The position numbers and the translations under genes are program-made. From NCBI RefSeq assembly GCF_025787225.1, contig NZ_CP090958.1, positions 744,001 through 808,000 on the forward strand: 64,000 nucleotides of DNA. Reading direction: 5' to 3'. Within the stretch, counting starts at the first letter, position 1; every line of letters begins with the position of its first letter. A model generated the notes under the pieces. The model was not told the DNA's origin, searched no databases, and saw nothing but the letters and a program-made list of their open reading frames with translations. Origin of the DNA: Saxibacter everestensis. Lineage in GTDB: Bacteria; Actinomycetota; Actinomycetes; Actinomycetales; Brevibacteriaceae. Positions 1 through 64,000 of the stretch are shown here, piece after piece.

Positions 1-2
1 CG

Positions 3-335
3 TTCAACTGGAAGAAGCACCTGGACGATGCCACCATCGCCCGGTTCCAGAAGGAGCTGGCCAGCTATGGGTACGCATTCCAGTTCATCACCCTTGCCGG
101 CTTCCACGCGCTGAACCATTCGATGTTCCAGCTAGCCAAGGGCTATGCCAGCGACGCGATGACTGCCTACGTGGAGCTGCAGGAGGCCGAGTTCGCCTCT
201 GAGCGCGACGGTTACACGGCCACCCGTCATCAGCGCGAGGTGGGAACCGGCTACTTCGACCGGGTATCCACGGCGCTGAACCCCGACAGCGCGACACTCG
301 CGCTGGCCGGTTCGACCGAAACCGCCCAGTTCTAA
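3..335 (+). CDS. aceA: Isocitrate lyase, C-terminal part (truncated by window edge)
   Basis: The window opens inside this gene, and about 110 C-terminal residues are visible. Isocitrate lyase splits isocitrate into succinate and glyoxylate, the first step of the glyoxylate shunt in the cytoplasm. The visible end has the family's C-terminal pattern ([25 protein letters not shown], the [10 protein letters not shown] helix, then a stretch around the YVELQEAEF and [12 protein letters not shown] segments). It ends 36 bases before aceB on the same strand, so the two shunt enzymes probably form an operon. The catalytic KKCGH region lies upstream of the window. The main uncertainty is only how much is missing. 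Confidence 0.93.
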
Positions 336-371
336 CCACTCAGACGCAGAACTAGTACCAGGAGCAAAAAG

Positions 372-1997
372 ATGTCCAGGATTGAGATTCGCGGACCGCT
401 GGGCCCGCGGTACGAGGAGATACTGACCCCGGAGGCATTGGCCTTCATCGCGGAGCTGCACTCCCGTTTCGCCGGTGTCCGGCACGACAGGCTGCTTGAC
501 CGGCAGAAGCAGCGCGCGGAATTCAGCAACGGTCGCAACCCCGGCTTCCGACCCGAGACGGCATCGGTCAGGAACGATCCGGCCTGGAAGGTAGCCGGCG
601 CAGGGCCGGGACTGGAGGACCGCCGGGTGGAAATCACCGGCCCGGTCGACCAGAAGATGGCGATCAACGCCCTGAACTCGGACGCGCGGGTCTGGCTGGC
701 CGATCTTGAGGACGCCACCTCGCCGACCTGGGCGAACGTGATCGAGGGACAGGTCAATCTGCGGGATGCGATTCGAGGTGAGCTGGAGTTCACCAACGAG
801 GCGGGCAAGCACTACTCGGTTGGCGCCGAGACGCCGACCATCGTTGTCCGGCCGCGCGGTTGGCACCTGACCGAGAAGCACCTGCGCTACTTCGACCGCT
901 TCGGGCAGGGTACGTCCGCGTCCGCTTCGCTGGTCGACTTCGGGCTGTTCTTCTTCCACAATGCGAAGGCATTGATCGAGCAGGGGCGCGGACCGTACTT
1001 CTACCTGCCGAAGCTGGAGAACCACCTGGAAGCGCGGCTGTGGAACGAGGTGTTCGAGTTCGCCCAGGAGTACGTCGGGCTCCGCCGGGGGACGATTCGG
1101 GCCACCGTGCTGATCGAAACCATCACCGCGGCCTTCGAGATGGAAGAGATCCTGTACGAGCTGCGCGACCACTGCGCAGGGTTGAACGCCGGTCGCTGGG
1201 ACTACATCTTCTCGATCATCAAGAACTTCCGGAACCGGGCACGGTTCGTCACGCCTGACCGGAAGAACATCACGATGACCGCGCCATTCATCCGGGCATA
1301 CACCGAGCTGCTGGTCGCAACCTGCCACCGCAGGGGAGCGCACGCCATCGGCGGAATGAGTGCCTTCATCCCTGACCGGCGGAATCCCGAAGTCACCGAA
1401 CGCGCTCTCGAACAGGTGCACGCGGACAAGACCCGGGAGGCCAACGACGGATACGACGGAACCTGGGTCGCGCACCCGGATCTGATCCCGACCGCCCGTG
1501 CCGTCTTCGATCAGGTGCTCGGAAGTCGTCCGAATCAGGTGTCACGCCAGCGCGACGACGTGAGCGTCACCGCGGCCGAACTGGTTGACCTCGGTTCGAT
1601 CACGTCCGTGGTGACGGATGAGGGCCTGCGTTCGAACGTGCGGATCGCGCTGCGCTACATCGAGGCGTGGCTGCGGGGTAACGGTGCCGTAGCAATCGAT
1701 CACCTGATGGAGGATGCCGCCACGGCGGAGATCTCCAGGTCTCAGGTGTGGCAGTGGATCCACCACGAGGCTCGCACAGCAGAGGGCACCGCGATCACTG
1801 TCGGCGAGGTCGAAAGACTGATCGAGCAGGAACTCGGCGCACTTGACCGGCAACCGGAAGACAGGTTCGATGATGCGGTGAGCGTCTTCCGCCAGGTCGC
1901 CCTGGCCGAGGAACTGCCGACATTCCTGACCATAGCTGCGTACACCCAGTTCCTGGTCGAGCCGGCAACGACCGAGCAGCAGCGGAACGCCGCCTGA
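372..1997 (+). CDS. aceB: Malate synthase A
   Basis: This 541-residue protein condenses glyoxylate with acetyl-CoA to give malate, completing the glyoxylate shunt started by the upstream isocitrate lyase. The length fits the A form (about 530-550 residues) rather than the longer G form. Diagnostic motifs are RPRGWHL near residue 160, the KLENHLEARLWNEVF stretch near 215, and the family signature DHCAGLNAGRWDYIF near 265. The signature contains the acidic residues that hold magnesium. The ATG at 372 follows an AGGAG site about 7 bases upstream. The gap to aceA is short, suggesting cotranscription. A long hairpin lies directly after the stop and probably ends the operon. Confidence 0.96.
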   Translation: MSRIEIRGPLGPRYEEILTPEALAFIAELHSRFAGVRHDRLLDRQKQRAEFSNGRNPGFRPETASVRNDPAWKVAGAGPGLEDRRVEITGPVDQKMAINALNSDARVWLADLEDATSPTWANVIEGQVNLRDAIRGELEFTNEAGKHYSVGAETPTIVVRPRGWHLTEKHLRYFDRFGQGTSASASLVDFGLFFFHNAKALIEQGRGPYFYLPKLENHLEARLWNEVFEFAQEYVGLRRGTIRATVLIETITAAFEMEEILYELRDHCAGLNAGRWDYIFSIIKNFRNRARFVTPDRKNITMTAPFIRAYTELLVATCHRRGAHAIGGMSAFIPDRRNPEVTERALEQVHADKTREANDGYDGTWVAHPDLIPTARAVFDQVLGSRPNQVSRQRDDVSVTAAELVDLGSITSVVTDEGLRSNVRIALRYIEAWLRGNGAVAIDHLMEDAATAEISRSQVWQWIHHEARTAEGTAITVGEVERLIEQELGALDRQPEDRFDDAVSVFRQVALAEELPTFLTIAAYTQFLVEPATTEQQRNAA

Positions 1998-2021
1998 GCG
2001 TCGTCCCCGGGTAGCGGGAAG

Positions 2022-2093
2022 CGAAACGGTCCACCCTTGCGCCGACGTCGTCACTAGTAAGTGACGACGTCGGCGTGAAAGTGGACCGTTTCG
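2022..2093 (+). terminator. Very long imperfect hairpin after aceB, likely terminator
   Basis: Two 33-base arms (2022-2054 and 2061-2093) flank a 6-base loop TAGTAA. The outer 13 bases CGAAACGGTCCAC pair perfectly with GTGGACCGTTTCG. The inner 15 bases CGCCGACGTCGTCAC pair perfectly with GTGACGACGTCGGCG. A 5-base mismatch bulge sits between. The right arm runs into TTTT. The position just after aceB suggests termination, but the stem is much longer than needed, so it may also be a copy of a dispersed palindromic element. Confidence 0.65.
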
Positions 2094-2193
2094 TTTTGGC
2101 CCGCCGACCCCGGATGCCGATCGCGGTGCCGTTGCGGATCCCGATAAGCTCGTAGGCGGGGAAACACCCCTTCCAGGCATGCGAGCGAGGTAG

Positions 2194-2817
2194 TTGACGG
2201 ATGTACGAAGACCGGAGCCGATGGACGGCGTGATCTTTGGCGTCGGTGGCGCCCTCGTGCTGACGCTCATCATTGGACTAGTGGTGGCCGGAGTGCTTGG
2301 GTACAACCGGCTGTCGATGCTGAACGATCTGGTCGGAGAGGCCAGGCGCCAGCTTGAGCGGACTCTTGCGCAGCGGCATGAGATCGTGCCCGATTTCCTG
2401 GCAGCCGTCCGCCGCGATGGCAACCGCTCAACCGCCCTGATCGAGTCCGTGATGTCGGTTCGTGAGCGCGCGTTGTCTGCAGGAACACTGGAAGAACGCG
2501 GTCAGCTCGAACAGGAGTTTTCCGGCGTGCTGCTTGGCGTCGGGCCTGACCGGGCTCGGACCATGCGTGAGAACCGGGACGAGGCCGGCTCGGCGCTACG
2601 GCATGAACTCGTCCGTCTGGACGGCCGGATTGCTGCGTCGGCTCGCTACTACAACGTGCACGTCGAGCGGTTCAATGCCCGGCGCAACACCCTGACCGGC
2701 CGGATACTCGGCAGCAGGTTTGCCCCGGCGAGTACTTTTCCGTTCCGGTCAGCGGACAACGAGCGCCGAGGCGAGCTCACCGGGAACGTTCCCGGCGTTG
2801 ACGGGAGCCAGCAGTGA
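2194..2817 (+). CDS. LemA-family membrane-anchored protein
   Basis: The protein is about 207 residues. It has one N-terminal membrane segment (roughly residues 13-36, rich in Val, Leu, Gly) followed by a helical domain typical of LemA proteins: YNRLSMLNDLVGEARRQLE after the membrane segment and ARYYNVHVERFNARRNT near residue 150. LemA proteins have an outside N-terminus and a four-helix domain; their biochemical role is not settled. The start is uncertain: TTG at 2194 has a close AGG, and ATG at 2221 would also leave the membrane segment intact. The stop overlaps the truA start (GTGA), so translation is probably coupled. Confidence 0.72.
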   Translation: MTDVRRPEPMDGVIFGVGGALVLTLIIGLVVAGVLGYNRLSMLNDLVGEARRQLERTLAQRHEIVPDFLAAVRRDGNRSTALIESVMSVRERALSAGTLEERGQLEQEFSGVLLGVGPDRARTMRENRDEAGSALRHELVRLDGRIAASARYYNVHVERFNARRNTLTGRILGSRFAPASTFPFRSADNERRGELTGNVPGVDGSQQ

Positions 2818-3695
2818 GGGACTACGAGGTGCCGGAGGGAAAGCAACGCGTGCGCCTGGTTCTCGGTTATGACGGCACTCGATTCTCCGGTTGGGCCAAG
2901 CAGCCTGGCCGGCGCACGGTGCAGGGCATCCTCGAGGAGGCACTGGCCCGGATCACCCGGGAGTCGGTGGCGACGGTAGTTGCCGGACGGACGGATGCCG
3001 GCGTGCATGCCCGGGCGCAGGAGATTCATTTCGACCTCAGCCGTGAAGCGTGGCACAAGATGCCGGGCCGTGCGGCTAGGCCGGCGGGTGAGGGCATGGT
3101 TCGCCGGCTGACCGGCGCACTCGGCGCTGTGCGCGCCGACGACATCGCTATCCATCGAGCGAGCGAGGCGCCGGCAGGTTTCGACGCCCGCTTTGGCGCG
3201 CTCTGGCGGCGCTACAGCTATTCAATCGCGGACGCGCCAGACATCGTTGACCCGCTTCGGCGCTCGCACACCCTGATACTTCGTGAGCGGCTCGACGTGG
3301 CAGCCATGTCGGCCGCGGCCAGGTCCCTGGTCGGCGAAAACGACTTCCTGTCGTTCTGCAAACCGCGGCCAGGTGCGACCACGATCCGCACCCTGCTGGA
3401 CTTCGACTGGCAACGCGGACCGGACGGGATGATCACCGCCATCGTGAAGGCGGATGCCTTCTGTCACCATATGGTGCGCGCGATGGTTGGCGCCTGCCTC
3501 AAGGTTGGTCAGGGCACGCGAGACGTGACCTGGCCCCAGGAGCTGCTGGCCAACGCCAGCAAGGAATCGCCGATGTATGTCTCGCGGGCGCACGGGCTGG
3601 TGCTGGAGGAGGTGCGCTATCCCTCGGACGCACTGCTTGCCGAGCGTGCGGCGCTCACCCGGGCGAGCCGGGTGACCAACGACGAAGCCGACTGA
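2814..3695 (+). CDS. truA: tRNA pseudouridine(38-40) synthase TruA
   Basis: TruA converts uridines 38-40 of the tRNA anticodon stem-loop to pseudouridine. The 293-residue protein shows the family start (RLVLGYDGTRFSGWAKQPG), the catalytic AGRTDAGVHA motif near residue 57 with the nucleophilic Asp, RRYSYSI in the middle and FCHHMVRAMVGACLKVG near residue 220. The GTG start overlaps the upstream stop as GTGA. In related actinobacteria truA normally sits just before rplM-rpsI; here about 11.5 kb of other genes lie between them. Confidence 0.95.
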   Translation: MRDYEVPEGKQRVRLVLGYDGTRFSGWAKQPGRRTVQGILEEALARITRESVATVVAGRTDAGVHARAQEIHFDLSREAWHKMPGRAARPAGEGMVRRLTGALGAVRADDIAIHRASEAPAGFDARFGALWRRYSYSIADAPDIVDPLRRSHTLILRERLDVAAMSAAARSLVGENDFLSFCKPRPGATTIRTLLDFDWQRGPDGMITAIVKADAFCHHMVRAMVGACLKVGQGTRDVTWPQELLANASKESPMYVSRAHGLVLEEVRYPSDALLAERAALTRASRVTNDEAD

Positions 3696-3824
3696 CGAAT
3701 AGCCGCCGGGCACGATCTTCGCCTTGCGTTCATACTGTTTTCAGACTTTCGGTAGCGCGGCGTTGTGCTCGGCTGGCAGGCTGAGTTCATCGTCCCCGCG
3801 AACCTAAGAATGAAAGAGCCCCTC

Positions 3825-6215
3825 ATGCCCCGATATCCCCTTGGGCGCGGCTGTGCCCTCGCCGTCACCGCGCTGATCGCCGGAAGCCTTGCGACGCCGG
3901 CATTGGCAGTTCAGGATCCGGCCGCCGTCGCTGCACCTGAAGGCACCAAGCTGCAGCTGCTGAACATCAATGACTTCCATGGCCGGATCGCTGAAAGCTC
4001 GGTCGCTCTGGCCCGCACCGTGCAGGAACAGCGCGGAAATGTGTCTAATACGGCCTTTCTATCCGCGGGCGACAATATCGGCGCCTCGACGTACGTATCG
4101 TCCAGTCAGGGCGACAAGCCGACGATCGACATCCTCAACGCCTTGCAGCTGAATGCGTCAGCGGTCGGTAACCATGAATTCGACAAGGGAACCGACGATC
4201 TGACCGGACGGGTCGCCTCTGCGGCGGACTTCGACTACCTCGGCGCCAACGTTTACAAGAAGGGCACCTCGCAGCCCGCCCTGGATCCCTATGCGCTCGT
4301 CACGGTCGGCGACGTCGACGTCGCGGTGATCGGCGTCGTCACCCGGGAGACAGCGAGCCTGGTCAGCCCCGGAGGAATTGAGGACATCGAGTTCGGCGCA
4401 CCGGTTCCGGCGATCAACAAAACCGTCGAGGAACTGAATGACCTGCCGGAAGCCGAGCAGCCCGACGCCATCGTGCTTCAGGCGCATGCCGGCGCGACCG
4501 AAAGCGAAAGCGATACGACGCTGGAGGAGCAGCTGGCAAGGGACTCGGAGTTCGCCGACATCGTGAAGAACAGCAGCGCGGATGTCGACGCGATCTTCAC
4601 CGGTCATACCCACAAGGAATACGCCTGGCAAGCCCCGGTCGCGGACGGCGACCGCACCCGACCTGTTGTGCAGACAGGTGAATACGGCAACAATCTCGGT
4701 CAGATCGTGCTGGAATCCAACGGTGACGGCAGCTGGGATGCAGCCACGGTGAAGAACCTGCCGACGAAGGACAGCACCTTCTCCGACCCGACCGTGAAAG
4801 AGGTCGAGTCGATCCTGGCCGACGCCGAAGCGAAGGCCGAGGAGACCGGCAGCGTGAAAGTAGGCGCGATCACCGAGGACATCAAGCGGGCGGAAACGTC
4901 GGACGGCAAGGAAAATCGGGGAGCGGAATCGACCCTTGGCAATCTGGTCGCTGATGCGCTCAAGGCCGGAATTGAGGACAGCCCGATCGCCGAGGCCGAT
5001 TTCGGTATCACCAATCCCGGCGGCCTCCGCGACGATCTGCTCTATGACGGCAATGGCGAGGTGACGGTCGCCGAGCTCAATGCGGTGCTGCCGTTCGCGA
5101 ATCAACTGGGCGTCGTCAGTATGCGCGGTGCCGACGTGATCGGTCTGTTCGAAGAGCAGTGGCAGCCTGAGGGGTCGTCCAGGCCGTTCCTGCATCTTGG
5201 CATATCCGAACAATTGAACGTGGTCTATGACTCCGCGGCGGAAAAGGGCAAGCGCGTTGTGTCGGTCGAGGTCAACGGAGAAAAGATCGACCCCTCGCGG
5301 ACGTACCGGGTTGCGACGCTAAGCTTCCTGGCCACCGGAGGTGACAACTTCGGCTCGTTCACCAAGGGGACCTGGGAAGACTCCGGCACCATCGACTTCG
5401 ACGCCTGGCGGGACTATTTCGCTGCCGAGTCACCGGTCTCGCCGGACAAGCAGGAGCGACAGGCCGACACCGCCCGTGACATCATCGCCACCAAGAAACT
5501 AGATGCCAGGGTGACCTCGGAAGGGAAAAGCCCGACGATCGAGGCCGGGGAACCAGCTGAATTCGCCTTCAACGCCACGGCAACCGAGGATCTTCCCGAC
5601 GGCTACACCCTGACGGCGGACGCTCCCGAAGGCTTCAGCATCGCCATCGGCCAGCCCGGAAAATCGGCAGACCGAGCTGCCGGGGACAGCGCGGAGCTGC
5701 CGGATGGCTTCACCCGCGGTGAGAACACCCTGCCGATCACTGTCACGCCGGGTGATGGCGTGGAGCCAGGCAGCTATACGCTGCGCTTTTCGCTCGCGCT
5801 GCGTCCGGATCAGGGACCGTTCTTCGATAACAATCCATTGCCGTTGCCACGCTCGGTGAGCATCGACGTGGACGTGGTCCCGGCCGATGGCCCAGGCGAT
5901 TCCGAGGGCGGAACGGAAGGCAGCACCGAAGGCAGTGACAGCACCGGTGATTCCGAGGGTGAAACGCAAGGCAGCACCGAGGGCGGCGACAGCGCCGGTG
6001 ATTCCGAGGGCGGCACGGAAGGCAGTACCGAAGGCGGCGACAGCGGAACGACCGGAAGCGAGACTTCAGCCGATGGACGGGACGAGGATCTGCCCCGCAC
6101 CGGCTCGGACGTGAGCCTGGCACTCGGGCTCTCCGGCGTTCTGCTGCTTGCCGGGGCGGTTGCTCTGCTGATCGCTCGACGCCGCAACCGACCCCAGGGC
6201 GGCGTAATTCGGTAG
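3825..6215 (+). CDS. Cell-wall-anchored metallophosphatase / 5'-nucleotidase (LPxTG)
   Basis: This surface enzyme probably releases phosphate from extracellular nucleotides. After an N-terminal signal peptide (cleavage after TPALA is plausible) comes a calcineurin-like metallophosphatase domain: NINDFHGR near residue 48, a GDN motif, GNHEFDKG near 115, and GHTHKE near 259. A 5'-nucleotidase C-terminal substrate domain follows. The C-terminus has a Gly/Ser/Glu/Thr-rich repeat linker, then LPRTG near residue 756, a hydrophobic helix and an Arg-rich tail: a full sortase sorting signal. The ATG at 3825 has AGAG six bases upstream; an in-frame ATG at 3810 is also possible. The gene interrupts the normal truA-rplM neighbourhood. 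Confidence 0.9.
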   Translation: MPRYPLGRGCALAVTALIAGSLATPALAVQDPAAVAAPEGTKLQLLNINDFHGRIAESSVALARTVQEQRGNVSNTAFLSAGDNIGASTYVSSSQGDKPTIDILNALQLNASAVGNHEFDKGTDDLTGRVASAADFDYLGANVYKKGTSQPALDPYALVTVGDVDVAVIGVVTRETASLVSPGGIEDIEFGAPVPAINKTVEELNDLPEAEQPDAIVLQAHAGATESESDTTLEEQLARDSEFADIVKNSSADVDAIFTGHTHKEYAWQAPVADGDRTRPVVQTGEYGNNLGQIVLESNGDGSWDAATVKNLPTKDSTFSDPTVKEVESILADAEAKAEETGSVKVGAITEDIKRAETSDGKENRGAESTLGNLVADALKAGIEDSPIAEADFGITNPGGLRDDLLYDGNGEVTVAELNAVLPFANQLGVVSMRGADVIGLFEEQWQPEGSSRPFLHLGISEQLNVVYDSAAEKGKRVVSVEVNGEKIDPSRTYRVATLSFLATGGDNFGSFTKGTWEDSGTIDFDAWRDYFAAESPVSPDKQERQADTARDIIATKKLDARVTSEGKSPTIEAGEPAEFAFNATATEDLPDGYTLTADAPEGFSIAIGQPGKSADRAAGDSAELPDGFTRGENTLPITVTPGDGVEPGSYTLRFSLALRPDQGPFFDNNPLPLPRSVSIDVDVVPADGPGDSEGGTEGSTEGSDSTGDSEGETQGSTEGGDSAGDSEGGTEGSTEGGDSGTTGSETSADGRDEDLPRTGSDVSLALGLSGVLLLAGAVALLIARRRNRPQGGVIR
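5894..6060 (+). repeat. In-gene tandem repeat encoding a Gly-Asp-Ser-Glu-rich linker
   Basis: A unit of about 54-60 bases is repeated roughly three times. It encodes variants of GDSEGGTEGSTEGGDS. The encoded segment lies just before the LPxTG signal of the 5'-nucleotidase and is probably a flexible wall-spanning stalk. Such repeats change copy number easily. Confidence 0.8.
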
Positions 6216-6250
6216 CAATGTGCTCCTGTTACAGGGCAGAATCGATCTCC

Positions 6251-7948
6251 GTGGGCTACATCGACGTCAATAACATCAACTTCCGGCTTGGCGATGGCAG
6301 TCCGCTGCTCTCGGAGGTCAGCTTCACGGTTGGCGATGGGGTCAAGGCGGCGCTGATCGGCCCGAATGGGACAGGCAAAACGACTCTGCTGCGTTTGATC
6401 GCCGGTGATCTGCCCGGCCAGGACGGCGCGGTAACGCGTCGTGGTGGCCTGGGCGTCATGCGGCAGTTCATCGGCCAGCTCCGCGATGATTCCACCGTGC
6501 GTGACCTGCTGATAGACCTTGCGCCGGCGGCGATCCGCGATGCTGCACGCGCCCTGGACGCCGCCGAGCTGGAGCTGATGGCGACCGATGACGAACCGAC
6601 GCAGCTCAGATATGCGCAGGCGATCGCCGACTGGGGCGATGCCGGCGGATACGAGCAGGAGACAGTGTGGTCGAAGGTCACCATGGCGGCGTTCGGTCTC
6701 GAATTCGACGAGTGCCGGTGGCGGGCCGTCAACACGCTCAGCGGTGGCCAGCAGAAACGGCTGGCACTGGAGGCGCTGTTCACCGGCCCGGATGAATGTC
6801 TCTTGCTTGACGAGCCGGACAACTTTCTCGATGTTCCGGCCAAACGCTGGTTGGAAGACAAGCTGCGCAACTCGAAAAAGACTGTGCTCTTCGTGTCGCA
6901 CGACCGAGAGCTACTCAGCAACGCGGCGTCCAGGATCATCACCCTGGAACCCGGTGCCGCCGGTGCGAGGTCGTGGGTGCACGGCGGCGGGTTCGGCACG
7001 TACCGCGCTGCCCGGGACGACCGGAACTCCCGGCTCGAGGAACTGCGCCGGCGCTGGGATGAGGAACATGCCAAGCTGCGCGAGCTGGTGCAGATGTACA
7101 AGCAGAAGGCCGCGTACAACTCGGATATGGCGGCACGCTATCAGGCAGCGCAGACCAGGCTCCGGCGTTTCGTCGACGAAGGGCCGCCCGAGGTCCGGCC
7201 GCCGGAGCAGAGCCTGAAAATGCGGCTGCGCGGAGGCAGGACCGGCAAGCGGGCCATCGTCTGCCAGAATCTTCAGCTGCTCGGCCTGGGCACGTCGCAC
7301 AACCGGGAGCAATTGCGCCCATTCGACCTCGAGGTCTTCTTCGGCGACCGGGTCGCGGTACTTGGACCGAACGGCACCGGGAAGTCCCACCTGATCCGTC
7401 TGCTCGCCGCCGGGGGCAGCGACCCGGACATCGAACATCGGCCGGTCGGTGATATCGAGATCGCACCGGTCGAGCACAGCGGGACGGCGCGGCTGGGCGC
7501 CCGCGTGCGGCCCGGATGGTTCGCGCAAACCCACGCTCACCCCGAGCTGGTAGGGCGCACCTTGCTTGAGATTTTGCACCGCGGCGACGAACACCGGAAC
7601 GGGATGGCGCGGGAGGCGGCGAGCCGCGCGCTCGACCGTTATGGCCTGGCGCATGCGGCAGAGCGCAGCTTCGAACATCTCTCCGGCGGCCAACAGGCCC
7701 GGTTCCAGATCCTGCTGCTCGAGCTGTCCGGGGCGACCCTGTTGCTACTGGATGAACCGACGGACAACCTGGACCTCGACTCTGCCGAGGCGCTGGAACG
7801 GGCCCTGGACTTCTTCGAAGGCACCGTAGTCGCGGTTACCCATGATCGGTGGTTTGCGCGAGACTTCGATCGATTCCTCTACGTCGGCTCGGACGGCAAC
7901 GTCCGGGAGACCGCCGAGGCGCTGTGGGACGGGCAGGCTCTGGTGTAG
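6251..7948 (+). CDS. ABC-F family ATPase (two ATP-binding domains, no membrane segment)
   Basis: This soluble protein carries two ABC ATPase domains. Walker A is GPNGTGKTTL near residue 37 and GPNGTGKSHL near 373. The signatures are LSGGQQKR near 163 and LSGGQQARF near 476. The Walker B regions are LLLDEPDNFLD and LLLDEPTDNLD. A charged helical linker joins the domains. ABC-F proteins act on the ribosome in translation control or antibiotic protection and are not transporters; which applies here cannot be read from sequence. The GTG at 6251 is chosen because the family N-terminus begins at the YIDVNNINF stretch. An in-frame ATG at 6218 would add 11 residues. Confidence 0.85.
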   Translation: MGYIDVNNINFRLGDGSPLLSEVSFTVGDGVKAALIGPNGTGKTTLLRLIAGDLPGQDGAVTRRGGLGVMRQFIGQLRDDSTVRDLLIDLAPAAIRDAARALDAAELELMATDDEPTQLRYAQAIADWGDAGGYEQETVWSKVTMAAFGLEFDECRWRAVNTLSGGQQKRLALEALFTGPDECLLLDEPDNFLDVPAKRWLEDKLRNSKKTVLFVSHDRELLSNAASRIITLEPGAAGARSWVHGGGFGTYRAARDDRNSRLEELRRRWDEEHAKLRELVQMYKQKAAYNSDMAARYQAAQTRLRRFVDEGPPEVRPPEQSLKMRLRGGRTGKRAIVCQNLQLLGLGTSHNREQLRPFDLEVFFGDRVAVLGPNGTGKSHLIRLLAAGGSDPDIEHRPVGDIEIAPVEHSGTARLGARVRPGWFAQTHAHPELVGRTLLEILHRGDEHRNGMAREAASRALDRYGLAHAAERSFEHLSGGQQARFQILLLELSGATLLLLDEPTDNLDLDSAEALERALDFFEGTVVAVTHDRWFARDFDRFLYVGSDGNVRETAEALWDGQALV

Positions 7949-8045
7949 TCGCTTTCGCTGTCGTTAAACGTCTGCACTGACTGTGATTGACTGCGCTGTC
8001 GTTTTTTCGCTAGTCCCGAACGTGCGCAGCGGACAGAATGGAGCC

Positions 8046-9542
8046 ATGCAGATAGAACAGTTGGGCGAGGATGGCTGTGTCAAGGCGGTGCAGGGCAAGG
8101 ACGCCCGCTTCGATGGCAGGTTTTACACCGCGGTGCTGACCACCGGAATTTACTGTCGGCCTAGTTGCCCGGCACGTACTCCGCTGGCCAGAAATATGCG
8201 CTTCTATCCGAGCGCGGCCGCCGCGCAGGCCGGCGGATTCCGGGCGTGCAAGCGCTGTCGGCCGGATGCGACGCCCGGAGCGCCTGACTGGAATCTGCGC
8301 AGCGACCTGGTGGCGAGAGCAGTCCGGCTGATTTCCGACGGGGTGGTGGATCGCGAAGGAGTAGGCGGGCTGGCTCGGCGCCTCGGATACAGCGTGCGGC
8401 AGATTGAGCGCCAGCTATACCAGGAGCTCGGTGCAACCCCGCTCGCCCTGGCTCGAGCCCAGCGGGCGCAGACGGCGCGGGTGCTGCTGGAATCGACCGA
8501 CCGTTCGATAACCGAGATCGCCTTCAGCGCCGGCTTCAACAGCATCCGGAGTTTCAACGACACCATGACTGCGGTGTACGCGATGACTCCCGGTGAGTTA
8601 CGGAGGGCGGCGAACCAGCCGTCGGTTGCGGTCCGGGGGAGCATCGCCCTGCGGCTGCCGTTTCGGAAGCCACTCAACCCGAGCAACCTGTTCGGGCACC
8701 TCGTGGCGACCGGCGTTCCGGGCATTGAGGGCTGGCACGACGGGGCCTATCGGGCCACTCTGCGTTTACCCCGCGGCACCGGCATCGTGGCGCTGCGCCC
8801 GCAACCCGACTACATCGTCTGCACGGTGAACCTCGCCGATGTTCGCGACCTGGCTGCGGCGATCAGCCGCTGCCGCTGGCTGCTTGACCTCGACGCGGAT
8901 CCTGAGCTGATCGATTCGACCCTTGCCGCCGATCCTGCGCTTGCGCCGCTTATCGACGCGGGACCGGGCAGGCGAGTGCCGCGCATTCTGGATGGCGAGC
9001 AGTTCGCCATCCGTGCGGTGCTCGGGCAGCAGGTATCGACCGCGGCGGCCCGCACCCATGCCTGGCGCCTGGTTGAAGCGCTGGGAGAACCGGTGGACGA
9101 TCCGGATGGCGGCCTGACCCACGTTTTTCCGACGGCCGCGGCGATCAGCGAGGCGGCTGACGACCTGCTCGCCATGCCGGCACGCCGCAGGGACACGGTG
9201 CGGGCGATGGCGCGGGCATTGGCAGCAGCTGAACTCGAGCTCGGACCGGGCGCAGATTGGGGACGTGCCCGCGACGTACTTGCCACGATGCCGGGCATCG
9301 GGCCGTGGACGATAGAGAGTATCGCGATGCGGGCGCTGGGCGACCCCGATGCATTTATCGCCAGCGATCTGGGCATCAAGAAGGCAGCCGTCGCTCTCGG
9401 CCTGCCAACCGGTTTGCCGGCGCTCCAGGAGTACTCGCTGCATTGGCGGCCTTTCCGCGCCTATGCGGTGCAATATCTGTGGACCGTGGCGCCGCACGCC
9501 ATCAACCAGCTACCCGGACAGGAAGGTCAGGAGCAATCGTGA
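8046..9542 (+). CDS. alkA: Ada-type regulator / AlkA 3-methyladenine DNA glycosylase fusion
   Basis: This protein of about 498 residues joins adaptive-response regulation to base excision repair. The N-terminus is the Ada metal-binding phosphotriester-sensing domain with four cysteines ([10 protein letters not shown] near 34-43, CKRC near 70). An AraC-type helix-turn-helix follows (about 85-190). The second half is AlkA: an N-terminal fold domain, then the HhH-GPD region with MPGIGPWT near 417 and the catalytic Asp in ASDLGIKK near 441. The in-frame ATG at 8046 has GGAG just before it. The stop overlaps the start of the Ogt gene (GTGA), so the two repair proteins are made together. Confidence 0.92.
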
Positions 9543-10045
9543 ATTTCACCGTGATCGAGTCGCCCATCGGTGAGTTGACTCTGGTCGGATGCCGGGCCGG
9601 CCTGACCGGACTGTACATGACTGAGCACCGGCATGCGCCGGACGCGGCAACATTCGGGGAACCGCTGACCGGTGCGTGGGCACGCGCCGAGTTCGGCGCC
9701 GCGATCGATCAACTCCAGGAGTACTTCGCCGGAGAGCGAACCGAGTTCGACCTGCCGCATGCCGGCCGGGGCACGCCATTCCAGCGTTTGGTGTGGAAGG
9801 CGCTGTGCGACGTTCCGTATGGACAGACGATAAGTTATGCGCAACTAGCCGCCCGGATCGGAAATCCGCAGGCAGTGCGCGCCGTCGGCCTGGCGAACGG
9901 CCGTAACCCGATCAGCATCGTGGTGCCCTGTCATCGGGTGATCGGCGCCAATGGCTCGCTGACCGGGTATGGCGGCGGCGTCGACCGTAAGCGGTTCCTG
10001 CTCGACCTGGAGAAAATGAGCACCGTGCCTGCGTTGCTGCCGTGA
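9539..10045 (+). CDS. ogt: Methylated-DNA-protein-cysteine methyltransferase (Ogt/MGMT)
   Basis: This suicide repair protein of 168 residues removes alkyl groups from O6 of guanine onto its own cysteine. The active-site block is [21 protein letters not shown], with the acceptor Cys in PCHR near residue 130. The arginine-finger and helix-turn-helix region lies just before it ([11 protein letters not shown], then NPQAVRAVG). The GTG start overlaps the stop of the Ada/AlkA gene and has AGGTCAGGAG upstream. It supplies the methyl-acceptor activity that the upstream fusion lacks. Confidence 0.94.
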
Positions 10046-10130
10046 CGCGTCAGTCGTGGCTAAGGTGTCGAACTTCAGTTATTTCCGACGTTTCGCCGCC
10101 AAAGGCACGACTCACCATCGGGCTCAATGC

Positions 10131-12365
10131 TCAGCGCGGCGTCGAGGCCGACAGCGACCGGACGTTGGTCGTCGGCGGGGTGGCGCCGGCATCGTCAAGC
10201 ATTGCCTGGGCCGCCGAGACGTGCGCTATCGCCGGGATCAGCATCAGGATGCCGACCGCCGGGACCACGATCCCCGAATCATTGAAGATCGATCCGAGGA
10301 TCAGCAGCACAAACAGCGACAGCAGGCCGGTCTTCAGCAGCGGAACTGTCTGGTACGCGCGGGTCAGGGTGGGCAGCCTGAACCTGGCCGGCGCCGCTAC
10401 CAGCAGCACGACCAGGGCAACCGCGATCGGCAGCAGCAACGTCATCCAGTTCTGGGTCAGGATCGCCATGTTCATGTCGACCTTGCGCCAGAGCACGCCG
10501 CCCGCTTCACCCTCGAGGATCGTGGCGAAGAATCTGCCGAAGTGCGTGCGATCGCTGACCGGACGAAGCCAATCCAGGTACAACAGCGCCACCATCAGCG
10601 CTGCTGCGCCAACGACGATGATCGCGGCGCGCCGAATAGTCAGTCGCAGCCCGGCCGCTGCCAGGGTGAGCAGTGCAAAGCCGATCACAATGGTTGGAAT
10701 CGAACCGAACTTGGTGCCGAGTCCGGGGGTGCCGAGCAGGATCGCGGCAAGGATGCCGATCACGATCACGACACCGGCCCGCACCGCCGGGCGTTTGGCG
10801 AAGTAGGGGAGTTGCAGCAACGCGACGATGCTCAGCACCAGTGCCGTCGTGAACAGGGCATAGGCGGAATTTCCGATGCCGTAGAACCGCGAGGCGGTCA
10901 GCAGCGGCTCGCCCATCAGTGTCGACATCTGCAGGCTTGAGCCGGTCAGCACATCGATTGCGAGTGTTGCCGTTGTCACCGCCGCGACGGCCCCTAGTGG
11001 CCCGATCAGTTTCCGTTTCCACGGTCCCAGCAGGGCGACTGCGGTCAGGACTCCGGCGAATGCCACTATCCAGCCGATCATGGCGAATTCCGCGTTCGCG
11101 GCTCGTTCCCAGGGCGCGAGGTTGACCAGGTACGTCGAAATCGGCACAGAGGCGAAGAACAGGCCGACGGATTTCACCAGCGGCAGGACTCTTTCCCGGT
11201 GATTGCGCACGGTGAACACGGCTGTGGCTCCGAGGCCGATCATCAGGAAGCAGAAGACTGGGAAGAACCAGACGCTGAGGTTGAGCTGGGCGTGGACCGC
11301 GTTCTGCCGGTCGTGCATCGATTGGATCCGCTCGGCTGCCGACTCGGGTGAGTGTGCCACCGGGGTGAGCCTCGCGCCGGCCAGGCTTTCCGGAACGTCG
11401 CGGTCGAACTGGGCGAGCAGGGTTGGGGTGAAATCGAGGGCCTGGATCAAACCCGGCTGCCTGGTCGATTGCGAGGTCAGCAGTGCAGGCGGGACGTCGG
11501 GCGTCTGGGTGGCGGCGAACTGCATCTGTGCCGTGCCCGAACCATCGGCCAGGCTGGCCACCATAACGGATGTGCCCGAGCCAGCGCCGGCCAGCGCGGA
11601 GCCTAACCGCTGGTCGATCGTGCGGAGTTGTTCCTGATGTGCTGCCGGGCTCCCGGTCCCCGCAGCGTTACCGAGGTCGAGCACCAGCAGGTCAACCCGG
11701 TCCAGCTTGGTGGAGACCAGATTCTGCAGTGCGCCGGTCGCTGCCGGAACGGGGGAGTAGTCCTCGATCAGGCCGTCCCGATTTGCGAGCCCAATCGCGG
11801 CGCCGGGGCCGATCGCCGCCGTCTCGAGGCCGGCGAGGCGATCGCCGAGCAGCCCAGGCTTGGCATCGTAGTGATCTGCCTTGGCCCGCTCGAGGTAGCT
11901 GGACCAGTTCGGCACCGCCGACGTTTCCGGTTCGGCCGGCATCCGGCATGACGCGGCCGGGACGTCCGCGGCGCGGCGTCCTGCGCTCAGGCCGAGCCAG
12001 CCGTCCACCGGACAGCTCGATGCCCGCACGCTCCGAGCGGTCAGGCTGCCGACCGAGCCGGTTTGGGCCAGGCGGTAAAGGGTGGGCGTCGTCTCCGGCG
12101 AGATATCCTGCCAGGTCAGGCCGGCGACCCCGACAAACAGGGTGTTTGGCTGGTCATCAGCTACTTTCGGGGAAACCCGGGGCAGCTGGGCCGGCAGTGC
12201 GGGGTAAGTCGACTGCGCGACCGAGGCCGACTGCGCGGCCGTAGCGCCCTGCACGCCGATTCCGGCCGTCGCGGCGAGAATCAGTAGCAGCACTATCAAC
12301 CGTCGCCGGCGACCGTGCAAAACCGCCGCCCGTCGCGGACGGGTGGGCAGCAGGCCCGGCGTCAT
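10131..12365 (-). CDS. Membrane protein with phosphatase-like ectodomain, paralog 2
   Basis: This is a 744-residue protein of unknown function. An Arg-rich N-terminus and a hydrophobic signal or anchor segment lead into an extracellular part of about 300 residues that resembles alkaline-phosphatase/phosphopentomutase-like folds (LFVGVAGLTWQDISPETTPTL, CPVDGWLGLSAGRR). About eight or nine membrane helices follow, carrying SRFYGIGNSAYALF, LGTKFGSIPT, LRPVSDRTHFGRFF and NDSGIVVPAVGILMLIP. The same blocks occur in the upstream neighbour, so the two are tandem paralogs. Its ATG overlaps the neighbour's stop as ATGA. The fold assignment is an inference; typical catalytic metal ligands of the phosphatase family were not identified. 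Confidence 0.72.
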   Translation of the reverse strand: MTPGLLPTRPRRAAVLHGRRRRLIVLLLILAATAGIGVQGATAAQSASVAQSTYPALPAQLPRVSPKVADDQPNTLFVGVAGLTWQDISPETTPTLYRLAQTGSVGSLTARSVRASSCPVDGWLGLSAGRRAADVPAASCRMPAEPETSAVPNWSSYLERAKADHYDAKPGLLGDRLAGLETAAIGPGAAIGLANRDGLIEDYSPVPAATGALQNLVSTKLDRVDLLVLDLGNAAGTGSPAAHQEQLRTIDQRLGSALAGAGSGTSVMVASLADGSGTAQMQFAATQTPDVPPALLTSQSTRQPGLIQALDFTPTLLAQFDRDVPESLAGARLTPVAHSPESAAERIQSMHDRQNAVHAQLNLSVWFFPVFCFLMIGLGATAVFTVRNHRERVLPLVKSVGLFFASVPISTYLVNLAPWERAANAEFAMIGWIVAFAGVLTAVALLGPWKRKLIGPLGAVAAVTTATLAIDVLTGSSLQMSTLMGEPLLTASRFYGIGNSAYALFTTALVLSIVALLQLPYFAKRPAVRAGVVIVIGILAAILLGTPGLGTKFGSIPTIVIGFALLTLAAAGLRLTIRRAAIIVVGAAALMVALLYLDWLRPVSDRTHFGRFFATILEGEAGGVLWRKVDMNMAILTQNWMTLLLPIAVALVVLLVAAPARFRLPTLTRAYQTVPLLKTGLLSLFVLLILGSIFNDSGIVVPAVGILMLIPAIAHVSAAQAMLDDAGATPPTTNVRSLSASTPR

Positions 12366-14929
12366 TTCGTGCCTCCGACGCTTCCGGCCGCTGTCGCCCG
12401 TTTCACCGGCGGCGGGCTATCGGCGGAGGTCATCTCCTTGACCTTGCCCGCATTCAGCGCGACAAGCGTCGGAATCAACAGCATCAGGCCGGTGGCCGGA
12501 ACTGCGATCCCCGAGTCGGTGATCACCAGACCGGCGAGCAGGGCGAGCATCGTGGCGCAGAACCCGGCCCGGATGGCCGCGGAGTCATCAAGGACGCTCG
12601 GCAGGACGCCGGCCCACCGCTGGCTCAGGCGCCGGGTGCGTTGCCAGCGGTAGCACCATCCAAGGAACAAGCCCAGCACAAGCAGAGCGCATGGCACTAT
12701 CAGCGACAGCAGCGGGTTGATCGAGATGATCGACAGGTTTGCGGTGAGCTTCCTGCCCAGCACGCCGAAGACCTCGCCATCCAGCAACTGGCCGAAGAAC
12801 AGGCCGAAGTGTGACCGCTGTTCCGCCGGCCGCAGGTAGTCGAGGCCGGCAATCCCGACCAGCGCGGCGAGGGCGACAACCCCGACGATCAGCAACCGGC
12901 GGAAATTCAGCCTGATCTTCAGCAGCATCAGCACGAGCACGATGAAACCGGCCAGCGCGGCAATGGTTCCGCCGAACTTCGCGCCCCACGATGGATTGCC
13001 CAGCACGCCGACGCAGGCAACCCCGATGGCCGCCGAGACCAGGGCGGCGCGACGGCTGTGGCCGGTCCGAACCAGCGGCGAAACAACCGCGGCAGTTCCC
13101 ATCAGGGCGCCGACGATGAATAGCGCCACGGCCATGTTGCCGAGACCGTAGAACCTACCCGCGACGATCGGGTTGTAGCCGAGCAAGGAGTTGAGCTGAA
13201 GCTGCGAGCCCGCGGCCACATCCACGCCAAGGGTGATCGCCGTCAGCAGTCCGAGCGCACCGACCCGGCCGAGCCAGGATCGGCGCCAGGGGCCGGCGAG
13301 CACCACGGCCAGCACGGCTGCGGTCGCGACGACCAGGCTGCCGAGCAGGGCAAGTCGCGGCGAGGTGCTGTCGGCCCACGGCACCAGATTCGCCAGGAAC
13401 GAACCCAGCGGGATGGCGGCAAGGACGAGTCCGACCCAGGCCAGCGCGGAAGCCCGGCCGCTGGATGCCGCGGCGCGATTCAGTCTCGAGCTTCGCCATC
13501 CGGCGAACAGCCCGATGCCGAGCAGGCCGAAGAAGATGTAGTGCAGCGTGTCGAGGAAGATCGAGAACGTCCCGGTGCTGCCGTGCACGATAGACGAGGC
13601 GGTCGCCTGAATCCGCAACGCTTTCACACTGTCTATCGTGGCGACGTTCGGCGTATCGTCATCGGTGATTTCGGTGGTCTTCTTCGCGTACTGGGCGGGG
13701 GTGCCGATGAAGTCGCCGTCCCGGCCGTACCCCATCAGGTTCAGCATTGTCGGCGTCATATCGGTCAGCTGAACGAGTCCCTCGCGCCGGGTCGACGCCG
13801 ATGTAAGCAGTCCTTCATTGCCACCAGGCTGGCTGACCATCACGGCCCGCAACGCGGGATCGCCGGACGAGTCGGATAGCCCGGTCACCATCACCGCGGT
13901 GTTCTCAGGCGTGCTGGCAAGGTACTTGCCAAGTGCTGCATCTGCAGCGCTGAGCTGCCGCTCGTGCAGCGCGTCCGCTGCCCGGGCGACCTCTTCGGCG
14001 GTTGGTTCTGGTGCGGCGGGCGCGTCGGCGGTGCCGTCGTCCCGCTTTGGCTCCTGGCCAGGCAGGACATTGCTCGCGTCGCCCCCGCTTGTCGCCACGG
14101 TGGAATCCGAGCCGGGAATCCAGCCGGAATCTCCTAGTGCGCCGAGGTCGACCATGGTGAGTGGACACTCATCGAGGGAGTCGGGGACGCTGCCGGCCGG
14201 CAGGTACTTCGGCACATTCCCTTGTGCGTCCGCCAGTGCCGTTGCCGCGCCGGCGCCGATCGCCAGTGAACAGGAGTGGCCCATGTCGGCGAGAGCAGCG
14301 GACAGCTGCCCCGGCACGGCGTTGTAGTCACGAGCCGCATTGAAAAGGGTGTAATCCTCGTAGCCATCGACGGTGGCCGACACCGGCGTGTTCCGATCTG
14401 ACTTGCCGGCCGCGATGTCCGGCATCTGCGGGCAGCGCTGCTCCTGGTCCTCGGTGATCTGCGTTCCGGATCGTCGCCCCGCGCTGATCGTCAGCCAGCC
14501 GTCGACCGGGCAACTCGTGCTGCGGACAGTGCGAACCGAGAGGTTGCCGAGAGCGGATCGTTCGGCCAGCTTCCAGAGATTCGGCGTCTTGTTGGGATCG
14601 ATATCGTCAAATGTCAGTCCGGCAAGCCCGAAGACCACGAGTGGATCGTTTCCGGAGACTTCCGCTTCCGGGTCGGTGGGCTTCGTCGGATTGACATCGG
14701 GGACGTCGACCGGCGGAACCTCCGGGTCGACAGGCCGATCGGTTTCGTCATCGCTGGCATTGTGATCAACAACACCGGTCCGGGTGCCGCCGACGGTTAC
14801 GGCGGCCATCGCAGGAAGGACTGCGCTCGGCAGGATCAGGGCAAGTGTGGCGAGAAGGGTCGCCACCATCCAGCGCCGACGTGACGCGGCATTCCGCCTG
14901 GTCTGGTACTCGAGCTGCATGGGTCTCAC
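12362..14929 (-). CDS. Membrane protein with phosphatase-like ectodomain, paralog 1
   Basis: This 855-residue protein is the first gene of the leftward pair. It has a positively charged N-terminus, a signal or anchor helix, an acidic linker rich in Asp/Pro/Val, and an ectodomain (VVFGLAGLTFDDIDPNKTPNLW, SCPVDGWLTISAGRRS). A membrane domain follows with GRFYGLGNMAVALF, WGAKFGGT, LRPAEQRSHFGLFF and TDSGIAVPATGLMLLIP. It shares all these blocks with the downstream paralog, including the motif RFYG-hydrophobic-GN. ATG at 14929 or 14920 could be the start. It is divergent from rplM, about 290 bases apart. The function is unknown; envelope lipid or polymer metabolism is a guess from architecture. 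Confidence 0.72.
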   Translation of the reverse strand: MRPMQLEYQTRRNAASRRRWMVATLLATLALILPSAVLPAMAAVTVGGTRTGVVDHNASDDETDRPVDPEVPPVDVPDVNPTKPTDPEAEVSGNDPLVVFGLAGLTFDDIDPNKTPNLWKLAERSALGNLSVRTVRSTSCPVDGWLTISAGRRSGTQITEDQEQRCPQMPDIAAGKSDRNTPVSATVDGYEDYTLFNAARDYNAVPGQLSAALADMGHSCSLAIGAGAATALADAQGNVPKYLPAGSVPDSLDECPLTMVDLGALGDSGWIPGSDSTVATSGGDASNVLPGQEPKRDDGTADAPAAPEPTAEEVARAADALHERQLSAADAALGKYLASTPENTAVMVTGLSDSSGDPALRAVMVSQPGGNEGLLTSASTRREGLVQLTDMTPTMLNLMGYGRDGDFIGTPAQYAKKTTEITDDDTPNVATIDSVKALRIQATASSIVHGSTGTFSIFLDTLHYIFFGLLGIGLFAGWRSSRLNRAAASSGRASALAWVGLVLAAIPLGSFLANLVPWADSTSPRLALLGSLVVATAAVLAVVLAGPWRRSWLGRVGALGLLTAITLGVDVAAGSQLQLNSLLGYNPIVAGRFYGLGNMAVALFIVGALMGTAAVVSPLVRTGHSRRAALVSAAIGVACVGVLGNPSWGAKFGGTIAALAGFIVLVLMLLKIRLNFRRLLIVGVVALAALVGIAGLDYLRPAEQRSHFGLFFGQLLDGEVFGVLGRKLTANLSIISINPLLSLIVPCALLVLGLFLGWCYRWQRTRRLSQRWAGVLPSVLDDSAAIRAGFCATMLALLAGLVITDSGIAVPATGLMLLIPTLVALNAGKVKEMTSADSPPPVKRATAAGSVGGTK

Positions 14930-15014
14930 ATCGTAAGTTTACCGGTCCCGGGCGGCCCTGCTTGGGTGAGCGACGTCGATACACCTATGATGAGAGCCGA
15001 CGGCCGGCTTCACT

Positions 15015-15044
15015 TTGCTTACCTGCCACAACGTCGGGTATCTT
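15015..15044 (+). promoter_or_regulatory. Candidate rplM promoter
   Basis: TTGCTT at 15015-15020 and TATCTT at 15039-15044 are separated by 18 bases and lie upstream of the rplM-rpsI operon. The fit to the main sigma-factor consensus is fair. Transcription from here would leave a leader of about 165 bases before the rplM start. Confidence 0.4.
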
Positions 15045-15049
15045 TAGAG

Positions 15050-15219
15050 GTCGTAATGTGCGTTCGCTTACGCACCACTTAAAAGGTGGATTGCTTTGCA
15101 GCTGTGAGCGTGCGATCGCAATCGAGAAGACTTTTGCGCTTTTGTTGTGTGCTCGAAGGCAGAGCCCGCGAACGAAGAGTGCGAGTGCCGAATAATCGAG
15201 ATAGAAGAAGGCTACAACC
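15050..15219 (+). promoter_or_regulatory. rplM 5' leader with small hairpins
   Basis: The leader contains two short stem-loops: GTGCG/CGCAC near 15058-15075, and CCACTT/AGGTGG near 15076-15090 with an AA loop. An AGAAGAAGG-type purine stretch before the GTG at 15220 serves as ribosome binding site. Ribosomal protein leaders are often autoregulatory, but no known leader class could be matched here. Confidence 0.3.
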
Positions 15220-15663
15220 GTGCGTACGTACACCCCTAAGCCCGGCGACGTCGAGCGCCAATGGCATGTCATTGACGCTACCGACGTGGTGCTTGGTCGC
15301 TTGGCCAGCCAGACCGCCCAGCTGCTTCGGGGCAAGCACAAGCCGACATTTGCCCCTCACGTCGATGGCGGCGACTTCGTCATCATCATCAATGCAGACA
15401 AGGTTGCGCTGACCGGTGCAAAGCTTGAGCAGAAGCGCGCTTACCGGCACTCCGGTTACCCGGGCGGCCTGAGCAGCGTCAACTACGCCGAGCTGCTGGA
15501 GAAGAACCCGCAGCGCGCCGTGGAGAAGGCTGTTCGCGGAATGATCCCGAAGAACTCTCTCGGCCGCGGTCAGATGACCAAGCTGAAGGTTTACACGGGT
15601 TCGGAGCACCCACACGCTGCACAGAACCCGCAGCCATTCACCATCGGCCAGGTTGCGCAGTAG
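15220..15663 (+). CDS. rplM: 50S ribosomal protein L13
   Basis: This is a 147-residue large-subunit ribosomal protein. Characteristic segments are [30 protein letters not shown], then YRHSGYPGG and [10 protein letters not shown]. The start is GTG with a purine-rich site upstream. It is followed by rpsI after 37 bases, the conserved L13-S9 pair. A leader of about 165 bases precedes it. Confidence 0.97.
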
Positions 15664-15700
15664 CGCGAACCGCTTAAGCCAAGAGAACCCAAGGAGAACC

Positions 15701-16228
15701 GTGGCTGAGTCCACCAATGTGAACGACGTCGACGCTGTCGACGAAACCGATGCCGAAAACGTCAGCAGCTACTCGACCGAAACGCCGGCAAGCGCCGGAC
15801 TCGGTGAGACGCCTGCCGGTGGCCGCGGTCAGTCGCTGACTGCTCCCGGTGCGGCGGTCGGTCGCCGCAAGCAGGCAATTGCCCGTGTTCGCCTGGTGCC
15901 TGGCACCGGCGAATGGAAGATCAACGGTCAGAGCCTCGAGGCCTACTTCCCGAACAAGCTGCACCAGCAGCTGGTGAACGACCCGTTCCGTCTGCTTGAG
16001 ATCGAAGGCCGTTTCGACGTTCACGTTCGCATCTCCGGTGGCGGACCTTCCGGCCAGGCCGGCGCCGTCCGGTTGGGTATCTCGCGGTCGCTGAACCTGA
16101 TCGACGAAGAGCACAACCGTGCAGAGCTGAAGAAGGCCGGTTTCCTGACCCGCGACCCGCGCGTCAAGGAACGGAAGAAGGCCGGACTGAAGAAGGCCCG
16201 CAAGGCTCCACAGTTCAGCAAGCGTTAA
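15701..16228 (+). CDS. rpsI: 30S ribosomal protein S9
   Basis: The S9 core starts at [17 protein letters not shown] and ends in the canonical basic tail [12 protein letters not shown], which reaches the P-site tRNA. The GTG at 15701 follows AAGGAG six bases upstream and gives a protein of 175 residues. An acidic, Thr/Ser-rich N-terminal extension of about 55 residues precedes the conserved core; such extensions are common in actinobacterial S9. It is cotranscribed with rplM, and a strong hairpin follows. Confidence 0.96.
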
Positions 16229-16265
16229 GTTCTACTCTTGTACCAGGCCGCGTCATGCGGCACAT

Positions 16266-16303
16266 CGAAAGGCCCCGCGACTTACCAGGTCCGGGGCCTT
16301 TCG
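16266..16303 (+). terminator. Terminator hairpin after rpsI
   Basis: Arms CGAAAGGCCCCG (16266-16277) and CGGGGCCTTTCG (16292-16303) pair perfectly over 12 bases around a 14-base loop. It lies 38 bases after the rpsI stop. No long T-run follows, which is usual in GC-rich actinobacteria. Confidence 0.75.
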
Positions 16304-16385
16304 AGCATCTGAAGAGAATGAAAGTACCTGGTGCCGCTAAGGTGGCGCGTTTCGAGTCTGCCGACTGGCAGAAGAGGAGTGGGAT

Positions 16386-17741
16386 ATGGGCCGGCTGTTC
16401 GGCACCGACGGAGTACGCGGGCTGGCGAACCGCGACGTCACTGTTGACCTAGCGCTCGACCTCTCGGTCGCGGCGGCGCACGTGCTGTCCGAAGAAGGCG
16501 TGTTCTCCGGGCATCGGCCCAAGGCCGTGATCGGCCGGGATACCCGGGCGTCCGGAGAGTTCCTGTCCGCGGCGGTTGCTGCAGGACTCGCCTCGGCCGG
16601 TGTGGACGTTGCCGATGCCGGGGTCCTGCCTACTCCCGGGATCGCGCACGTTGTGAAGGTGTCGAACGCGGACCTCGGCGTGGTGCTGTCCGCGTCGCAC
16701 AACCCGATGCCGGACAACGGGATCAAGTTCTTTGCCCGTGGCGGAACCAAGCTGCCGGACAGCGTCGAGGACCGGATCGAGGCCAGGTTGCGCTCGGAGT
16801 GGGAGCGGCCGACCGGCGCCGATGTCGGCCGGATCCAGCGGTATGCCGCGGCAGCCGATGAATACACAGAGCACCTCGTGGCTTGCCTCCGTGCCGGCGA
16901 TGAGCCGCTTGCCGGATTGCGCGTCGTCGTCGACTGCGCCAACGGAGCGGCCAGCGTTGTCGGCCCGGCGGCCATCCGCCAGGCCGGCGCCGAGGTCGTG
17001 GTGATCGGCGCCAGCCCGAACGGCCTCAACATCAACGACGGCATCGGCTCAACCCATCTCGGTCCGCTGCAGGCTGCCGTCGTCGCGGAGGGTGCCGACC
17101 TCGGTGTCGCCTTCGATGGCGATGCGGATCGCTGTCTGGCAGTCGACGCCAAGGGGCGCGTTGTCGATGGCGATCAGGTGATGGGCATCTTGGCCCTTGG
17201 CCTCGCCGAACGGGGACTGCTGAAGAACAACACGCTGGTGACCACTGTGATGTCGAATCTTGGCCTGCGGCTGGCAATGGAAAAAGCCGGAATCGCCACG
17301 GTGCAGACCGCGGTCGGGGATCGGTACGTGCTCGAGGAGATGGCGAAGAATGGCCATACCCTTGGCGGCGAGCAGTCGGGGCATGTCCTGATGCTCGATC
17401 ACGGCACCACCGGCGACGGCGTGCAGACATCGCTGCACCTGATGGTGCGGATGGCACAGACCCGTCGGACGCTGGCGGATCTGGCGTCGGCCATCCCGAA
17501 GCTCCCGCAGGTGCTGATCAACGTGCAGAACGTGGACAAGTCCCGGGCCAGCGATGCGGTGGTTGCCGCAACGGTTGCCGAGGTCGAAGCGGCTCTCGGC
17601 TCGACCGGAAGGGTGCTCTTGCGTGCGTCCGGAACCGAGCCGCTGATCCGGGTGATGGTTGAGGCCGCTGACGAAGCCGAGGCGCAGTCTGCGGCGAATC
17701 GGCTGGCCGACGTCGTCCGGGAACAGCTGACCCTGGCCTGA
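16386..17741 (+). CDS. glmM: Phosphoglucosamine mutase
   Basis: GlmM interconverts glucosamine-6-phosphate and glucosamine-1-phosphate on the way to UDP-GlcNAc for peptidoglycan. The 451-residue protein begins [15 protein letters not shown]. It has the phosphoserine loop [16 protein letters not shown] near residue 102, the metal loop [12 protein letters not shown] near 240, GGEQSGHVL near 325, and the phosphate-binding [12 protein letters not shown] near the end. It lies after rpl/rps genes, as in many actinobacteria. glmS, the enzyme one step earlier, lies 1.2 kb further on. Confidence 0.97.
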
Positions 17742-17750
17742 GCCTCCTGG

Positions 17751-17783
17751 CTAGCGGCTACAGGGCTACCCGGCTACCCGGCT
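17751..17783. repeat. Short tandem GGCTAC-type repeat between glmM and coaA
   Basis: Between the two convergent genes the motif GGCTAC, extended as GGCTACCC, recurs four times at 8- to 9-base spacing. The repeats touch the coaA 3' end. No clear terminator stem was found here. Confidence 0.6.
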
Positions 17784-18828
17784 ACAGCTTGCGCAGCAGC
17801 ATCCGCCGCACATCGTGCTGCGGGCCCTTGGTGAGTACCAGGGTTGCCCGCCCACGGGTCGGCAGCACGTTCTCCACCAGGTTCGGCTCATTGATCGACG
17901 CCCAGATTTCGGAGGCCAGATTAACTGCTTCCTCGTCCGAGAGCGACGAAAAGCGGTGGAAGAACGACTCCGGGTTCGCGAAGGCGCCTGTCCGCAGCGA
18001 CAGGAACCGATCGATGTACCAGTTGCGTACATCGGGCGTCTTGGCATCGACATACAGCGAGAAGTCGAAGAAGTCGCTGACCGCCAGGCCCTGCCTGCCA
18101 TCCAGCCGAGGCCTGGCCGGCTGCAGGACGTTGAGTCCCTCGACGATCAGGACGTCCGGCTGGCGCACGACGATCTCCGCGCCGGGCACGATGTCGTAGG
18201 TCAGGTGCGAGTACACCGGCGCCCGGACCTCCCTGGCACCGGACTTCACCGCGCTGACGAAGCGCAGCAGGGCCCTCCGGTCGTAGGACTCCGGAAAGCC
18301 CTTGCGTCCCATCAGGCCACGGCGTTCCAGCTCTGCGTTGGAGTACAGGAAGCCATCGGTGGTCAGCAGTTCGACGCGGGGGGTGTCCGGCCACCGGGCC
18401 AGGAGCTCGCGCAGCAGCCGGGCGGTAGTCGACTTACCGACGGCAACCGAGCCGGCCACGCCGATCACGAATGGTGTGCGCTTGGCCCCATGACTGTTCT
18501 TGCCGCCGCTGTCTTCGCTGAGCGGGGAGAGGAACGTCTGGGTGGCCTGGTGCAACTGGCCCTTGCCGCCGACATACAGATTGAGCAACCGGGAAAGCGG
18601 CAGGTAGACCTCTGCAACTTCCTTCAGGTCGATCCGTTCACCAAGGCCCGCCAGCCGGGTAACGTCATCACTGGTCAGGGGCAGCGGCGTCGATTCGGCC
18701 AGTCGTGACCAGGAGTCGCGGTCGAGTTCGACGAACGGGGTGCAGTTGTAGTCGTTCACCCCCATCGGCCGGCGCGGCCTCAGGCCTGCGAGGGTGCTGA
18801 GCTCTGACGGGAGATCTTCCGTTGACAT
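17782..18828 (-). CDS. coaA: Pantothenate kinase, type I
   Basis: CoaA phosphorylates pantothenate, the first step of coenzyme A synthesis. The 348-residue protein has the P-loop [10 protein letters not shown] near residue 125, TTDGFLYSN after it, the GFPESYD segment and the [12 protein letters not shown] region near residue 280. The order and length match the bacterial type I enzyme. It is convergent with glmM and divergent from glmS, with about 100 bases to the glmS start. Confidence 0.96.
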
Positions 18829-18929
18829 GTCGGCATTCTTACAGGTCGACGATTGAAAAGGTAGTTGAGCTCCAGGCGGGCGTCTCGCGGGTTCGTCGTT
18901 CTCCCGCGCGGGAAGTTAAGCTTAGCCGC

Positions 18930-20804
18930 ATGTGTGGAATCGTTGGATATGTCGCAGATCCTGCCGCTCGTTCGAGGCCAGTTGATCACTCAGCGCTAGA
19001 TGTAGTCCTGGCAGGCTTGCGCCGGATGGAGTACCGCGGCTACGACTCGGCGGGTGTCGCCCTGGTAGGTGACGGACGGCTGCAGTCCGAGAAGCGTGCC
19101 GGCAAGCTGACCAACCTGCTCAATGCTCTCGAGCAGAACCCGCTTGAACCGGCAAACACCGGAATCGGCCACACTCGCTGGGCGACCCATGGCGGCCCGA
19201 ATGACGCCAACGCGCACCCTCATCTTGCGGACGGCGGCAAACTCGCCGTGATTCACAACGGCATCATCGAGAACTTTGCGCAACTCAAGCAGGGGCTGCT
19301 CGATGACGGAGTTGAGTTCTCCTCCGAAACCGACACCGAGGTCGCCGCGCACCTGATCGCGGCTGAATTCAGGAACACGGGCGACCTCACCGAGGCAATG
19401 CGCCTGGTATCGGCAAAGCTCGAGGGCGCCTACACGCTGTTGGCAGTGCACGCCGACCGTCCGGGTGTCGTCGTCGGCGCCCGCCGTAACTCGCCGCTGG
19501 TTATCGGTCTCGGCGAAGGTGAGAACTTCCTCGGGTCCGATGTCGCCGCATTCATCGAGTACACCAAGGAAGCCGTCGAGATCGGCCAGGACCAGATCGT
19601 CACGATCACGCCAGAAAAGGTGGAGATCATCGACAAGGATGGCGCCGCCGTCCAGGGCAAGGCGTACCACGTGGACTGGGACGCAGCCGCAGCTGAAAAG
19701 GGCGGCTTCCCAAGCTTCATGGCGAAGGAAATCAACGACCAGCCCGCGGCCGTCGCCGACACTCTGCTCGCCCGCACCGACACCGCCGGAAAGCTCATCC
19801 TCGACGAGATGAACATCGACGAGGCGACGCTGCGCACGATCGACAAGATCGTGATCATCGCCTGCGGCACGGCGAGTTATGCCGGCCAGGTGGCCAGATA
19901 CGCCATCGAACACTGGTGCCGGATTCCATGTGAGGTCGAACTCGCACACGAGTTCCGTTATCGGGATCCGGTCGTCAACGCGCGCACCCTCGTGGTGGCG
20001 GTCTCGCAGTCCGGCGAAACCATGGACACCATCATGGCCGTCCGGCACGCCCGCGAACAGGGCGCGAAGGTCATCGCGATTTGCAATACCCATGGTTCGA
20101 CCATCCCGCGCGAATCCGATGCCGCGCTTTACACGCACGCCGGACCGGAGATCGCCGTCGCCTCGACGAAGGCGTTCCTGGCCCAGATCACCGCCTGCTA
20201 CCTGCTCGGCCTCTACCTGGCGCAGCTGCGCGGCAACAAGTTCCCGGATGAGATCGCCAACATCATGGGCGAGCTTCAGGTCATGCCGGAGAAGATTCAG
20301 AAGGTGCTCGACGGTTCCGACAAGGTCCGGCAGATCGCGCGCTGGATGGCCGACTCGAAGTCGGTACTCTTCCTCGGCCGCCATGTCGGCTTCCCGGTTG
20401 CACTCGAAGGAGCGCTCAAGCTCAAGGAGCTTGCCTACATTCATGCCGAGGGCTTCGCGGCTGGCGAGCTGAAGCACGGGCCGATCGCCCTGATCGAGCC
20501 GGGCCAGCCGGTGTTCGTCATCGTGCCCTCGCGCAAGGGTCGTGACTCGCTGCACTCGAAGGTGGTGTCGAACATCCAGGAGATCCGGGCCCGTGGCGCC
20601 CGCACCCTGGTGATCGCCGAAGAAGGCGACACCGATGTGCTGCCCTATGCGGACGAGGTGATTTCGGTGCCGGAGTGCCCGACTCTGCTCGCGCCGCTGC
20701 TGACCACGGTGCCGCTGCAGATCTTCGCGATGGAACTCGCCTCGGCCAAGGGCCTCGACGTCGACCAGCCGCGCAACCTGGCCAAGTCAGTCACGGTTGA
20801 GTAG
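18930..20804 (+). CDS. glmS: Glucosamine-fructose-6-phosphate aminotransferase
   Basis: GlmS makes glucosamine-6-phosphate from fructose-6-phosphate and glutamine. The start at 18930 is fixed by the mature N-terminus MCGIVGYV, where Cys2 is the glutamine-amidotransferase nucleophile. The glutaminase domain shows GIGHTRWATHG and HNGIIENF. Two sugar-isomerase domains follow, with ACGTASYAG, VSQSGETMDT and the C-terminal ending DQPRNLAKSVTVE. The length of 624 residues is normal. The acpS gene follows after 24 bases. Confidence 0.97.
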   Translation: MCGIVGYVADPAARSRPVDHSALDVVLAGLRRMEYRGYDSAGVALVGDGRLQSEKRAGKLTNLLNALEQNPLEPANTGIGHTRWATHGGPNDANAHPHLADGGKLAVIHNGIIENFAQLKQGLLDDGVEFSSETDTEVAAHLIAAEFRNTGDLTEAMRLVSAKLEGAYTLLAVHADRPGVVVGARRNSPLVIGLGEGENFLGSDVAAFIEYTKEAVEIGQDQIVTITPEKVEIIDKDGAAVQGKAYHVDWDAAAAEKGGFPSFMAKEINDQPAAVADTLLARTDTAGKLILDEMNIDEATLRTIDKIVIIACGTASYAGQVARYAIEHWCRIPCEVELAHEFRYRDPVVNARTLVVAVSQSGETMDTIMAVRHAREQGAKVIAICNTHGSTIPRESDAALYTHAGPEIAVASTKAFLAQITACYLLGLYLAQLRGNKFPDEIANIMGELQVMPEKIQKVLDGSDKVRQIARWMADSKSVLFLGRHVGFPVALEGALKLKELAYIHAEGFAAGELKHGPIALIEPGQPVFVIVPSRKGRDSLHSKVVSNIQEIRARGARTLVIAEEGDTDVLPYADEVISVPECPTLLAPLLTTVPLQIFAMELASAKGLDVDQPRNLAKSVTVE

Positions 20805-20828
20805 CAGCACCTGCCTGGCGGAGCACCG

Positions 20829-21179
20829 ATGATCGTCGGGGTCGGCATTGACGTCGTGGACGTCGCCCGGTTCGGCGAGAAGATCGCCAGAACCCCGGCC
20901 CTACTCGATCGGCTCTTCGTCGGCGAGGAACGCGAGGTCGGGTTGAACTCACTGGCGGCCAGGTTCGCCGCCAAAGAGGCCCTGGCCAAGGCGCTTGGCG
21001 CTCCCGGAAACCTGTTCTGGCATGACGCCAGGGTCTGCAAGGACGACCACGGCCGGCCCTACCTCGAAGTCGGCGGCAGCATCACCGCCCGGGCGTCGGA
21101 GCTGGGCGTCACCTCGTTCCACCTTTCGCTCAGCCACGATGCCGGCATCGCGTCTGCGGTTGTCATCGCCGAGAGCTGA
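20829..21179 (+). CDS. acpS: Holo-[acyl-carrier-protein] synthase
   Basis: AcpS moves phosphopantetheine from CoA to the serine of acyl carrier protein. This 116-residue protein begins with the magnesium-binding block [15 protein letters not shown]. It contains [13 protein letters not shown], whose Glu is the second metal ligand, and ends with [17 protein letters not shown]. It is separated from glmS by 24 bases on the same strand. It is convergent with the DoxX-like gene. Confidence 0.94.
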
Positions 21180-21195
21180 TCCTGCCCCGCCGACA

Positions 21196-21540
21196 TCAGC
21201 TAAGCTGCAGCGCCAGCGTTCCGCCGGAAAGCAGCAGGATGAACGCGGCGGGGCCGGCACCCGCGAGGTCGCGCTTCCGCAAATGGCTGAGCACGGCGAG
21301 GAGGAAGTACAACGTCACGCCGACCGCTGCGGCGATCCCGATCGGCCGGACCAGCAGGCCAAGGACCACTCCGATCGCGCCGAAGCACTCGAGCAGCGCA
21401 AGTTTCGGGAAGTGCCGAACCGGCATGCCGACTCCGGTGACCGAGTCGACAACCTTCTCGTTTCTGATCAGCTTGCCCCGGGCCGAAATCAGCAGGATGA
21501 CGGCCAGGAAGCAGGTCGTGGCGATGGTGATGGGTGACAT
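21196..21540 (-). CDS. DoxX-like small membrane protein
   Basis: A 114-residue protein with four predicted membrane helices: one at the N-terminus, one after PKLALLECFGAIGVV, one around IGIAAAVGVTLYFLLAVLSH and one at the C-terminus. GKLIRNEKVVDSVTGVGMP after the first helix is typical of DoxX-like proteins. The function is poorly known. The reading frame ends 16 bases from acpS on the opposite strand. Confidence 0.75.
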   Translation of the reverse strand: MSPITIATTCFLAVILLISARGKLIRNEKVVDSVTGVGMPVRHFPKLALLECFGAIGVVLGLLVRPIGIAAAVGVTLYFLLAVLSHLRKRDLAGAGPAAFILLLSGGTLALQLS

Positions 21541-21568
21541 CAGGTCTCCGAAGGGTCTTAGTTGCGAT

Positions 21569-21656
21569 GGCGGCCGAGCCCGGCCTACGGGGCCGAGCCC
21601 GGCCTACGGGGCCGAGCCCGGCCTGGCGGCCGAGCCCGGCCTGGCGGCCGAGCCGC
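21569..21656. repeat. Tandem repeat array, unit about 18 bases
   Basis: Four to five copies of a unit built from GGCCGAGCCCGGCCT plus ACGGG or GGC fill the gap between the DoxX-like gene and the ABC permease. The first copies end in TACGGG and the later ones in GGCGGC. The last copy runs into the permease stop codon. Confidence 0.85.
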
Positions 21657-22343
21657 CTACGGGGTCGCGCGGCGCAGCGTCAGGTACGCCCCGAAACCGA
21701 GCAACACCACGAGCAGGCCCAGCCAGCCGGCGATGCCCAGGGCTGTCTGCGTGACGAACCAGGCACCGAACTCGGCCCAGGTATTGGTGAAGCTGACGTA
21801 GGCGGCAACCCCGAGCAGGATGAGCGCGGCCGCGATGCCAGCCACGAGCAGGCCAGGAACCTGCCAGCGCTTGTAGATCGTTGCCGACCACAGGCCAACA
21901 AAGAACAGGAACATGGTGCAGGCCCAGAAGAACGCGATGGTCTGAAGCCAGCCGCCGCCGGTGATCCAGGGCATGTCGAACATGTACCCGTTCAGACCCC
22001 AGCCATTCGTTGCCCGCTCGATCAGGGCCAGCAAGAAGTAGAGCACCGCCCATGCCAGCGACGTGACGACGAACAATCCGACGGTGCCGAGGAAGAATGT
22101 GCGGCGAGAGATGCTCAGACCTTGCGAGAAGGGAAACGTCAGCGTCAGTGAGTAGATGCCGAGCGCGAGAAAGTACCACAGCGGAGCCTGCGCGCCGCCG
22201 CCGTATATGGGTTGGTCGACGGGGATCAGGGCGAAGATCGCGAGGCTGATCAGGATCGTCGCGATCAGGATGATGACGGGAACCCCGAAATACGTCCCCC
22301 TGTTGATCAGCTGCATGCGGGCCACATTGATTATGCGGTTCAT
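21657..22343 (-). CDS. ABC transporter permease (YtrC/D-like, ABC-2 type)
   Basis: A 228-residue integral membrane protein with about six helices. It begins MNRIINVARMQLINRG, and the first helix VPVIILIATILISLAIFALI follows at once. It is the last gene of a GntR-ATPase-permease operon, in which the start overlaps the ATPase stop as ATGA. Such modules usually export or respond to cell-envelope antibiotics or peptides, but the substrate is unknown. Confidence 0.8.
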   Translation of the reverse strand: MNRIINVARMQLINRGTYFGVPVIILIATILISLAIFALIPVDQPIYGGGAQAPLWYFLALGIYSLTLTFPFSQGLSISRRTFFLGTVGLFVVTSLAWAVLYFLLALIERATNGWGLNGYMFDMPWITGGGWLQTIAFFWACTMFLFFVGLWSATIYKRWQVPGLLVAGIAAALILLGVAAYVSFTNTWAEFGAWFVTQTALGIAGWLGLLVVLLGFGAYLTLRRATP

Positions 22344-23260
22344 CGGGCTACCTTTTCGTTACTCGGCAAAGCGGCCTCGTCGACGGCTGCCTTGTCATTG
22401 ATGGTCTTCCGGACAATGAGTTGCTGTAGGGATACCGGCGCGAGTTCCAGGCCGAGCTCCGCCGCTTCGGCCCGCTCGGCGCCGTCGAGGGTCGCGGCGA
22501 TGGTCACCGAGGCAAGCGTGGCGAAACCGTCGCGGTGAATGACGTCCCGTCCGGCGATGAACTGCTCGACGGTTTCGGCGGGCCCGACAACGGAGACCGC
22601 GGATGTGCGCAGCTTCTCGGCGTCGTCATCCAGCAGGATTCGACCCTGGTCGACCACGATGACGTGTTCGAGCAGGTTTGCCACCTCGTCGATCAGGTGA
22701 CTGGACAGCACGATCGTCCGCGGGAACTCGGCATAGTCTTCCAGCAGCCGGTCGTAGAACAGCTGACGGGCCACGGCGTCCAGGCCAAGGTATGGTTCGT
22801 CGAAAAATGTGAGTTCGGCGCGGGATGCCAGGCCGATGATCACTCCGACTGCCGACAGCTGCCCGCGGGAGAGCTTCTTGATCCGCCGGTTCGTCGGCAG
22901 GTTGAAGTCCTTGACCAGCCGGTCGGCCAGCTTTTGGTCCCAGTTCGCAAAGAACATAGCTGCCGAGGCGAAAGCATGCGAGGGCTTGAAATCGTCGGGG
23001 TATTTTTGCGATTCCCTGATGAAGCAGACCCGGTTGAGCACCCGCTCGTTCTCGTACGGATGTTCACCGAAGACCCGGACGCTGCCCGAGGTTTCGAAGT
23101 TCTGTGCGGTCAACACGGACATCAGCGTGGTTTTGCCGGCGCCGTTGCGGCCGAGCAGGCCGTAGATCTTGTTCTCTTCGATGTCGAAGCTGACGTTGTC
23201 AAGGGCCGTGGTCTCCCGGTAGTTCTTGTTTAGGCCCCGCACCTCGATGATGGTACTCAT
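22340..23260 (-). CDS. ABC transporter ATP-binding protein
   Basis: A 306-residue ATPase with one ABC domain: Walker A GLLGRNGAGKTTLM near residue 33, Q-loop region near RESQKYPDD, signature LSRGQLSAV near 130, Walker B LTFFDEPYLGLDA, and the H-loop SSHLIDEV. The C-terminal 80 residues are less conserved. The signature starts LSRGQ instead of LSGGQ, as seen in the YtrB group. It overlaps both neighbours by 4 bases, so all three genes are translated together. Confidence 0.88.
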   Translation of the reverse strand: MSTIIEVRGLNKNYRETTALDNVSFDIEENKIYGLLGRNGAGKTTLMSVLTAQNFETSGSVRVFGEHPYENERVLNRVCFIRESQKYPDDFKPSHAFASAAMFFANWDQKLADRLVKDFNLPTNRRIKKLSRGQLSAVGVIIGLASRAELTFFDEPYLGLDAVARQLFYDRLLEDYAEFPRTIVLSSHLIDEVANLLEHVIVVDQGRILLDDDAEKLRTSAVSVVGPAETVEQFIAGRDVIHRDGFATLASVTIAATLDGAERAEAAELGLELAPVSLQQLIVRKTINDKAAVDEAALPSNEKVAR

Positions 23261-23619
23261 GAGTTCACTTCCTCTCGCTTGAGCATTTCGGCGAGCTGCT
23301 CGCCGCTGAGGCCAAGCTTGCGGGCCTCGCGCTGGACTGGTTGCACGTACTGGATGAAAAACTGCTCCCGGCGTCTGGCCAATAGCCGGGCGCGGGCCCC
23401 GGGGGAAACGAACATGCCGATGCCTCTCCTCTTGTATAAGATCTCGTCGGCCACCAGCTGGTTGATTCCTTTCCCGGCGGTGGCGGGGTTGATGCGATGG
23501 AAGGCCGCCAACTCATTGGTCGATGGCGCCTTGGATTCCTCGAGCAGCGAACCGTCGAGGATGGAGTTCTCGATCTGCTCGGCAATCTGCAGAAAGATCG
23601 GTCGGCCCTCATCGATCAT
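23257..23619 (-). CDS. GntR-family regulator (YtrA type)
   Basis: A 120-residue repressor with an N-terminal winged helix (IFLQIAEQIENSILDG, then APSTNELAAFHRINPATAGKGINQLV) and a short helical tail with no effector domain, which defines the YtrA subfamily. It is the first gene of the operon and probably represses itself and the ABC genes. An inverted repeat GTTAGT-N6-ACTAAC lies 36 bases upstream of its start. Confidence 0.86.
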   Translation of the reverse strand: MIDEGRPIFLQIAEQIENSILDGSLLEESKAPSTNELAAFHRINPATAGKGINQLVADEILYKRRGIGMFVSPGARARLLARRREQFFIQYVQPVQREARKLGLSGEQLAEMLKREEVNS

Positions 23620-23654
23620 TTGGCCTGCCTCTCGAAACCTCGGTTACGCGGTTC

Positions 23655-23672
23655 GTTAGTCATGTAACTAAC
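23655..23672 (-). promoter_or_regulatory. Candidate operator for the YtrA-type regulator
   Basis: Perfect inverted repeat GTTAGT (23655-23660) and ACTAAC (23667-23672) with a 6-base centre, in the promoter region of the GntR-ABC operon and between it and the divergent amidohydrolase. Binding is inferred from position and symmetry. Confidence 0.4.
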
Positions 23673-23742
23673 CATGCAACCTCAGAGCTCAGGATGTCAA
23701 GGGGATATCCGGCCGAAGGAGCGAAGGCGATACGGTGAAGCC

Positions 23743-24951
23743 ATGGTTTTCTCCAGCGCCGACGCCAAGAAGCTACTGCCGGAACTCGTGTCGCTGCGGC
23801 GTCGTTTGCATGCGCAACCGGAGATCGGCTTACAACTGCCGCGTACCCAGGAGACAGTGCTGAGGGCGCTGGACGGCCTGGGGCTCGAGATCCACACCGG
23901 AGACGCAACGACGTCGGTCACCGCGGTGTTGCGCGGAAAAGGGGAACACCAGCCGGGCGACACCGTGCCGACAGTTCTGCTGCGCGGAGATATGGACGGC
24001 CTGCCCATTATCGAGCAAACCGAGCTGCCGTACGCATCGGTCAACGGGGCGATGCACGCCTGCGGACACGACCTGCACACCGCCGGGCTGGTCGGCGCGG
24101 CGCGGCTGCTGTCCGAGGCAAGGAATCGATTGCCCGGTGACGTCATCTTCATGTTCCAGCCGGGGGAGGAGGGATACAACGGCGCGGGTCTGATGATCGA
24201 CGAAGGTGTACTCGAGGCCGCTGGCAATCCCGTGCTGGCCGCGTACGGCGTGCACGTCGCGGCCGACCTCCCGTACGGGAAGGTGCATTCCAAGCCCGGC
24301 CCGCTGATGGCGGCATTCTCGGTTCTCGACGTAACGGTGCGCGGACGGGGCGGCCATGGCTCCAGGCCGTACACCGCCCTGGATCCGGTGCAGACAGCAG
24401 CGGAGATGATCGTTGCGCTGCAGTCGTACATCAGCCGGCGGTTCGACATCTTCGATCCGGTCGTCCTGACGGTTGGCGACTTTCACGGCGGCAGCGCGGC
24501 CAATGTGATCCCCGATATCGCCAGATTCCGGGCCGGCATTCGTAGCTTCAGCGATGAGGTCACGGCCCGGCTGGCCGTTGAATTGCCGAACCTGGTCTCC
24601 CATATCGCGCTGGGACACGGACTGGTCGCCGACGTGAATTTCAGCACTGACCTGCCCGCCACGATCAACGACCACGATGAGGCTATCCGCTATCTGGGCG
24701 TGGCCGGAGAAATGTTCGGCGAACACCGGGTCGAGCTGATGGAGAACCCGCGGGCCGGTTCCGAGGACTTCTCCCGGATTCTGCACCGGGTGCCAGGCGC
24801 CTATGGACATCTCGGCGCCGCCCCACGCGATCTGGCGCCGGAAGACTGGGTATCCAACCACTCGCCGCGCGCCAGGTTCGATGACGGCGTGCTGGGTGAG
24901 CACGCGACCTTCCTGGCCGAACTGGCGGCTCGGCGGCTCGCCGATGCGTAG
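23743..24951 (+). CDS. M20-family amidohydrolase/peptidase
   Basis: This metal-dependent hydrolase of about 402 residues belongs to the amidohydrolase branch of M20 (IAA-amino acid or N-acyl amino acid hydrolases). Motifs are RRRLHAQPEIG near the start, LLRGDMDGLPI, MHACGHDLHTAGLVG and FQPGEEGYNGAGLMI. A dimerisation domain with GRGGHGSRPYTALDP is inserted, and the final motif is NPRAGSEDFS. The in-frame ATG at 23743 is preferred because it starts right before the conserved region. The stop overlaps the start of the following NAD(P)H-hydrate repair gene. The substrate is unknown. Confidence 0.9.
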   Translation: MVFSSADAKKLLPELVSLRRRLHAQPEIGLQLPRTQETVLRALDGLGLEIHTGDATTSVTAVLRGKGEHQPGDTVPTVLLRGDMDGLPIIEQTELPYASVNGAMHACGHDLHTAGLVGAARLLSEARNRLPGDVIFMFQPGEEGYNGAGLMIDEGVLEAAGNPVLAAYGVHVAADLPYGKVHSKPGPLMAAFSVLDVTVRGRGGHGSRPYTALDPVQTAAEMIVALQSYISRRFDIFDPVVLTVGDFHGGSAANVIPDIARFRAGIRSFSDEVTARLAVELPNLVSHIALGHGLVADVNFSTDLPATINDHDEAIRYLGVAGEMFGEHRVELMENPRAGSEDFSRILHRVPGAYGHLGAAPRDLAPEDWVSNHSPRARFDDGVLGEHATFLAELAARRLADA

Positions 24952-26476
24952 GGCCTGGACTCCGGACCAGGTGCGGGCGTGCGAAACGCCTCTGCTCGAC
25001 GCCGGCCAGGGGGACGCATTGATGTCCCGGGCCGCGGCAGGGCTGGCCAATGTCTGCGCCACCGAGCTGCGGGAACGCTACGGCCACGTATACGGCTCAA
25101 GAGTTCTTGCCCTGGTCGGCAAGGGCAACAACGGGGGAGACGCCCTGTTCGCCGCCTGCCGACTTGCCCGGCGGGGTGCGCACGTCACGGTGCTGCTGTG
25201 TGCCGGCCGGGCCCATCCGGCCGGTCTTCGGGCCGTGCGGGCGCTGAACATCGATGTGCGCGAGTTGGACGAATCAGACGACGACGTCCTTCGGTTTTTG
25301 CTCTGCGCGCATCTGGTGATCGACGGAATCGCCGGCACCGGCGCTCGGGCCGGTCTGCCGGACAGGCTGGGCGAACTCGTCCGGCGTTGGCGTGGCCGGA
25401 AGCCGGGACGGCAACTCGTGGTCGCGGTGGATGTGCCGAGCGGCGTCGATGCCGGCACCGGGCAAACCGGCGGATCCGCCATTGCAGCCGACGTGACTGT
25501 GACGTTCGCCGGATTGAAGACGGGACTGCTGATACCACCCGCCGCGCGGAACGCCGGTCGGGTCGAGGTGGTCGACATCGGACTGGAGCTGGCGGACGAA
25601 CAAGCAGTGGTCCTTGCGGTGGAAGCCTCCGATGTGGCCGCGCTCTGGCCGGCGCCGGAGCCGAGCGACCACAAGTACTCCAGAGGGGTTCTTGGCCTGG
25701 TGGCCGGGTCCGCGCGTTACCCGGGCGCGGCGGTTCTCGCCGCAGATGCAGCGGTAAGCGCCGGGGTCGGCATGCTCCGCTACGTCGGACCGGACACACC
25801 GGGCGGTTTGATCGCGCAACGATCTCCCGAGGTGGTCGCAGGCGCCGGACGGGTGCAGGCCTGGGCGCTCGGCAGCGGCGTCGCGCCGGACGAGGAATCG
25901 CAGGTCGACGCCATCCGCGCCGCCCTTGACGAGGCGATCGAAACTCAGCTGCCATGCGTCCTTGACGCGGGAGCGTTCGACCTGATCTACGGGCCGCTCG
26001 GCATGCCGGCAATCCTGACGCCGCACGCCGGAGAGCTCGCGACGCTGCTCGGCCGCCTGTCGGGGACAATTGTCTCCCGCGAGGAGATCGAGGCCGACCC
26101 GGCGCGACATGCGAAGTCCGTGGCAGAGGCGGCCAACGCCGTTGTGTTGCTCAAGGGCGCTCACACCGTAATCAGCCAACCGGCCGGGCCGGACTACGTG
26201 CAGGGACCGGCGACAGCCTGGCTGGCGACGGCCGGTTCGGGGGACGTGCTGACCGGCGTCCTCGGCGCACTGGCTGCGACGGCCGGCCGGAAGTCATTGC
26301 CACAGCTCGCGGAGCTCGCGGCTCTCGGTTCCTTCGTACACGGGCAGGCCGCCCTGCTTGCCTCGCAGGGCGGTCCGCTTCGTTCGTTGCACGTCGCCGC
26401 AGCGGTGAAATACGCGGTAACGGAGCTACGCGTTCGAGCCCGGGAAGAAAAAAATGTTGGACAATGGCAGCTATGA
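24944..26476 (+). CDS. nnrD: Bifunctional NAD(P)H-hydrate epimerase / ADP-dependent dehydratase
   Basis: This metabolite-repair enzyme restores damaged NADH or NADPH hydrates. The first half is the epimerase (YjeF_N: GKGNNGGDALFAA near residue 60, VVAVDVPSGVDAGTG near 160). The second half is the dehydratase (carbohydrate kinase-like: LTPHAGELATLLG near 350, VVLLKGAHTVI, GPATAWLATAGSGDVLTGVLGAL). The ATG at 24944 overlaps the upstream stop. The gene overlaps alr by 13 bases, the usual actinobacterial nnr-alr-tsaE arrangement. Length 510 residues. Confidence 0.93.
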   Translation: MRRAWTPDQVRACETPLLDAGQGDALMSRAAAGLANVCATELRERYGHVYGSRVLALVGKGNNGGDALFAACRLARRGAHVTVLLCAGRAHPAGLRAVRALNIDVRELDESDDDVLRFLLCAHLVIDGIAGTGARAGLPDRLGELVRRWRGRKPGRQLVVAVDVPSGVDAGTGQTGGSAIAADVTVTFAGLKTGLLIPPAARNAGRVEVVDIGLELADEQAVVLAVEASDVAALWPAPEPSDHKYSRGVLGLVAGSARYPGAAVLAADAAVSAGVGMLRYVGPDTPGGLIAQRSPEVVAGAGRVQAWALGSGVAPDEESQVDAIRAALDEAIETQLPCVLDAGAFDLIYGPLGMPAILTPHAGELATLLGRLSGTIVSREEIEADPARHAKSVAEAANAVVLLKGAHTVISQPAGPDYVQGPATAWLATAGSGDVLTGVLGALAATAGRKSLPQLAELAALGSFVHGQAALLASQGGPLRSLHVAAAVKYAVTELRVRAREEKNVGQWQL

Positions 26477-27624
26477 ATCGCGCCGTGCCGGCACCGGCCC
26501 ATCCTGCCCCCCTGACAGCGCTCGTCGACCTATCGGCGATCGCAGACAATGTGCGTGCCCTGCGCGCGGCGGCGCCGGGGCGAGAACTGATGGCGGTAGT
26601 CAAGGCAAATGGCTATGGACACGGCGCCATCGAAGCTGCCCGGGCCGCGCTCCAGGCCGGCGCGGACTGGCTCGGCGTCGCCCATCTCCGCGAGGCCCTC
26701 GACCTTCGCGAGGCCGGAATCAAGGAGCCGATTCTCTTCTGGCTCTACGGTCCGCAGGAGGATCTCACCCCAGCGGTCCGTCATGGTATCGACATCGGTG
26801 TTTCCTCGCTGCACGGATTCGAGCAGGTGTGTGAGGCGGCTGCCAACGCCGGCCGACGCGCACGCATTCACATGAAGATCGACACCGGTCTTGGCCGCAA
26901 CGGCGCGACCGCCGAGCAGTGGGTCGGCCTGCTGGACGCCGTCAACGAGGCCGATATGCGCGGTCTGATCGAACCGGTCGGGGTCTTCTCGCACCTTGCC
27001 TGCGCGGATGAGCCCGGCCATGAATCCATCGCCCTGCAGAAGCAGAACTTCCTGACCGCCATCGACGTGGCGAAAACGCGCAGCGTGAACTTCTCCCGGC
27101 GGCATCTGGCGAACACTCCGGGCGTTTTCGCCAAGGAGGATCTGGCTTTCGACCTGATCCGGCCGGGTCTGGGTATTTACGGACTGTCGCCCTTCGCCGA
27201 CCGTAACGCGGAGGAACTCGGGCTGAGACCGGCCCTGCGCCTGGTCAGCCTGGTGGCGCAGGTGAAGCGCGTGCCGGCTGGGCAGGGCGTTTCGTACGGG
27301 CTCGGCTATCGGACAAGCGTGGAGAGCACCCTCGCCCTGGTGCCGGCCGGCTATGGCGACGGTATTCCGCGCGCGGCGTCCGATCGGGCCGAGGTCAGCA
27401 TCCGCGGTAAGCGTTACCGGATCGCCGGGCGGGTCGCGATGGACCAGTTCGTGGTGGACGTCGGCGATGACAAGGTGCGCCTCGGCGACGAAGTCGTCAT
27501 CCTTGGGGCGAACCCGGGCGAGCCCACAGTGGAGGACTGGGCCCGGGCGACGGACACGATCAATTATGAGGTGGTGACCCGGCTGTCGGCGCGGGTTGCC
27601 CGAAGCTACCTGCCGGTGGCCTGA
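26464..27624 (+). CDS. alr: Alanine racemase
   Basis: Alr makes D-alanine for peptidoglycan using pyridoxal phosphate. The PLP lysine is in MAVVKANGYGHG near residue 40. The catalytic tyrosine region is VSYGLGYRT...LVPAGYGDGIPR near 275-300. IHMKIDTGLGRNG and GRVAMDQFVVDVG are further family blocks. It overlaps the end of nnrD; the ATG at 26473 would give an ATGA overlap and a protein three residues shorter. tsaE follows 2 bases after the stop. Confidence 0.96.
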   Translation: MAAMNRAVPAPAHPAPLTALVDLSAIADNVRALRAAAPGRELMAVVKANGYGHGAIEAARAALQAGADWLGVAHLREALDLREAGIKEPILFWLYGPQEDLTPAVRHGIDIGVSSLHGFEQVCEAAANAGRRARIHMKIDTGLGRNGATAEQWVGLLDAVNEADMRGLIEPVGVFSHLACADEPGHESIALQKQNFLTAIDVAKTRSVNFSRRHLANTPGVFAKEDLAFDLIRPGLGIYGLSPFADRNAEELGLRPALRLVSLVAQVKRVPAGQGVSYGLGYRTSVESTLALVPAGYGDGIPRAASDRAEVSIRGKRYRIAGRVAMDQFVVDVGDDKVRLGDEVVILGANPGEPTVEDWARATDTINYEVVTRLSARVARSYLPVA

Positions 27625-27626
27625 CC

Positions 27627-28169
27627 ATGGATCACCTGGTGACGGTGCCGACCTCGCAGGACATGCATGAGCTGGGCCGACGGGTTGCGGCACTGCTTCG
27701 TCCCGGCGACCTGCTTGTGCTCTCCGGCGGCCTCGGCGCGGGCAAGACCACGTTCACCCAGGGCCTGGGGGACGGCCTGGGGGTTGCCGGCAGCATCATC
27801 TCGCCCACCTTTGTGATCGCCCGGGTGCACGAATCGCTCGCCGATGGTCCGGATCTTGTGCATGTTGACGCGTATCGGCTCTCCGGGATCGACGAACTCG
27901 ACGACCTCGACCTGGACGCAGACCTGGACGAGGCCGTCACGGTGATCGAATGGGGCTCCGGCCTCGCCGAGGTGCTCTCGGCCGACCGGCTGGAAATCGA
28001 CATCGACCGGGAAGCCGTGACCATCACGGGCGTCGACCCTGCGGCCGCGGGCCCGCCGACCGGACCCGACGCTGGAATCGATCTGGATTTCGACCATGAC
28101 GAGACTCGCCTGGTCCGGATGCTGCCGGTTGGCGACAGATGGTCCGGAGTGCAGCTGCCTGTTTTGTGA
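27627..28169 (+). CDS. tsaE: tRNA t6A synthesis ATPase TsaE
   Basis: TsaE is the ATPase of the bacterial TsaBDE complex that makes N6-threonylcarbamoyl-adenosine at position 37 of ANN-decoding tRNAs. The 180-residue protein has the P-loop SGGLGAGKTTFTQGLG near residue 33, SPTFVIARVHE and HVDAYRLSG, then VIEWG near 110. The C-terminus is longer than in E. coli, with a Pro/Asp-rich tail. It is part of the alr-tsaE-tsaB-rimI operon. Confidence 0.94.
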   Translation: MDHLVTVPTSQDMHELGRRVAALLRPGDLLVLSGGLGAGKTTFTQGLGDGLGVAGSIISPTFVIARVHESLADGPDLVHVDAYRLSGIDELDDLDLDADLDEAVTVIEWGSGLAEVLSADRLEIDIDREAVTITGVDPAAAGPPTGPDAGIDLDFDHDETRLVRMLPVGDRWSGVQLPVL

Positions 28170-28198
28170 GTGCCGAGGGCGGAGGTAAGTTAGCCCTT

Positions 28199-28885
28199 GT
28201 GCTCGTTCTCGCTCTGGATACCTCAGCCGCCGCCTCCGCGGCAGTAGTCAGCGACGACGGCGTGCTTGCCGAACACACGATCTTTGGGGCGCGACGGCAT
28301 GCCGAGGTGCTGGTGCCCGCTGTGGAGCAGGTGCTTGCCGAAGCTGGGGCGCAGGCCGGCGATTTCGATGCGGTTGCGGTGGGTATCGGTCCAGGCCCGT
28401 ACACCGGCCTGCGCGTCGGCATCGCCACTGCGCTCGGTTTTGGCCTGGGCTGGTCGGTTCCGGTGCACGGCGTGCTGAGCATCGATGCACTGGCGTGGCA
28501 GCTTGCCTCGGCTGGATGCGTTCCGACGGACTTCGCCGTGGCGATCGACGCGCGCCGCAAGGAAGTGTACTGGGGGCGGTATTCCGGAGTTGATTCCGCG
28601 GGTACACCACGGCTGGCGGCCGGGCCGGATGTCAGCACGCCCACAGACTTCGCTTCCGCGATCGAAGGCGTGCCCAGGGGTGGACGGGGCATCCTGCTGT
28701 ATCCGGACCTGCTTGGAGAAGCAGTGTCGGATAAACCCGAACTGGTCGAACCGCTCGCTTCGGGAATCGGCGAGATAGCTGTCCGGCGGACAGCCGCCGG
28801 AATGACGCTTGAGGAACCGCGACCCCGGTACCTTCGCCGTCCGGATGCCGCCAGCCCCAAGCCGCCCAAACGAGTGCTCGGCTGA
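28199..28885 (+). CDS. tsaB: tRNA t6A synthesis protein TsaB
   Basis: TsaB is the scaffold partner of TsaD in t6A synthesis and resembles a degenerate ASKHA protein. The N-terminus LVLALDTSAAASAAVV and the GIGPGPYTGLRVGIATALGFG block near residue 60 are diagnostic. The GTG at 28199 is chosen because the family begins at the LVLALDTS strand. An upstream GTG at 28166 (overlapping the tsaE stop as GTGA) would add 11 residues. GGAGG at 28181-28185 lies 13 bases before the chosen start. Confidence 0.92.
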   Translation: MLVLALDTSAAASAAVVSDDGVLAEHTIFGARRHAEVLVPAVEQVLAEAGAQAGDFDAVAVGIGPGPYTGLRVGIATALGFGLGWSVPVHGVLSIDALAWQLASAGCVPTDFAVAIDARRKEVYWGRYSGVDSAGTPRLAAGPDVSTPTDFASAIEGVPRGGRGILLYPDLLGEAVSDKPELVEPLASGIGEIAVRRTAAGMTLEEPRPRYLRRPDAASPKPPKRVLG

Positions 28886-28890
28886 GGCGT

Positions 28891-29376
28891 ATGAGCGGTG
28901 AAGCAACCACGCCCGACGGTCCGATTATCGTGCCCTTGCGCTGGTGGCACCTGCCCGAGGCGGCCGCGCTCGACGCCAGGCTATTTCGCGAGACCAGCTG
29001 GACGCAGGAGACCTTCTGGGCCGAACTCGCGGCGCCGCAGCGTGAGTATTCTGCTGTGCTTGATGGAAATGACCGGCTTCTCGGCTATGCAGGATTGGCC
29101 TGGTCAGCGGCCGAAGCGGATGTGCAGACAGTAGCGGTCAGCACGGAACTACAGGGCAATGGCATAGGCCGGCAACTGATGCTCCGGCTGATCGAACAAG
29201 CCGGGAACCACGGCGCGACATCGCTTCTGCTGGAAGTTCGGGCGGACAACGAGCCGGCCAAGCATCTCTACACGAAACTCGGCTTCGACCGGATCGCCGT
29301 CCGCCGTGGCTACTATCAGCCGGGAAACATCGACGCTCACATCATGCGGTTGCGACCGCTGCACAGCAGAAACTAG
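28891..29376 (+). CDS. rimI: Ribosomal protein S18-alanine N-acetyltransferase (RimI)
   Basis: A 161-residue GNAT protein. The acetyl-CoA loop is VSTELQGNGIGRQLM near residue 90, followed by LLLEVRADNEPAKHLYTKLGFDRIAVRRGYYQPG, the typical RimI C-terminal block. RimI acetylates the N-terminal alanine of S18. It lies 5 bases after tsaB. In related actinobacteria tsaD follows at once; here three unrelated genes intervene. Confidence 0.9.
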   Translation: MSGEATTPDGPIIVPLRWWHLPEAAALDARLFRETSWTQETFWAELAAPQREYSAVLDGNDRLLGYAGLAWSAAEADVQTVAVSTELQGNGIGRQLMLRLIEQAGNHGATSLLLEVRADNEPAKHLYTKLGFDRIAVRRGYYQPGNIDAHIMRLRPLHSRN

Positions 29377-29385
29377 GGGGCACTC

Positions 29386-30810
29386 ATGTCAGAGGCGACA
29401 CTGAATGAGACGGAAGTGGCGGCCCTTTCGAGGATCCGGACGCTCCTCGACGGCCAGGTCGACGGCACCGTGGCCGAGAGCCTCAAGCGCCTTCCGGACA
29501 AGGAACTGGGTCTCCTCCCACTGGCGGTCGTGGGCCTCGTCGACCTGTCCAGCCGTTTCATCACCGTTGCTGCTGCTGCTACCGGCCGGGTGCGTGCGGC
29601 AGTGGAGTTCTTGGCACGATTGGAGGCATACTCCAACATCCCGAACCTGCTCAAGGGCATCCCCAAGGTCCCCGCCGAGGCCGCCCTCACGCAGGCAGCG
29701 TTGACTGTGGTCGATGACGAGATCACGACGGAGCAGTTCAACGGCCAGGCGTTCGGCTTCCCGACGTCCGAGTTCTGGGGTATCGCGGCCCTGGCTGCCC
29801 GGGCCGACGCGGACGTCATCGAGCGTCTGCGTGGTCGACTCGTTGGGGAGTGGGTGCCCAAGCATCTGTCAGCAGCGGAGAAGGCCACTGTGCGCCACAC
29901 CGAGTTGGTCCAGGCAGACCGTTCCGCCGGCGCCAACCCGGCCCCAGAGGCGCCGCAGAAGGTGTCCGAGGTCAAGAGCTGGCTCGCCAATCATCCAGAG
30001 CCCGACGTTGCGAGCCTCGCCCCCAACGCCGACCAGAGGGCCGCAGCCCGGGTGGCTGCCGTTCGGGCATTGACAAAAATCGGCACACGGCAAGCCTTCG
30101 AAGTGCTAAAGAAGTATGGGACGCCGTCGCACTCCGACGCCATGCTGAAGGAGCTGCACGTGGCCTGGGCCCGCTTCGACCGCCGCGAGTTCGCTGCCGC
30201 CATGTTCCAGCCGAGGTCCGGGTGGTTGGACCTGGGGGAGTCCGCGAACCTGGAGGGCGTCGACGCCATCCCTGGGTTGACTCACCTCACCGTCCTCCTC
30301 GGCAAGAAGGTCGATCTCTCCCCACTGGCTGGATGCAACGGGCTCGAGCGGCTTGTTCTGCACGCGTTCGCGGCCCCCGGGATTCAGGACATCACCCCAT
30401 TGGCAGAGTTGCCCGCTCTCACCGAACTCCACCTCATCGGGTTCACCAGCGGCGCCGACCTTGCGACTTTGTCCAGGATGCCCGTGCGGCGTCTCCGCAT
30501 CGACCTCGGTTGCGAGGCCGGGGACGTCCTCCTCTCGATGCCCCAGCTGGAGCGCCTGCTGGTCGCCGGGGAGGCCGACGGCGAGCCGGCCCATCCAGGT
30601 CTCGGCCAAGTGGTCCGCCAGCTGGCCCGCACGGGCGTCCAGGTGGTGGTCTACCGGCACGAGGAGTCATGGGTTCCGCAGCTGGTGAAGGACACGGAGG
30701 CCTGCTCTGGACTGCACTGCGTCAGTAAGAGCGGCTACGTCGCCCTCACTACGGACGAATCCGGATTGGAGAAGCTCACGAGCCGGTTGTTCAATAACAT
30801 CGTGCCGTGA
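29386..30810 (+). CDS. Leucine-rich-repeat protein of unknown function
   Basis: A soluble-looking 474-residue protein without signal peptide or membrane helix. The N-terminal about 200 residues are helical and alanine-rich with no recognised domain. The middle (about 205-280) is charged. From about residue 285 there are LRR-like turns: LTHLTVLLGKKVDLSPLAG, LERLVLHAF, DITPLAELPALTELHLIGF, MPQLERLLVAG. This LRR style recalls the C-terminal sensors of actinobacterial NACHT/STAND proteins, but no NTPase domain is present here. ATG at 29386 follows AGGGGG. It separates rimI from tsaD and its codon choice looks less CGG/CCG-rich than its neighbours, suggesting acquisition. No function is claimed. 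Confidence 0.75.
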   Translation: MSEATLNETEVAALSRIRTLLDGQVDGTVAESLKRLPDKELGLLPLAVVGLVDLSSRFITVAAAATGRVRAAVEFLARLEAYSNIPNLLKGIPKVPAEAALTQAALTVVDDEITTEQFNGQAFGFPTSEFWGIAALAARADADVIERLRGRLVGEWVPKHLSAAEKATVRHTELVQADRSAGANPAPEAPQKVSEVKSWLANHPEPDVASLAPNADQRAAARVAAVRALTKIGTRQAFEVLKKYGTPSHSDAMLKELHVAWARFDRREFAAAMFQPRSGWLDLGESANLEGVDAIPGLTHLTVLLGKKVDLSPLAGCNGLERLVLHAFAAPGIQDITPLAELPALTELHLIGFTSGADLATLSRMPVRRLRIDLGCEAGDVLLSMPQLERLLVAGEADGEPAHPGLGQVVRQLARTGVQVVVYRHEESWVPQLVKDTEACSGLHCVSKSGYVALTTDESGLEKLTSRLFNNIVP

Positions 30811-30885
30811 CCCGTCGTTGCGGCGGCGCTCACCATTGGCGACCTCGATCCGTCCGCGTGAGTCAATGAGCGAACCGCCCAGCGC

Positions 30886-31200
30886 CTAGTGCAGAACCTT
30901 CAGCCCGATGACGCAGCCGACAATGCCCAATAGCAGCAGGACTTTCACCAGCGAGGCTGCTTCGCCATCGAAAATCATCGCGTAAGCAACTGTCAGCACC
31001 GCGCCGATCCCGACCCACACCGCATATGAGGTGCCGGTAGGAAGTTCGCGCATCGCGAAGGCGAGGCCAGCCATGCTGAGAACCAGCCCGACGGCGAAGG
31101 TGACTGTGGGCCAGAGTCGAGTGAATCCCTCGGCCTTGCCGAGTGCGGTTGCCCAGACGGCTTCGAGTACACCGGAAATAACGAGAACGAACCAGGACAT
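30886..31200 (-). CDS. gdx: SMR-family guanidinium exporter (Gdx/SugE type)
   Basis: A 104-residue small multidrug-resistance protein with four membrane helices. The N-terminus MSWFVLVISGVLEAVWATALG, the first-helix glutamate in LEAVWA that binds substrate, and PTGTSYAVWVGIGAV match the SugE/Gdx branch rather than EmrE. The ATG at 31200 is chosen because a guanidine-III riboswitch and a GGGGAG site lie directly before it. The riboswitch implies that the physiological substrate is guanidinium. It is divergent from the Mph-like kinase gene. Confidence 0.93.
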   Translation of the reverse strand: MSWFVLVISGVLEAVWATALGKAEGFTRLWPTVTFAVGLVLSMAGLAFAMRELPTGTSYAVWVGIGAVLTVAYAMIFDGEAASLVKVLLLLGIVGCVIGLKVLH

Positions 31201-31214
31201 AGCGATCTCCCCTT

Positions 31215-31256
31215 GCGCCGTCTTGTCGCGTTCCGGGTACGGCGCACCTCGTCCGG
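31215..31256 (-). promoter_or_regulatory. Guanidine-III riboswitch (mini ykkC-III pseudoknot)
   Basis: Read on the minus strand, 42 bases match the known guanidine-III aptamer closely. It begins CCGGACGAGGTGCGCCGT, then the second CCGG that closes the first stem, and ends ACAAGACGGCGC. GCGCCGT pairs with ACGGCGC as the pseudoknot. The aptamer ends right before the AAGGGGAG ribosome binding site of the SMR gene. Guanidine-III switches usually turn translation on when guanidinium binds. The match is from memory of the Thermobifida aptamer; a covariance search would confirm it. Confidence 0.92.
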
Positions 31257-31391
31257 GTGCCGGTATGGCTGATTCAAAAGTCTCACGCCCTTCCCGAGCT
31301 GGCAAGTTGCGCTGAAGGCCTCGCTATATTCACTGGCAGGCCGGGCAGACTGGCGGCTAGTCTGGCAGCCACCCGGCGGAAGGACTCCCCA

Positions 31392-32309
31392 GTGCGACCA
31401 CGATCAGACGATGTTCAACAGATTCTCGATCTCGCCAGCAGGCACGAACTCAGCCTCGAGCAGAATTCGCTGTCGGTCATCGAGGCGGGTCTGGACTTCC
31501 GGGTCGTGCTGGCGCGAGCGAACGACGGCACAGACTGGGTGCTGCGGATTCCGCGTCGGGCCGACGTCTCCGACCGGCTGGCGGCGGAGGCCAGAATTCT
31601 CGACTTCGTCGGGCAGCGTCTTGACGTTGCGGTTCCCGATTGGCAGGTGACGGCGCCTGACCTGATTGCGTACCCCCTGCTCCCCGGGCGGCCCGGCCTG
31701 ACGATCGATGAGACCTCCGGCGAGCCGCTCTGGCACTTCGACCGGGAATCGCTGCGATATGCCGAAGACCTTGGCCGGTTGATCGCGGCCCTGCATGGCT
31801 TAAGCGCCAAGGAGGCCAAGGTCGCCGGGCTGCAGGTGCAGGATGCCGACGAGTCCCGCGCTGAATGGGAGCAAAATGTGCAAACGGTTCGCGCGGAATT
31901 CAAGGTCGCTCCCGATCTGGTTCGGAGGTGGGAAAACTGGATCGCGGACGACTCCTTCTGGCCGATTCGCACGGTACTGACTCACGGTGAGCTCTATCCG
32001 GCGCACGTCCTGATCGCCGACGACGAGACGATTACAGCCGTGCTTGACTGGACGACCGCGAAGGTCGGCGATCCGGCGCTGGACTTCATGTTTCAGAAGA
32101 TGATCGCAGGCGAGCGGGCGTTTGCGGCGACCGTCGATGCCTACCACAAGGCCGGTGGCCGGACCTGGCCGCGACTTGGCGACCACTGCGCCGAAATCGT
32201 GGCGGCCAGCCCGGTCGCTTACGGCATCTACGCTCTCACCACTGGCGAGTCGGCGCATCTCGACGCCGCGGCGGCGCAGCTGAATCCGGTGAAGTCTCCG
32301 GCGGTCTAA
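31392..32309 (+). CDS. Macrolide 2'-phosphotransferase-like kinase (Mph family)
   Basis: A 305-residue aminoglycoside/macrolide phosphotransferase-fold protein. It matches MphB-type enzymes along its length: EAGLDFRVVLARANDGTDWVLRIPRRADV near residue 30, LIAYPLLPG near 95, and AVLDWTTAKVGDPALDFMFQ near 216 with the metal-binding DW-TAKVGD. The Brenner motif reads LTHGELYPAHVL near 196, so the usual catalytic HGD is HGE. GTG at 31392 has GGAAGGA about 8 bases upstream. It is divergent from the guanidinium exporter and lies in the rimI-tsaD insertion. Macrolide resistance is plausible but unproven. Confidence 0.82.
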   Translation: MRPRSDDVQQILDLASRHELSLEQNSLSVIEAGLDFRVVLARANDGTDWVLRIPRRADVSDRLAAEARILDFVGQRLDVAVPDWQVTAPDLIAYPLLPGRPGLTIDETSGEPLWHFDRESLRYAEDLGRLIAALHGLSAKEAKVAGLQVQDADESRAEWEQNVQTVRAEFKVAPDLVRRWENWIADDSFWPIRTVLTHGELYPAHVLIADDETITAVLDWTTAKVGDPALDFMFQKMIAGERAFAATVDAYHKAGGRTWPRLGDHCAEIVAASPVAYGIYALTTGESAHLDAAAAQLNPVKSPAV

Positions 32310-32341
32310 TCGCCGTTCGCCGGCAACGATAGCCTTGGCCT

Positions 32342-33418
32342 ATGCCCTCGCCTGTCCGTACACCGCCGGCCGAGCCCCTTGTGCTCGGCATTGAGACTTC
32401 ATGCGACGAGACCGGAATCGGCATCGTCAGGGGCCGTACCCTGCTTGCCAACACCGTGTCGTCGTCGATGGATGACCATGTGCGTTTCGGCGGAGTCGTG
32501 CCCGAGGTGGCCTCCCGCGCGCACCTCGAGGAACTTGTCCCCGCCATCCAGCTGGCCTGCGCAACCGCGGAAGTGGAACTCGCCGATGTCGACGCGATCG
32601 CGGTCACCAGCGGTCCCGGCCTGGCAGGCGCGCTGATGGTCGGCGTGGCCGGAGCGAAGGCGCTTGCCTCGGCCCTAGGCAAGCCGCTGTACGCGGTAAA
32701 CCACCTTGCCGCCCACGTGGCCGTGGACATTGTCGAACGAGGCGAGCTGGAAACCCCGACGATTGCGCTGCTGGTGTCGGGCGGACATACCGAGATCCTG
32801 CTGGTGCGCGACATCGTCGATGACGTGACCCTGCTGGGTGAGACGATCGACGATGCCGCGGGGGAGGCCTTCGACAAGGTTGCCCGGCTGCTCGGATTGC
32901 CCTATCCGGGAGGTCCGAAGATTTCGAAAGCCGCGCTGGATGGCGACCGGACGGCGATCCGGTTTCCGCGCGGCCTGAGCACAGCCAAAGATCGGACTCC
33001 GGAACGCGGGCATCGCTACAACTTTTCTTTTTCCGGCCTGAAGACCGCCGTCGCCCGATGGGTTGAAACAGCGCATCGGCAGGGGCACGAGATCAAGATT
33101 CCCGATCTGGCGGCAAGTTTCGAGGAAGCCGTGGTCGACGTGCTCACCGCGAAAGCTGTGCTCGCCTGTCAGGATACCGGCGTCAACCGGCTCCTGCTCG
33201 GCGGCGGCGTGGCGGCAAACAGCCGGTTACGGGAACTACTGGCCGAGCGGACCGCCGCGGCGGGAATCACGTTGCGAGTGCCGCCGATTTCGTTGTGCAC
33301 CGACAACGGCGCCATGGTGGCAGCGCTGGGTGCGGAGGTGCTGCGCCGTGGCCATCCGCCGACCGTCAACACGTTCGGCGCCGATTCCTCACTGACCGTG
33401 GATAAGGTCTTCGTATGA
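32342..33418 (+). CDS. tsaD: tRNA N6-adenosine threonylcarbamoyltransferase TsaD
   Basis: TsaD transfers threonylcarbamoyl to A37 of tRNA with TsaB and TsaE. The 358-residue protein shows [28 protein letters not shown], the metal-binding [10 protein letters not shown] near residue 119, [31 protein letters not shown] and [15 protein letters not shown]. The ATG at 32342 is close to the family start. Unlike in relatives, it does not follow rimI directly. It overlaps the next gene as ATGA, so the downstream pair is probably coupled to it. Confidence 0.97.
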
Positions 33419-34080
33419 GTCGCCCGTCTCAGGCAGCGCGACCGCCCGCCAAGCCGACTCTCTCCCTCGGCCAGTTGCGGCCGGCCGGGCCGGATTTCCG
33501 GTTGTTCGACGGTGAGGTGTACGAAGGCTGCCACTTCGAAGGGCATCGATTCGATTCCCAGGATGCGTCCGACAGCGAATTCATCGACTGCCTGTTCGAG
33601 GACTGTTCCCTGAACGCAGCCTCGCTGAGGAATGGCAGATTCCGGGACTCGAGGCTGACCCGAGTCAGTGCGGCGGAGCTTGACTGCGCCAATTCGCACT
33701 GGCGCAATATCGAGTTCAGCGATGTCCGGCTCGGTGCCTGGGAATGGCACGGCGCGCGAATGGATCGTGTCGCGGTGAGCGGAGGCAAGATCGACTTCAT
33801 CAATCTGCGCGGGGCGGTTATCGGCGATCTCACTCTGAGTGACTGCGTTATCGGAGAGCTCGACCTAAGTGGTGCGACGGCACGCCGGTTGTCGCTAGCC
33901 GGTTGCCGGGTCGAGCGGCTGGTGGTCGATAAGGCAACGCTTTCCGGCGTCGACCTGCGCGGCGCGGAAATCTCGGTGATTCAGGGCATAGACAGCCTCC
34001 GCGGAACCCTGATCAGCCGGGACCAGCTCTACGACCTTGCACCGGCGCTCGCCGCGCACCTGGGGGTGTCGGTGCTGTGA
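33415..34080 (+). CDS. Pentapeptide-repeat-like protein
   Basis: A 221-residue protein made largely of five-residue steps with a central Leu/Phe ([10 protein letters not shown]-, [30 protein letters not shown], later [25 protein letters not shown]), which fold into a right-handed quadrilateral beta helix. Some family members (MfpA, Qnr) mimic DNA and shield gyrase, but most have unknown roles. No signal peptide is present. The start overlaps the tsaD stop (ATGA) and the stop overlaps the Nudix-NYN start (GTGA). Confidence 0.87.
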
Positions 34081-35039
34081 GTAAACCGTTGACCGGTTCG
34101 TCCACCGATCCGGAAAGCGGAGACGGCTGGGTCTACGGTCCCGATGAGACCAGGTACTGGGGTCGTTACGGCGCGGCTGGCGCACTGATCCATGACGTCG
34201 ACCGCGGGATCCTGCTGCAGCACAGGGTGCAATGGAGCCACTTCGGTGGAACCTGGGGAATACCGGGCGGCGCCCGCCATCGTGACGAGACCGCCGTCGC
34301 GGCCGCCTTGCGCGAGTGCAGCGAGGAAGCGGGAGTCCCCGCCGTCGATGGAACCGGCATCCGGCTGCGCGCAAGCTACGTGCTGGACCTCGGATTCTGG
34401 AGCTACACGACAGTGCTCTCTGACGCCACTACCCGGCTCAATGCGCAGGTGACCGATAGGGAGAGCCTTGAGGTTGCCTGGGTGCCGCTGGGTTCGGTCG
34501 ACAGTCTGCCGCTGCATCCCGGCTTTGCGGCCAGCTGGCCGGTGCTCAGTGAGGCCCTTGGGCTGCAGGTAACGCTTGTCGTCGACGTGGCCAACGTGGT
34601 TGGCTCCCGGCCGGATGGTTGGTGGAAGGACAGATCGGCGGCGGCGCAGAAGTTCGTTGCGCGGCTCGGGGCCCTGGCTGAGACGGGTATCGACGTGGGC
34701 GAGTTGGACCTACCCGGCACAGTCGGCGGCACTGCCCGACGTTGGTGGCCGCAGGAGATCCTGGCCGTAGTTGAGGGCCAGGCAAAGGGTGACTGGATAG
34801 CCGATGTCAACGCGGCCAGCGACGGAGCGGGCCCACGGGTGATCGCGGCCGCTCACGACGGCGACTCGGCAATTGTCCAGGCGACCGACGAGACGCTAGG
34901 CGCACCAGGGCATGCGGAGCAGAAACCGGACCCGGTCGTGATCGTGGTCACGGCAGACCGCGAGCTCCGCGGCCGGGTGGGCCGGCTCGGCGCGCAGGTC
35001 CGTTCGCCGCGCTGGCTTCTGGATAAGATTCCCGGCTGA
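34077..35039 (+). CDS. Nudix hydrolase fused to a NYN/PIN-like domain
   Basis: A 320-residue two-domain protein. The Nudix domain carries a full Nudix box near residues 62-84 (GGARHRDETAVAAALRECSE followed by EAGV: G-x5-E-x7-REU-x-EE-x-G). It would cleave a nucleoside-diphosphate-linked substrate. The second half, from about residue 165, looks like a NYN/PIN nuclease fold: LVVDVANVVGSRPDGWWKDR at its start and VVIVVTADRELRGRV near the end, with the acidic metal-site residues in place. A protein that may both hydrolyse nucleotides and cut RNA is unusual. It overlaps the pentapeptide gene as GTGA and closes the tsaD operon. Confidence 0.82.
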   Translation: MSKPLTGSSTDPESGDGWVYGPDETRYWGRYGAAGALIHDVDRGILLQHRVQWSHFGGTWGIPGGARHRDETAVAAALRECSEEAGVPAVDGTGIRLRASYVLDLGFWSYTTVLSDATTRLNAQVTDRESLEVAWVPLGSVDSLPLHPGFAASWPVLSEALGLQVTLVVDVANVVGSRPDGWWKDRSAAAQKFVARLGALAETGIDVGELDLPGTVGGTARRWWPQEILAVVEGQAKGDWIADVNAASDGAGPRVIAAAHDGDSAIVQATDETLGAPGHAEQKPDPVVIVVTADRELRGRVGRLGAQVRSPRWLLDKIPG

Positions 35040-35073
35040 GCGAACCCGCAGACGCGGATTCCCGGCTGAGCCG
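35029..35073. repeat. Direct repeat duplicating the 3' end of the Nudix-NYN gene
   Basis: GATTCCCGGCTGAGC, which contains the last codons and stop of the Nudix-NYN gene, occurs twice, about 32 bases apart. The second copy is in the gap before the convergent ybdK gene. Confidence 0.8.
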
Positions 35074-35079
35074 ACCGGG

Positions 35080-36225
35080 TTAGCGCACCTGTTGCGGGAC
35101 GCCGGCACGCATCTCCGCAACGAGCGAGCGCACCACCTGGCGCAGGTCGCCATCGTGCGCTTTAGCCACCGCATGCTGGCGCTGGTAGCTCGCGCCGCGA
35201 TCGATAATCGTGTTGATGCTGGCCAGCTCCTCGCTGCAGCCAAGCCGCTCGGCCACCGGCGCCAGGCGAGGCAACAGTTCCGCAAGGTCTTCGGTCACCA
35301 GCCGCTCATCACCCTTGTCGTTGAGGATGATGATGGCGTCCATGCCATAACGCGCCGCCCGCCACTTGTTCTCCTGTACGAACCAGGGCGGCATGGTCGG
35401 AAGCGTTTCGCCGTCATCAAGGCGCTGGCTGAAGTCGTCGATCAGGCACTGCGTCAACGCGGCGATCGCGGTAATCTCGCTCATCGTGGGCACACCGTCG
35501 CACACCCGGACCTCGATGGTACCCAGCGCCGGCGAAGGGCGAATATCCCAGCGCACCTCATTGAACTGATCGATTACTCCGGTGACGAGCATGTCGTTGA
35601 CGTAGTGCTCGAACTGCTCCCACGACTCGAACTGGAACGGTAGGCCGGCGGTCGGTAGCTGCTGAAAGATCAGCGCGCGGTTCGACGCATAGGCCGTGTC
35701 CTCTCCACCCCAATATGGGGAGGACGCCGAAAGGCACTGGAAGTGCGGGAAATAGGCCAGCATCGCGTTGACGATCGGCAGCACCTTATCGCGCGAATCG
35801 ATTCCGACGTGCACATGCACCCCGTAGATCAGCATCTGGCGGCCCCACCACTGCGTGCGGTTGATCAGCTCGGCATAGCGTTCCTTGTCGGTGACCTTTT
35901 GCTGAGCCCATTGCGCAAAAGGGTGAGTGCCTGCCGACATCACCTCGACCCCCAGAGGATCTGTCACGGTGCGCAGCTCGGCCAGCGAACCTTCGAGGTC
36001 GGTTTTGGCGTCGGCAACGCTCGAGCAGATTCCGGTGATGATCTCGACAGTGTTGAGCAGTAGCTCCTGCTTGATCTTCGGGTGCTCATCGGCGTCATCC
36101 GGCTTGACCGCGCGCAGGATCTCCTCGGCGACCGACATCAGTTCGCCATCGCTCGCGCTGACCAGGGCAAGCTCCCACTCGACGCCAAGAGTCGACCTCT
36201 TCGATGGCTGAAACTCGATTGGCAT
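35080..36225 (-). CDS. ybdK: Carboxylate-amine ligase / glutamate-cysteine ligase 2 (YbdK type)
   Basis: A 381-residue member of the GCS2 family, which joins glutamate to an amine such as cysteine with ATP. Motifs are STLGVEWELALVS near the start (acidic metal ligands), ELLLNTVEIITG near 53, THPFAQW, YGVHVHVGI near 134 and WDIRPSPALGTIEVRVCD near 225. The ATG at 36225 has AGGAG upstream. In actinobacteria without classic glutathione the true substrate is uncertain. It stands alone, convergent with the tsaD-Nudix operon. Confidence 0.88.
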   Translation of the reverse strand: MPIEFQPSKRSTLGVEWELALVSASDGELMSVAEEILRAVKPDDADEHPKIKQELLLNTVEIITGICSSVADAKTDLEGSLAELRTVTDPLGVEVMSAGTHPFAQWAQQKVTDKERYAELINRTQWWGRQMLIYGVHVHVGIDSRDKVLPIVNAMLAYFPHFQCLSASSPYWGGEDTAYASNRALIFQQLPTAGLPFQFESWEQFEHYVNDMLVTGVIDQFNEVRWDIRPSPALGTIEVRVCDGVPTMSEITAIAALTQCLIDDFSQRLDDGETLPTMPPWFVQENKWRAARYGMDAIIILNDKGDERLVTEDLAELLPRLAPVAERLGCSEELASINTIIDRGASYQRQHAVAKAHDGDLRQVVRSLVAEMRAGVPQQVR

Positions 36226-36345
36226 TGCACTCCTCGAACGGACGGGATCGGCGCTCTTCCGTACCGGAGTGAGCCCTCATGGAACAGGTGCTCGTTACAC
36301 CGCTCTCACTTAAGAATCCGCTGTGATGGGCAGTAGGGTCAAACC

Positions 36346-38001
36346 ATGCACTTTGTTCAGCGCGGAATCGTCCGCGGCCCGGCGATTCTTGCCGCTCTGC
36401 TCCTGGCAGTCACCGGATGCTCGCCCGGGCCGGATCAACCGGAAACCGGAGCCACGCAGCCTGCCGCAGAGCGCACCGAGAGCCCTGAGTCGAGCGTCGA
36501 ACCGCCCCTGAGCTGGGGGCCGTCCCTGGCCGACGAGGCGGCAGCGAAGCAGGCTATCGAGAAACTCGACGACGCTGAACTTGCCGGTCAGGTCATCATG
36601 GCCCAGTACACCGGAACGTCCGTATCGGCGGCAGCCGGCCTGGTGAAGAAGCACCACCTGGCCGGGGTGATCACAATGGCCGACAATCTGCCGACCGACG
36701 CTGCGGGCAAGGTCGACACGGACAAGCTGCACGACGTGACCGAGGCGATACAGAAAGCAGCCGAAGACGACGGCCGGGAATGGCCGGCCATTATCGGCGT
36801 GGATCAGGAAGGCGGCCCGGTCGCCCGGCTATCCTCGCCGGTCACCGGGTTCCCGGCGTTCATGTCGTACGGCGCCGCCGGTGACGCCGAGCTGGCGCGA
36901 AGGGCCGCCCGGGTGCAGGCAGCCGAGCTGGCCGAGCTCGGCTACACGCTGGATTTCGCTCCGAGCATTGACGTCACAGCAGGTGCGGAGGATGCGGTGA
37001 TCGGCGTGCGGTCACCGGCCGGGGATCCTCAACTGGCGGCGAAGGTCGGCAGTGCCGCGGTGCAGGGCTTCAGCGACGCCGGTGTGGTGTCAACGGTCAA
37101 GCACTTTCCCGGCCACGGCTCGCTGACCACCGACTCCCACGAGAGCCTCCCGGTGCTTGACTCCAGCCTGAAAGCTCTAGAGGCACGCGACTGGGTTCCA
37201 TTCCGGGCAGCGATCGACGACGGAGCCCCCGTGGTGATGATGGGGCACATCGCGGCGAAGGCGATAGACCCGGGAAAGCCGGCATCACTTTCGAAGCAGG
37301 CGTACAAGACGCTGCGATCCCGATTGGGCTTCGAGGGCGTGGCCGTGACCGACGCGCTCAATATGGGTGCGGTTGACGCATCGGCCGGCGATGCGACCGT
37401 CGAGGCGATCAGGGCCGGCGCCGACCTCGCGCTGATGCCCGCCGATACAGCGTCCGCGCACGCGGCGCTGGTGGCAGCCGTGAAGGACGGCAGTCTGAAG
37501 CGCTCGCGGCTCGAGCAGGCCGCCACCAGGGTCGTGACACTGATGATGTGGCAGCAGGAACAGGCCGGGAAGGCAGAAGCCGCGACGGCCGACGACGCCG
37601 CACCAGCTGAGGTCTCGCAGCAGGTCAGCGCGGCCGGCATCACAATGGTGCACGGCAAGTGCGGTAAGGAACTCGTCCGGGACTCGGTCACTGTTGTCGG
37701 CGGAACCACGACCGACCGTGCCCGGTTCGCCGCCGCGGCGAAGCAGGCCGGAGTGTCGACCGGGAGCGGCCCGACGGTACGCCTGCTCGGCGCCTCCGGC
37801 AGCCCAGGCGGCGACATCGCAGTTGCGCTTGACGGGCCATGGGCGCTGAAACGCTCGGACGCCGATACGCAGCTCGCGCTGTACGGCCGGACGAAGGGCG
37901 CGTTTGCCGCGCTTCTCGATGTGCTGACCGGCAAGAAAGACGCACCCGGTAAGCTGCCGCTGACGATCAAGGGACTTGACGAGGACGCCGGCTGCGGCTG
38001 A
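36346..38001 (+). CDS. nagZ: Lipoprotein beta-N-acetylhexosaminidase, GH3 (NagZ type)
   Basis: An exported GH3 glycosidase likely to trim N-acetylglucosamine from cell-wall fragments outside the membrane. The lipobox is LAVTGC, with the lipidated Cys at residue 25. A Pro/Glu-rich linker follows. The catalytic domain shows GVDQEGGPVARL near 143, LGYTLDFAPSIDV, the NagZ loop KHFPGHGSLTTDSH near 252 with its His general acid/base, and the nucleophile Asp in VTDALNMGAV near 336. About 150 further C-terminal residues may be an accessory domain. A ribokinase gene follows after about 30 bases. Confidence 0.9.
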   Translation: MHFVQRGIVRGPAILAALLLAVTGCSPGPDQPETGATQPAAERTESPESSVEPPLSWGPSLADEAAAKQAIEKLDDAELAGQVIMAQYTGTSVSAAAGLVKKHHLAGVITMADNLPTDAAGKVDTDKLHDVTEAIQKAAEDDGREWPAIIGVDQEGGPVARLSSPVTGFPAFMSYGAAGDAELARRAARVQAAELAELGYTLDFAPSIDVTAGAEDAVIGVRSPAGDPQLAAKVGSAAVQGFSDAGVVSTVKHFPGHGSLTTDSHESLPVLDSSLKALEARDWVPFRAAIDDGAPVVMMGHIAAKAIDPGKPASLSKQAYKTLRSRLGFEGVAVTDALNMGAVDASAGDATVEAIRAGADLALMPADTASAHAALVAAVKDGSLKRSRLEQAATRVVTLMMWQQEQAGKAEAATADDAAPAEVSQQVSAAGITMVHGKCGKELVRDSVTVVGGTTTDRARFAAAAKQAGVSTGSGPTVRLLGASGSPGGDIAVALDGPWALKRSDADTQLALYGRTKGAFAALLDVLTGKKDAPGKLPLTIKGLDEDAGCG

Positions 38002-38032
38002 CCAGGTCCGCGGACTAGGCAAGGGAGACGAG

Positions 38033-38869
38033 ATGGGAACCGTTGCGGTTCTTGGATCACTGAATATCGACCTGGTGACCACGGTGGACAGACATCCGCG
38101 GCCGGGGGAGACGGTCCTGGGGGAGGACCTGACCCGCGTCTTCGGCGGCAAGGGAGCCAACCAGGCTATCGCGGCGGCAGCGATGGGCGCGCAGGTCATG
38201 ATGATCGGCAGGGTCGGCGACGATGACGAGGGTGCGCGCTACATCGAGCGGCTCAAAGAATTCGGCGTAGCAACCGATTCGGTCGTTGTCACCCCTGGGC
38301 ATGCCACCGGTCACGCACTTATCCCGGTCTCCAGGGATGGCGAGAACTCGATCATCGTGATCGGCGGCGCCAACCTGCAGCTCACCGAGGAGGACCTTGC
38401 TCCACTGGACGCGCTCGGGGAGGGCGATGTTCTGCTGACAGTGCTTGAGGTTCCACTGCCGGTCGTCGAAGCCGCTGTGCGCCGGGCCACCTCGCGTGGC
38501 GTGCGGGTCGTCATCAACGTCTCTCCCTATGCCGAGCTCGCGGCCGAAGTGCTCGCAGCCGCTGATCCGCTGATCGTCAACGAGCACGAAGCCCGTCTTC
38601 TCGAGGAGTCCGGGGTGGCAAGGTCGGCGCAGCAATATGGTGGTCTGTCGGTGCTGACAACGCTCGGTGCGGAGGGTGCTCGGTGGAAGGACATCAGCGT
38701 GCCGGCCGATAAGGTGTCCGCCGTAGACACCACCGGAGCCGGCGACGCGTTCTGCGGTGCGCTCGGCGCCGCCCTGGCGGCGGGATCGGACAAGAGGACG
38801 GCGATGGAAGCGGCAACGGCTGCCGCTGCCGTTGCGGTGCAGCGCCGCGGAGCCCAGCCGGAACCGTGA
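38033..38869 (+). CDS. rbsK: Ribokinase / PfkB-family sugar kinase
   Basis: A kinase of about 278 residues. The PfkB N-terminal signature is VFGGKGANQAIAAAAMGA near residue 38, and the C-terminal signature is DTTGAGDAFCGALGAAL near residue 230 with the catalytic Asp in GAGDAF. VLGSLNIDLVTTVDRHP begins the protein, as in ribokinases. ATG at 38033 follows AAGGGAG 5 bases upstream. The nearby LacI regulator and sugar ABC transporter suggest that it may phosphorylate a sugar brought in by that system. Confidence 0.88.
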   Translation: MGTVAVLGSLNIDLVTTVDRHPRPGETVLGEDLTRVFGGKGANQAIAAAAMGAQVMMIGRVGDDDEGARYIERLKEFGVATDSVVVTPGHATGHALIPVSRDGENSIIVIGGANLQLTEEDLAPLDALGEGDVLLTVLEVPLPVVEAAVRRATSRGVRVVINVSPYAELAAEVLAAADPLIVNEHEARLLEESGVARSAQQYGGLSVLTTLGAEGARWKDISVPADKVSAVDTTGAGDAFCGALGAALAAGSDKRTAMEAATAAAAVAVQRRGAQPEP

Positions 38870-38917
38870 CCGGCGTCGGCGTCCGGCGAGCGGCGACCGG
38901 CGACCGCCGGCGCAGGT

Positions 38918-38948
38918 TTGCGCGTCGTGGGTCACGAGCATGCATAAT
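38918..38948 (+). promoter_or_regulatory. Candidate lacI-type regulator promoter
   Basis: TTGCGC at 38918-38923 and CATAAT at 38943-38948, spaced by 19 bases, with TG just before the -10. It lies directly before the operator at 38967-38980. The spacing is one base or more longer than ideal. Confidence 0.4.
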
Positions 38949-38952
38949 TGGC

Positions 38953-38980
38953 TTCACACGATGTGGTGTGAACGTGCACA
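38953..38980 (+). promoter_or_regulatory. Operator upstream of the LacI-family gene
   Basis: TGTGAACGTGCACA (38967-38980) is a near-palindrome with a CpG-containing centre, typical of LacI/GalR sites. It matches the site at 40111-40124 in 11 of 14 positions or better. It overlaps a second inverted repeat, TTCACAC-N6-GTGTGAA (38953-38972). It lies about 28 bases before the regulator's start, so autoregulation is expected. Confidence 0.7.
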
Positions 38981-39007
38981 TGCACGGTTGAGACGTAGGA
39001 CGGTTGT

Positions 39008-40048
39008 GTGATGAATATTGCGGACGGCAGGAAGCGCGCGGCGAGCATTCTCGATGTGGCCCGGCTGGCCGGAGTCTCGCACCAGACGGTCTCGCGGGTG
39101 ATCAACGACCAGCAGAACATCAGGCCGAGTACGCGGGAAAAGGTCGAACGGGCAATTCAGCAGCTCAATTATCGGCCCAACTCGGCGGCTCGGGCGCTTG
39201 TCACGAAAAAGACCAGGACAATCGGTGTCTATAACTCCGGTGGCGCATTTTTCGGCCCTGCCAGCACGCTGGTCGGATTCACGGACGCTGCCCGCGCAGC
39301 CGGGTATCAGGTCAATGTGATTAATCGGACCTTGCACACCGTGGAACCAGTGCAGAACGTCATCGACAGCCTGCAGGGGCACAACGTCGATGGGATCGTT
39401 GCCATTGCCGCCGAGTTCGATTCAATCGGCGCGCTGCAGGGCGTTCGGCTCAACGTGCCGCTGGTCGCTGCCGAAAGCAGTGGTCAACGCGGGGTGCCGA
39501 GCGTGTCCATCGACCAGTGTTCAGGTGCCCGGATGGCTACCGAGCACCTGATTGAGCTTGGGCATCGGCGAATTCTGCATGTAGCCGGTCCGGCCCATTC
39601 ATCCGACGGCACGGAACGGATCCGCGGCTGGCACCAGACGATGTCGGCGCACGATCTGCCTGCCGCCGAGCCGATCCTCGGCGACTGGTCCCCGGCCAGC
39701 GGCTATGCGGCAGGGCAGGAAATCGCCAGGCGGCTAAAGGCCGACCCTCGGTGCTGCACGGCAATTGTTTCTGGAAACGATCAAATGGCGCTCGGGATTA
39801 TCAAGGCATTCAATGCCGCAGGGATAAGCGTTCCGCGCGACGTAAGTATCGTCGGATTCGACGATATTCCGGAGGCAGAATTCTTCCTCCCGCCGCTGAC
39901 GACAGTGCGCCAGCAATTCGATCGGCTGGGGCAAGAGATCATGGGCACGATGCTCAAGGTTCTTGCCGGGCAGCACCTGGACGAACCGGTAATCATCAGT
40001 CCTGAGTTCGTGATCCGTTCCTCCACCGCGCCGGCAGCCCAGTCGTAA
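39008..40048 (+). CDS. LacI-family sugar-responsive repressor
   Basis: A 346-residue regulator. The helix-turn-helix is at the N-terminus (ILDVARLAGVSHQTVSRVINDQQNIRPSTREKV, about residues 14-46), followed by the hinge YRPNSAARALVTKKTRTIGV. The rest is a periplasmic-binding-protein-like sensor ending in STTAPAAQ-type residues, with SIVGFDDIPEA typical of the family. A GTG at 39008 and an ATG at 39011 are both possible starts. Matching operators before this gene and before the sugar transporter make that transporter its likely target. Confidence 0.93.
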   Translation: MMNIADGRKRAASILDVARLAGVSHQTVSRVINDQQNIRPSTREKVERAIQQLNYRPNSAARALVTKKTRTIGVYNSGGAFFGPASTLVGFTDAARAAGYQVNVINRTLHTVEPVQNVIDSLQGHNVDGIVAIAAEFDSIGALQGVRLNVPLVAAESSGQRGVPSVSIDQCSGARMATEHLIELGHRRILHVAGPAHSSDGTERIRGWHQTMSAHDLPAAEPILGDWSPASGYAAGQEIARRLKADPRCCTAIVSGNDQMALGIIKAFNAAGISVPRDVSIVGFDDIPEAEFFLPPLTTVRQQFDRLGQEIMGTMLKVLAGQHLDEPVIISPEFVIRSSTAPAAQS

Positions 40049-40070
40049 CCGAATCGCGATCCGCGACTGC

Positions 40071-40101
40071 TTGACACATTCGGGCCGCCCTGGGCTACGA
40101 T
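40071..40101 (+). promoter_or_regulatory. Promoter of the sugar ABC transporter operon
   Basis: A consensus -35, TTGACA, is at 40071-40076 and TACGAT is at 40096-40101, spaced by 19 bases. The LacI-type operator begins 9 bases after the -10, well placed to block transcription start. Confidence 0.6.
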
Positions 40102-40110
40102 TATGCGAAG

Positions 40111-40124
40111 TGTGAACGATCACA
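40111..40124 (+). promoter_or_regulatory. LacI-type operator controlling the sugar transporter
   Basis: TGTGAACGATCACA is a palindrome (TGTGA-N4-TCACA) with a central CG, directly downstream of the -10 element of the transporter promoter. It shares TGTGAACG and CACA with the site before the LacI gene. Confidence 0.75.
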
Positions 40125-40206
40125 TTTAGCTCGACTCGGTACGAAGGCCAGCGTGGGCGCACGCTGTGACAACGACGTCCAGATTTGAAACTGAGAGGTA
40201 CTACCC

Positions 40207-41322
40207 GTGAAAGCTAAGAAAATTCTTCTTGGTCTTGCAGCAGGCGCAGTTGCGCTAACCCTGGCCGCCTGCTCCGGAGGACGCGGCGGCGGAGATGAAG
40301 CCGCAGAAGGTGAAAACAAGGGCGCTCTCGTTGGCATCGCGATGCCGACCCAGCAATCCGAGCGATGGATTGCCGACGGCGAGAATGTTAAGAAGTCGCT
40401 GGAGAAACTCGGCTATAAGACCGACCTGCAGTATGCGAACGATGACATTCCCACCCAGGTATCGCAGATCGAAAACATGATCTCGAAGGGGGCGAAGGCC
40501 CTCGTCATCGCATCGATCGACGGCACCACCCTGACGGACGTGCTGGAAACCGCCAAGGCGCAGGACATTCCGGTGATCGCCTACGACCGGCTGATCAACG
40601 GATCGCCGAACGTCGATTACTACACGACCTTCGACAACTACCAGGTCGGCGTCCAGCAGGCTACGTCGTTGCTGACCGGCATGGGCGTGCTGACCGAGGA
40701 CGGCAAGGACAACCCGGACGCCAAGAAGGAGTACAACGTCGAGTTGTTCGCCGGCAGCCCGGATGACAATAACGCCAAGTTCTTCTGGGACGGCGCCATT
40801 GACACCCTGCAGCCCTACATGGACAAGGGAGTGATCAAGGTTCCGTCGAAGCAGACGGAATTCGAGCAGGCCGCGATTCTTCGCTGGTTGCCGGAAACCG
40901 CGCAGAAGCGGATGGAGAACCTGCTGCAGCTTGATGGTGACACCAAGCTCGACGGCGTGCTGTCGCCTTACGACGGACTGTCGATCGGTATCATTTCGGC
41001 GCTGACCTCTGGCGGATACGAGAAGAACGCGCTGCCGACCATTACCGGCCAGGATGCCGAAGTCGGCTCCGTGAAGTCGATCATCGCCGGCGAGCAGTAC
41101 TCGTCCATCTACAAGGACACCCGCGCGCTGGGTGACCAGGCCGTGAAGATGGTCGACGCCGTGCTCAATGGCAAGGAGCCAGAGGTGAATAACACCAAGG
41201 ACTACGACAACGGCGAGAAGGTCGTGCCGTCGTACCTGCTCGATTCGGTCATCGTCACCAAGGACAACTACCAGAAGATCCTGGTTGACAGCGGCTACTA
41301 CAGCGAAGACGACCTGAAGTAA
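40207..41322 (+). CDS. chvE: Sugar ABC transporter substrate-binding lipoprotein (ChvE type)
   Basis: A 371-residue lipoprotein with lipobox LAAC, Cys at residue 22. The mature protein is a type I periplasmic-binding fold close to ChvE/xylose-binding proteins: [75 protein letters not shown]. It binds a monosaccharide outside the membrane and hands it to the ATPase and permease encoded next. The gene begins 83 bases after the operator, on the same strand as its partners. Confidence 0.93.
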
Positions 41323-41432
41323 GACAGTTGGTGGGCGGGGGAGCCGCGGTTCCCTCGCCCACCGACCCCTTCCGCCGGTACGATTTGTCGTATTCTCCGG
41401 CCGGTAATGACCACAATGAAGTGAGGCAGGGA

Positions 41433-42962
41433 ATGGCAGACCGCATTCTCGAGATGCGCGATATCACCAAGACTTTTCCCGGTGTGAAGGCGCTTGCGAA
41501 CGTCAACCTTGATGTGAGACGTGGCGAAGTACACGCCATCTGCGGGGAGAACGGCGCAGGCAAGTCGACCCTGATGAAGGTGCTCTCCGGGGTGTATCCG
41601 CATGGCTCCTATCAGGGCGACATCGTCTACGAGGGTGAGACCGTCGAATACAAGACGATCCGCGACAGTGAGTCCAGCGGGATCGTGATCATCCACCAGG
41701 AGCTGGCTCTCAGCCCGTTCCTCTCGATCGCCGAGAACATCTATCTGGGCAACGAGATATCGAGGCGTGGCTTCATCGACTGGAACGCGACCAACCTCGA
41801 GGCCGCGAAACTGCTGGAACGCGTCGGCCTCAAAGACAATCCAGCCACCAAGATCACCGAAATCGGCGTCGGCAAGCAGCAGCTGGTCGAGATCGCCAAG
41901 GCGCTGTCGAAGAACGTCAAGCTACTGATCCTCGATGAGCCGACCGCCGCACTGAACGACGAGGACTCCGCTCACCTGCTCGGCCTGATCCGCCAGCTGC
42001 AGGAACAGGGCATCACCTCGATCCTGATCAGCCACAAACTAAATGAGATCAAGGCGATCGCGGACCGGGTGACCGTCATCCGCGATGGGCAAACCATCGA
42101 GACCCTCGATCTCAACACCGACGACGTATCCGAGAACCGGATCATCAAGGCGATGGTTGGCCGGGAACTGGACAACCGGTACCCGGATCGCTCGCCCAAC
42201 ATCGGCGATGAGGTATTCCGGATCGAGAACTGGACTGTGCACCACCCACGTGAAACCTCGCGCGTCGTCATCGACAACGCCAACTTGAACGTCCGGGCCG
42301 GCGAAGTCGTCGGCATTGCCGGCTTGATGGGCGCGGGACGCACAGAGCTCGCCATGAGCGTCTTCGGGCGGAGTTACGGTTCGCACATCAGTGGCAGCGT
42401 GTTTCTCCGGGGCAAGGAGATCAGGACCCGGTCGGTCGGCGAGGCGATCGACAACGGAATCGCCTACGCCACGGAAGACCGAAAGTACTACGGCCTGAAC
42501 CTGATCGACGACATCAAGCGCAATGTCTCCGGTGCGGCACTTAACAAGCTGGCCCGCGGCGGCTGGGTCGACAGCAACCGCGAATACCAGGTTGCCGACG
42601 AATACCGGCAGAGCATGAACATCAAGGCGCCATCTGTCGGCTCGATCACCGGACAGCTCTCCGGCGGAAATCAGCAGAAGGTTGTGCTGAGCAAGTGGAT
42701 GTTCGCCGACCCCGAGGTGCTGATTCTCGACGAGCCGACCCGCGGAATCGATGTCGGAGCCAAGTACGAGATCTACACGATTATCAATCAGCTGGCTGCT
42801 TCCGGGAAGGCCCTCATCGTGATCTCTTCGGAGCTGCCGGAACTTCTCGGCATCTGCGATCGGATCTATGCGCTGGCGCAGGGCCGGATCACCGGTGAGG
42901 TGTCTGGCGAGCAGGCCACGCCGGAGAAGCTGATGCACTATATGACCAAGGAGAAAGACTAA
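41433..42962 (+). CDS. mmsA: Sugar ABC transporter ATPase (MmsA/GguA type, two ATPase domains)
   Basis: A 509-residue protein with two ABC domains, typical of sugar importers of the ribose/xylose class. Domain 1 has Walker [17 protein letters not shown] near residue 37 and Walker [14 protein letters not shown]. Domain 2 has a degenerate P-loop region ([18 protein letters not shown]), the signature [15 protein letters not shown] near 408 and Walker [17 protein letters not shown]. The ATG at 41433 is chosen because the domain starts at once and AGGCAGGG lies upstream. It follows chvE by about 110 bases and precedes the permease gene by 2. Confidence 0.95.
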
Positions 42963-42964
42963 TC

Positions 42965-44326
42965 ATGGCAGCTGTCCCAAACGCGCTGGCCTTCCTGGCC
43001 AGCCGGCTACGACAGATCGGCATCTTCATTGCCCTGATCGTCATCGTGGTCCTGTTCCAGATTCTGACCGACGGCGCTTTGCTGCAGCCGGGCAACGTCT
43101 CAAACATCATCGTGCAGAACAGCTACATCCTGATTCTGGCCATCGGCATGGTGATGATCATTATCGCGAGGCATATCGATCTGTCCGTTGGATCGGTGGC
43201 AGCCTTCGTCGGTGCGCTCTCCGGCGTGATGATTCAGTCCTGGGGCTTTCCCTGGTGGGCTGCGATTATCGCCTCGCTCGTCGTCGGCGCGTTGGTGGGC
43301 GCCTGGCAGGGGTTCTGGATCGCCTACGTGGGTATTCCGGCGTTCATAGTCACTCTGGCCGGCATGTTGATTTTCCGCGGCCTGACCCAGATAGTGCTCG
43401 GAAATCGGCAGATCACGCCGTTCCCCGAGGAGTATCGGGAACTTGGCGGTGGATTCCTGCCGGACATCGCGCCAAACGCGCCGTTGGAATGGCTCACCGT
43501 CGGCCTGGGCGTCCTAGCTACAGTTTTCCTGATCGCGCAACAGGTGAAGACTCGTCGTGACCGGGTCAAGCTGAATCTCGAAGATGAGCCCGGCACCTGG
43601 TTCGGCATCAAGCTGGCGTTCACCGCTGTGATGGTGCTCGGATTGACCATCCTATTGGCGAGATTCCGGGGCACGCCGGTTGTGCTCGTCGTGCTGGCAG
43701 TCCTTATTCTTGCGTACACCGCAGTGATGAACCGTTCGAAGTTCGGCCGCCACATTTACGCCGTCGGCGGCAACCTGCACGCGGCGCAGCTGTCCGGCGT
43801 GAACACGAAGCGCGTCGACTTCTTCCTGTTCGTCAATATGGGCGTGCTGGCGGCGCTCGCCGGGCTTGTCTTCACCGGCCGACTGAACTCTGCCGGGCCC
43901 GGTGCGGGTAACCTGTTCGAGCTGGACGCCATCGCGGCAGCCTTTATTGGTGGCGCCGCCGTTACCGGTGGAATCGGGACCGTGACCGGCGCTATCACCG
44001 GTGGTTTGATCATGGGTGTGCTCAACAACGGCATGTCGCTGTTGGGAGTTGGCACCGACTACCAGCAGTTCATCAAGGGTCTGGTCCTGTTGCTCGCGGT
44101 GGCTTTCGACATCTTCAACAAGAACCGCACGGGCCAGTCGAGTATCTTCTCGATGAAGCGGCGTGGTGCCGGGGATGTTGTTGCTGCAGCCAAGCGGCAG
44201 ACGGGCGAGAAGACGGAGGACGGCGCGCAGGACGGCGTTGCGCCGCAGCCGGGGAGCGCCGGCAGCTCGGCTGTCGAGCGTCCGGAAGATGTCGAGCGTC
44301 CGGAAGACAAAGCGCCCACTCGGTAG
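42965..44326 (+). CDS. mmsB: Sugar ABC transporter permease (MmsB/GguB type)
   Basis: A 453-residue membrane protein with about eleven helices. The family block SYILILAIGMVMIIIARHIDLSVGSVAAFVGALSG is near residue 50, and GNLHAAQLSGVNTKRVDFFLFVNMG is near 265. A hydrophilic C-terminal tail of about 60 residues ends with a duplicated VERPEDVERPEDK, encoded by a 17-base direct repeat. It completes the chvE-mmsA-mmsB importer, with only 2 bases between ATPase and permease. Confidence 0.94.
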   Translation: MAAVPNALAFLASRLRQIGIFIALIVIVVLFQILTDGALLQPGNVSNIIVQNSYILILAIGMVMIIIARHIDLSVGSVAAFVGALSGVMIQSWGFPWWAAIIASLVVGALVGAWQGFWIAYVGIPAFIVTLAGMLIFRGLTQIVLGNRQITPFPEEYRELGGGFLPDIAPNAPLEWLTVGLGVLATVFLIAQQVKTRRDRVKLNLEDEPGTWFGIKLAFTAVMVLGLTILLARFRGTPVVLVVLAVLILAYTAVMNRSKFGRHIYAVGGNLHAAQLSGVNTKRVDFFLFVNMGVLAALAGLVFTGRLNSAGPGAGNLFELDAIAAAFIGGAAVTGGIGTVTGAITGGLIMGVLNNGMSLLGVGTDYQQFIKGLVLLLAVAFDIFNKNRTGQSSIFSMKRRGAGDVVAAAKRQTGEKTEDGAQDGVAPQPGSAGSSAVERPEDVERPEDKAPTR

Positions 44327-44337
44327 AAATCCTGATC

Positions 44338-44371
44338 CAATATCAGTCGCGCGTTATCAGTCGCGCGACTG
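44338..44371. repeat. Palindrome and direct repeat after the permease
   Basis: ATCAGTCGCGCG occurs twice, 14 bases apart, and the second copy ends in the perfect 14-base palindrome CAGTCGCGCGACTG (44358-44371). It could help end the transporter transcript, although no T-run follows. Confidence 0.45.
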
Positions 44372-44407
44372 ACGACGGGAGCGGCGGCCCGGACTTAGCG
44401 TGAAGCT

Positions 44408-45496
44408 ATGAACAAGTTCACCAACCGAGGCCACGCTCCCGTTGTCACGCCTGCGGGTGTTGCGGATGCTGCGGCGGACCGGCCGCAGGTCGTCGGCCTG
44501 GCGCGGCCGGTTCGCGTGCCATGGCCGGCCGTCGTTGTGTTCGTTCTGACTGCCTGCGCGCTTGCCTGGTTGGTGGCGATCCCGCTCTGGACGAACGGCA
44601 AGGGCCTGGGCGATGCCGTGATGGTTCAGGTTGTCGCGGCGGTCATGATGTTGACGCCGGCGCTCGCCACGATCGTTGCATTGATAGTGCAGCGCCGCGG
44701 GAGCGATGGTACTCGGATAGCGAAAGCTCGCTACCTCGGCATCTGGCCGCTGCGGTCGGCCAAGCGGGTGGTCTGGATGACCGTGGGCACGTACTTTGCC
44801 GTGATGGCATTCGTGTTCGTCACCATTCTGTTCGCGGGGGCGGTCGGCTGGGCCGACCTCGACCTGGCCGGCCTTTCTGGATTTCGCGAGTACTTGGCCT
44901 CGACCGGCGCTATTGATCCTGGCAAACCGTTCGCGGCGGTGCCGTTCGCTCTGATCGTGGCGATTCAGCTTGCGAGCATCCCGTTCAATGGCTTGTTCAC
45001 CGCTCTGTTCGCTTTCGGCGAGGAGGTCGGCTGGCGTGGTTGGCTGCTGACCAGCCTGCGGCCTCTTGGCACCTGGCCCGCCCTGGTGATAACCGGTGCC
45101 GTCTGGGGAGTATGGCATTCGCCGCTCATCCTGCTTGGCTATAACTTCGGTCGCACCGACATCGGTGGCGTGGCGCTGATGACCGGCGGTTGCATCGCCT
45201 TCGGCATCCTGCTCGGCTGGACTCGGCTTCGAACCGGGTCGGTCTGGCCGGCGGTATTCGGCCACGCGGCTCTGAACGTTTCCACCGGGCCGCTGATTCT
45301 GCTGACCTACCAGGCCGGTACCGTTCCGAATGCCAGCACGACGAGCGCGCTCGGCTTCTCCGGCTGGATCGTGACGGCCGTTATCGTCGCGGCCCTGCTG
45401 CTGACCGGTCAGTTCAGCAGGCAGGCCGAACTGGCGCCGGCGCGGCCCCAGGCGGTCCGGTCCGGATCCCGGCAGGAGCAACTGCGCGCCGATTAA
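44408..45496 (+). CDS. CPBP-family intramembrane metalloprotease (CAAX protease-like)
   Basis: A 362-residue protein with about eight membrane helices. The three conserved blocks of the CPBP/ABI family are present: FGEEVGWRGWLL near residue 205 (two Glu and Arg), GAVWGVWHSPLILLGY near 235, and FGHAALN near 290. These residues bind the catalytic metal inside the membrane. An N-terminal hydrophilic part of about 35 residues precedes the first helix. Targets are unknown; family members mature peptides or give self-immunity to bacteriocins. It stands alone. Confidence 0.88.
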   Translation: MNKFTNRGHAPVVTPAGVADAAADRPQVVGLARPVRVPWPAVVVFVLTACALAWLVAIPLWTNGKGLGDAVMVQVVAAVMMLTPALATIVALIVQRRGSDGTRIAKARYLGIWPLRSAKRVVWMTVGTYFAVMAFVFVTILFAGAVGWADLDLAGLSGFREYLASTGAIDPGKPFAAVPFALIVAIQLASIPFNGLFTALFAFGEEVGWRGWLLTSLRPLGTWPALVITGAVWGVWHSPLILLGYNFGRTDIGGVALMTGGCIAFGILLGWTRLRTGSVWPAVFGHAALNVSTGPLILLTYQAGTVPNASTTSALGFSGWIVTAVIVAALLLTGQFSRQAELAPARPQAVRSGSRQEQLRAD

Positions 45497-45552
45497 ATCT
45501 CCTCGGCCGTGGGTATGGATCCCGGTAATTGCCCAGATGAGGAGAACTGGCC

Positions 45553-45636
45553 ATGGCTGAAGCAGATGTCGGCGAGCAAGTACCCAAAGCGCGTGTTTTG
45601 GTCAGAAGGGTGGGGTGTCTGGTAGGGCGAGGTTGA
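45553..45636 (+). CDS. Possible truncated short gene (27 codons)
   Basis: ATG at 45553 has a strong GAGGAG site 9 bases upstream and begins MAEADVGEQVPKARVLVRR, then ends after 27 codons by overlapping the 3' end of the convergent HNH endonuclease gene. It may be the 5' stub of a gene cut off when the HNH gene arrived. It could equally be chance. Confidence 0.2.
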   Translation: MAEADVGEQVPKARVLVRRVGCLVGRG

Positions 45637-47332
45637 GGTCGTGGAGGGGTTCGCTTTCTAGTGGTTCTGGGGTGACCCAGTATTGCCGGTGGTGTGGGTC
45701 GGTCCAGCGGAAGACGCCGTTTTCTGGCTGTTCGAGTTTCCATTGTCCGAATGTTTTTAGCCGGTGATGTCCGCGCGAGAGCGGGCCCATGTTCGCTGCG
45801 GTGGTCCGGCCCACCGGAAACGGAACAGTGTGGTCCAGGTCGCATTTGTGTGCCGGGACGGTGCAGCCGATGAAGATGCAGTGTTGGCTGCGGGCTACTA
45901 CGTAGCGTTTGAGTTCTTCGGGTGGGCGGTATTCGTTGCTGTCGATGTGGAGGACGGTTCCGTTGATGGGGTCGGTGATGATCCGCCGCCAGGTGGCGTC
46001 CGCGGCTAGTCTGACTGCGAGTGTCGGTGGGATCACGCCGTATCCGGCCAGGATCGCCGCACCGGCTGGTTCCTCGTCACTAGCCGGCCGGGCCTCGGTG
46101 GGTGGGCCGGTCGCGGTCGCGTTCCTGGAAGCGTCAGCCCCAGCGAAATCGCCGCGAGGGACATCCGAGCTGCTGCTAGAGGTACCGCTCGCACCGGCTG
46201 CGCTGCCGCTGGCGGTCGCGCCTCCCGCAGTTGAATGCGCGTCGTTGCCGCTGCCCGTCATGCCGTCGTCCGGCCGACCTCCCACGGTGCCCGTCTGATC
46301 GTCGCCACTTCCAGCCCCGCCAGAGCCAACACCTGTCCTATCGCCACCTTCGCGGGCGGCGAGGTCGTCCAGTGTTTGGGCTAGGAGGGTGGCGGGGATG
46401 GTGACGTTCAAGGTCGTGGTCAGTGCTCTGCCGGCGGGGTCGGTGTAGCCGGCGAGACCGGCCAGGGCGAGGTCGACCAGGGCATCGGCACGCCGTTGCG
46501 ACACTGTGGTCTCCGGCGGGCCGGTGTGGGCGAATGTGGTCAGGCAGTTGTACACGATTTCCGCGGCATCGGCGGGCAAATAGGCTTCCAGGATCGCCAT
46601 CCCGTCCGGGCAGGCCTGTTTCTTCACGCACCGGCGTTGGAGGGCTTGTTCGAGTCGGTCGCTGAGGATCTCCGGGCACAAGTTCGCGCAATACCGTGCC
46701 GCGAGGCGCCGGGTTCTCGCTACGGTGAGTTCCGGGATTTTCGGTAGCAGCCACATCTCGAACGCTGCGGCCTGGTAGGCGTCGAAGTCTTTCGAGTTCT
46801 CATCCAGCACCGCGACCTGGCTCGAGCTGAGTGCTGCGGCTCGGTGCAAGACGTGCGTACTCGGCAGCCGGTCGATCACCCGGGACGCCTGATCGATCCG
46901 GCGTTTAGCGTGCCCATCGGTCCATTTCAGGGCGGCGGTGACTTCCATCCGGGCGAACCGCTCCAACTCATCCACCCCAGGCCGGGTACTCCCCGCTGCT
47001 TGGGCGCGGTACACCCGGGCCGCGGCAGCAGCGGCGTTCGCCCGGTGTTCCGCCAGCTGGTCGTCCTGGCGGGCCCGGGCGCTGGCGGAAACGCGCTCCC
47101 AGGCCCGGATCACATCAACCCGGAGCTCCTCCGGCAGTTCCTCCGCCTCATCCAGCCGCTCCAACAAGACGACGTACTCACCGAAGTCACAAGCCAGAGA
47201 CCGGTCCAACACGCTCCGCAACAACCTCAAAGACTCCGCGCTCACGGTCCCGGACACCGCCTGATCGACAGCCTGCTCAATCAACAATTGAGGGCCGTCG
47301 ACCGGCCGAGCGACTCTGCTCTTCCCTTCCAT
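45602..47332 (-). CDS. DUF222 / HNH endonuclease domain protein (13E12 family)
   Basis: A protein of about 576 residues. The N-terminal two-thirds is DUF222 (helical, with VFDRSLACDFGEYVVLLERL-like and CANLCPEILSDRLEQAL segments). A Gly/Ser/Thr-rich low-complexity insert comes near 350-430, then the HNH motif: CIFIGCTVPAHKCDLDHTVPFPVGR, NMGPLSRGHHRLKT, with the H-N-H residues in place. Such proteins are numerous in actinobacteria, and M. tuberculosis copies lie on REP13E12 elements. The ATG at 47332 is preferred; an in-frame ATG at 47365 also exists. No flanking element ends were seen. Confidence 0.88.
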   Translation of the reverse strand: MEGKSRVARPVDGPQLLIEQAVDQAVSGTVSAESLRLLRSVLDRSLACDFGEYVVLLERLDEAEELPEELRVDVIRAWERVSASARARQDDQLAEHRANAAAAAARVYRAQAAGSTRPGVDELERFARMEVTAALKWTDGHAKRRIDQASRVIDRLPSTHVLHRAAALSSSQVAVLDENSKDFDAYQAAAFEMWLLPKIPELTVARTRRLAARYCANLCPEILSDRLEQALQRRCVKKQACPDGMAILEAYLPADAAEIVYNCLTTFAHTGPPETTVSQRRADALVDLALAGLAGYTDPAGRALTTTLNVTIPATLLAQTLDDLAAREGGDRTGVGSGGAGSGDDQTGTVGGRPDDGMTGSGNDAHSTAGGATASGSAAGASGTSSSSSDVPRGDFAGADASRNATATGPPTEARPASDEEPAGAAILAGYGVIPPTLAVRLAADATWRRIITDPINGTVLHIDSNEYRPPEELKRYVVARSQHCIFIGCTVPAHKCDLDHTVPFPVGRTTAANMGPLSRGHHRLKTFGQWKLEQPENGVFRWTDPHHRQYWVTPEPLESEPLHDLNLALPDTPPF

Positions 47333-47365
47333 AACCCCATGCTCCCACCCAGCACTGACAGTCAC

Positions 47366-47738
47366 CCGGCGTCCGCTTTCCCTACCGACGACGTGGCCTC
47401 ACCAGGTCGCGGCGAGCGCGGGCCCCCGGGTGAGCGTGACGGCCGCTGGCCTCACCGGATGGAGCGGCCTCATCAGGATCGGCGAGCGCGATGGCCCGCG
47501 GCCTCAACGAGGTCGGCGTCCGCCTTCCCTACCGGAGGTCTCACCGGGTCGGCAAGCACGATGGCCCCCGAGCGCGACGGCCCCGGGGGCACCGGGCACC
47601 GGCCCCCGGGGGAGCGTGACTGCCGCCGATCTCATCGGCCACCACGGCGCGACGGCCCACTGCGGTGCTGGTCGGACGCGGACCTATCAGGCGGCATAAC
47701 CGCGGCTCTGAGATCAGGCGATAGAACGCGAAGCGCTG
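47366..47738. repeat. Non-coding stretch with imperfect repeats
   Basis: No gene was seen here. The segment consists of imperfect repeats: GGCGTCCGC-TTCCCTACCG occurs at 47368-47387 and again at 47515-47534, and GGCCTCACC, CGGCGAGCGCG and GGGTGAGCGTGAC-like words recur between and after. The two long units are about 147 bases apart. It separates the HNH gene from the sulfurtransferase gene. Confidence 0.6.
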
Positions 47739-48602
47739 CTAGTCCTCAACTCCGGTGGCCACGGGGCGGCTGTCGTCCGAGCACCAGCCGGACCAGGACG
47801 CAGGGTACAAGGCGGCATCGACGCCGATCGCCGCAAGTGCCAGCACCTCGTGGGCGGCGGTGATTCCGCTGCCGCAGTAGGCGCCAACTTTCGCGGAGTC
47901 GGTCACACCCAGATCCTCGAAGCGGGCTCGAAGCTTTTCGGTTGGCAGGAACTCCTGACCGGAAACATTCTCGGTAGTCGGAGCGCTCGCGGCACCCGGA
48001 ATATGTCCGGCCTTCGGATCGATCGGTTCCGATTCGCCCCGGTATCGCTCGCCGGCGCGGGCATCGAGCAGGACGCCGCTCTGACCGTAGGCCTCGGCTT
48101 CTTCGGCCGAGAGTGTCGGCATCTGGCCGGCGGAGAAAGACACAGTGCCGGGTTCCGGAGATTCAGGGGCGGTGTTCGAGGCACCGTTGTGAGCCAGCCA
48201 GGACGGGTACCCGCCGTCGAGCACCCGAACCGTTCTCAATCCGGCCCAGCGCAACAGCCACCACAACCGAGCTGCGGCCATGCCGCTGGTCTGGTCATAG
48301 ACCACAACGTCGCTATCGTCGCTTATTCCCCAACGCCGGGCGGCCGCCTGGAAATCTGAGACGTCCGGCAGAGGATGTCTGCCCTCGGACGCTGACCGGC
48401 CATGCCCGGTGAGTTCCGATTCGAGGTCAACGTAGATCGCGCCCGGTATGTGGCCGGCGTCGTACGCTGCGCGGCCGTTCGGGCCGCCGAGCGCCCATCG
48501 CACGTCCAGCACCACGGGGACAGTAGCGGTGCCGGAGCTGAGCTCCTCCTGAAGCTGAGCCGCGGAAATCAACACTGACTCGCGGACACTGGTATCGGTC
48601 AT
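47739..48602 (-). CDS. sseA: 3-mercaptopyruvate / thiosulfate sulfurtransferase
   Basis: A 287-residue tandem-rhodanese protein. Domain 1 contains DVRWALGGPNGRAAYDAGHIPGAIYVDLESELTG. Domain 2 carries the catalytic loop CGSGITA near residue 240, and this CGSG-type loop favours mercaptopyruvate over thiosulfate. GGYPSWLAHNG lies between the domains. The start overlaps the upstream methyltransferase stop as ATGA. Confidence 0.9.
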   Translation of the reverse strand: MTDTSVRESVLISAAQLQEELSSGTATVPVVLDVRWALGGPNGRAAYDAGHIPGAIYVDLESELTGHGRSASEGRHPLPDVSDFQAAARRWGISDDSDVVVYDQTSGMAAARLWWLLRWAGLRTVRVLDGGYPSWLAHNGASNTAPESPEPGTVSFSAGQMPTLSAEEAEAYGQSGVLLDARAGERYRGESEPIDPKAGHIPGAASAPTTENVSGQEFLPTEKLRARFEDLGVTDSAKVGAYCGSGITAAHEVLALAAIGVDAALYPASWSGWCSDDSRPVATGVED

Positions 48603-49825
48603 GGGGCAACCCTAACGTCCGCGCCGATAAGAGGTCGAACCATAATGACAACCTGCTTGCCGCGAACTTTCGTGACGACGATTGTCGCCTCTTCGCTGCC
48701 CTCCAACCGCAGCTGCTTGCGCAGCTGTTCGGGGACGATCGCACTCCCGCGCTTCTTGATGGTGAGGATGCCGATATTCCGTTCGCGCAGGTAGCCGCGG
48801 AGCTTCTTCAGACTGAATGGCAGCACGTCCTCAACCTGCCAACCGGTGGCCAGGGGAGTGGACACCGCGACATCTGAAGTCACGTAGGCGATCTTCGGGT
48901 CGATCAGCCGGCCGGTGGTTATCGGTAGAAGCGCGGTAACCAGACCCGATCGGATCACGGCGCCGTCCGGCTCGTACAGGAAACCACCGATCTCACCGAC
49001 GGCCTGTTCTGGCAGGTCGATATCGGTCGCCTCAGCGACGCCGCCATCACGACCGATGACGAGCGCAGCCCGCCGCACACCCTTGCGGGCGGTGGCATTC
49101 CACCACAGGGCGACCTCGACGACGCTCCCGCCGACGGACGTCCACTGTGCCTCGGCCCCGAGCGGAATCTCTTCATGCGGTAGTGCGGGCCCCAGCTTCG
49201 CACCCAGGGCGGGCAGGTCGGCCGCAAGCGATGTCACGAACGACAGTGGAGGAGAAAAAGCTTCGGGATCGAAAATCCTGCTGGTTCGCCCCTGTGAGTC
49301 GCTGCGGCCAGGTGATCGGCGGGCCGGATCAAGCCAGGCGCCGTCGAACCCGGACAGATCGGTGTCCTCGGCCCGGGCATGACGCACGGTCGCAGTAGGC
49401 AGGTGACGGAGGTTCACTGAGGCGATAGCGGCGGTGACTTCATCGGCATCAACTGCCAGCACCTGTCGGTCGAGGGCGGCCATCGCCATCGCATCGGCGC
49501 CGATTCCGCAGCCCAGATCGGCAATCTTCTCGATCCCGGCCTGGGCGAAACGGTTGGCATGCCGCGCCGCCACGGAGAGCCTGGTCGCCTGTTCCAGGCC
49601 GTCAGCGGTGAACAGCATGTCCGCGGCGAATGCGCCGAACTTTGAGGTCGCCTTGTCGCGCAGTCGGGATTGAGTCAGCGCCGCAGCAACCAGTTCCGCA
49701 GGGTGTCCAGCTGCGCGCAGCTGCTCGGACAGCCGGAGCGATTCCGATTCGTCGTAGGGAGGCAATTCATTCAGCAGGGCGAAGCCCGCCGGATCGAGTA
49801 GCAATTTCAGGCTGTCGGCATCCAC
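48599..49825 (-). CDS. SAM-dependent methyltransferase with THUMP-like C-terminus
   Basis: A 408-residue protein. A helical N-terminus is followed by a Rossmann methyltransferase domain with motif I ADLGCGIGADAMAMAA near residue 102 and a DPARRSPG motif near 166, similar to the NPPY-like position. The C-terminal part, with ILTIKKRGSAIVPEQLRKQL, belongs to the THUMP-like family seen in actinobacterial RNA methyltransferase relatives. The target RNA is unknown. It is the upstream partner of the sulfurtransferase gene, with ATGA overlap. Confidence 0.83.
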   Translation of the reverse strand: MDADSLKLLLDPAGFALLNELPPYDESESLRLSEQLRAAGHPAELVAAALTQSRLRDKATSKFGAFAADMLFTADGLEQATRLSVAARHANRFAQAGIEKIADLGCGIGADAMAMAALDRQVLAVDADEVTAAIASVNLRHLPTATVRHARAEDTDLSGFDGAWLDPARRSPGRSDSQGRTSRIFDPEAFSPPLSFVTSLAADLPALGAKLGPALPHEEIPLGAEAQWTSVGGSVVEVALWWNATARKGVRRAALVIGRDGGVAEATDIDLPEQAVGEIGGFLYEPDGAVIRSGLVTALLPITTGRLIDPKIAYVTSDVAVSTPLATGWQVEDVLPFSLKKLRGYLRERNIGILTIKKRGSAIVPEQLRKQLRLEGSEEATIVVTKVRGKQVVIMVRPLIGADVRVAP

Positions 49826-49873
49826 CCGTCAAGGGTGACACAACCAGGGGCAGCAGCCCTAAGCCCGCTGCCC

Positions 49874-49957
49874 GGAGCCGCCCGCCGACGCCAAGGAAAC
49901 AGAGCGCTGGAGCCGCCCGCCGACGCCAAGAAAATAGAGCCAAGGAAGCAGAGCGCC
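49874..49957. repeat. Tandem repeat, unit about 35 bases
   Basis: GGAGCCGCCCGCCGACGCCA followed by AGGAAACAGAGCGCT is repeated, the second copy with AGAAAATAGAG. A partial third copy, CCAAGGAAGCAGAGCGCC then GGAGCCG, follows. It sits between the methyltransferase gene and rsmA, which run in opposite directions. Confidence 0.85.
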
Positions 49958-49977
49958 GGAGCCGTTAAGCTCTGGGG

Positions 49978-50883
49978 GTGACAGATTCTGTGCAGAGTGG
50001 CGGCGCCACGGACGATTCAAGGTTGCTCGGCGCGGCGGACATCCGCAGGCTGGCCGAACGGTTGGACATCCGGCCGACCAAGCAGCTGGGCCAGAATTTC
50101 GTCATCGATCCCAATACAGTGCGCAGGATTGTCAGAACCGCACGCGTGCAACCTGGTGAGCACATCGTCGAGATCGGCCCGGGTCTCGGCTCGCTCACCC
50201 TTGGTTTACTTGAGGCCGGCGCAACTGTCACCGCGGTGGAAATCGACCCGAAGCTCGCCGGCGAGCTGGCGAAAACAGTGCACGGCTACCAGCCTGAGGC
50301 CGACGGCCGTTTCAGGGTCGTCAATCAGGACGCACTGCGACTGCAGGAACTGCCAGGCGAAGCGGGACCGCCGGTGGCGCTGGTGGCTAACCTTCCATAC
50401 AACATTTCCGTCCCGGTGCTCCTGCATTTTCTCGAACTGTTTCCGCAGCTCGAGCGGGTGCTCGTAATGGTTCAGGCAGAGGTGGCCGACCGGCTAGCGG
50501 CCGCGCCCGGCTCCCGAATCTACGGCGTTCCCTCGGTGAAGGCCGCCTGGTATGCGGATGTGAAGCGGGTCGGCGCCGTCGGACGCCATGTGTTCTGGCC
50601 GGCGCCGAAGGTGGATTCGGGACTCGTGTCCTTTACCTGCCGCACCGCGCCGATCACCTCGGCGAGCCGGCTCGAGGTTTTCGCCGCCATCGACGCTGCC
50701 TTCGCGCAGCGGCGAAAAACCCTGCGTTCAGCACTGTCGTCCTGGGCGGGGTCGGCCCAACTGGCCGAAGACTGCCTACGGGAGGCGGGTATCGATCACC
50801 GGCTGCGGGGCGAGGCGATCGACGTCCATGACTTCGCTCGGATCGCCGAGGCAAAACAACGAGTCGCCGCCGCGCCCCAATGA
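49978..50883 (+). CDS. rsmA: 16S rRNA adenine-dimethyltransferase RsmA (KsgA)
   Basis: RsmA dimethylates two adjacent adenines in helix 45 of 16S rRNA. The 301-residue protein has [17 protein letters not shown] near residue 37, SAM motif [14 protein letters not shown] near 64, [11 protein letters not shown], and the catalytic [16 protein letters not shown] near 138. The C-terminus contains [16 protein letters not shown] at 49978 is 20 bases after the repeat array. ispE follows after 35 bases, the usual actinobacterial pair. Confidence 0.96.
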
Positions 50884-50917
50884 GACTTACGCGTGCTCTG
50901 TCGCTTAGGTTAGGGCT

Positions 50918-51883
50918 ATGACGGTCAAGCCGGTGCCAGACAGCCTCACCGTCAGCGCGCGCGCCCCGGGAAAAGTCAATCTTCACCTCGGGGTCGGGCC
51001 GCTGGGCGACGATGGATACCACGATGTCGCGAACCTCTATCAGGCGGTCTCGCTGTACGAAACGGTGACCGTGACTCCAGCAGATGGTTTCTCGGTTGAG
51101 CTCAAGGGCCCGTTCTCGGACCGGGAGATTCCGACCGACGGCAGCAATCTCGCGATCAGGGCAGCACGTCTGCTGGCAGACCATTCCGGGATCGCCGGCG
51201 GTGTGCATATCACCGTGACGAAGAACGTACCGGTTGCCGGTGGCATGGGTGGGGGATCGGCCGATGCCGCCGCGACCCTGGTTGCCTGTGACGAACTGTG
51301 GAATCTCGAACTCGGCAAGCAGGAACTGTGCGAGATCGGTGCCGTGCTTGGCGCCGACGTGCCATTCGCCATCATCGGCGGGACAGCGATCGGCCTCGGC
51401 CGCGGCGACGAGCTCACGCCGGCGCTGGGACGCGGCGTCTACCACTGGGTGATCGCGACGTCGAAAGGGGAGTTGTCCACGCCGATCGTTTACTCGACGC
51501 TGGACAAGCAACGTTCAGGCCGGAGCGTTCCGGACCCGACCATCCCGGACGGCATAATGCATGCTTTGCGCTCGGGCGACCCGGAAACGCTCGCGCAGGC
51601 CATGCACAACGACTTGCAGACGGCAGCAATGGAACTGAAGCCCGAGTTGCTTCGGGCACTCGACATTGGGGAACAGGTCGGTGCTCTGGCTGGTATTGTC
51701 TCCGGGTCAGGGCCGACGCTCGCGTTCCTGGTCTCGGACGCCGAGCAGGCTCTGGAAACCGCGCTGATGCTCTCGGCATCCGGCGAGATCGACCAGGTTT
51801 ACCGGGTCACTTCTCCTGCCGGTGGCGCGCGAGTGATCCGACCGCACGATGAACATCCCTCCGCAACCCGAAAGACAACGTGA
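50918..51883 (+). CDS. ispE: 4-diphosphocytidyl-2-C-methyl-D-erythritol kinase
   Basis: IspE is the GHMP kinase of the non-mevalonate isoprenoid pathway. The 321-residue protein shows the substrate-binding ARAPGKVNLHLGVGPLGDDGYHDV near residue 10, the ATP loop PVAGGMGGGSADAAATLVA near 105 and the C-terminal GIVSGSGPTLAFLV near 260. The stop TGA overlaps the GTG of a 19-codon reading frame that leads to the next gene. Confidence 0.95.
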   Translation: MTVKPVPDSLTVSARAPGKVNLHLGVGPLGDDGYHDVANLYQAVSLYETVTVTPADGFSVELKGPFSDREIPTDGSNLAIRAARLLADHSGIAGGVHITVTKNVPVAGGMGGGSADAAATLVACDELWNLELGKQELCEIGAVLGADVPFAIIGGTAIGLGRGDELTPALGRGVYHWVIATSKGELSTPIVYSTLDKQRSGRSVPDPTIPDGIMHALRSGDPETLAQAMHNDLQTAAMELKPELLRALDIGEQVGALAGIVSGSGPTLAFLVSDAEQALETALMLSASGEIDQVYRVTSPAGGARVIRPHDEHPSATRKTT

Positions 51884-51939
51884 CAGCACAGAACACCCCG
51901 TTGGCCGATTGCGCCGCGAATCCGGGCGGACTCGCCTAG
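51880..51939 (+). CDS. Possible 19-residue leader peptide before the ABC-F gene
   Basis: A GTG overlapping the ispE stop (GTGA) opens a frame of 19 codons, MTAQNTPLADCAANPGGLA, whose TAG touches the ATG of the ABC-F gene (TAGATG). It could couple translation from ispE to the ABC-F gene, or act as an attenuator peptide. This is a positional inference only; the peptide has no recognised homology. Confidence 0.25.
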   Translation: MTAQNTPLADCAANPGGLA

Positions 51940-53769
51940 ATGGCCCCGCTGATCAACGCAGAAAACCTCAGTGTCACCTTCGTCACCCGCACAATTCTGG
52001 ATGGCGTCTCTCTCGGGGTCGAGGAAGGGGAACGAATCGGCGTCGTCGGCCGCAACGGCGACGGGAAGTCGACTTTGCTCCGAATATTGGCCGGCCGTGC
52101 GATGCCCGATTCAGGCCGGGTATCGCCGCAGCGCGGCCTGTCGATCGGCTTCCTTGATCAGCAGGACGTCCTCGACGGAACCGACAGCGTTCGGCATGCG
52201 GTTGTCGGTGACGTTGACGACCACGTGTGGGCCACAGAAGCCCGGATTCGTGACGTCATTTCCGGCCTCCTCGCCGACGTGGACTGGGCCTCCCGCGTCT
52301 CCACGCTGTCCGGCGGTCAGAAGCGAAGAGTCGCTCTGGCCAAACTACTGATCGGCGACCATGACCTGCTGCTGCTGGACGAGCCGACGAACCACCTAGA
52401 TGTCGAAGGCGTGGCCTGGCTGGCCAGGCACCTGAAGTCGCGGTGGCCGGCGCAGCGCGGCGGCTTCGTCGTCGTGACCCACGACAGGTGGTTCCTCGAC
52501 GAGGTAACGGCGCGTACCTGGGAGGTGCATGACGGCCTCGTCGACATCTTCGAAGGTGGTTATGCCGCCTACGTGCTGGCCCGGACGGAACGAGATCGTG
52601 CCGCTGCCGTCGAGGAAAGCCGCCGGCAGAACCTGATGCGCAAGGAATTGGCCTGGCTCCGCCGCGGCGCCCCGGCCCGGACGTCCAAGCCGAAGTTCCG
52701 GCTCGACGCGGCCGCCGAGCTGATCGCGAACGAGCCGCCGCCGCGCGATTCCGTCGCGTTGCACAAGATGGCGACCGCGCGCCAGGGCAAGGATGTCGTC
52801 GACGTCGAGAACGTGAGCTATTCCCTGGATGACGGCACGGTGATCTTCGATGACGTGACCTTCCGGCTCGGCCCGGGCGACCGCTACGGTGTGGTCGGCG
52901 TCAACGGCGCCGGAAAGACAACGCTGTTCAAGCTGATCACCGGCGCGCTGAGCCCGGGGAGCGGCCGGATCAAGCGGGGCAAGACGCTGCAGCCGGCAAT
53001 GCTGAGCCAGGAAGTCCGCGAGCTCGACGACGTGATGCAGCTGCGCACCGTCGAGGTAATAAGGGCTGAACGGGAGTTCTTCACCATCGGCGGGCAGGAC
53101 GTCTCGGCCGGCCAGCTGGTGGAACGACTGGGCTTCACCCGGGAGCGGGCCTGGACACGGGTCGCGGACCTCTCCGGCGGTGAGCGTCGGCGGCTGCAGA
53201 TGCTCAGGCTGCTGGTCGGCGAGCCGAACCTGCTGCTGCTCGATGAACCGACGAACGACCTCGACACCGACACGCTCGCCGCGCTGGAAGACCTGCTCGA
53301 CGGCTGGCCGGGCACGCTTCTGGTGATCTCCCACGACCGGTATCTGCTGGAACGGGTCACCGACCGCCAGGTGGCGCTGCTCGGCGATGGTGCGATTCGC
53401 GATCTGCCCGGCGGCGTGGATGAATACCTCAGCCTGCGCGAATCGGCGATGGGCGGGGCGCGCAAGGACGGCCACGCACTGAGCTCGGCAGGAAGCCGTG
53501 CCGCGACGACGGAGCAGTCGACGACCGCGAACGCCGGAGCGACGTCCGCCGCCGACCAGCGGACCGCGCGGAAGGAGCTCGCCCGGATCGAGCGGCAGCT
53601 GCAGAAGAGCGCGGAGCGCGAAGAAAAGCTGCACGCGGAAATGGCCGAGCTGGCCCAGACCAGCGATTTCGAGGCCGTCGCTAAGCTCGACGTCACGCTG
53701 CGCGAGCTGTCCGCGAGCCGGGACGCCCTCGAAGAGGAATGGCTCATTCTTTCCGAGGCTCTCGACTAG
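51940..53769 (+). CDS. ABC-F family ATPase with C-terminal coiled coil (Uup-like)
   Basis: A 609-residue soluble protein with two ABC domains. Walker A is GRNGDGKSTLLRIL near residue 36 and GVNGAGKTTLFKLI near 325. The signatures are LSGGQKRRVALAKLL and LSGGERRRLQMLRLL, and the Walker B regions are LLLDEPTNHLD and LLLDEPTNDLD. The C-terminus is a charged helical region (residues about 535-605, QLQKSAEREEKLHAEMAELAQ) like the DNA-binding coiled coil of Uup. It follows ispE and is expected in the rsmA-ispE cluster. A ribosome-associated role is likely. Confidence 0.9.
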   Translation: MAPLINAENLSVTFVTRTILDGVSLGVEEGERIGVVGRNGDGKSTLLRILAGRAMPDSGRVSPQRGLSIGFLDQQDVLDGTDSVRHAVVGDVDDHVWATEARIRDVISGLLADVDWASRVSTLSGGQKRRVALAKLLIGDHDLLLLDEPTNHLDVEGVAWLARHLKSRWPAQRGGFVVVTHDRWFLDEVTARTWEVHDGLVDIFEGGYAAYVLARTERDRAAAVEESRRQNLMRKELAWLRRGAPARTSKPKFRLDAAAELIANEPPPRDSVALHKMATARQGKDVVDVENVSYSLDDGTVIFDDVTFRLGPGDRYGVVGVNGAGKTTLFKLITGALSPGSGRIKRGKTLQPAMLSQEVRELDDVMQLRTVEVIRAEREFFTIGGQDVSAGQLVERLGFTRERAWTRVADLSGGERRRLQMLRLLVGEPNLLLLDEPTNDLDTDTLAALEDLLDGWPGTLLVISHDRYLLERVTDRQVALLGDGAIRDLPGGVDEYLSLRESAMGGARKDGHALSSAGSRAATTEQSTTANAGATSAADQRTARKELARIERQLQKSAEREEKLHAEMAELAQTSDFEAVAKLDVTLRELSASRDALEEEWLILSEALD

Positions 53770-53806
53770 GGTTTGTTCGATTAGCCGCCTTTTTGGAAAG
53801 GAAGCG

Positions 53807-54712
53807 ATGACTGAGCTGGAATTCAGGCCCTGGCAAGACCGCGATGACCTGAACCTGAACGAATTGTGGGGCGACGCGCCATCCCCGTCGGCCAGTGCCG
53901 CCCGCGCCCTGTTCCGGCCGGAATCCGATACGCCGGTGGTCCGCACTCTGGTAGCCGAACGGGAAGGCATCCCGGTGGCCGCCGGATACATTGTCGAGGC
54001 TTCGATCCATCCCGGTCGTGCCTGGGCCTACGTCGAGGTGGCGACGCAGGAGCGAAGGGCCGGCGTCGGGACTGCGCTGCTTACCGCATTGCGCGAAGCC
54101 GTTGCCGGGACCCGGATCGATGGACTGCCGCTGCGTGCGAAGGTCGCTCCCGGCGCAGCCGGCGAGGCGTTCGCGCAGGCAGCCGGCTTCCGGACGCTGC
54201 AGCGCTCGCGAATGGTTCAGTTGGAGGCCGGCGCGCTCCCAGCCCCGGACGTCGACGAGGCTAGGGACGCCGCGCTGCATATCGAGGTTGTCGCGACCGG
54301 ATCAGTGGAGCTCACGACCGCGCTGTGGGACTGGTATGCCGCAGCTCACCAGGACTGGGACCCGGCGGCGAATCCCGGGATCGGCCGGGTGAATGCGATG
54401 TTCCTCGGCGAAGCGTCCGGTGCCCGGGCCGCCGCCATCCTGCGCCGGAACGGGAAGCTCCGCGCGTTCGCGATCAGCTACGCCGAGGAGGGTGACGAAT
54501 CGCCGGCGGAACTACTGGTCGGCACTTCGGTGGCCGAAGGGGCCGAGGGCGGCAGTGACGACGTCAGGGCCCTGATCGGCCAGCTCATAGTTGATCATCC
54601 GGTCGAGGTGGAGGTCGATGATTCTCTGGGCTCCGTTGCCGAGGTGGTCGACGAGGTGGTTGCCGCAGGAAAGGGCCGGGTGGTCAGCGAAACGCTGGTG
54701 ATCGGTACCTGA
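53807..54712 (+). CDS. GNAT-family acetyltransferase (two-domain)
   Basis: A protein of about 301 residues. The N-terminal GNAT domain has the acetyl-CoA loop VATQERRAGVGTALLTALREA near residue 80. The second half, with AALWDWYAAAHQDWDP and LLVGTSVAE, resembles a degenerate second GNAT domain that lacks a clear acetyl-CoA loop. ATG at 53807 has GGAAAGGAAG upstream. The substrate is unknown. It is convergent with the MarR gene. Confidence 0.8.
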   Translation: MTELEFRPWQDRDDLNLNELWGDAPSPSASAARALFRPESDTPVVRTLVAEREGIPVAAGYIVEASIHPGRAWAYVEVATQERRAGVGTALLTALREAVAGTRIDGLPLRAKVAPGAAGEAFAQAAGFRTLQRSRMVQLEAGALPAPDVDEARDAALHIEVVATGSVELTTALWDWYAAAHQDWDPAANPGIGRVNAMFLGEASGARAAAILRRNGKLRAFAISYAEEGDESPAELLVGTSVAEGAEGGSDDVRALIGQLIVDHPVEVEVDDSLGSVAEVVDEVVAAGKGRVVSETLVIGT

Positions 54713-54731
54713 CCCTAGCAGCGGCCGACGG

Positions 54732-54795
54732 CAACAGCTCAGGCAACGCCGGCAGCCACTTTGGGAGCGGTGGGAACAGCTTCAGGCAACGCCGG
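54732..54795. repeat. Direct repeat at the marR 3' end
   Basis: CAGGCAACGCCGGC occurs twice: once in the gap at 54741-54754 and once overlapping the 3' end of the MarR gene at about 54782-54795. CAACAGCT and AACAGCTT precede them. It lies between the convergent GNAT and MarR genes. Confidence 0.75.
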
Positions 54796-55291
54796 CCGAG
54801 CTGTGGTCCAGCTCGAAGTTGCTGGACAGCTTCCGCAGCAGATCGGCGAGCCGGCGCTGCTGCGGGTCGGCGAGTTCGGCCAGCAGCTCGTGCTCGATGT
54901 CGAGCAGGTCCTGCAATGAGCCGTCGACCTTGGCCCGGCCGGCCTCGGTCAGCTGCACGAGGACGCCGCGCCGGTCGGCAGGATCCGGATGCCGCTGCAC
55001 CAGGCCCGCGGTGACCAGCCGGTCGATCCGGTTCGTCATCGTGCCCGAGGTGACGAGTGTCTGGGTAAGCAGTTGGCTCGGCGACAGTCTGTACGGGTCG
55101 CCGGACCGGCGAAGGGCTGAAAGCACGTCGAAAGCCCAGACCTCGAGGCCGTGCTTGGCGAAGGTGGATTTGCGGGCCAGGTCGAGGTGCCGGGCCAGGC
55201 GGGAAACCCGGGAAAGCACTTCCATTGGCGCGACGTCGAGATCGGGCCGTTCCCGGCGCCAGGCCGCTACAATCCGGTCAACCTCATCCAT
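54782..55291 (-). CDS. MarR-family transcriptional regulator
   Basis: A 169-residue regulator with the winged helix: LDVLSALRRSG, then LLTQTLVTSGTMTNRIDRLVTAGLVQRHPDPADRRGVLVQLTEAG near residues 70-115, ending in a dimerisation helix. The DRR-GVLV wing is canonical. A run of TCAAG/CTTGA motifs upstream, including a perfect CTTGACGTCAAG palindrome, probably is its own operator. It lies divergent from sucC. Its inducer is not evident. Confidence 0.92.
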   Translation of the reverse strand: MDEVDRIVAAWRRERPDLDVAPMEVLSRVSRLARHLDLARKSTFAKHGLEVWAFDVLSALRRSGDPYRLSPSQLLTQTLVTSGTMTNRIDRLVTAGLVQRHPDPADRRGVLVQLTEAGRAKVDGSLQDLLDIEHELLAELADPQQRRLADLLRKLSSNFELDHSSAGVA

Positions 55292-55306
55292 GAAAACAAG
55301 TTTACT

Positions 55307-55340
55307 CTTGCGTCAAGGTTCTTGACGTCAAGTTTCTTGA
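55307..55340 (-). promoter_or_regulatory. Candidate MarR operator cluster
   Basis: CTTG/TCAAG half-sites recur: CTTGCGTCAAG (55307-55317), the perfect palindrome CTTGACGTCAAG (55321-55332) and a further CTTGA (55336-55340). They lie 16-50 bases upstream of the MarR start, in the expected promoter region. Confidence 0.6.
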
Positions 55341-55510
55341 TGTCGACTTAACTTGCCTGCCGCCGCTGTCCGTGACTACCGCGACTTCACTGCAGATGCC
55401 GGTGTGCGCTTGGTCGCATTTTCGCCGGTAAACGTGCGTGGATCCCGGTTGCGCACTAAAGTTTCGGATGGACTGATTGATGATGATCGCCAAACAGAAA
55501 GAAGAAACTC

Positions 55511-56680
55511 GTGGACCTGTTTGAGTACCAGGCGCGGGACCTCTTCGCCAAGCACGGTGTGCCCGTGCTCGACGCAGTCGTCGCGCAAACCCCGGAAGAA
55601 GCGCGCGAAGCCGCGCAGAAGCTAGGCGGCGTTGTCGTCGTTAAATCCCAGGTGAAAATGGGCGGTCGCGGCAAGGCCGGCGGCGTCAAGGTCGCCAAGA
55701 ACCCGGACGAGGCGGAAGCCCGTGCGAACGACATCCTCGGTCTCGATATCAAGGGGCACATCACCAAGAAGGTCATGATTGCCCAGGGCGCCGACATCGC
55801 CGAGGAATACTATTTCTCGGTTCTGCTCGACCGGGCAAACCGCAGCTACCTGGCCATGTGCTCGGTTGAGGGCGGTATGGAAATCGAGCAGCTTGCCGAG
55901 GAACGCCCCGAGGCGCTAGCCAAGGTGCCGGTGGACGCCATCCACGGAATCGACGAGGCCAAGGCTAAAGAGATCGTTGAGACCGCTGGTTTTGACGCGG
56001 AGACCGCTCCCAAGGTGGCGGCTGTGCTGATCAAGCTGTGGGATGTCTTCAAGAACGAGGACGCCACGCTCGTCGAGGTTAACCCCCTGGTGAAGGTTGC
56101 CAGCGGTGACATCATCGCCCTTGACGGGAAGGTCAGCCTGGACGAGAACGCCGAGTTCCGTCACGAGGATCACGCGGCACTTGCCGACAACGAATCCGCT
56201 GACCCGCTGGAACTCAAGGCCAAGCAAAACGACCTGAACTACGTCAAGCTCGACGGCGAGGTCGGCATCATCGGAAACGGCGCCGGGCTGGTGATGTCCA
56301 CTCTGGACGTCGTTGCCTATGCAGGTGAGAAGCATGGCGGCGTCAAGCCGGCCAACTTCCTCGACATCGGCGGTGGAGCTTCCGCCGAGGTGATGGCCAA
56401 CGGACTCGACGTCATCCTCGGCGACGAGCAGGTCAAGAGTGTTTTCGTCAACGTCTTCGGCGGAATCACCGCCTGCGACAAGGTCGCCGACGGGATCGTC
56501 AAGGCGCTGGGCATCCTCGGCGACGAGGCATCGAAGCCGCTGGTGGTTCGCCTGGATGGCAATAACGTGGAAGAGGGACGCCGGATCATCGAAGAGGCCG
56601 CGCATCCGCTGGTCACCCTGGTCGGCACCATGGACGACGCGGCCGACAAAGCCGCCGAGCTCGCTGCTGCAGCGAAGTAA
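55511..56680 (+). CDS. sucC: Succinyl-CoA ligase [ADP-forming], beta subunit
   Basis: SucC forms succinyl-CoA synthetase with SucD, coupling succinate, CoA and nucleotide triphosphate in the TCA cycle. The 389-residue ATP-grasp protein begins [19 protein letters not shown]. It has [17 protein letters not shown] near 47, EVNPLV near 195, a [12 protein letters not shown] motif near 257 and [19 protein letters not shown] near 315. GTG at 55511 has AAAGAAGAA upstream. sucD follows 12 bases later. Confidence 0.97.
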
Positions 56681-56692
56681 GGGGACTACAAC

Positions 56693-57574
56693 ATGTCAAT
56701 CTTCCTAAACAAGGATTCCAAGGTCATCGTCCAGGGCATCACCGGAGGCGAAGGCACCAAGCACACAGCTCTGATGCTGAAGGCCGGCACCCAGGTCGTC
56801 GGCGGGGTCAACGCTCGCAAGGCCGGCACCACGGTGACGCACGGCGATGTCGAGCTTCCGGTCTTCGGCAAGGTGAGCGAGGCGATCGAAAAGACCGGTG
56901 CCACGGTCTCCATCGTTTTCGTTCCACCGGCTTTCACCAAGGACGCGGTAATCGAGGCTATCGATGCCGGGATCGAGCTGCTGGTCGTCATCACCGAGGG
57001 TATTCCGGTACAGGATTCCGCCGAGTTCTGGGCTTACGCCCAGGCAAAGGGAAACACGACGCGGATCATCGGACCGAACTGCCCCGGGATCATCACGCCG
57101 GGCGAATCGCTGGTCGGCATCACCCCGGCAAACATCACCGGCAAGGGCCCGATCGGCCTGGTGTCGAAGTCGGGAACCCTGACCTACCAGATGATGTTCG
57201 AACTGAGCGACCTCGGTTTCTCGACCGCCATCGGTATCGGCGGCGACCCGGTGATCGGCACGACGCATATCGATGCCCTGGCGGCATTCGAGGCCGATCC
57301 GGAAACCAAGGCCATCGTGATGATCGGTGAGATCGGTGGCGACGCCGAGGAGCGCGCGGCTGACTTCATCAAGGCGAATGTGACCAAGCCGGTCGTCGGC
57401 TACGTTGCCGGCTTCACCGCGCCAGAGGGCAAGACGATGGGCCATGCCGGCGCAATTGTGTCCGGCTCGGCTGGTACCGCCCAGGCGAAGAAGGAAGCGC
57501 TTGAGGCTGCCGGTGTCAAGGTTGGCAAGACGCCAAGCGAGACTGCTCAGCTGATGCGGGACATTCTCGCTTAA
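56693..57574 (+). CDS. sucD: Succinyl-CoA ligase [ADP-forming], alpha subunit
   Basis: SucD carries the active-site histidine and the CoA site. The 293-residue protein shows [28 protein letters not shown] near residue 12, [12 protein letters not shown] near 125 and the phospho-histidine block [17 protein letters not shown] near 246. The ATG at 56693 follows a GGGGA site. Together with sucC it forms the ADP-type complex. A strong hairpin follows. Confidence 0.97.
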
Positions 57575-57596
57575 AAGCACGACTGAACGCGTTTGC

Positions 57597-57631
57597 TGGC
57601 CCGGTGCCCCTGTAGTAGGGGTGCCGGGCCA
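57597..57631 (+). terminator. Terminator hairpin after sucD
   Basis: TGGCCCGGTGCCCC (57597-57610) pairs with GGGGTGCCGGGCCA (57618-57631), with two central mismatches, around a 7-base loop. It lies 23 bases after the sucD stop, between convergent sucD and the stress protein gene. Confidence 0.75.
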
Positions 57632-57669
57632 TTGTGCTGCGCTCGGGCCGTGCGGGGATGCTTACGCGG

Positions 57670-58062
57670 TCAGGCTTTGACGGTGGTGACCGGCACGGTA
57701 GCTCGTAGCAGCACGGACTGTGCCACGCTGCCGAGCAGCAGTTTGCCGACGGGGGAGCGCTTGCGGATGCCGAGCACGATCAGGCTGACCTGGTGCTTTT
57801 CGGATAGCTCGATGATCTCTTCCGCCGCGTCCTTGCCGCGGATGTACTTCCTGACGTCGTAGCTCAGCGGGGTTTCAGCCAGCCAGGTGCGAATCCGGTT
57901 CGCCTGCTGCTCGTCGATCAGCCGCAGGTCATCGGCCTGGGTCTGTTCGGCGGCAGCATTGACGACGAGCAAATCCTCCGCGAAGAACTCAGCCTGCTTG
58001 ATCGCGTAGTCGAGGGCTGCTTCGCCCTCTCGGTTCGGGGTGTAGCCAACAAGAATGGTCAT
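57670..58062 (-). CDS. Universal stress protein (UspA type)
   Basis: A 130-residue single-domain UspA protein: TILVGYTPNREGEAALDYAI at the start and an ATP-binding loop GIRKRSPVGKLLLGSVAQSVLLRATVPVTTV at the end (G-2x-G-9x-G-S pattern). The ATG at 58062 is chosen because the family begins at the first beta strand. Its upstream region overlaps the extended 3' end of the cas2 frame. Role in stress response is inferred from family only. Confidence 0.87.
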   Translation of the reverse strand: MTILVGYTPNREGEAALDYAIKQAEFFAEDLLVVNAAAEQTQADDLRLIDEQQANRIRTWLAETPLSYDVRKYIRGKDAAEEIIELSEKHQVSLIVLGIRKRSPVGKLLLGSVAQSVLLRATVPVTTVKA

Positions 58063-58444
58063 TTTCACACTCGCTTTCGTCTCGCCAAAGACTACCGGCG
58101 GTTGAGGTGTTGGCGCTGGAGGCACTGCTCCAACCTGTTTGGGGCATTGTTCGAGACTCTACGTCGCCACCTTCATTTGGCCGCATCATTAAGGAAATCC
58201 CGTCAAAATCCACCGGTTCCCAATGATGTCCATGCACCCTAAACTCCAAGCGTTGCTCGTTTGCAGCTGAATAGACCATGATTGCGCGGCCCTGACCGAC
58301 CATTTCGACAGCTCGCTGCCACAACAAATCCCGTACCCGGGTCGAGACGCGGCCCACAAATACGCCCGCTGAGATCTCAAGCAGCCAGCGCGTGAGCTGT
58401 CCGCGAAGTCCGACGGGGCAGGCGGATAGCACCAGCACGACCAT
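57989..58444 (-). CDS. cas2: CRISPR-associated protein Cas2, type I-E, with odd C-terminal extension
   Basis: Cas2 pairs with Cas1 to insert spacers. The first about 92 residues fit type I-E Cas2: MVVLVLSACPVGLRGQLTRWLLEISAGVFVGRVSTRVRD and PVDFDGISLMMRP. E. coli Cas2 is 94 residues, but this frame runs to 151, reading through about 60 unrelated residues into the start of the stress-protein gene. The normal stop seems lost. The start overlaps the cas1 stop as TGATG. Because its cas1 is truncated, adaptation is probably dead. Confidence 0.82.
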   Translation of the reverse strand: MVVLVLSACPVGLRGQLTRWLLEISAGVFVGRVSTRVRDLLWQRAVEMVGQGRAIMVYSAANEQRLEFRVHGHHWEPVDFDGISLMMRPNEGGDVESRTMPQTGWSSASSANTSTAGSLWRDESECENDHSCWLHPEPRGRSSPRLRDQAG

Positions 58445-58836
58445 CAGAAATCCACGTCATACGAAGTGCCCGCAGCGACGCTTCTTTGTGATCCGTCCCA
58501 AAGCTGGACAACGTCGTGACCCAGATCGTCGGAATCCTGTACCTCATCGTCGGGCAATAGTAAATGTCGGATGTCCTTCACGCATTGATTGAGGAATGCG
58601 CTGCCGTGAAATTTATCGCGCAAAGCGAGTCGCGCGGCACGCCCCAAGTCTTCGATTTCTTTGCTTGCCAAGTCGAAGGCTAGCGGAATCGTGAGATCTG
58701 CCTTGTACAAATCGGCAATATCGTAGACAAAGGATCGGATATGCCCGGTGTGCACGAAGCCTAAACCGGGCGAACAACCGAGAGCGACAATGACGGCATG
58801 TACAACCCCGTACAGGGTTGTGTTCGCCGCAGAAAG
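58444..58836 (-). pseudogene. cas1: cas1 remnant (type I-E), C-terminal about 130 residues only
   Basis: In one continuous frame this segment encodes the C-terminal part of a type I-E Cas1: LSAANTTLYGVVHA, GCSPGLGFVHTGHIRSF, VYDIADLYKADLTIPLAF and ALRDKF. Cas1's His and two Asp active-site residues are present, but the N-terminal about 60 percent with the conserved Glu is gone. An in-frame TGA precedes the first homologous codon and no start fits. Only 29 bases separate the break from the first CRISPR repeat. It ends next to cas2 (TGATG). The remnant cannot work alone. Confidence 0.82.
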
Positions 58837-58865
58837 TCACCCACGTCACCGAACGCCTTGTTCAC

Positions 58866-59869
58866 GGGATCATCCCAGCGGTTGCGGGAGCACGGCAGGC
58901 CATACAGAGCGAGGGTGTACGGATCGGGATTATCCCCGCGGTTGCGGGGAGCACCTCCCGTATGCGCCTCGCGGCGCGACGAAAGAGGGATCATCCCCGC
59001 GGTTACGGGGAGCACCGAATCGTGTCCCAAGATCGTCCATCGGGCCTGGGATCATTCCCGCGGTTGCGGGGAGCACGTGCCAGCCCACGAGTAGGCTTTG
59101 GTGGGCGCGGGATCATCCCCGCGGTTGCGGGGAGCACCATCACCATTCACCCCGCCCGAAAAGGTTGCTGGGATCATCCCCGCAGTTGCGGGGAGCGCGC
59201 GGAACTCAGGTTCGCCGCTTTCGTGTATGAGGGATCAGCCCCGCGGTTGCGGGGAGCACCAGAAAGCCTACCGATATTACGACGACGGCAAGGGATCATC
59301 CCCGCGGTTGCGGGGAGCACGTCAGGTAGTCCATTTGCGCCCAGAAGTGGTCGGGATCATCCCCGCGGTTGCGGGGAGCACCACGGCAGTCCGCACCAGA
59401 CGAGACCCGCATTGGGATCATCCCCGCGGTTGCGGGGAGCACCGAACCAACTATGCGTCCAACCCCGGCTGCGAGGGATCATCCCCGCGGTTGCGGGGAG
59501 CACCGAACCAACTATGCGTCCAACCCCGGCTGCGAGGGATCATCCCCGCGATTGCGGGGAGCAACCCGAAGCTCTGCTCGACGTCGGGCCGTGGCGGGGA
59601 TCATCCCCGCGGTTGCGGGGAGCACACACGCCCGGCTCACTTCCTACTGGTCGGATTGGGATCATCCCCGCGGTTGCGGGGAGCACGCGGCGAAGCTCGG
59701 CGAAGATCTGGAGTATTTGGGATCATCCCCGCGGTTGCGGGGAGCACCAGCCCCTTGCCTGCCTGCCGCTGCAGGGCCTGGGATCATCCCCGCGGTTGCG
59801 GGGAGCACCACATTGACAGCGTCGTCCGGGTCGGCCAAAAGGGATCATCCCCGCGGTTGCGGGGAGCTG
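58866..59869 (-). CRISPR. Type I-E CRISPR array, 17 repeats and 16 spacers
   Basis: Seventeen copies of a 29-base repeat (plus strand starts GGGATCATCC, core TCCCCGCGGTTGCGGGGA, ends GGGGAGCAC) alternate with 16 spacers, all 32 bases. Repeats begin at 58866, 58926, 58987, 59048, 59109, 59170, 59231, 59292, 59353, 59414, 59475, 59536, 59597, 59658, 59719, 59780 and 59841. The type I-E handle (ATGATCCC at the repeat 3' end) means transcription runs right to left. The left repeats are degenerate (old end); the right ones are clean. The spacers at 59443-59474 and 59504-59535 are identical. The leader would be beyond 59869. No Cascade or cas3 gene lies in the window. Confidence 0.97.
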
Positions 59870-59990
59870 AGCACACTTGCTGACCTGGGACGACGATATC
59901 AGCGGGCAGCTCTTCCCTTTACTTTTGAAATCCCACCCGGCGTCGTTGCAGCGCTCCTGACCTTGCCGTTCAAGAGGCTTGAACTGCGCC
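59870..59990 (-). promoter_or_regulatory. Candidate CRISPR leader
   Basis: On the minus strand the array is preceded by an A-rich tract (TTCAAAAGTAAAGGGAAG) and, further out, an inverted repeat GTTCAAG-N3-CTTGAAC (59968-59984). A leader is expected on this side from repeat orientation and from the clean repeats at this end. The exact limits are a guess. Confidence 0.5.
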
Positions 59991-60081
59991 GACCGACTCG
60001 GAATTAAATGACGGAACGCCCAAGAGTTAACACGAAATGTCCCGGCAGACCCGGTAACAAACCGCCCTGAGTGCAGTTGAC
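59991..60081. other. Intergenic segment with no visible gene
   Basis: Between the leader region and the lysozyme-like gene, nothing was recognised. The segment is locally richer in A and T (AATTAAATGACGG, GAGTTAACACG) than the surroundings. Confidence 0.4.
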
Positions 60082-60636
60082 CTACTTGATTGGGGCGACA
60101 CCCGCGTTCTGGTCGAGGAAGTCTTCGGCCCAGCCCTGCCACTGTGCGTAGGCATCCGGGTAGGCGGAGCGCTGCACTGCCTGCGCGGCTTCGGTGGGCG
60201 CCATGTCTTCCCAGCCATCGATGTCCGTCAATCCTGGGTTAGAGGTCACATCGGACACGCCATAGAACGACTTGGCGGCGGTTTCAGGATCGGTGATCTG
60301 GTCGGGCGAGCCCCAACCCATCGCCGGCCGCTGCTGGAAGATGCCAAGCGAGTCGTGGTCGACAGCCTGCTCGTAGTTCTTGAACTGCGATTCCTGCCGG
60401 GCGGTCATCAAGGCGATGACGATGCCCTCGTTCGAGATGCCCGCGCCTTTACCCACGGCGATGACGGTGCGGGCGTTCTCGACCTCGTCGAGCGCCAATG
60501 AAGCACCGGCGACCTGGTGCGCAGCCGCGGTATCCGGCGTTGTTGCATGCGCCATTCCGGGTGTCAGTAGCAGTGCGCCACCGGCGATGATGGCGGCGGC
60601 GATGGTTCCGCGTGGCGAACGATGAGTAAGCGGCAT
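60082..60636 (-). CDS. Secreted lysozyme-like / transglycosylase-fold protein
   Basis: A 184-residue exported protein. The signal peptide is GTIAAAIIAGGALLLTPGMAHA with cleavage expected after AHA. The mature domain matches a family found in actinobacterial cell-wall hydrolases: IVIALMTARQESQFKN (with the likely catalytic Glu), HDSLGIFQQRPAMGWGSPDQITDP, then a FYGVSDV and PTEAAQAVQRSAYPDAYAQW ending. The ATG at 60636 is preferred, with AAGGACC upstream. A leader of about 200 bases precedes it. Peptidoglycan cleavage is likely but not proven. Confidence 0.85.
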   Translation of the reverse strand: MPLTHRSPRGTIAAAIIAGGALLLTPGMAHATTPDTAAAHQVAGASLALDEVENARTVIAVGKGAGISNEGIVIALMTARQESQFKNYEQAVDHDSLGIFQQRPAMGWGSPDQITDPETAAKSFYGVSDVTSNPGLTDIDGWEDMAPTEAAQAVQRSAYPDAYAQWQGWAEDFLDQNAGVAPIK

Positions 60637-60881
60637 AGAAGAGTAGGTCCTTACGGTTGGCGGTATGGAGTGCAGGAATCTGCTGCCGGGAACGCCGTTG
60701 GCGTGTCGACTGGGCGGATCCGGTTGAACCCGGCGGACGGTGTAGCTCCCGTGTACCTGCGGCAGCAAGCCTCTGGTCCGACTGCCTCTGGATCCGGCTG
60801 GCGTTGGCCAACTCCTGGCGATGGCCAGCTCGGCGGCGCTAGGTCGAGCGCGCCGTTATGTTTTCGTTATCAACGGTACGA

Positions 60882-60898
60882 GGTAACGAATGGGTAAC
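60882..60898 (-). promoter_or_regulatory. GGTAAC direct repeat, candidate MtrA-like site
   Basis: GGTAAC (60882-60887), 5 bases, then GGTAAC (60893-60898): one helical turn apart, as for dimeric response regulators. It lies just upstream of the CATAAC element of the lysozyme-like gene. MtrA controls cell-wall hydrolase genes in actinobacteria through GTAAC-type direct repeats, so the match is suggestive. Confidence 0.4.
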
Positions 60899-60914
60899 GC
60901 AAACTGCGCGCAAA

Positions 60915-60948
60915 TGAGGCCCGGCTCCACAGAGGGAACCGGGCCTCA
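60915..60948 (-). terminator. Terminator hairpin after the MHS transporter gene
   Basis: TGAGGCCCGG (60915-60924) and CCGGGCCTCA (60939-60948) pair perfectly around a 14-base loop (with additional partial pairing inside). It lies 18 bases after the transporter stop, on the minus strand. Confidence 0.75.
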
Positions 60949-60965
60949 ATCGGCGGCGGGATCAG

Positions 60966-62360
60966 CTACGAGATATTGCCTTCGTAGTCGACGTCTCGAG
61001 TTTCCTTGCTCAGGAAGAGCGCGATCAGCGTCAGTAGCGCAGATCCACTCAGGTATAGCCCGACCAGCAGCGTGCTGCCCTTCATTGCTTCCCAGAGGGC
61101 GATGGCGATGAACGGAGCTACCGCGGCACCGAGGATGCTCGACATGTTGTAGCTCACCGCGGAACCGGTATAGCGCACATTGGTCGGGAACATCTCGGGC
61201 AGCAGCGCGCCCATCGGGCCGAAGGTGAGCCCCATCAGGGTGAAGCCGATGACAAGTACGGCCAGGGTGCCGATCAGGCCGCCGGAGAACAGCGGCACCC
61301 AGAGGGCGCCGAAGACGAGTATGCCCAGCGTGACGAGCATCAGCATCTTCCTGCGGCCGAACTTTTCTGCTAGCGGCCCGGCGACCAGGGTGAAAATTCC
61401 GAAGAAGACGACACCGAAGATCAACATCAGGATGAAGTCGGTTCGTTCGTAACCAAGGCCCGGAACGAAACCTGCCGGGTCGAATGGTTTGCCAGCCTTT
61501 TCGGCTGCGGCGGCCGCGGCATCCGCCGAGCTCGGTGTGGTGCCGTAGGTCAAGGTGAACGCCGTCATCAGGTAGAACAACACATAGGTGGCCAGCATGA
61601 TGAAGGTGCCGAGAACCAGCGGCTTCCAGCTGGTGCGGAAAACGCGCGATACCGGGAGCTTGGCGACCTCACCTTTATCCAGGACCTTCTGAAAGGCGGG
61701 CGCCTCGATCAGTTTCAGCCGGACGTACAGTCCGACAACGACGAGCAGCGAGCTGAGCAGGAACGGGATACGCCAACCCCAGGCCGCGAAGTCCTCTGGG
61801 GTCATCGAGAGGTTCAGAGTCAGGAAGACGCCGTTGGCGATAATGAACCCGATCGGGGCGCCCATCTGCGGGAAGGTGCCGTAGATGGCCCGCTTGCCCT
61901 TTGGCGCGTTTTCGGTTGCCAGCAGGGCCGCTCCGCTCCATTCGCCGCCCAGGCCGAAGCCCTGTGCGAACCGCATCAGCACCAGCAGAGCAGGGGCAAG
62001 GAATGCCCAGCCTGGCGTGTGCGCCGTCGGAAGGCAGCCGATCAGGAAGGTGGCGATGCCCATCGTCAGCAGCGAGGCGACCAACGTGCCCTTGCGGCCG
62101 ATCCGGTCGCCGAAATGCCCGAAGACAATCGAACCGAGCGGGCGGGCTACGAAGGCAGCCCCGAAGGCCGCGAACGATGACAGTAGTTCAGTGGTCGGGT
62201 CCGCGTTCGGAAAGAACAGGGCGGGGAAGACGAGAACTGCGGCTGTCGCGTAGACGTAAAAGTCATAGAACTCGATTGAGGTGCCGATCAGGCTCGCGAA
62301 GATCACGCGGCCTCGGGTGTTTTGCGGCGCGCCGGTCGGCGCTGCCTTGGTAACTGACAT
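60966..62360 (-). CDS. MFS transporter, metabolite:H+ symporter (MHS) family
   Basis: A 464-residue transporter with 12 membrane helices. MHS features include the N-terminal SLIGTSIEFYDFYVYATAA, GHFGDRIGRKGTLVASL between helices 2 and 3, AQGFGLGGEWSGAALLATENAPKGKRAIYGTFPQMGAPIGF, and FGRRKMLMLVT in the second half. The substrate (shikimate, proline, alpha-ketoglutarate or similar) cannot be told. The ATG at 62360 has GGAG upstream. It is divergent from the small membrane protein gene. Confidence 0.91.
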   Translation of the reverse strand: MSVTKAAPTGAPQNTRGRVIFASLIGTSIEFYDFYVYATAAVLVFPALFFPNADPTTELLSSFAAFGAAFVARPLGSIVFGHFGDRIGRKGTLVASLLTMGIATFLIGCLPTAHTPGWAFLAPALLVLMRFAQGFGLGGEWSGAALLATENAPKGKRAIYGTFPQMGAPIGFIIANGVFLTLNLSMTPEDFAAWGWRIPFLLSSLLVVVGLYVRLKLIEAPAFQKVLDKGEVAKLPVSRVFRTSWKPLVLGTFIMLATYVLFYLMTAFTLTYGTTPSSADAAAAAAEKAGKPFDPAGFVPGLGYERTDFILMLIFGVVFFGIFTLVAGPLAEKFGRRKMLMLVTLGILVFGALWVPLFSGGLIGTLAVLVIGFTLMGLTFGPMGALLPEMFPTNVRYTGSAVSYNMSSILGAAVAPFIAIALWEAMKGSTLLVGLYLSGSALLTLIALFLSKETRDVDYEGNIS

Positions 62361-62625
62361 GAAGGGGAGCTCCGTTTGCAATCGGTCTGTCGCTTCCGCA
62401 TGGGCGGCAAGGGAATGAGTCGTTGGGTAAATCGTATGCCGCCGGGTCTCAGTTGGTGGACATCCTCCTGAAGTTTGAGCGGGGGTGCTGTAGATCACCT
62501 GCTCCTCCGGCGGCGTTGCCGTGGCCGCACTCGTGCCGCCGGTTCGAAATAACGGCGGCGTTCTACCGGCCCGGGTACCTCGCTAGGATTTGTTTGAGCC
62601 CCCCGATTCGCAAGGATTCCTGACG

Positions 62626-63090
62626 ATGCCCCAGAGACCCCAGCGCAGCTATAAAGGCACTGGCTACTGGACAACCCAGATCGCCTTCTGCGCATTGATG
62701 ACGCTTCTCGGTTTTATCGGTGGCGGCTTCTTGCTCTTCGAAGCGAACGCAGATGGCGGAAAACATGCCGAACCGGGGCGGGGCCTCATGCTGATCCTGA
62801 TCGGTATCGCCTTCCTGATCACACTCATTTGGCTAATCGTGCAAATCGCGAGCAGCACCAAAGAACAGCGTGCCGTCTATGCGTGGGCAATAATGCAACA
62901 GCACTCGCAGAACATCCACGACGGTAGGCCCGAAAACAGTCCTCGCGCCGTTACAGATGACATTGTCGCAATGAACGTCGCGACAAAAGCGCGCAAGGGA
63001 GAACTGACGCGGGCCCAAATCGAGCACCTCCAGTCTCTGCGCCCCGAGATCCCTTACCCAGGTCGCCTCCCGGACGTCCGGTCCCCATGA
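62626..63090 (+). CDS. Small membrane protein of unknown function
   Basis: A 154-residue protein. Two membrane helices (TTQIAFCALMTLLGFIGGGFLLF near residue 15, LMLILIGIAFLITLIWLIVQIA near 48) are followed by a hydrophilic C-terminal part of about 85 residues with RAVTDDIVAMNVATKARKGELTRAQIEHLQSLRPEIPYPG. The last part resembles short helical linkers, and no family was recognised. The ATG at 62626 follows CAAGGA. It is divergent from the MHS gene, with a gap of 265 bases in which no further gene was seen. Confidence 0.7.
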   Translation: MPQRPQRSYKGTGYWTTQIAFCALMTLLGFIGGGFLLFEANADGGKHAEPGRGLMLILIGIAFLITLIWLIVQIASSTKEQRAVYAWAIMQQHSQNIHDGRPENSPRAVTDDIVAMNVATKARKGELTRAQIEHLQSLRPEIPYPGRLPDVRSP

Positions 63091-63241
63091 TGGGCGTGTC
63101 CCATCCTCGTGATGGCGCGTCCGTGCGAAGTAGCACTGTTGCCCAACCGCCCTTGCGGCCGAGCGAACTTCCGGACGGAGTCTTCCTAGTCCCGCGGGAC
63201 GCCCGTCATTCGTGTACCCCGTCGTGCGAAACAATGGCGGG

Positions 63242-64000
63242 ATGCAGGATTATCTGAGCCGCCTTCGCCGCTACCCGGATCGGGAATCGACCGCGTTGGT
63301 TGCGGTCGATGCGAGCGACCGGCTGATTCTCGATGAGTCGCGGTCGATCGTGCATTCCGTTGCCGCCGGCGAGATCGTGGTGATCGAGGACCGGTTTGGG
63401 GCGTTGACGCTCGGCATCGCCAAGCTATTCCAGGAAGCGCAGGGGGATCGCCCGACCGGCATCCGGGTCTACCAGGACTCACGGATCGGGGAGCTGGCGC
63501 TGGAGCACAACGCACATGAATACGGTGCGACGGACGTTTCCGCTTCGATGCCAGGGATTGGCCCCGAGCTGCTGAAGGGCGCGCGATTGGTGCTTCTGCA
63601 GTTGCCGAAGAACCTGAGTGCGCTTGAAGAGATAGTCGAGGCGGTTGCGCGCCACGCCGCCCCCGATGTCCGGATCATCGCCGGTGGCCGAATCAAGCAC
63701 CTAACACCGGCGATGAACGGGGTGCTGGGCGAACACTTTACCGATGTTTCGGCCAGCCTGGCCCGGCAGAAATCCCGGGTGCTACGCGCCTCCGGCCGCC
63801 GAACTCCGGCCAATGAATCAGGCTTTCCGCGCACCGAGTTCCACGCCGACCTAGCCCTGACCTTGGCCGGGTATGGCGCTGTGTTCGGCGGCACCAAGGT
63901 GGATCTCGGTACCAGGTTCCTGCTCGAAGTTGTTGACGGCAAACTTGGCAACCCGGAGACCGTGGTCGATCTGGGCTGCGGCAACGGACTTATCAGTGTG
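63242..64000 (+). CDS. rlmG: Class I methyltransferase, RlmG/RsmC-like (truncated by window edge)
   Basis: The first 253 residues of a methyltransferase that continues past the window. The N-terminal half is the RlmG/RsmC-type non-catalytic domain: VVIEDRFGALTLGIAKLFQ, VLLQLPKNLSALEEIVEAVARHAAPDVRIIAGGRIKHLTPAMNGVLGEHF. The catalytic domain then starts with KVDLGTRFLLEVV and SAM motif VVDLGCGNGLISV at the edge. RlmG methylates guanine 1835 of 23S rRNA and RsmC guanine 1207 of 16S; the architecture fits RlmG. The ATG at 63242 has GGCGGG just upstream. A gap of about 150 bases to the previous gene shows nothing. Confidence 0.85.
   Translation, partial: MQDYLSRLRRYPDRESTALVAVDASDRLILDESRSIVHSVAAGEIVVIEDRFGALTLGIAKLFQEAQGDRPTGIRVYQDSRIGELALEHNAHEYGATDVSASMPGIGPELLKGARLVLLQLPKNLSALEEIVEAVARHAAPDVRIIAGGRIKHLTPAMNGVLGEHFTDVSASLARQKSRVLRASGRRTPANESGFPRTEFHADLALTLAGYGAVFGGTKVDLGTRFLLEVVDGKLGNPETVVDLGCGNGLISV

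Follow-up and report, generated by a model that had tools for sequence, protein, structure and literature searches.

A predicted class III guanidine riboswitch in the leader of a Gdx-type exporter gene of Saxibacter everestensis

The gene for a Gdx-type SMR exporter in Saxibacter everestensis is preceded by an element that, judged from its sequence, is a true and intact guanidine-III riboswitch (formerly ykkC-III). The identity as a class III guanidine riboswitch in the leader of a Gdx-type antiporter gene and the predicted control in the ON direction are almost certain; release of the Shine-Dalgarno sequence as the main control mode is less sure. The riboswitch-exporter pair adds a further copy to a well-described kind of unit and is as such ordinary. 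On the opposite strand, the next gene encodes an Mph-like kinase, most likely an unrelated neighbour. The window is the whole stretch of DNA analysed, 64 kb in length, and its positions are used for the features listed here.

29386-30810, plus strand: gene for P0003, a protein of 474 aa
30886-31200, minus strand: gdx-type SMR exporter gene, 104 aa (PF00893; Gdx-Clo match; Gdx residues)
31207-31212, minus strand: Shine-Dalgarno sequence GGGGAG (from the sequence)
31212-31274, minus strand: predicted guanidine-III riboswitch aptamer (RF01763) including the 5' hairpin (Rfam cmscan)
31215-31256, minus strand: 42-nt pseudoknot core with P1 CCGG/CCGG, conserved ACGA and P2 GCGCCGU/ACGGCGC (from the sequence and the covariation of both helices)
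31392-32309, plus strand: divergent gene for a putative MphH-like macrolide 2'-phosphotransferase, GTG start, 305 aa, a neighbour (PF01636; 5uxd)

Anatomy and conservation of the riboswitch

An Rfam cmscan of the whole 64-kb window yielded a match to RF01763 (Guanidine-III) on the minus strand, 31274-31212, with 63.7 bits (E 8.2e-11) against a gathering score of 36 bits. The match is not truncated and spans model positions 1-67 of 67. It is the sole Rfam match at or over the gathering score in the window, and the single RF01763 match found across the 4.05-Mb genome. An earlier note on this DNA had assigned a guanidine-III riboswitch to the stretch ahead of a SugE/Gdx-type SMR exporter gene and proposed an Rfam covariance-model search as the check. 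The score is far over the cut-off and the Gdx residues are present in the protein, so that the assignment is borne out.

Read 5' to 3' from 31256 to 31215, the core has the order CCGG ACGA .. GCGCCGU AC CCGG .. ACGGCGC. As the earlier note had claimed, the core has two CCGG segments and the pseudoknot strands GCGCCGT and ACGGCGC; the range it gave, 31200-31260, covers the core, but omits the 5' hairpin that extends to 31274, and the strand was left unnamed. P2 is an intact helix of 7 bp, in which the pair of columns 13-42 is C-G. The Shine-Dalgarno sequence GGGGAG follows 2 nt (AA) past the P2 3' strand and lies 6 nt ahead of the ATG (31200-31198), which places the start codon 14 bases behind the core end. 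The SMR gene is directly downstream on the same strand, the position before a guanidine-related gene that is expected for RF01763. The genes reported in association with ykkC-III are emrE and speB (PMC2864571).

Riboswitch matches at E <= 0.001 were found in 16 of 60 genomes of the family (11 over the cut-off) and in 192 of 396 genomes of the order sample (182 over the cut-off). Forty-five distinct loci were compared, comprising all 16 of the family, the window included, and 29 others of the order, which were chosen by best riboswitch score and are not a fair sample. An SMR gene is next downstream of the riboswitch in 45/45 loci. The distance from the Rfam match to the start codon is 117 nt in L008, where the start was picked by a script, and 6-49 nt in the other loci. 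Across the 45 aligned cores (38 distinct sequences), A5, C6, G7, A8 and G17 never vary. According to PMC7736828, G17 and a CG dimer with As on either side belong to the binding pocket. Among the 38 distinct rows, 91.1% of the 418 cells of P1 and P2 are paired, and 6 of the 11 P1/P2 pairs show changes on both sides. None of 500 shuffles reached any of the five covariation measures, and slid controls resulted in 33.0-48.3% paired cells versus the 91.1% for P1 and P2.

The exporter gene and its relatives

The exporter is a member of the SMR family (PF00893, 79.8 bits; cut-off 23.7). Among solved structures it matches Gdx-Clo best (6wk5, E 7.5e-19), ahead of EmrE, and the alignment with Gdx-Clo is ungapped over residues 1-102. 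With the Gdx-Clo/SugE exporters of PF00893 it shares the central Glu (E13), W16, S42, Y59, W62 and the GxG motif. According to PMC7695847 and PMC9574504, W16 is conserved in Gdx but replaced by Gly or Ala in Qac-type proteins, and E13, S42, Y59, W62 and the GxG fulcrum are functional parts; S42, Trp and GxG also occur in the Qac type. The five residues E, W, S, Y and W are kept in 60/60 SMR proteins from the 45 riboswitch loci, while the first G of GxG is replaced by A in four of the 60. The SugE equivalog (NF008512) is the top NCBIfam match, but its 97.3 bits remain below the cut-off of 126. The protein is therefore named Gdx-type by its residues and the riboswitch, and not SugE in the strict sense of NCBI. 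By analogy with the class, it is a predicted single-gene guanidinium/proton antiporter that would act as a homodimer, with both the substrate and the homodimer taken from the class.

Four further SMR genes were found in the genome, arranged as two pairs at G000:C1:824131-824820 (L072) and 3864965-3865593 (L073). In an alignment read by eye, their proteins are without Trp three residues past the central Glu, so that, of the five found, the window SMR protein alone has the Gdx Trp. A search of 11 kb around the other four SMR genes detected no Rfam guanidine family at E up to 5.

The family's remaining 15 riboswitch loci (L002-L016) each carry two Gdx-type genes in tandem downstream of the riboswitch, versus one in the window. 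These tandem SMR genes are 39-58% identical to the window SMR gene; the SMR genes of the 29 loci from other families reach 62-76%. In a tree of 64 SMR proteins (105 columns; bootstrap not settled), the window protein joins the gene of a genome from another family (G377) with a starred support of 98/91; the first-gene proteins of L008-L014 (seven, 99 aa each) and probably L016_2 entered this tree N-terminally cut by the choice of start codon. The single Gdx gene would fit either a lateral gain or the retention of an old single gene that has since been lost elsewhere.

Mode of control

In the proposed mechanism, rising cellular guanidinium would bind the pseudoknotted aptamer. The 3' strand of the guanidinium-bound pseudoknot, ending 2 nt before the Shine-Dalgarno sequence, would be held in P2, and the ribosome site would then become usable. 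The mRNA would be protected as well, as one published description of the class has it. The exporter would be made, and guanidinium would be pumped out. For guanidine-III, both the freeing of the Shine-Dalgarno sequence and a stabilisation of the mRNA against RNase E are described in PMC12186494. The anatomy in the window fits the published mode in that the Shine-Dalgarno sequence begins 2 nt behind the pseudoknot.

Computed folding was used to compare the pairing of the Shine-Dalgarno sequence in the free leader with that in a leader with masked aptamer, i.e. with the aptamer bases barred from pairing. Flank lengths were chosen by the authors, and Shine-Dalgarno strings were taken from a short list. 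Five of the 45 loci were dropped, lacking a recognised string, and 40 were scored. Mean pairing was 0.51 in the free and 0.61 in the masked leaders; masking lowered it by more than 0.1 in 10 loci and raised it by more than 0.1 in 21, without a consistent direction. For the window, pairing changed from 0.83 (free) to 0.53 (masked) in one set-up, in which AGGG and not the whole GGGGAG was scored. At other leader lengths, the masked window leader keeps many strongly paired Shine-Dalgarno bases (0.04-0.96 per base). In the free state, the Shine-Dalgarno sequence pairs mainly just past the ATG in three of the four leader lengths and with the upstream leader in the fourth. Release was not consistent in this test, and the ON direction and the translational mode are therefore predicted from the class, as is ligand binding.

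Two other readings of the leader were weighed. A decayed or ligand-shifted variant of the aptamer, in favour of which no evidence was found, has a negligible probability, as the model is matched over its full length, the pocket bases are invariant and all seven P2 pairs are intact in the window; 27 of the 38 distinct rows are unpaired at column 13-42, i.e. mismatched at this one pair. Compared with the guanidine-III class, the window element has the same sequence, both helices, the pocket bases and the place before an SMR gene, and no difference that matters. The aptamer may also be real and act mainly via mRNA stability (RNase access) instead of freeing the Shine-Dalgarno sequence. The computed accessibility, with no consistent release, points in this direction, yet the folding test ignores the geometry of the pseudoknot itself and ribosome stand-by effects. 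The short distance of 2 nt between pseudoknot and Shine-Dalgarno sequence and the start codon close behind the Rfam match in most loci argue against such a mode, which appears doubtful, if far from negligible. Release of the Shine-Dalgarno sequence is preferred as the main mode.

The divergent kinase and the rimI-tsaD block

The divergent Mph-like kinase gene of the earlier note is real, and its product is MphH-like. It belongs to the APH family (PF01636, 108.6 bits), and the closest solved structure is MphH (5uxd, E 2.4e-101), matched over residues 5-300. The kinase nevertheless misses the cut-offs of all eight NCBIfam Mph models listed, with MphF as the best (265.2 versus 650 bits); no MphH model is among those listed. 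A role as macrolide phosphotransferase is putative, for an APH family member with Mph enzymes as closest solved relatives. A literature search for MphH with Brachybacterium returned no match. At E <= 1e-40, the kinase has homologues in 34 of 60 family genomes and 53 of 396 order genomes. A scan of the genome contigs with the kinase found no relative, though the genome search finds many at ~50% identity, so the contig scan says nothing on absence. The same promoter region had been proposed to serve both genes. The divergent layout exists, but a scan of 30700-31600, limited to a simple sigma-70-type consensus, detected neither promoter nor terminator. Among the genomes sampled, the kinase gene adjoins a riboswitch only here, and a promoter match is missing; the term 'shared promoter region' thus describes the layout only. 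No result contradicts this proposal or the 'translation on' of the earlier note.

P0003, the riboswitch-gdx unit and mph form a block at 29377-32341, located between rimI and tsaD, which are 2.97 kb apart in the window. The tsaD region was compared in 30 loci, one of them the window's own. None of the 29 others contains a match to P0003, the SMR protein or the kinase. The nearest TsaD (82%) is that of G059, where 87 nt separate the rimI and tsaD alignments and none of the three genes lies between them. A spacing of ~0.71 kb, also without the three genes, was found in three other family genomes (L080, L097, L100). No rimI match was obtained within the locus in 25 of the 29, so the tight rimI-tsaD junction is seen only in G059. 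The stretches compared at the two block ends have no 6-12-base word in common. P0003 has no Pfam match over the cut-off, with weak LRR/HEAT-like scores, and a search of the 59 other family genomes gave no match to it at E <= 0.001. The G+C content is 0.646 for the window, 0.66 for P0003 and 0.65 for the kinase gene; that of the SMR gene is somewhat lower (0.60). The block may be a lineage-specific insertion.

Kinase and exporter genes could be transcribed divergently as one resistance unit with linked functions. Their starts are 192 bp apart (31200, 31392), both genes are part of the block absent from G059, and a comparable guanidine link has been proposed for arr near ykkC-III (PMC8492726). 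However, the kinase gene adjoins the riboswitch in 1 of the 18 order-sample genomes with both, the window's, a count read by eye from genome lists (riboswitch E <= 0.001, kinase E <= 1e-40). Likewise, none of the 44 other riboswitch loci has an mph match within ~1.5 kb, and none of the 19 other kinase loci examined has an SMR match within this distance. A linked unit is therefore very unlikely. A conserved Mph-riboswitch linkage was rejected, as the two are not adjacent in any of the other 17 order genomes that carry both. In 13 of these, the two are on different contigs of draft assemblies, whose contig ends could hide an adjacent case; in four (G118, G196, G282, G305) they are far apart on the same contig, with ~45 kb as the nearest pair outside the window (G196). 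Still more improbable than the linked unit is a laterally gained rimI-tsaD block of P0003, riboswitch-gdx and mph that acts as one unit. In such a unit, a shared divergent control region would couple the kinase to the exporter, and the kinase would act in stress by guanidinium or guanidino compounds; were it true, the block would take the place of the Gdx pairs of the family-mates. The kinase gene is most likely an unrelated neighbour of the riboswitch-exporter pair.

For the SMR gene, the riboswitch provides a likely substrate and inducer, guanidinium. Without the riboswitch, the gene could be labelled a quaternary-ammonium pump, the name of the best NCBIfam model. That the window has one Gdx gene where other riboswitch loci of the family have pairs bears in a small way on how SMR dimers evolved.
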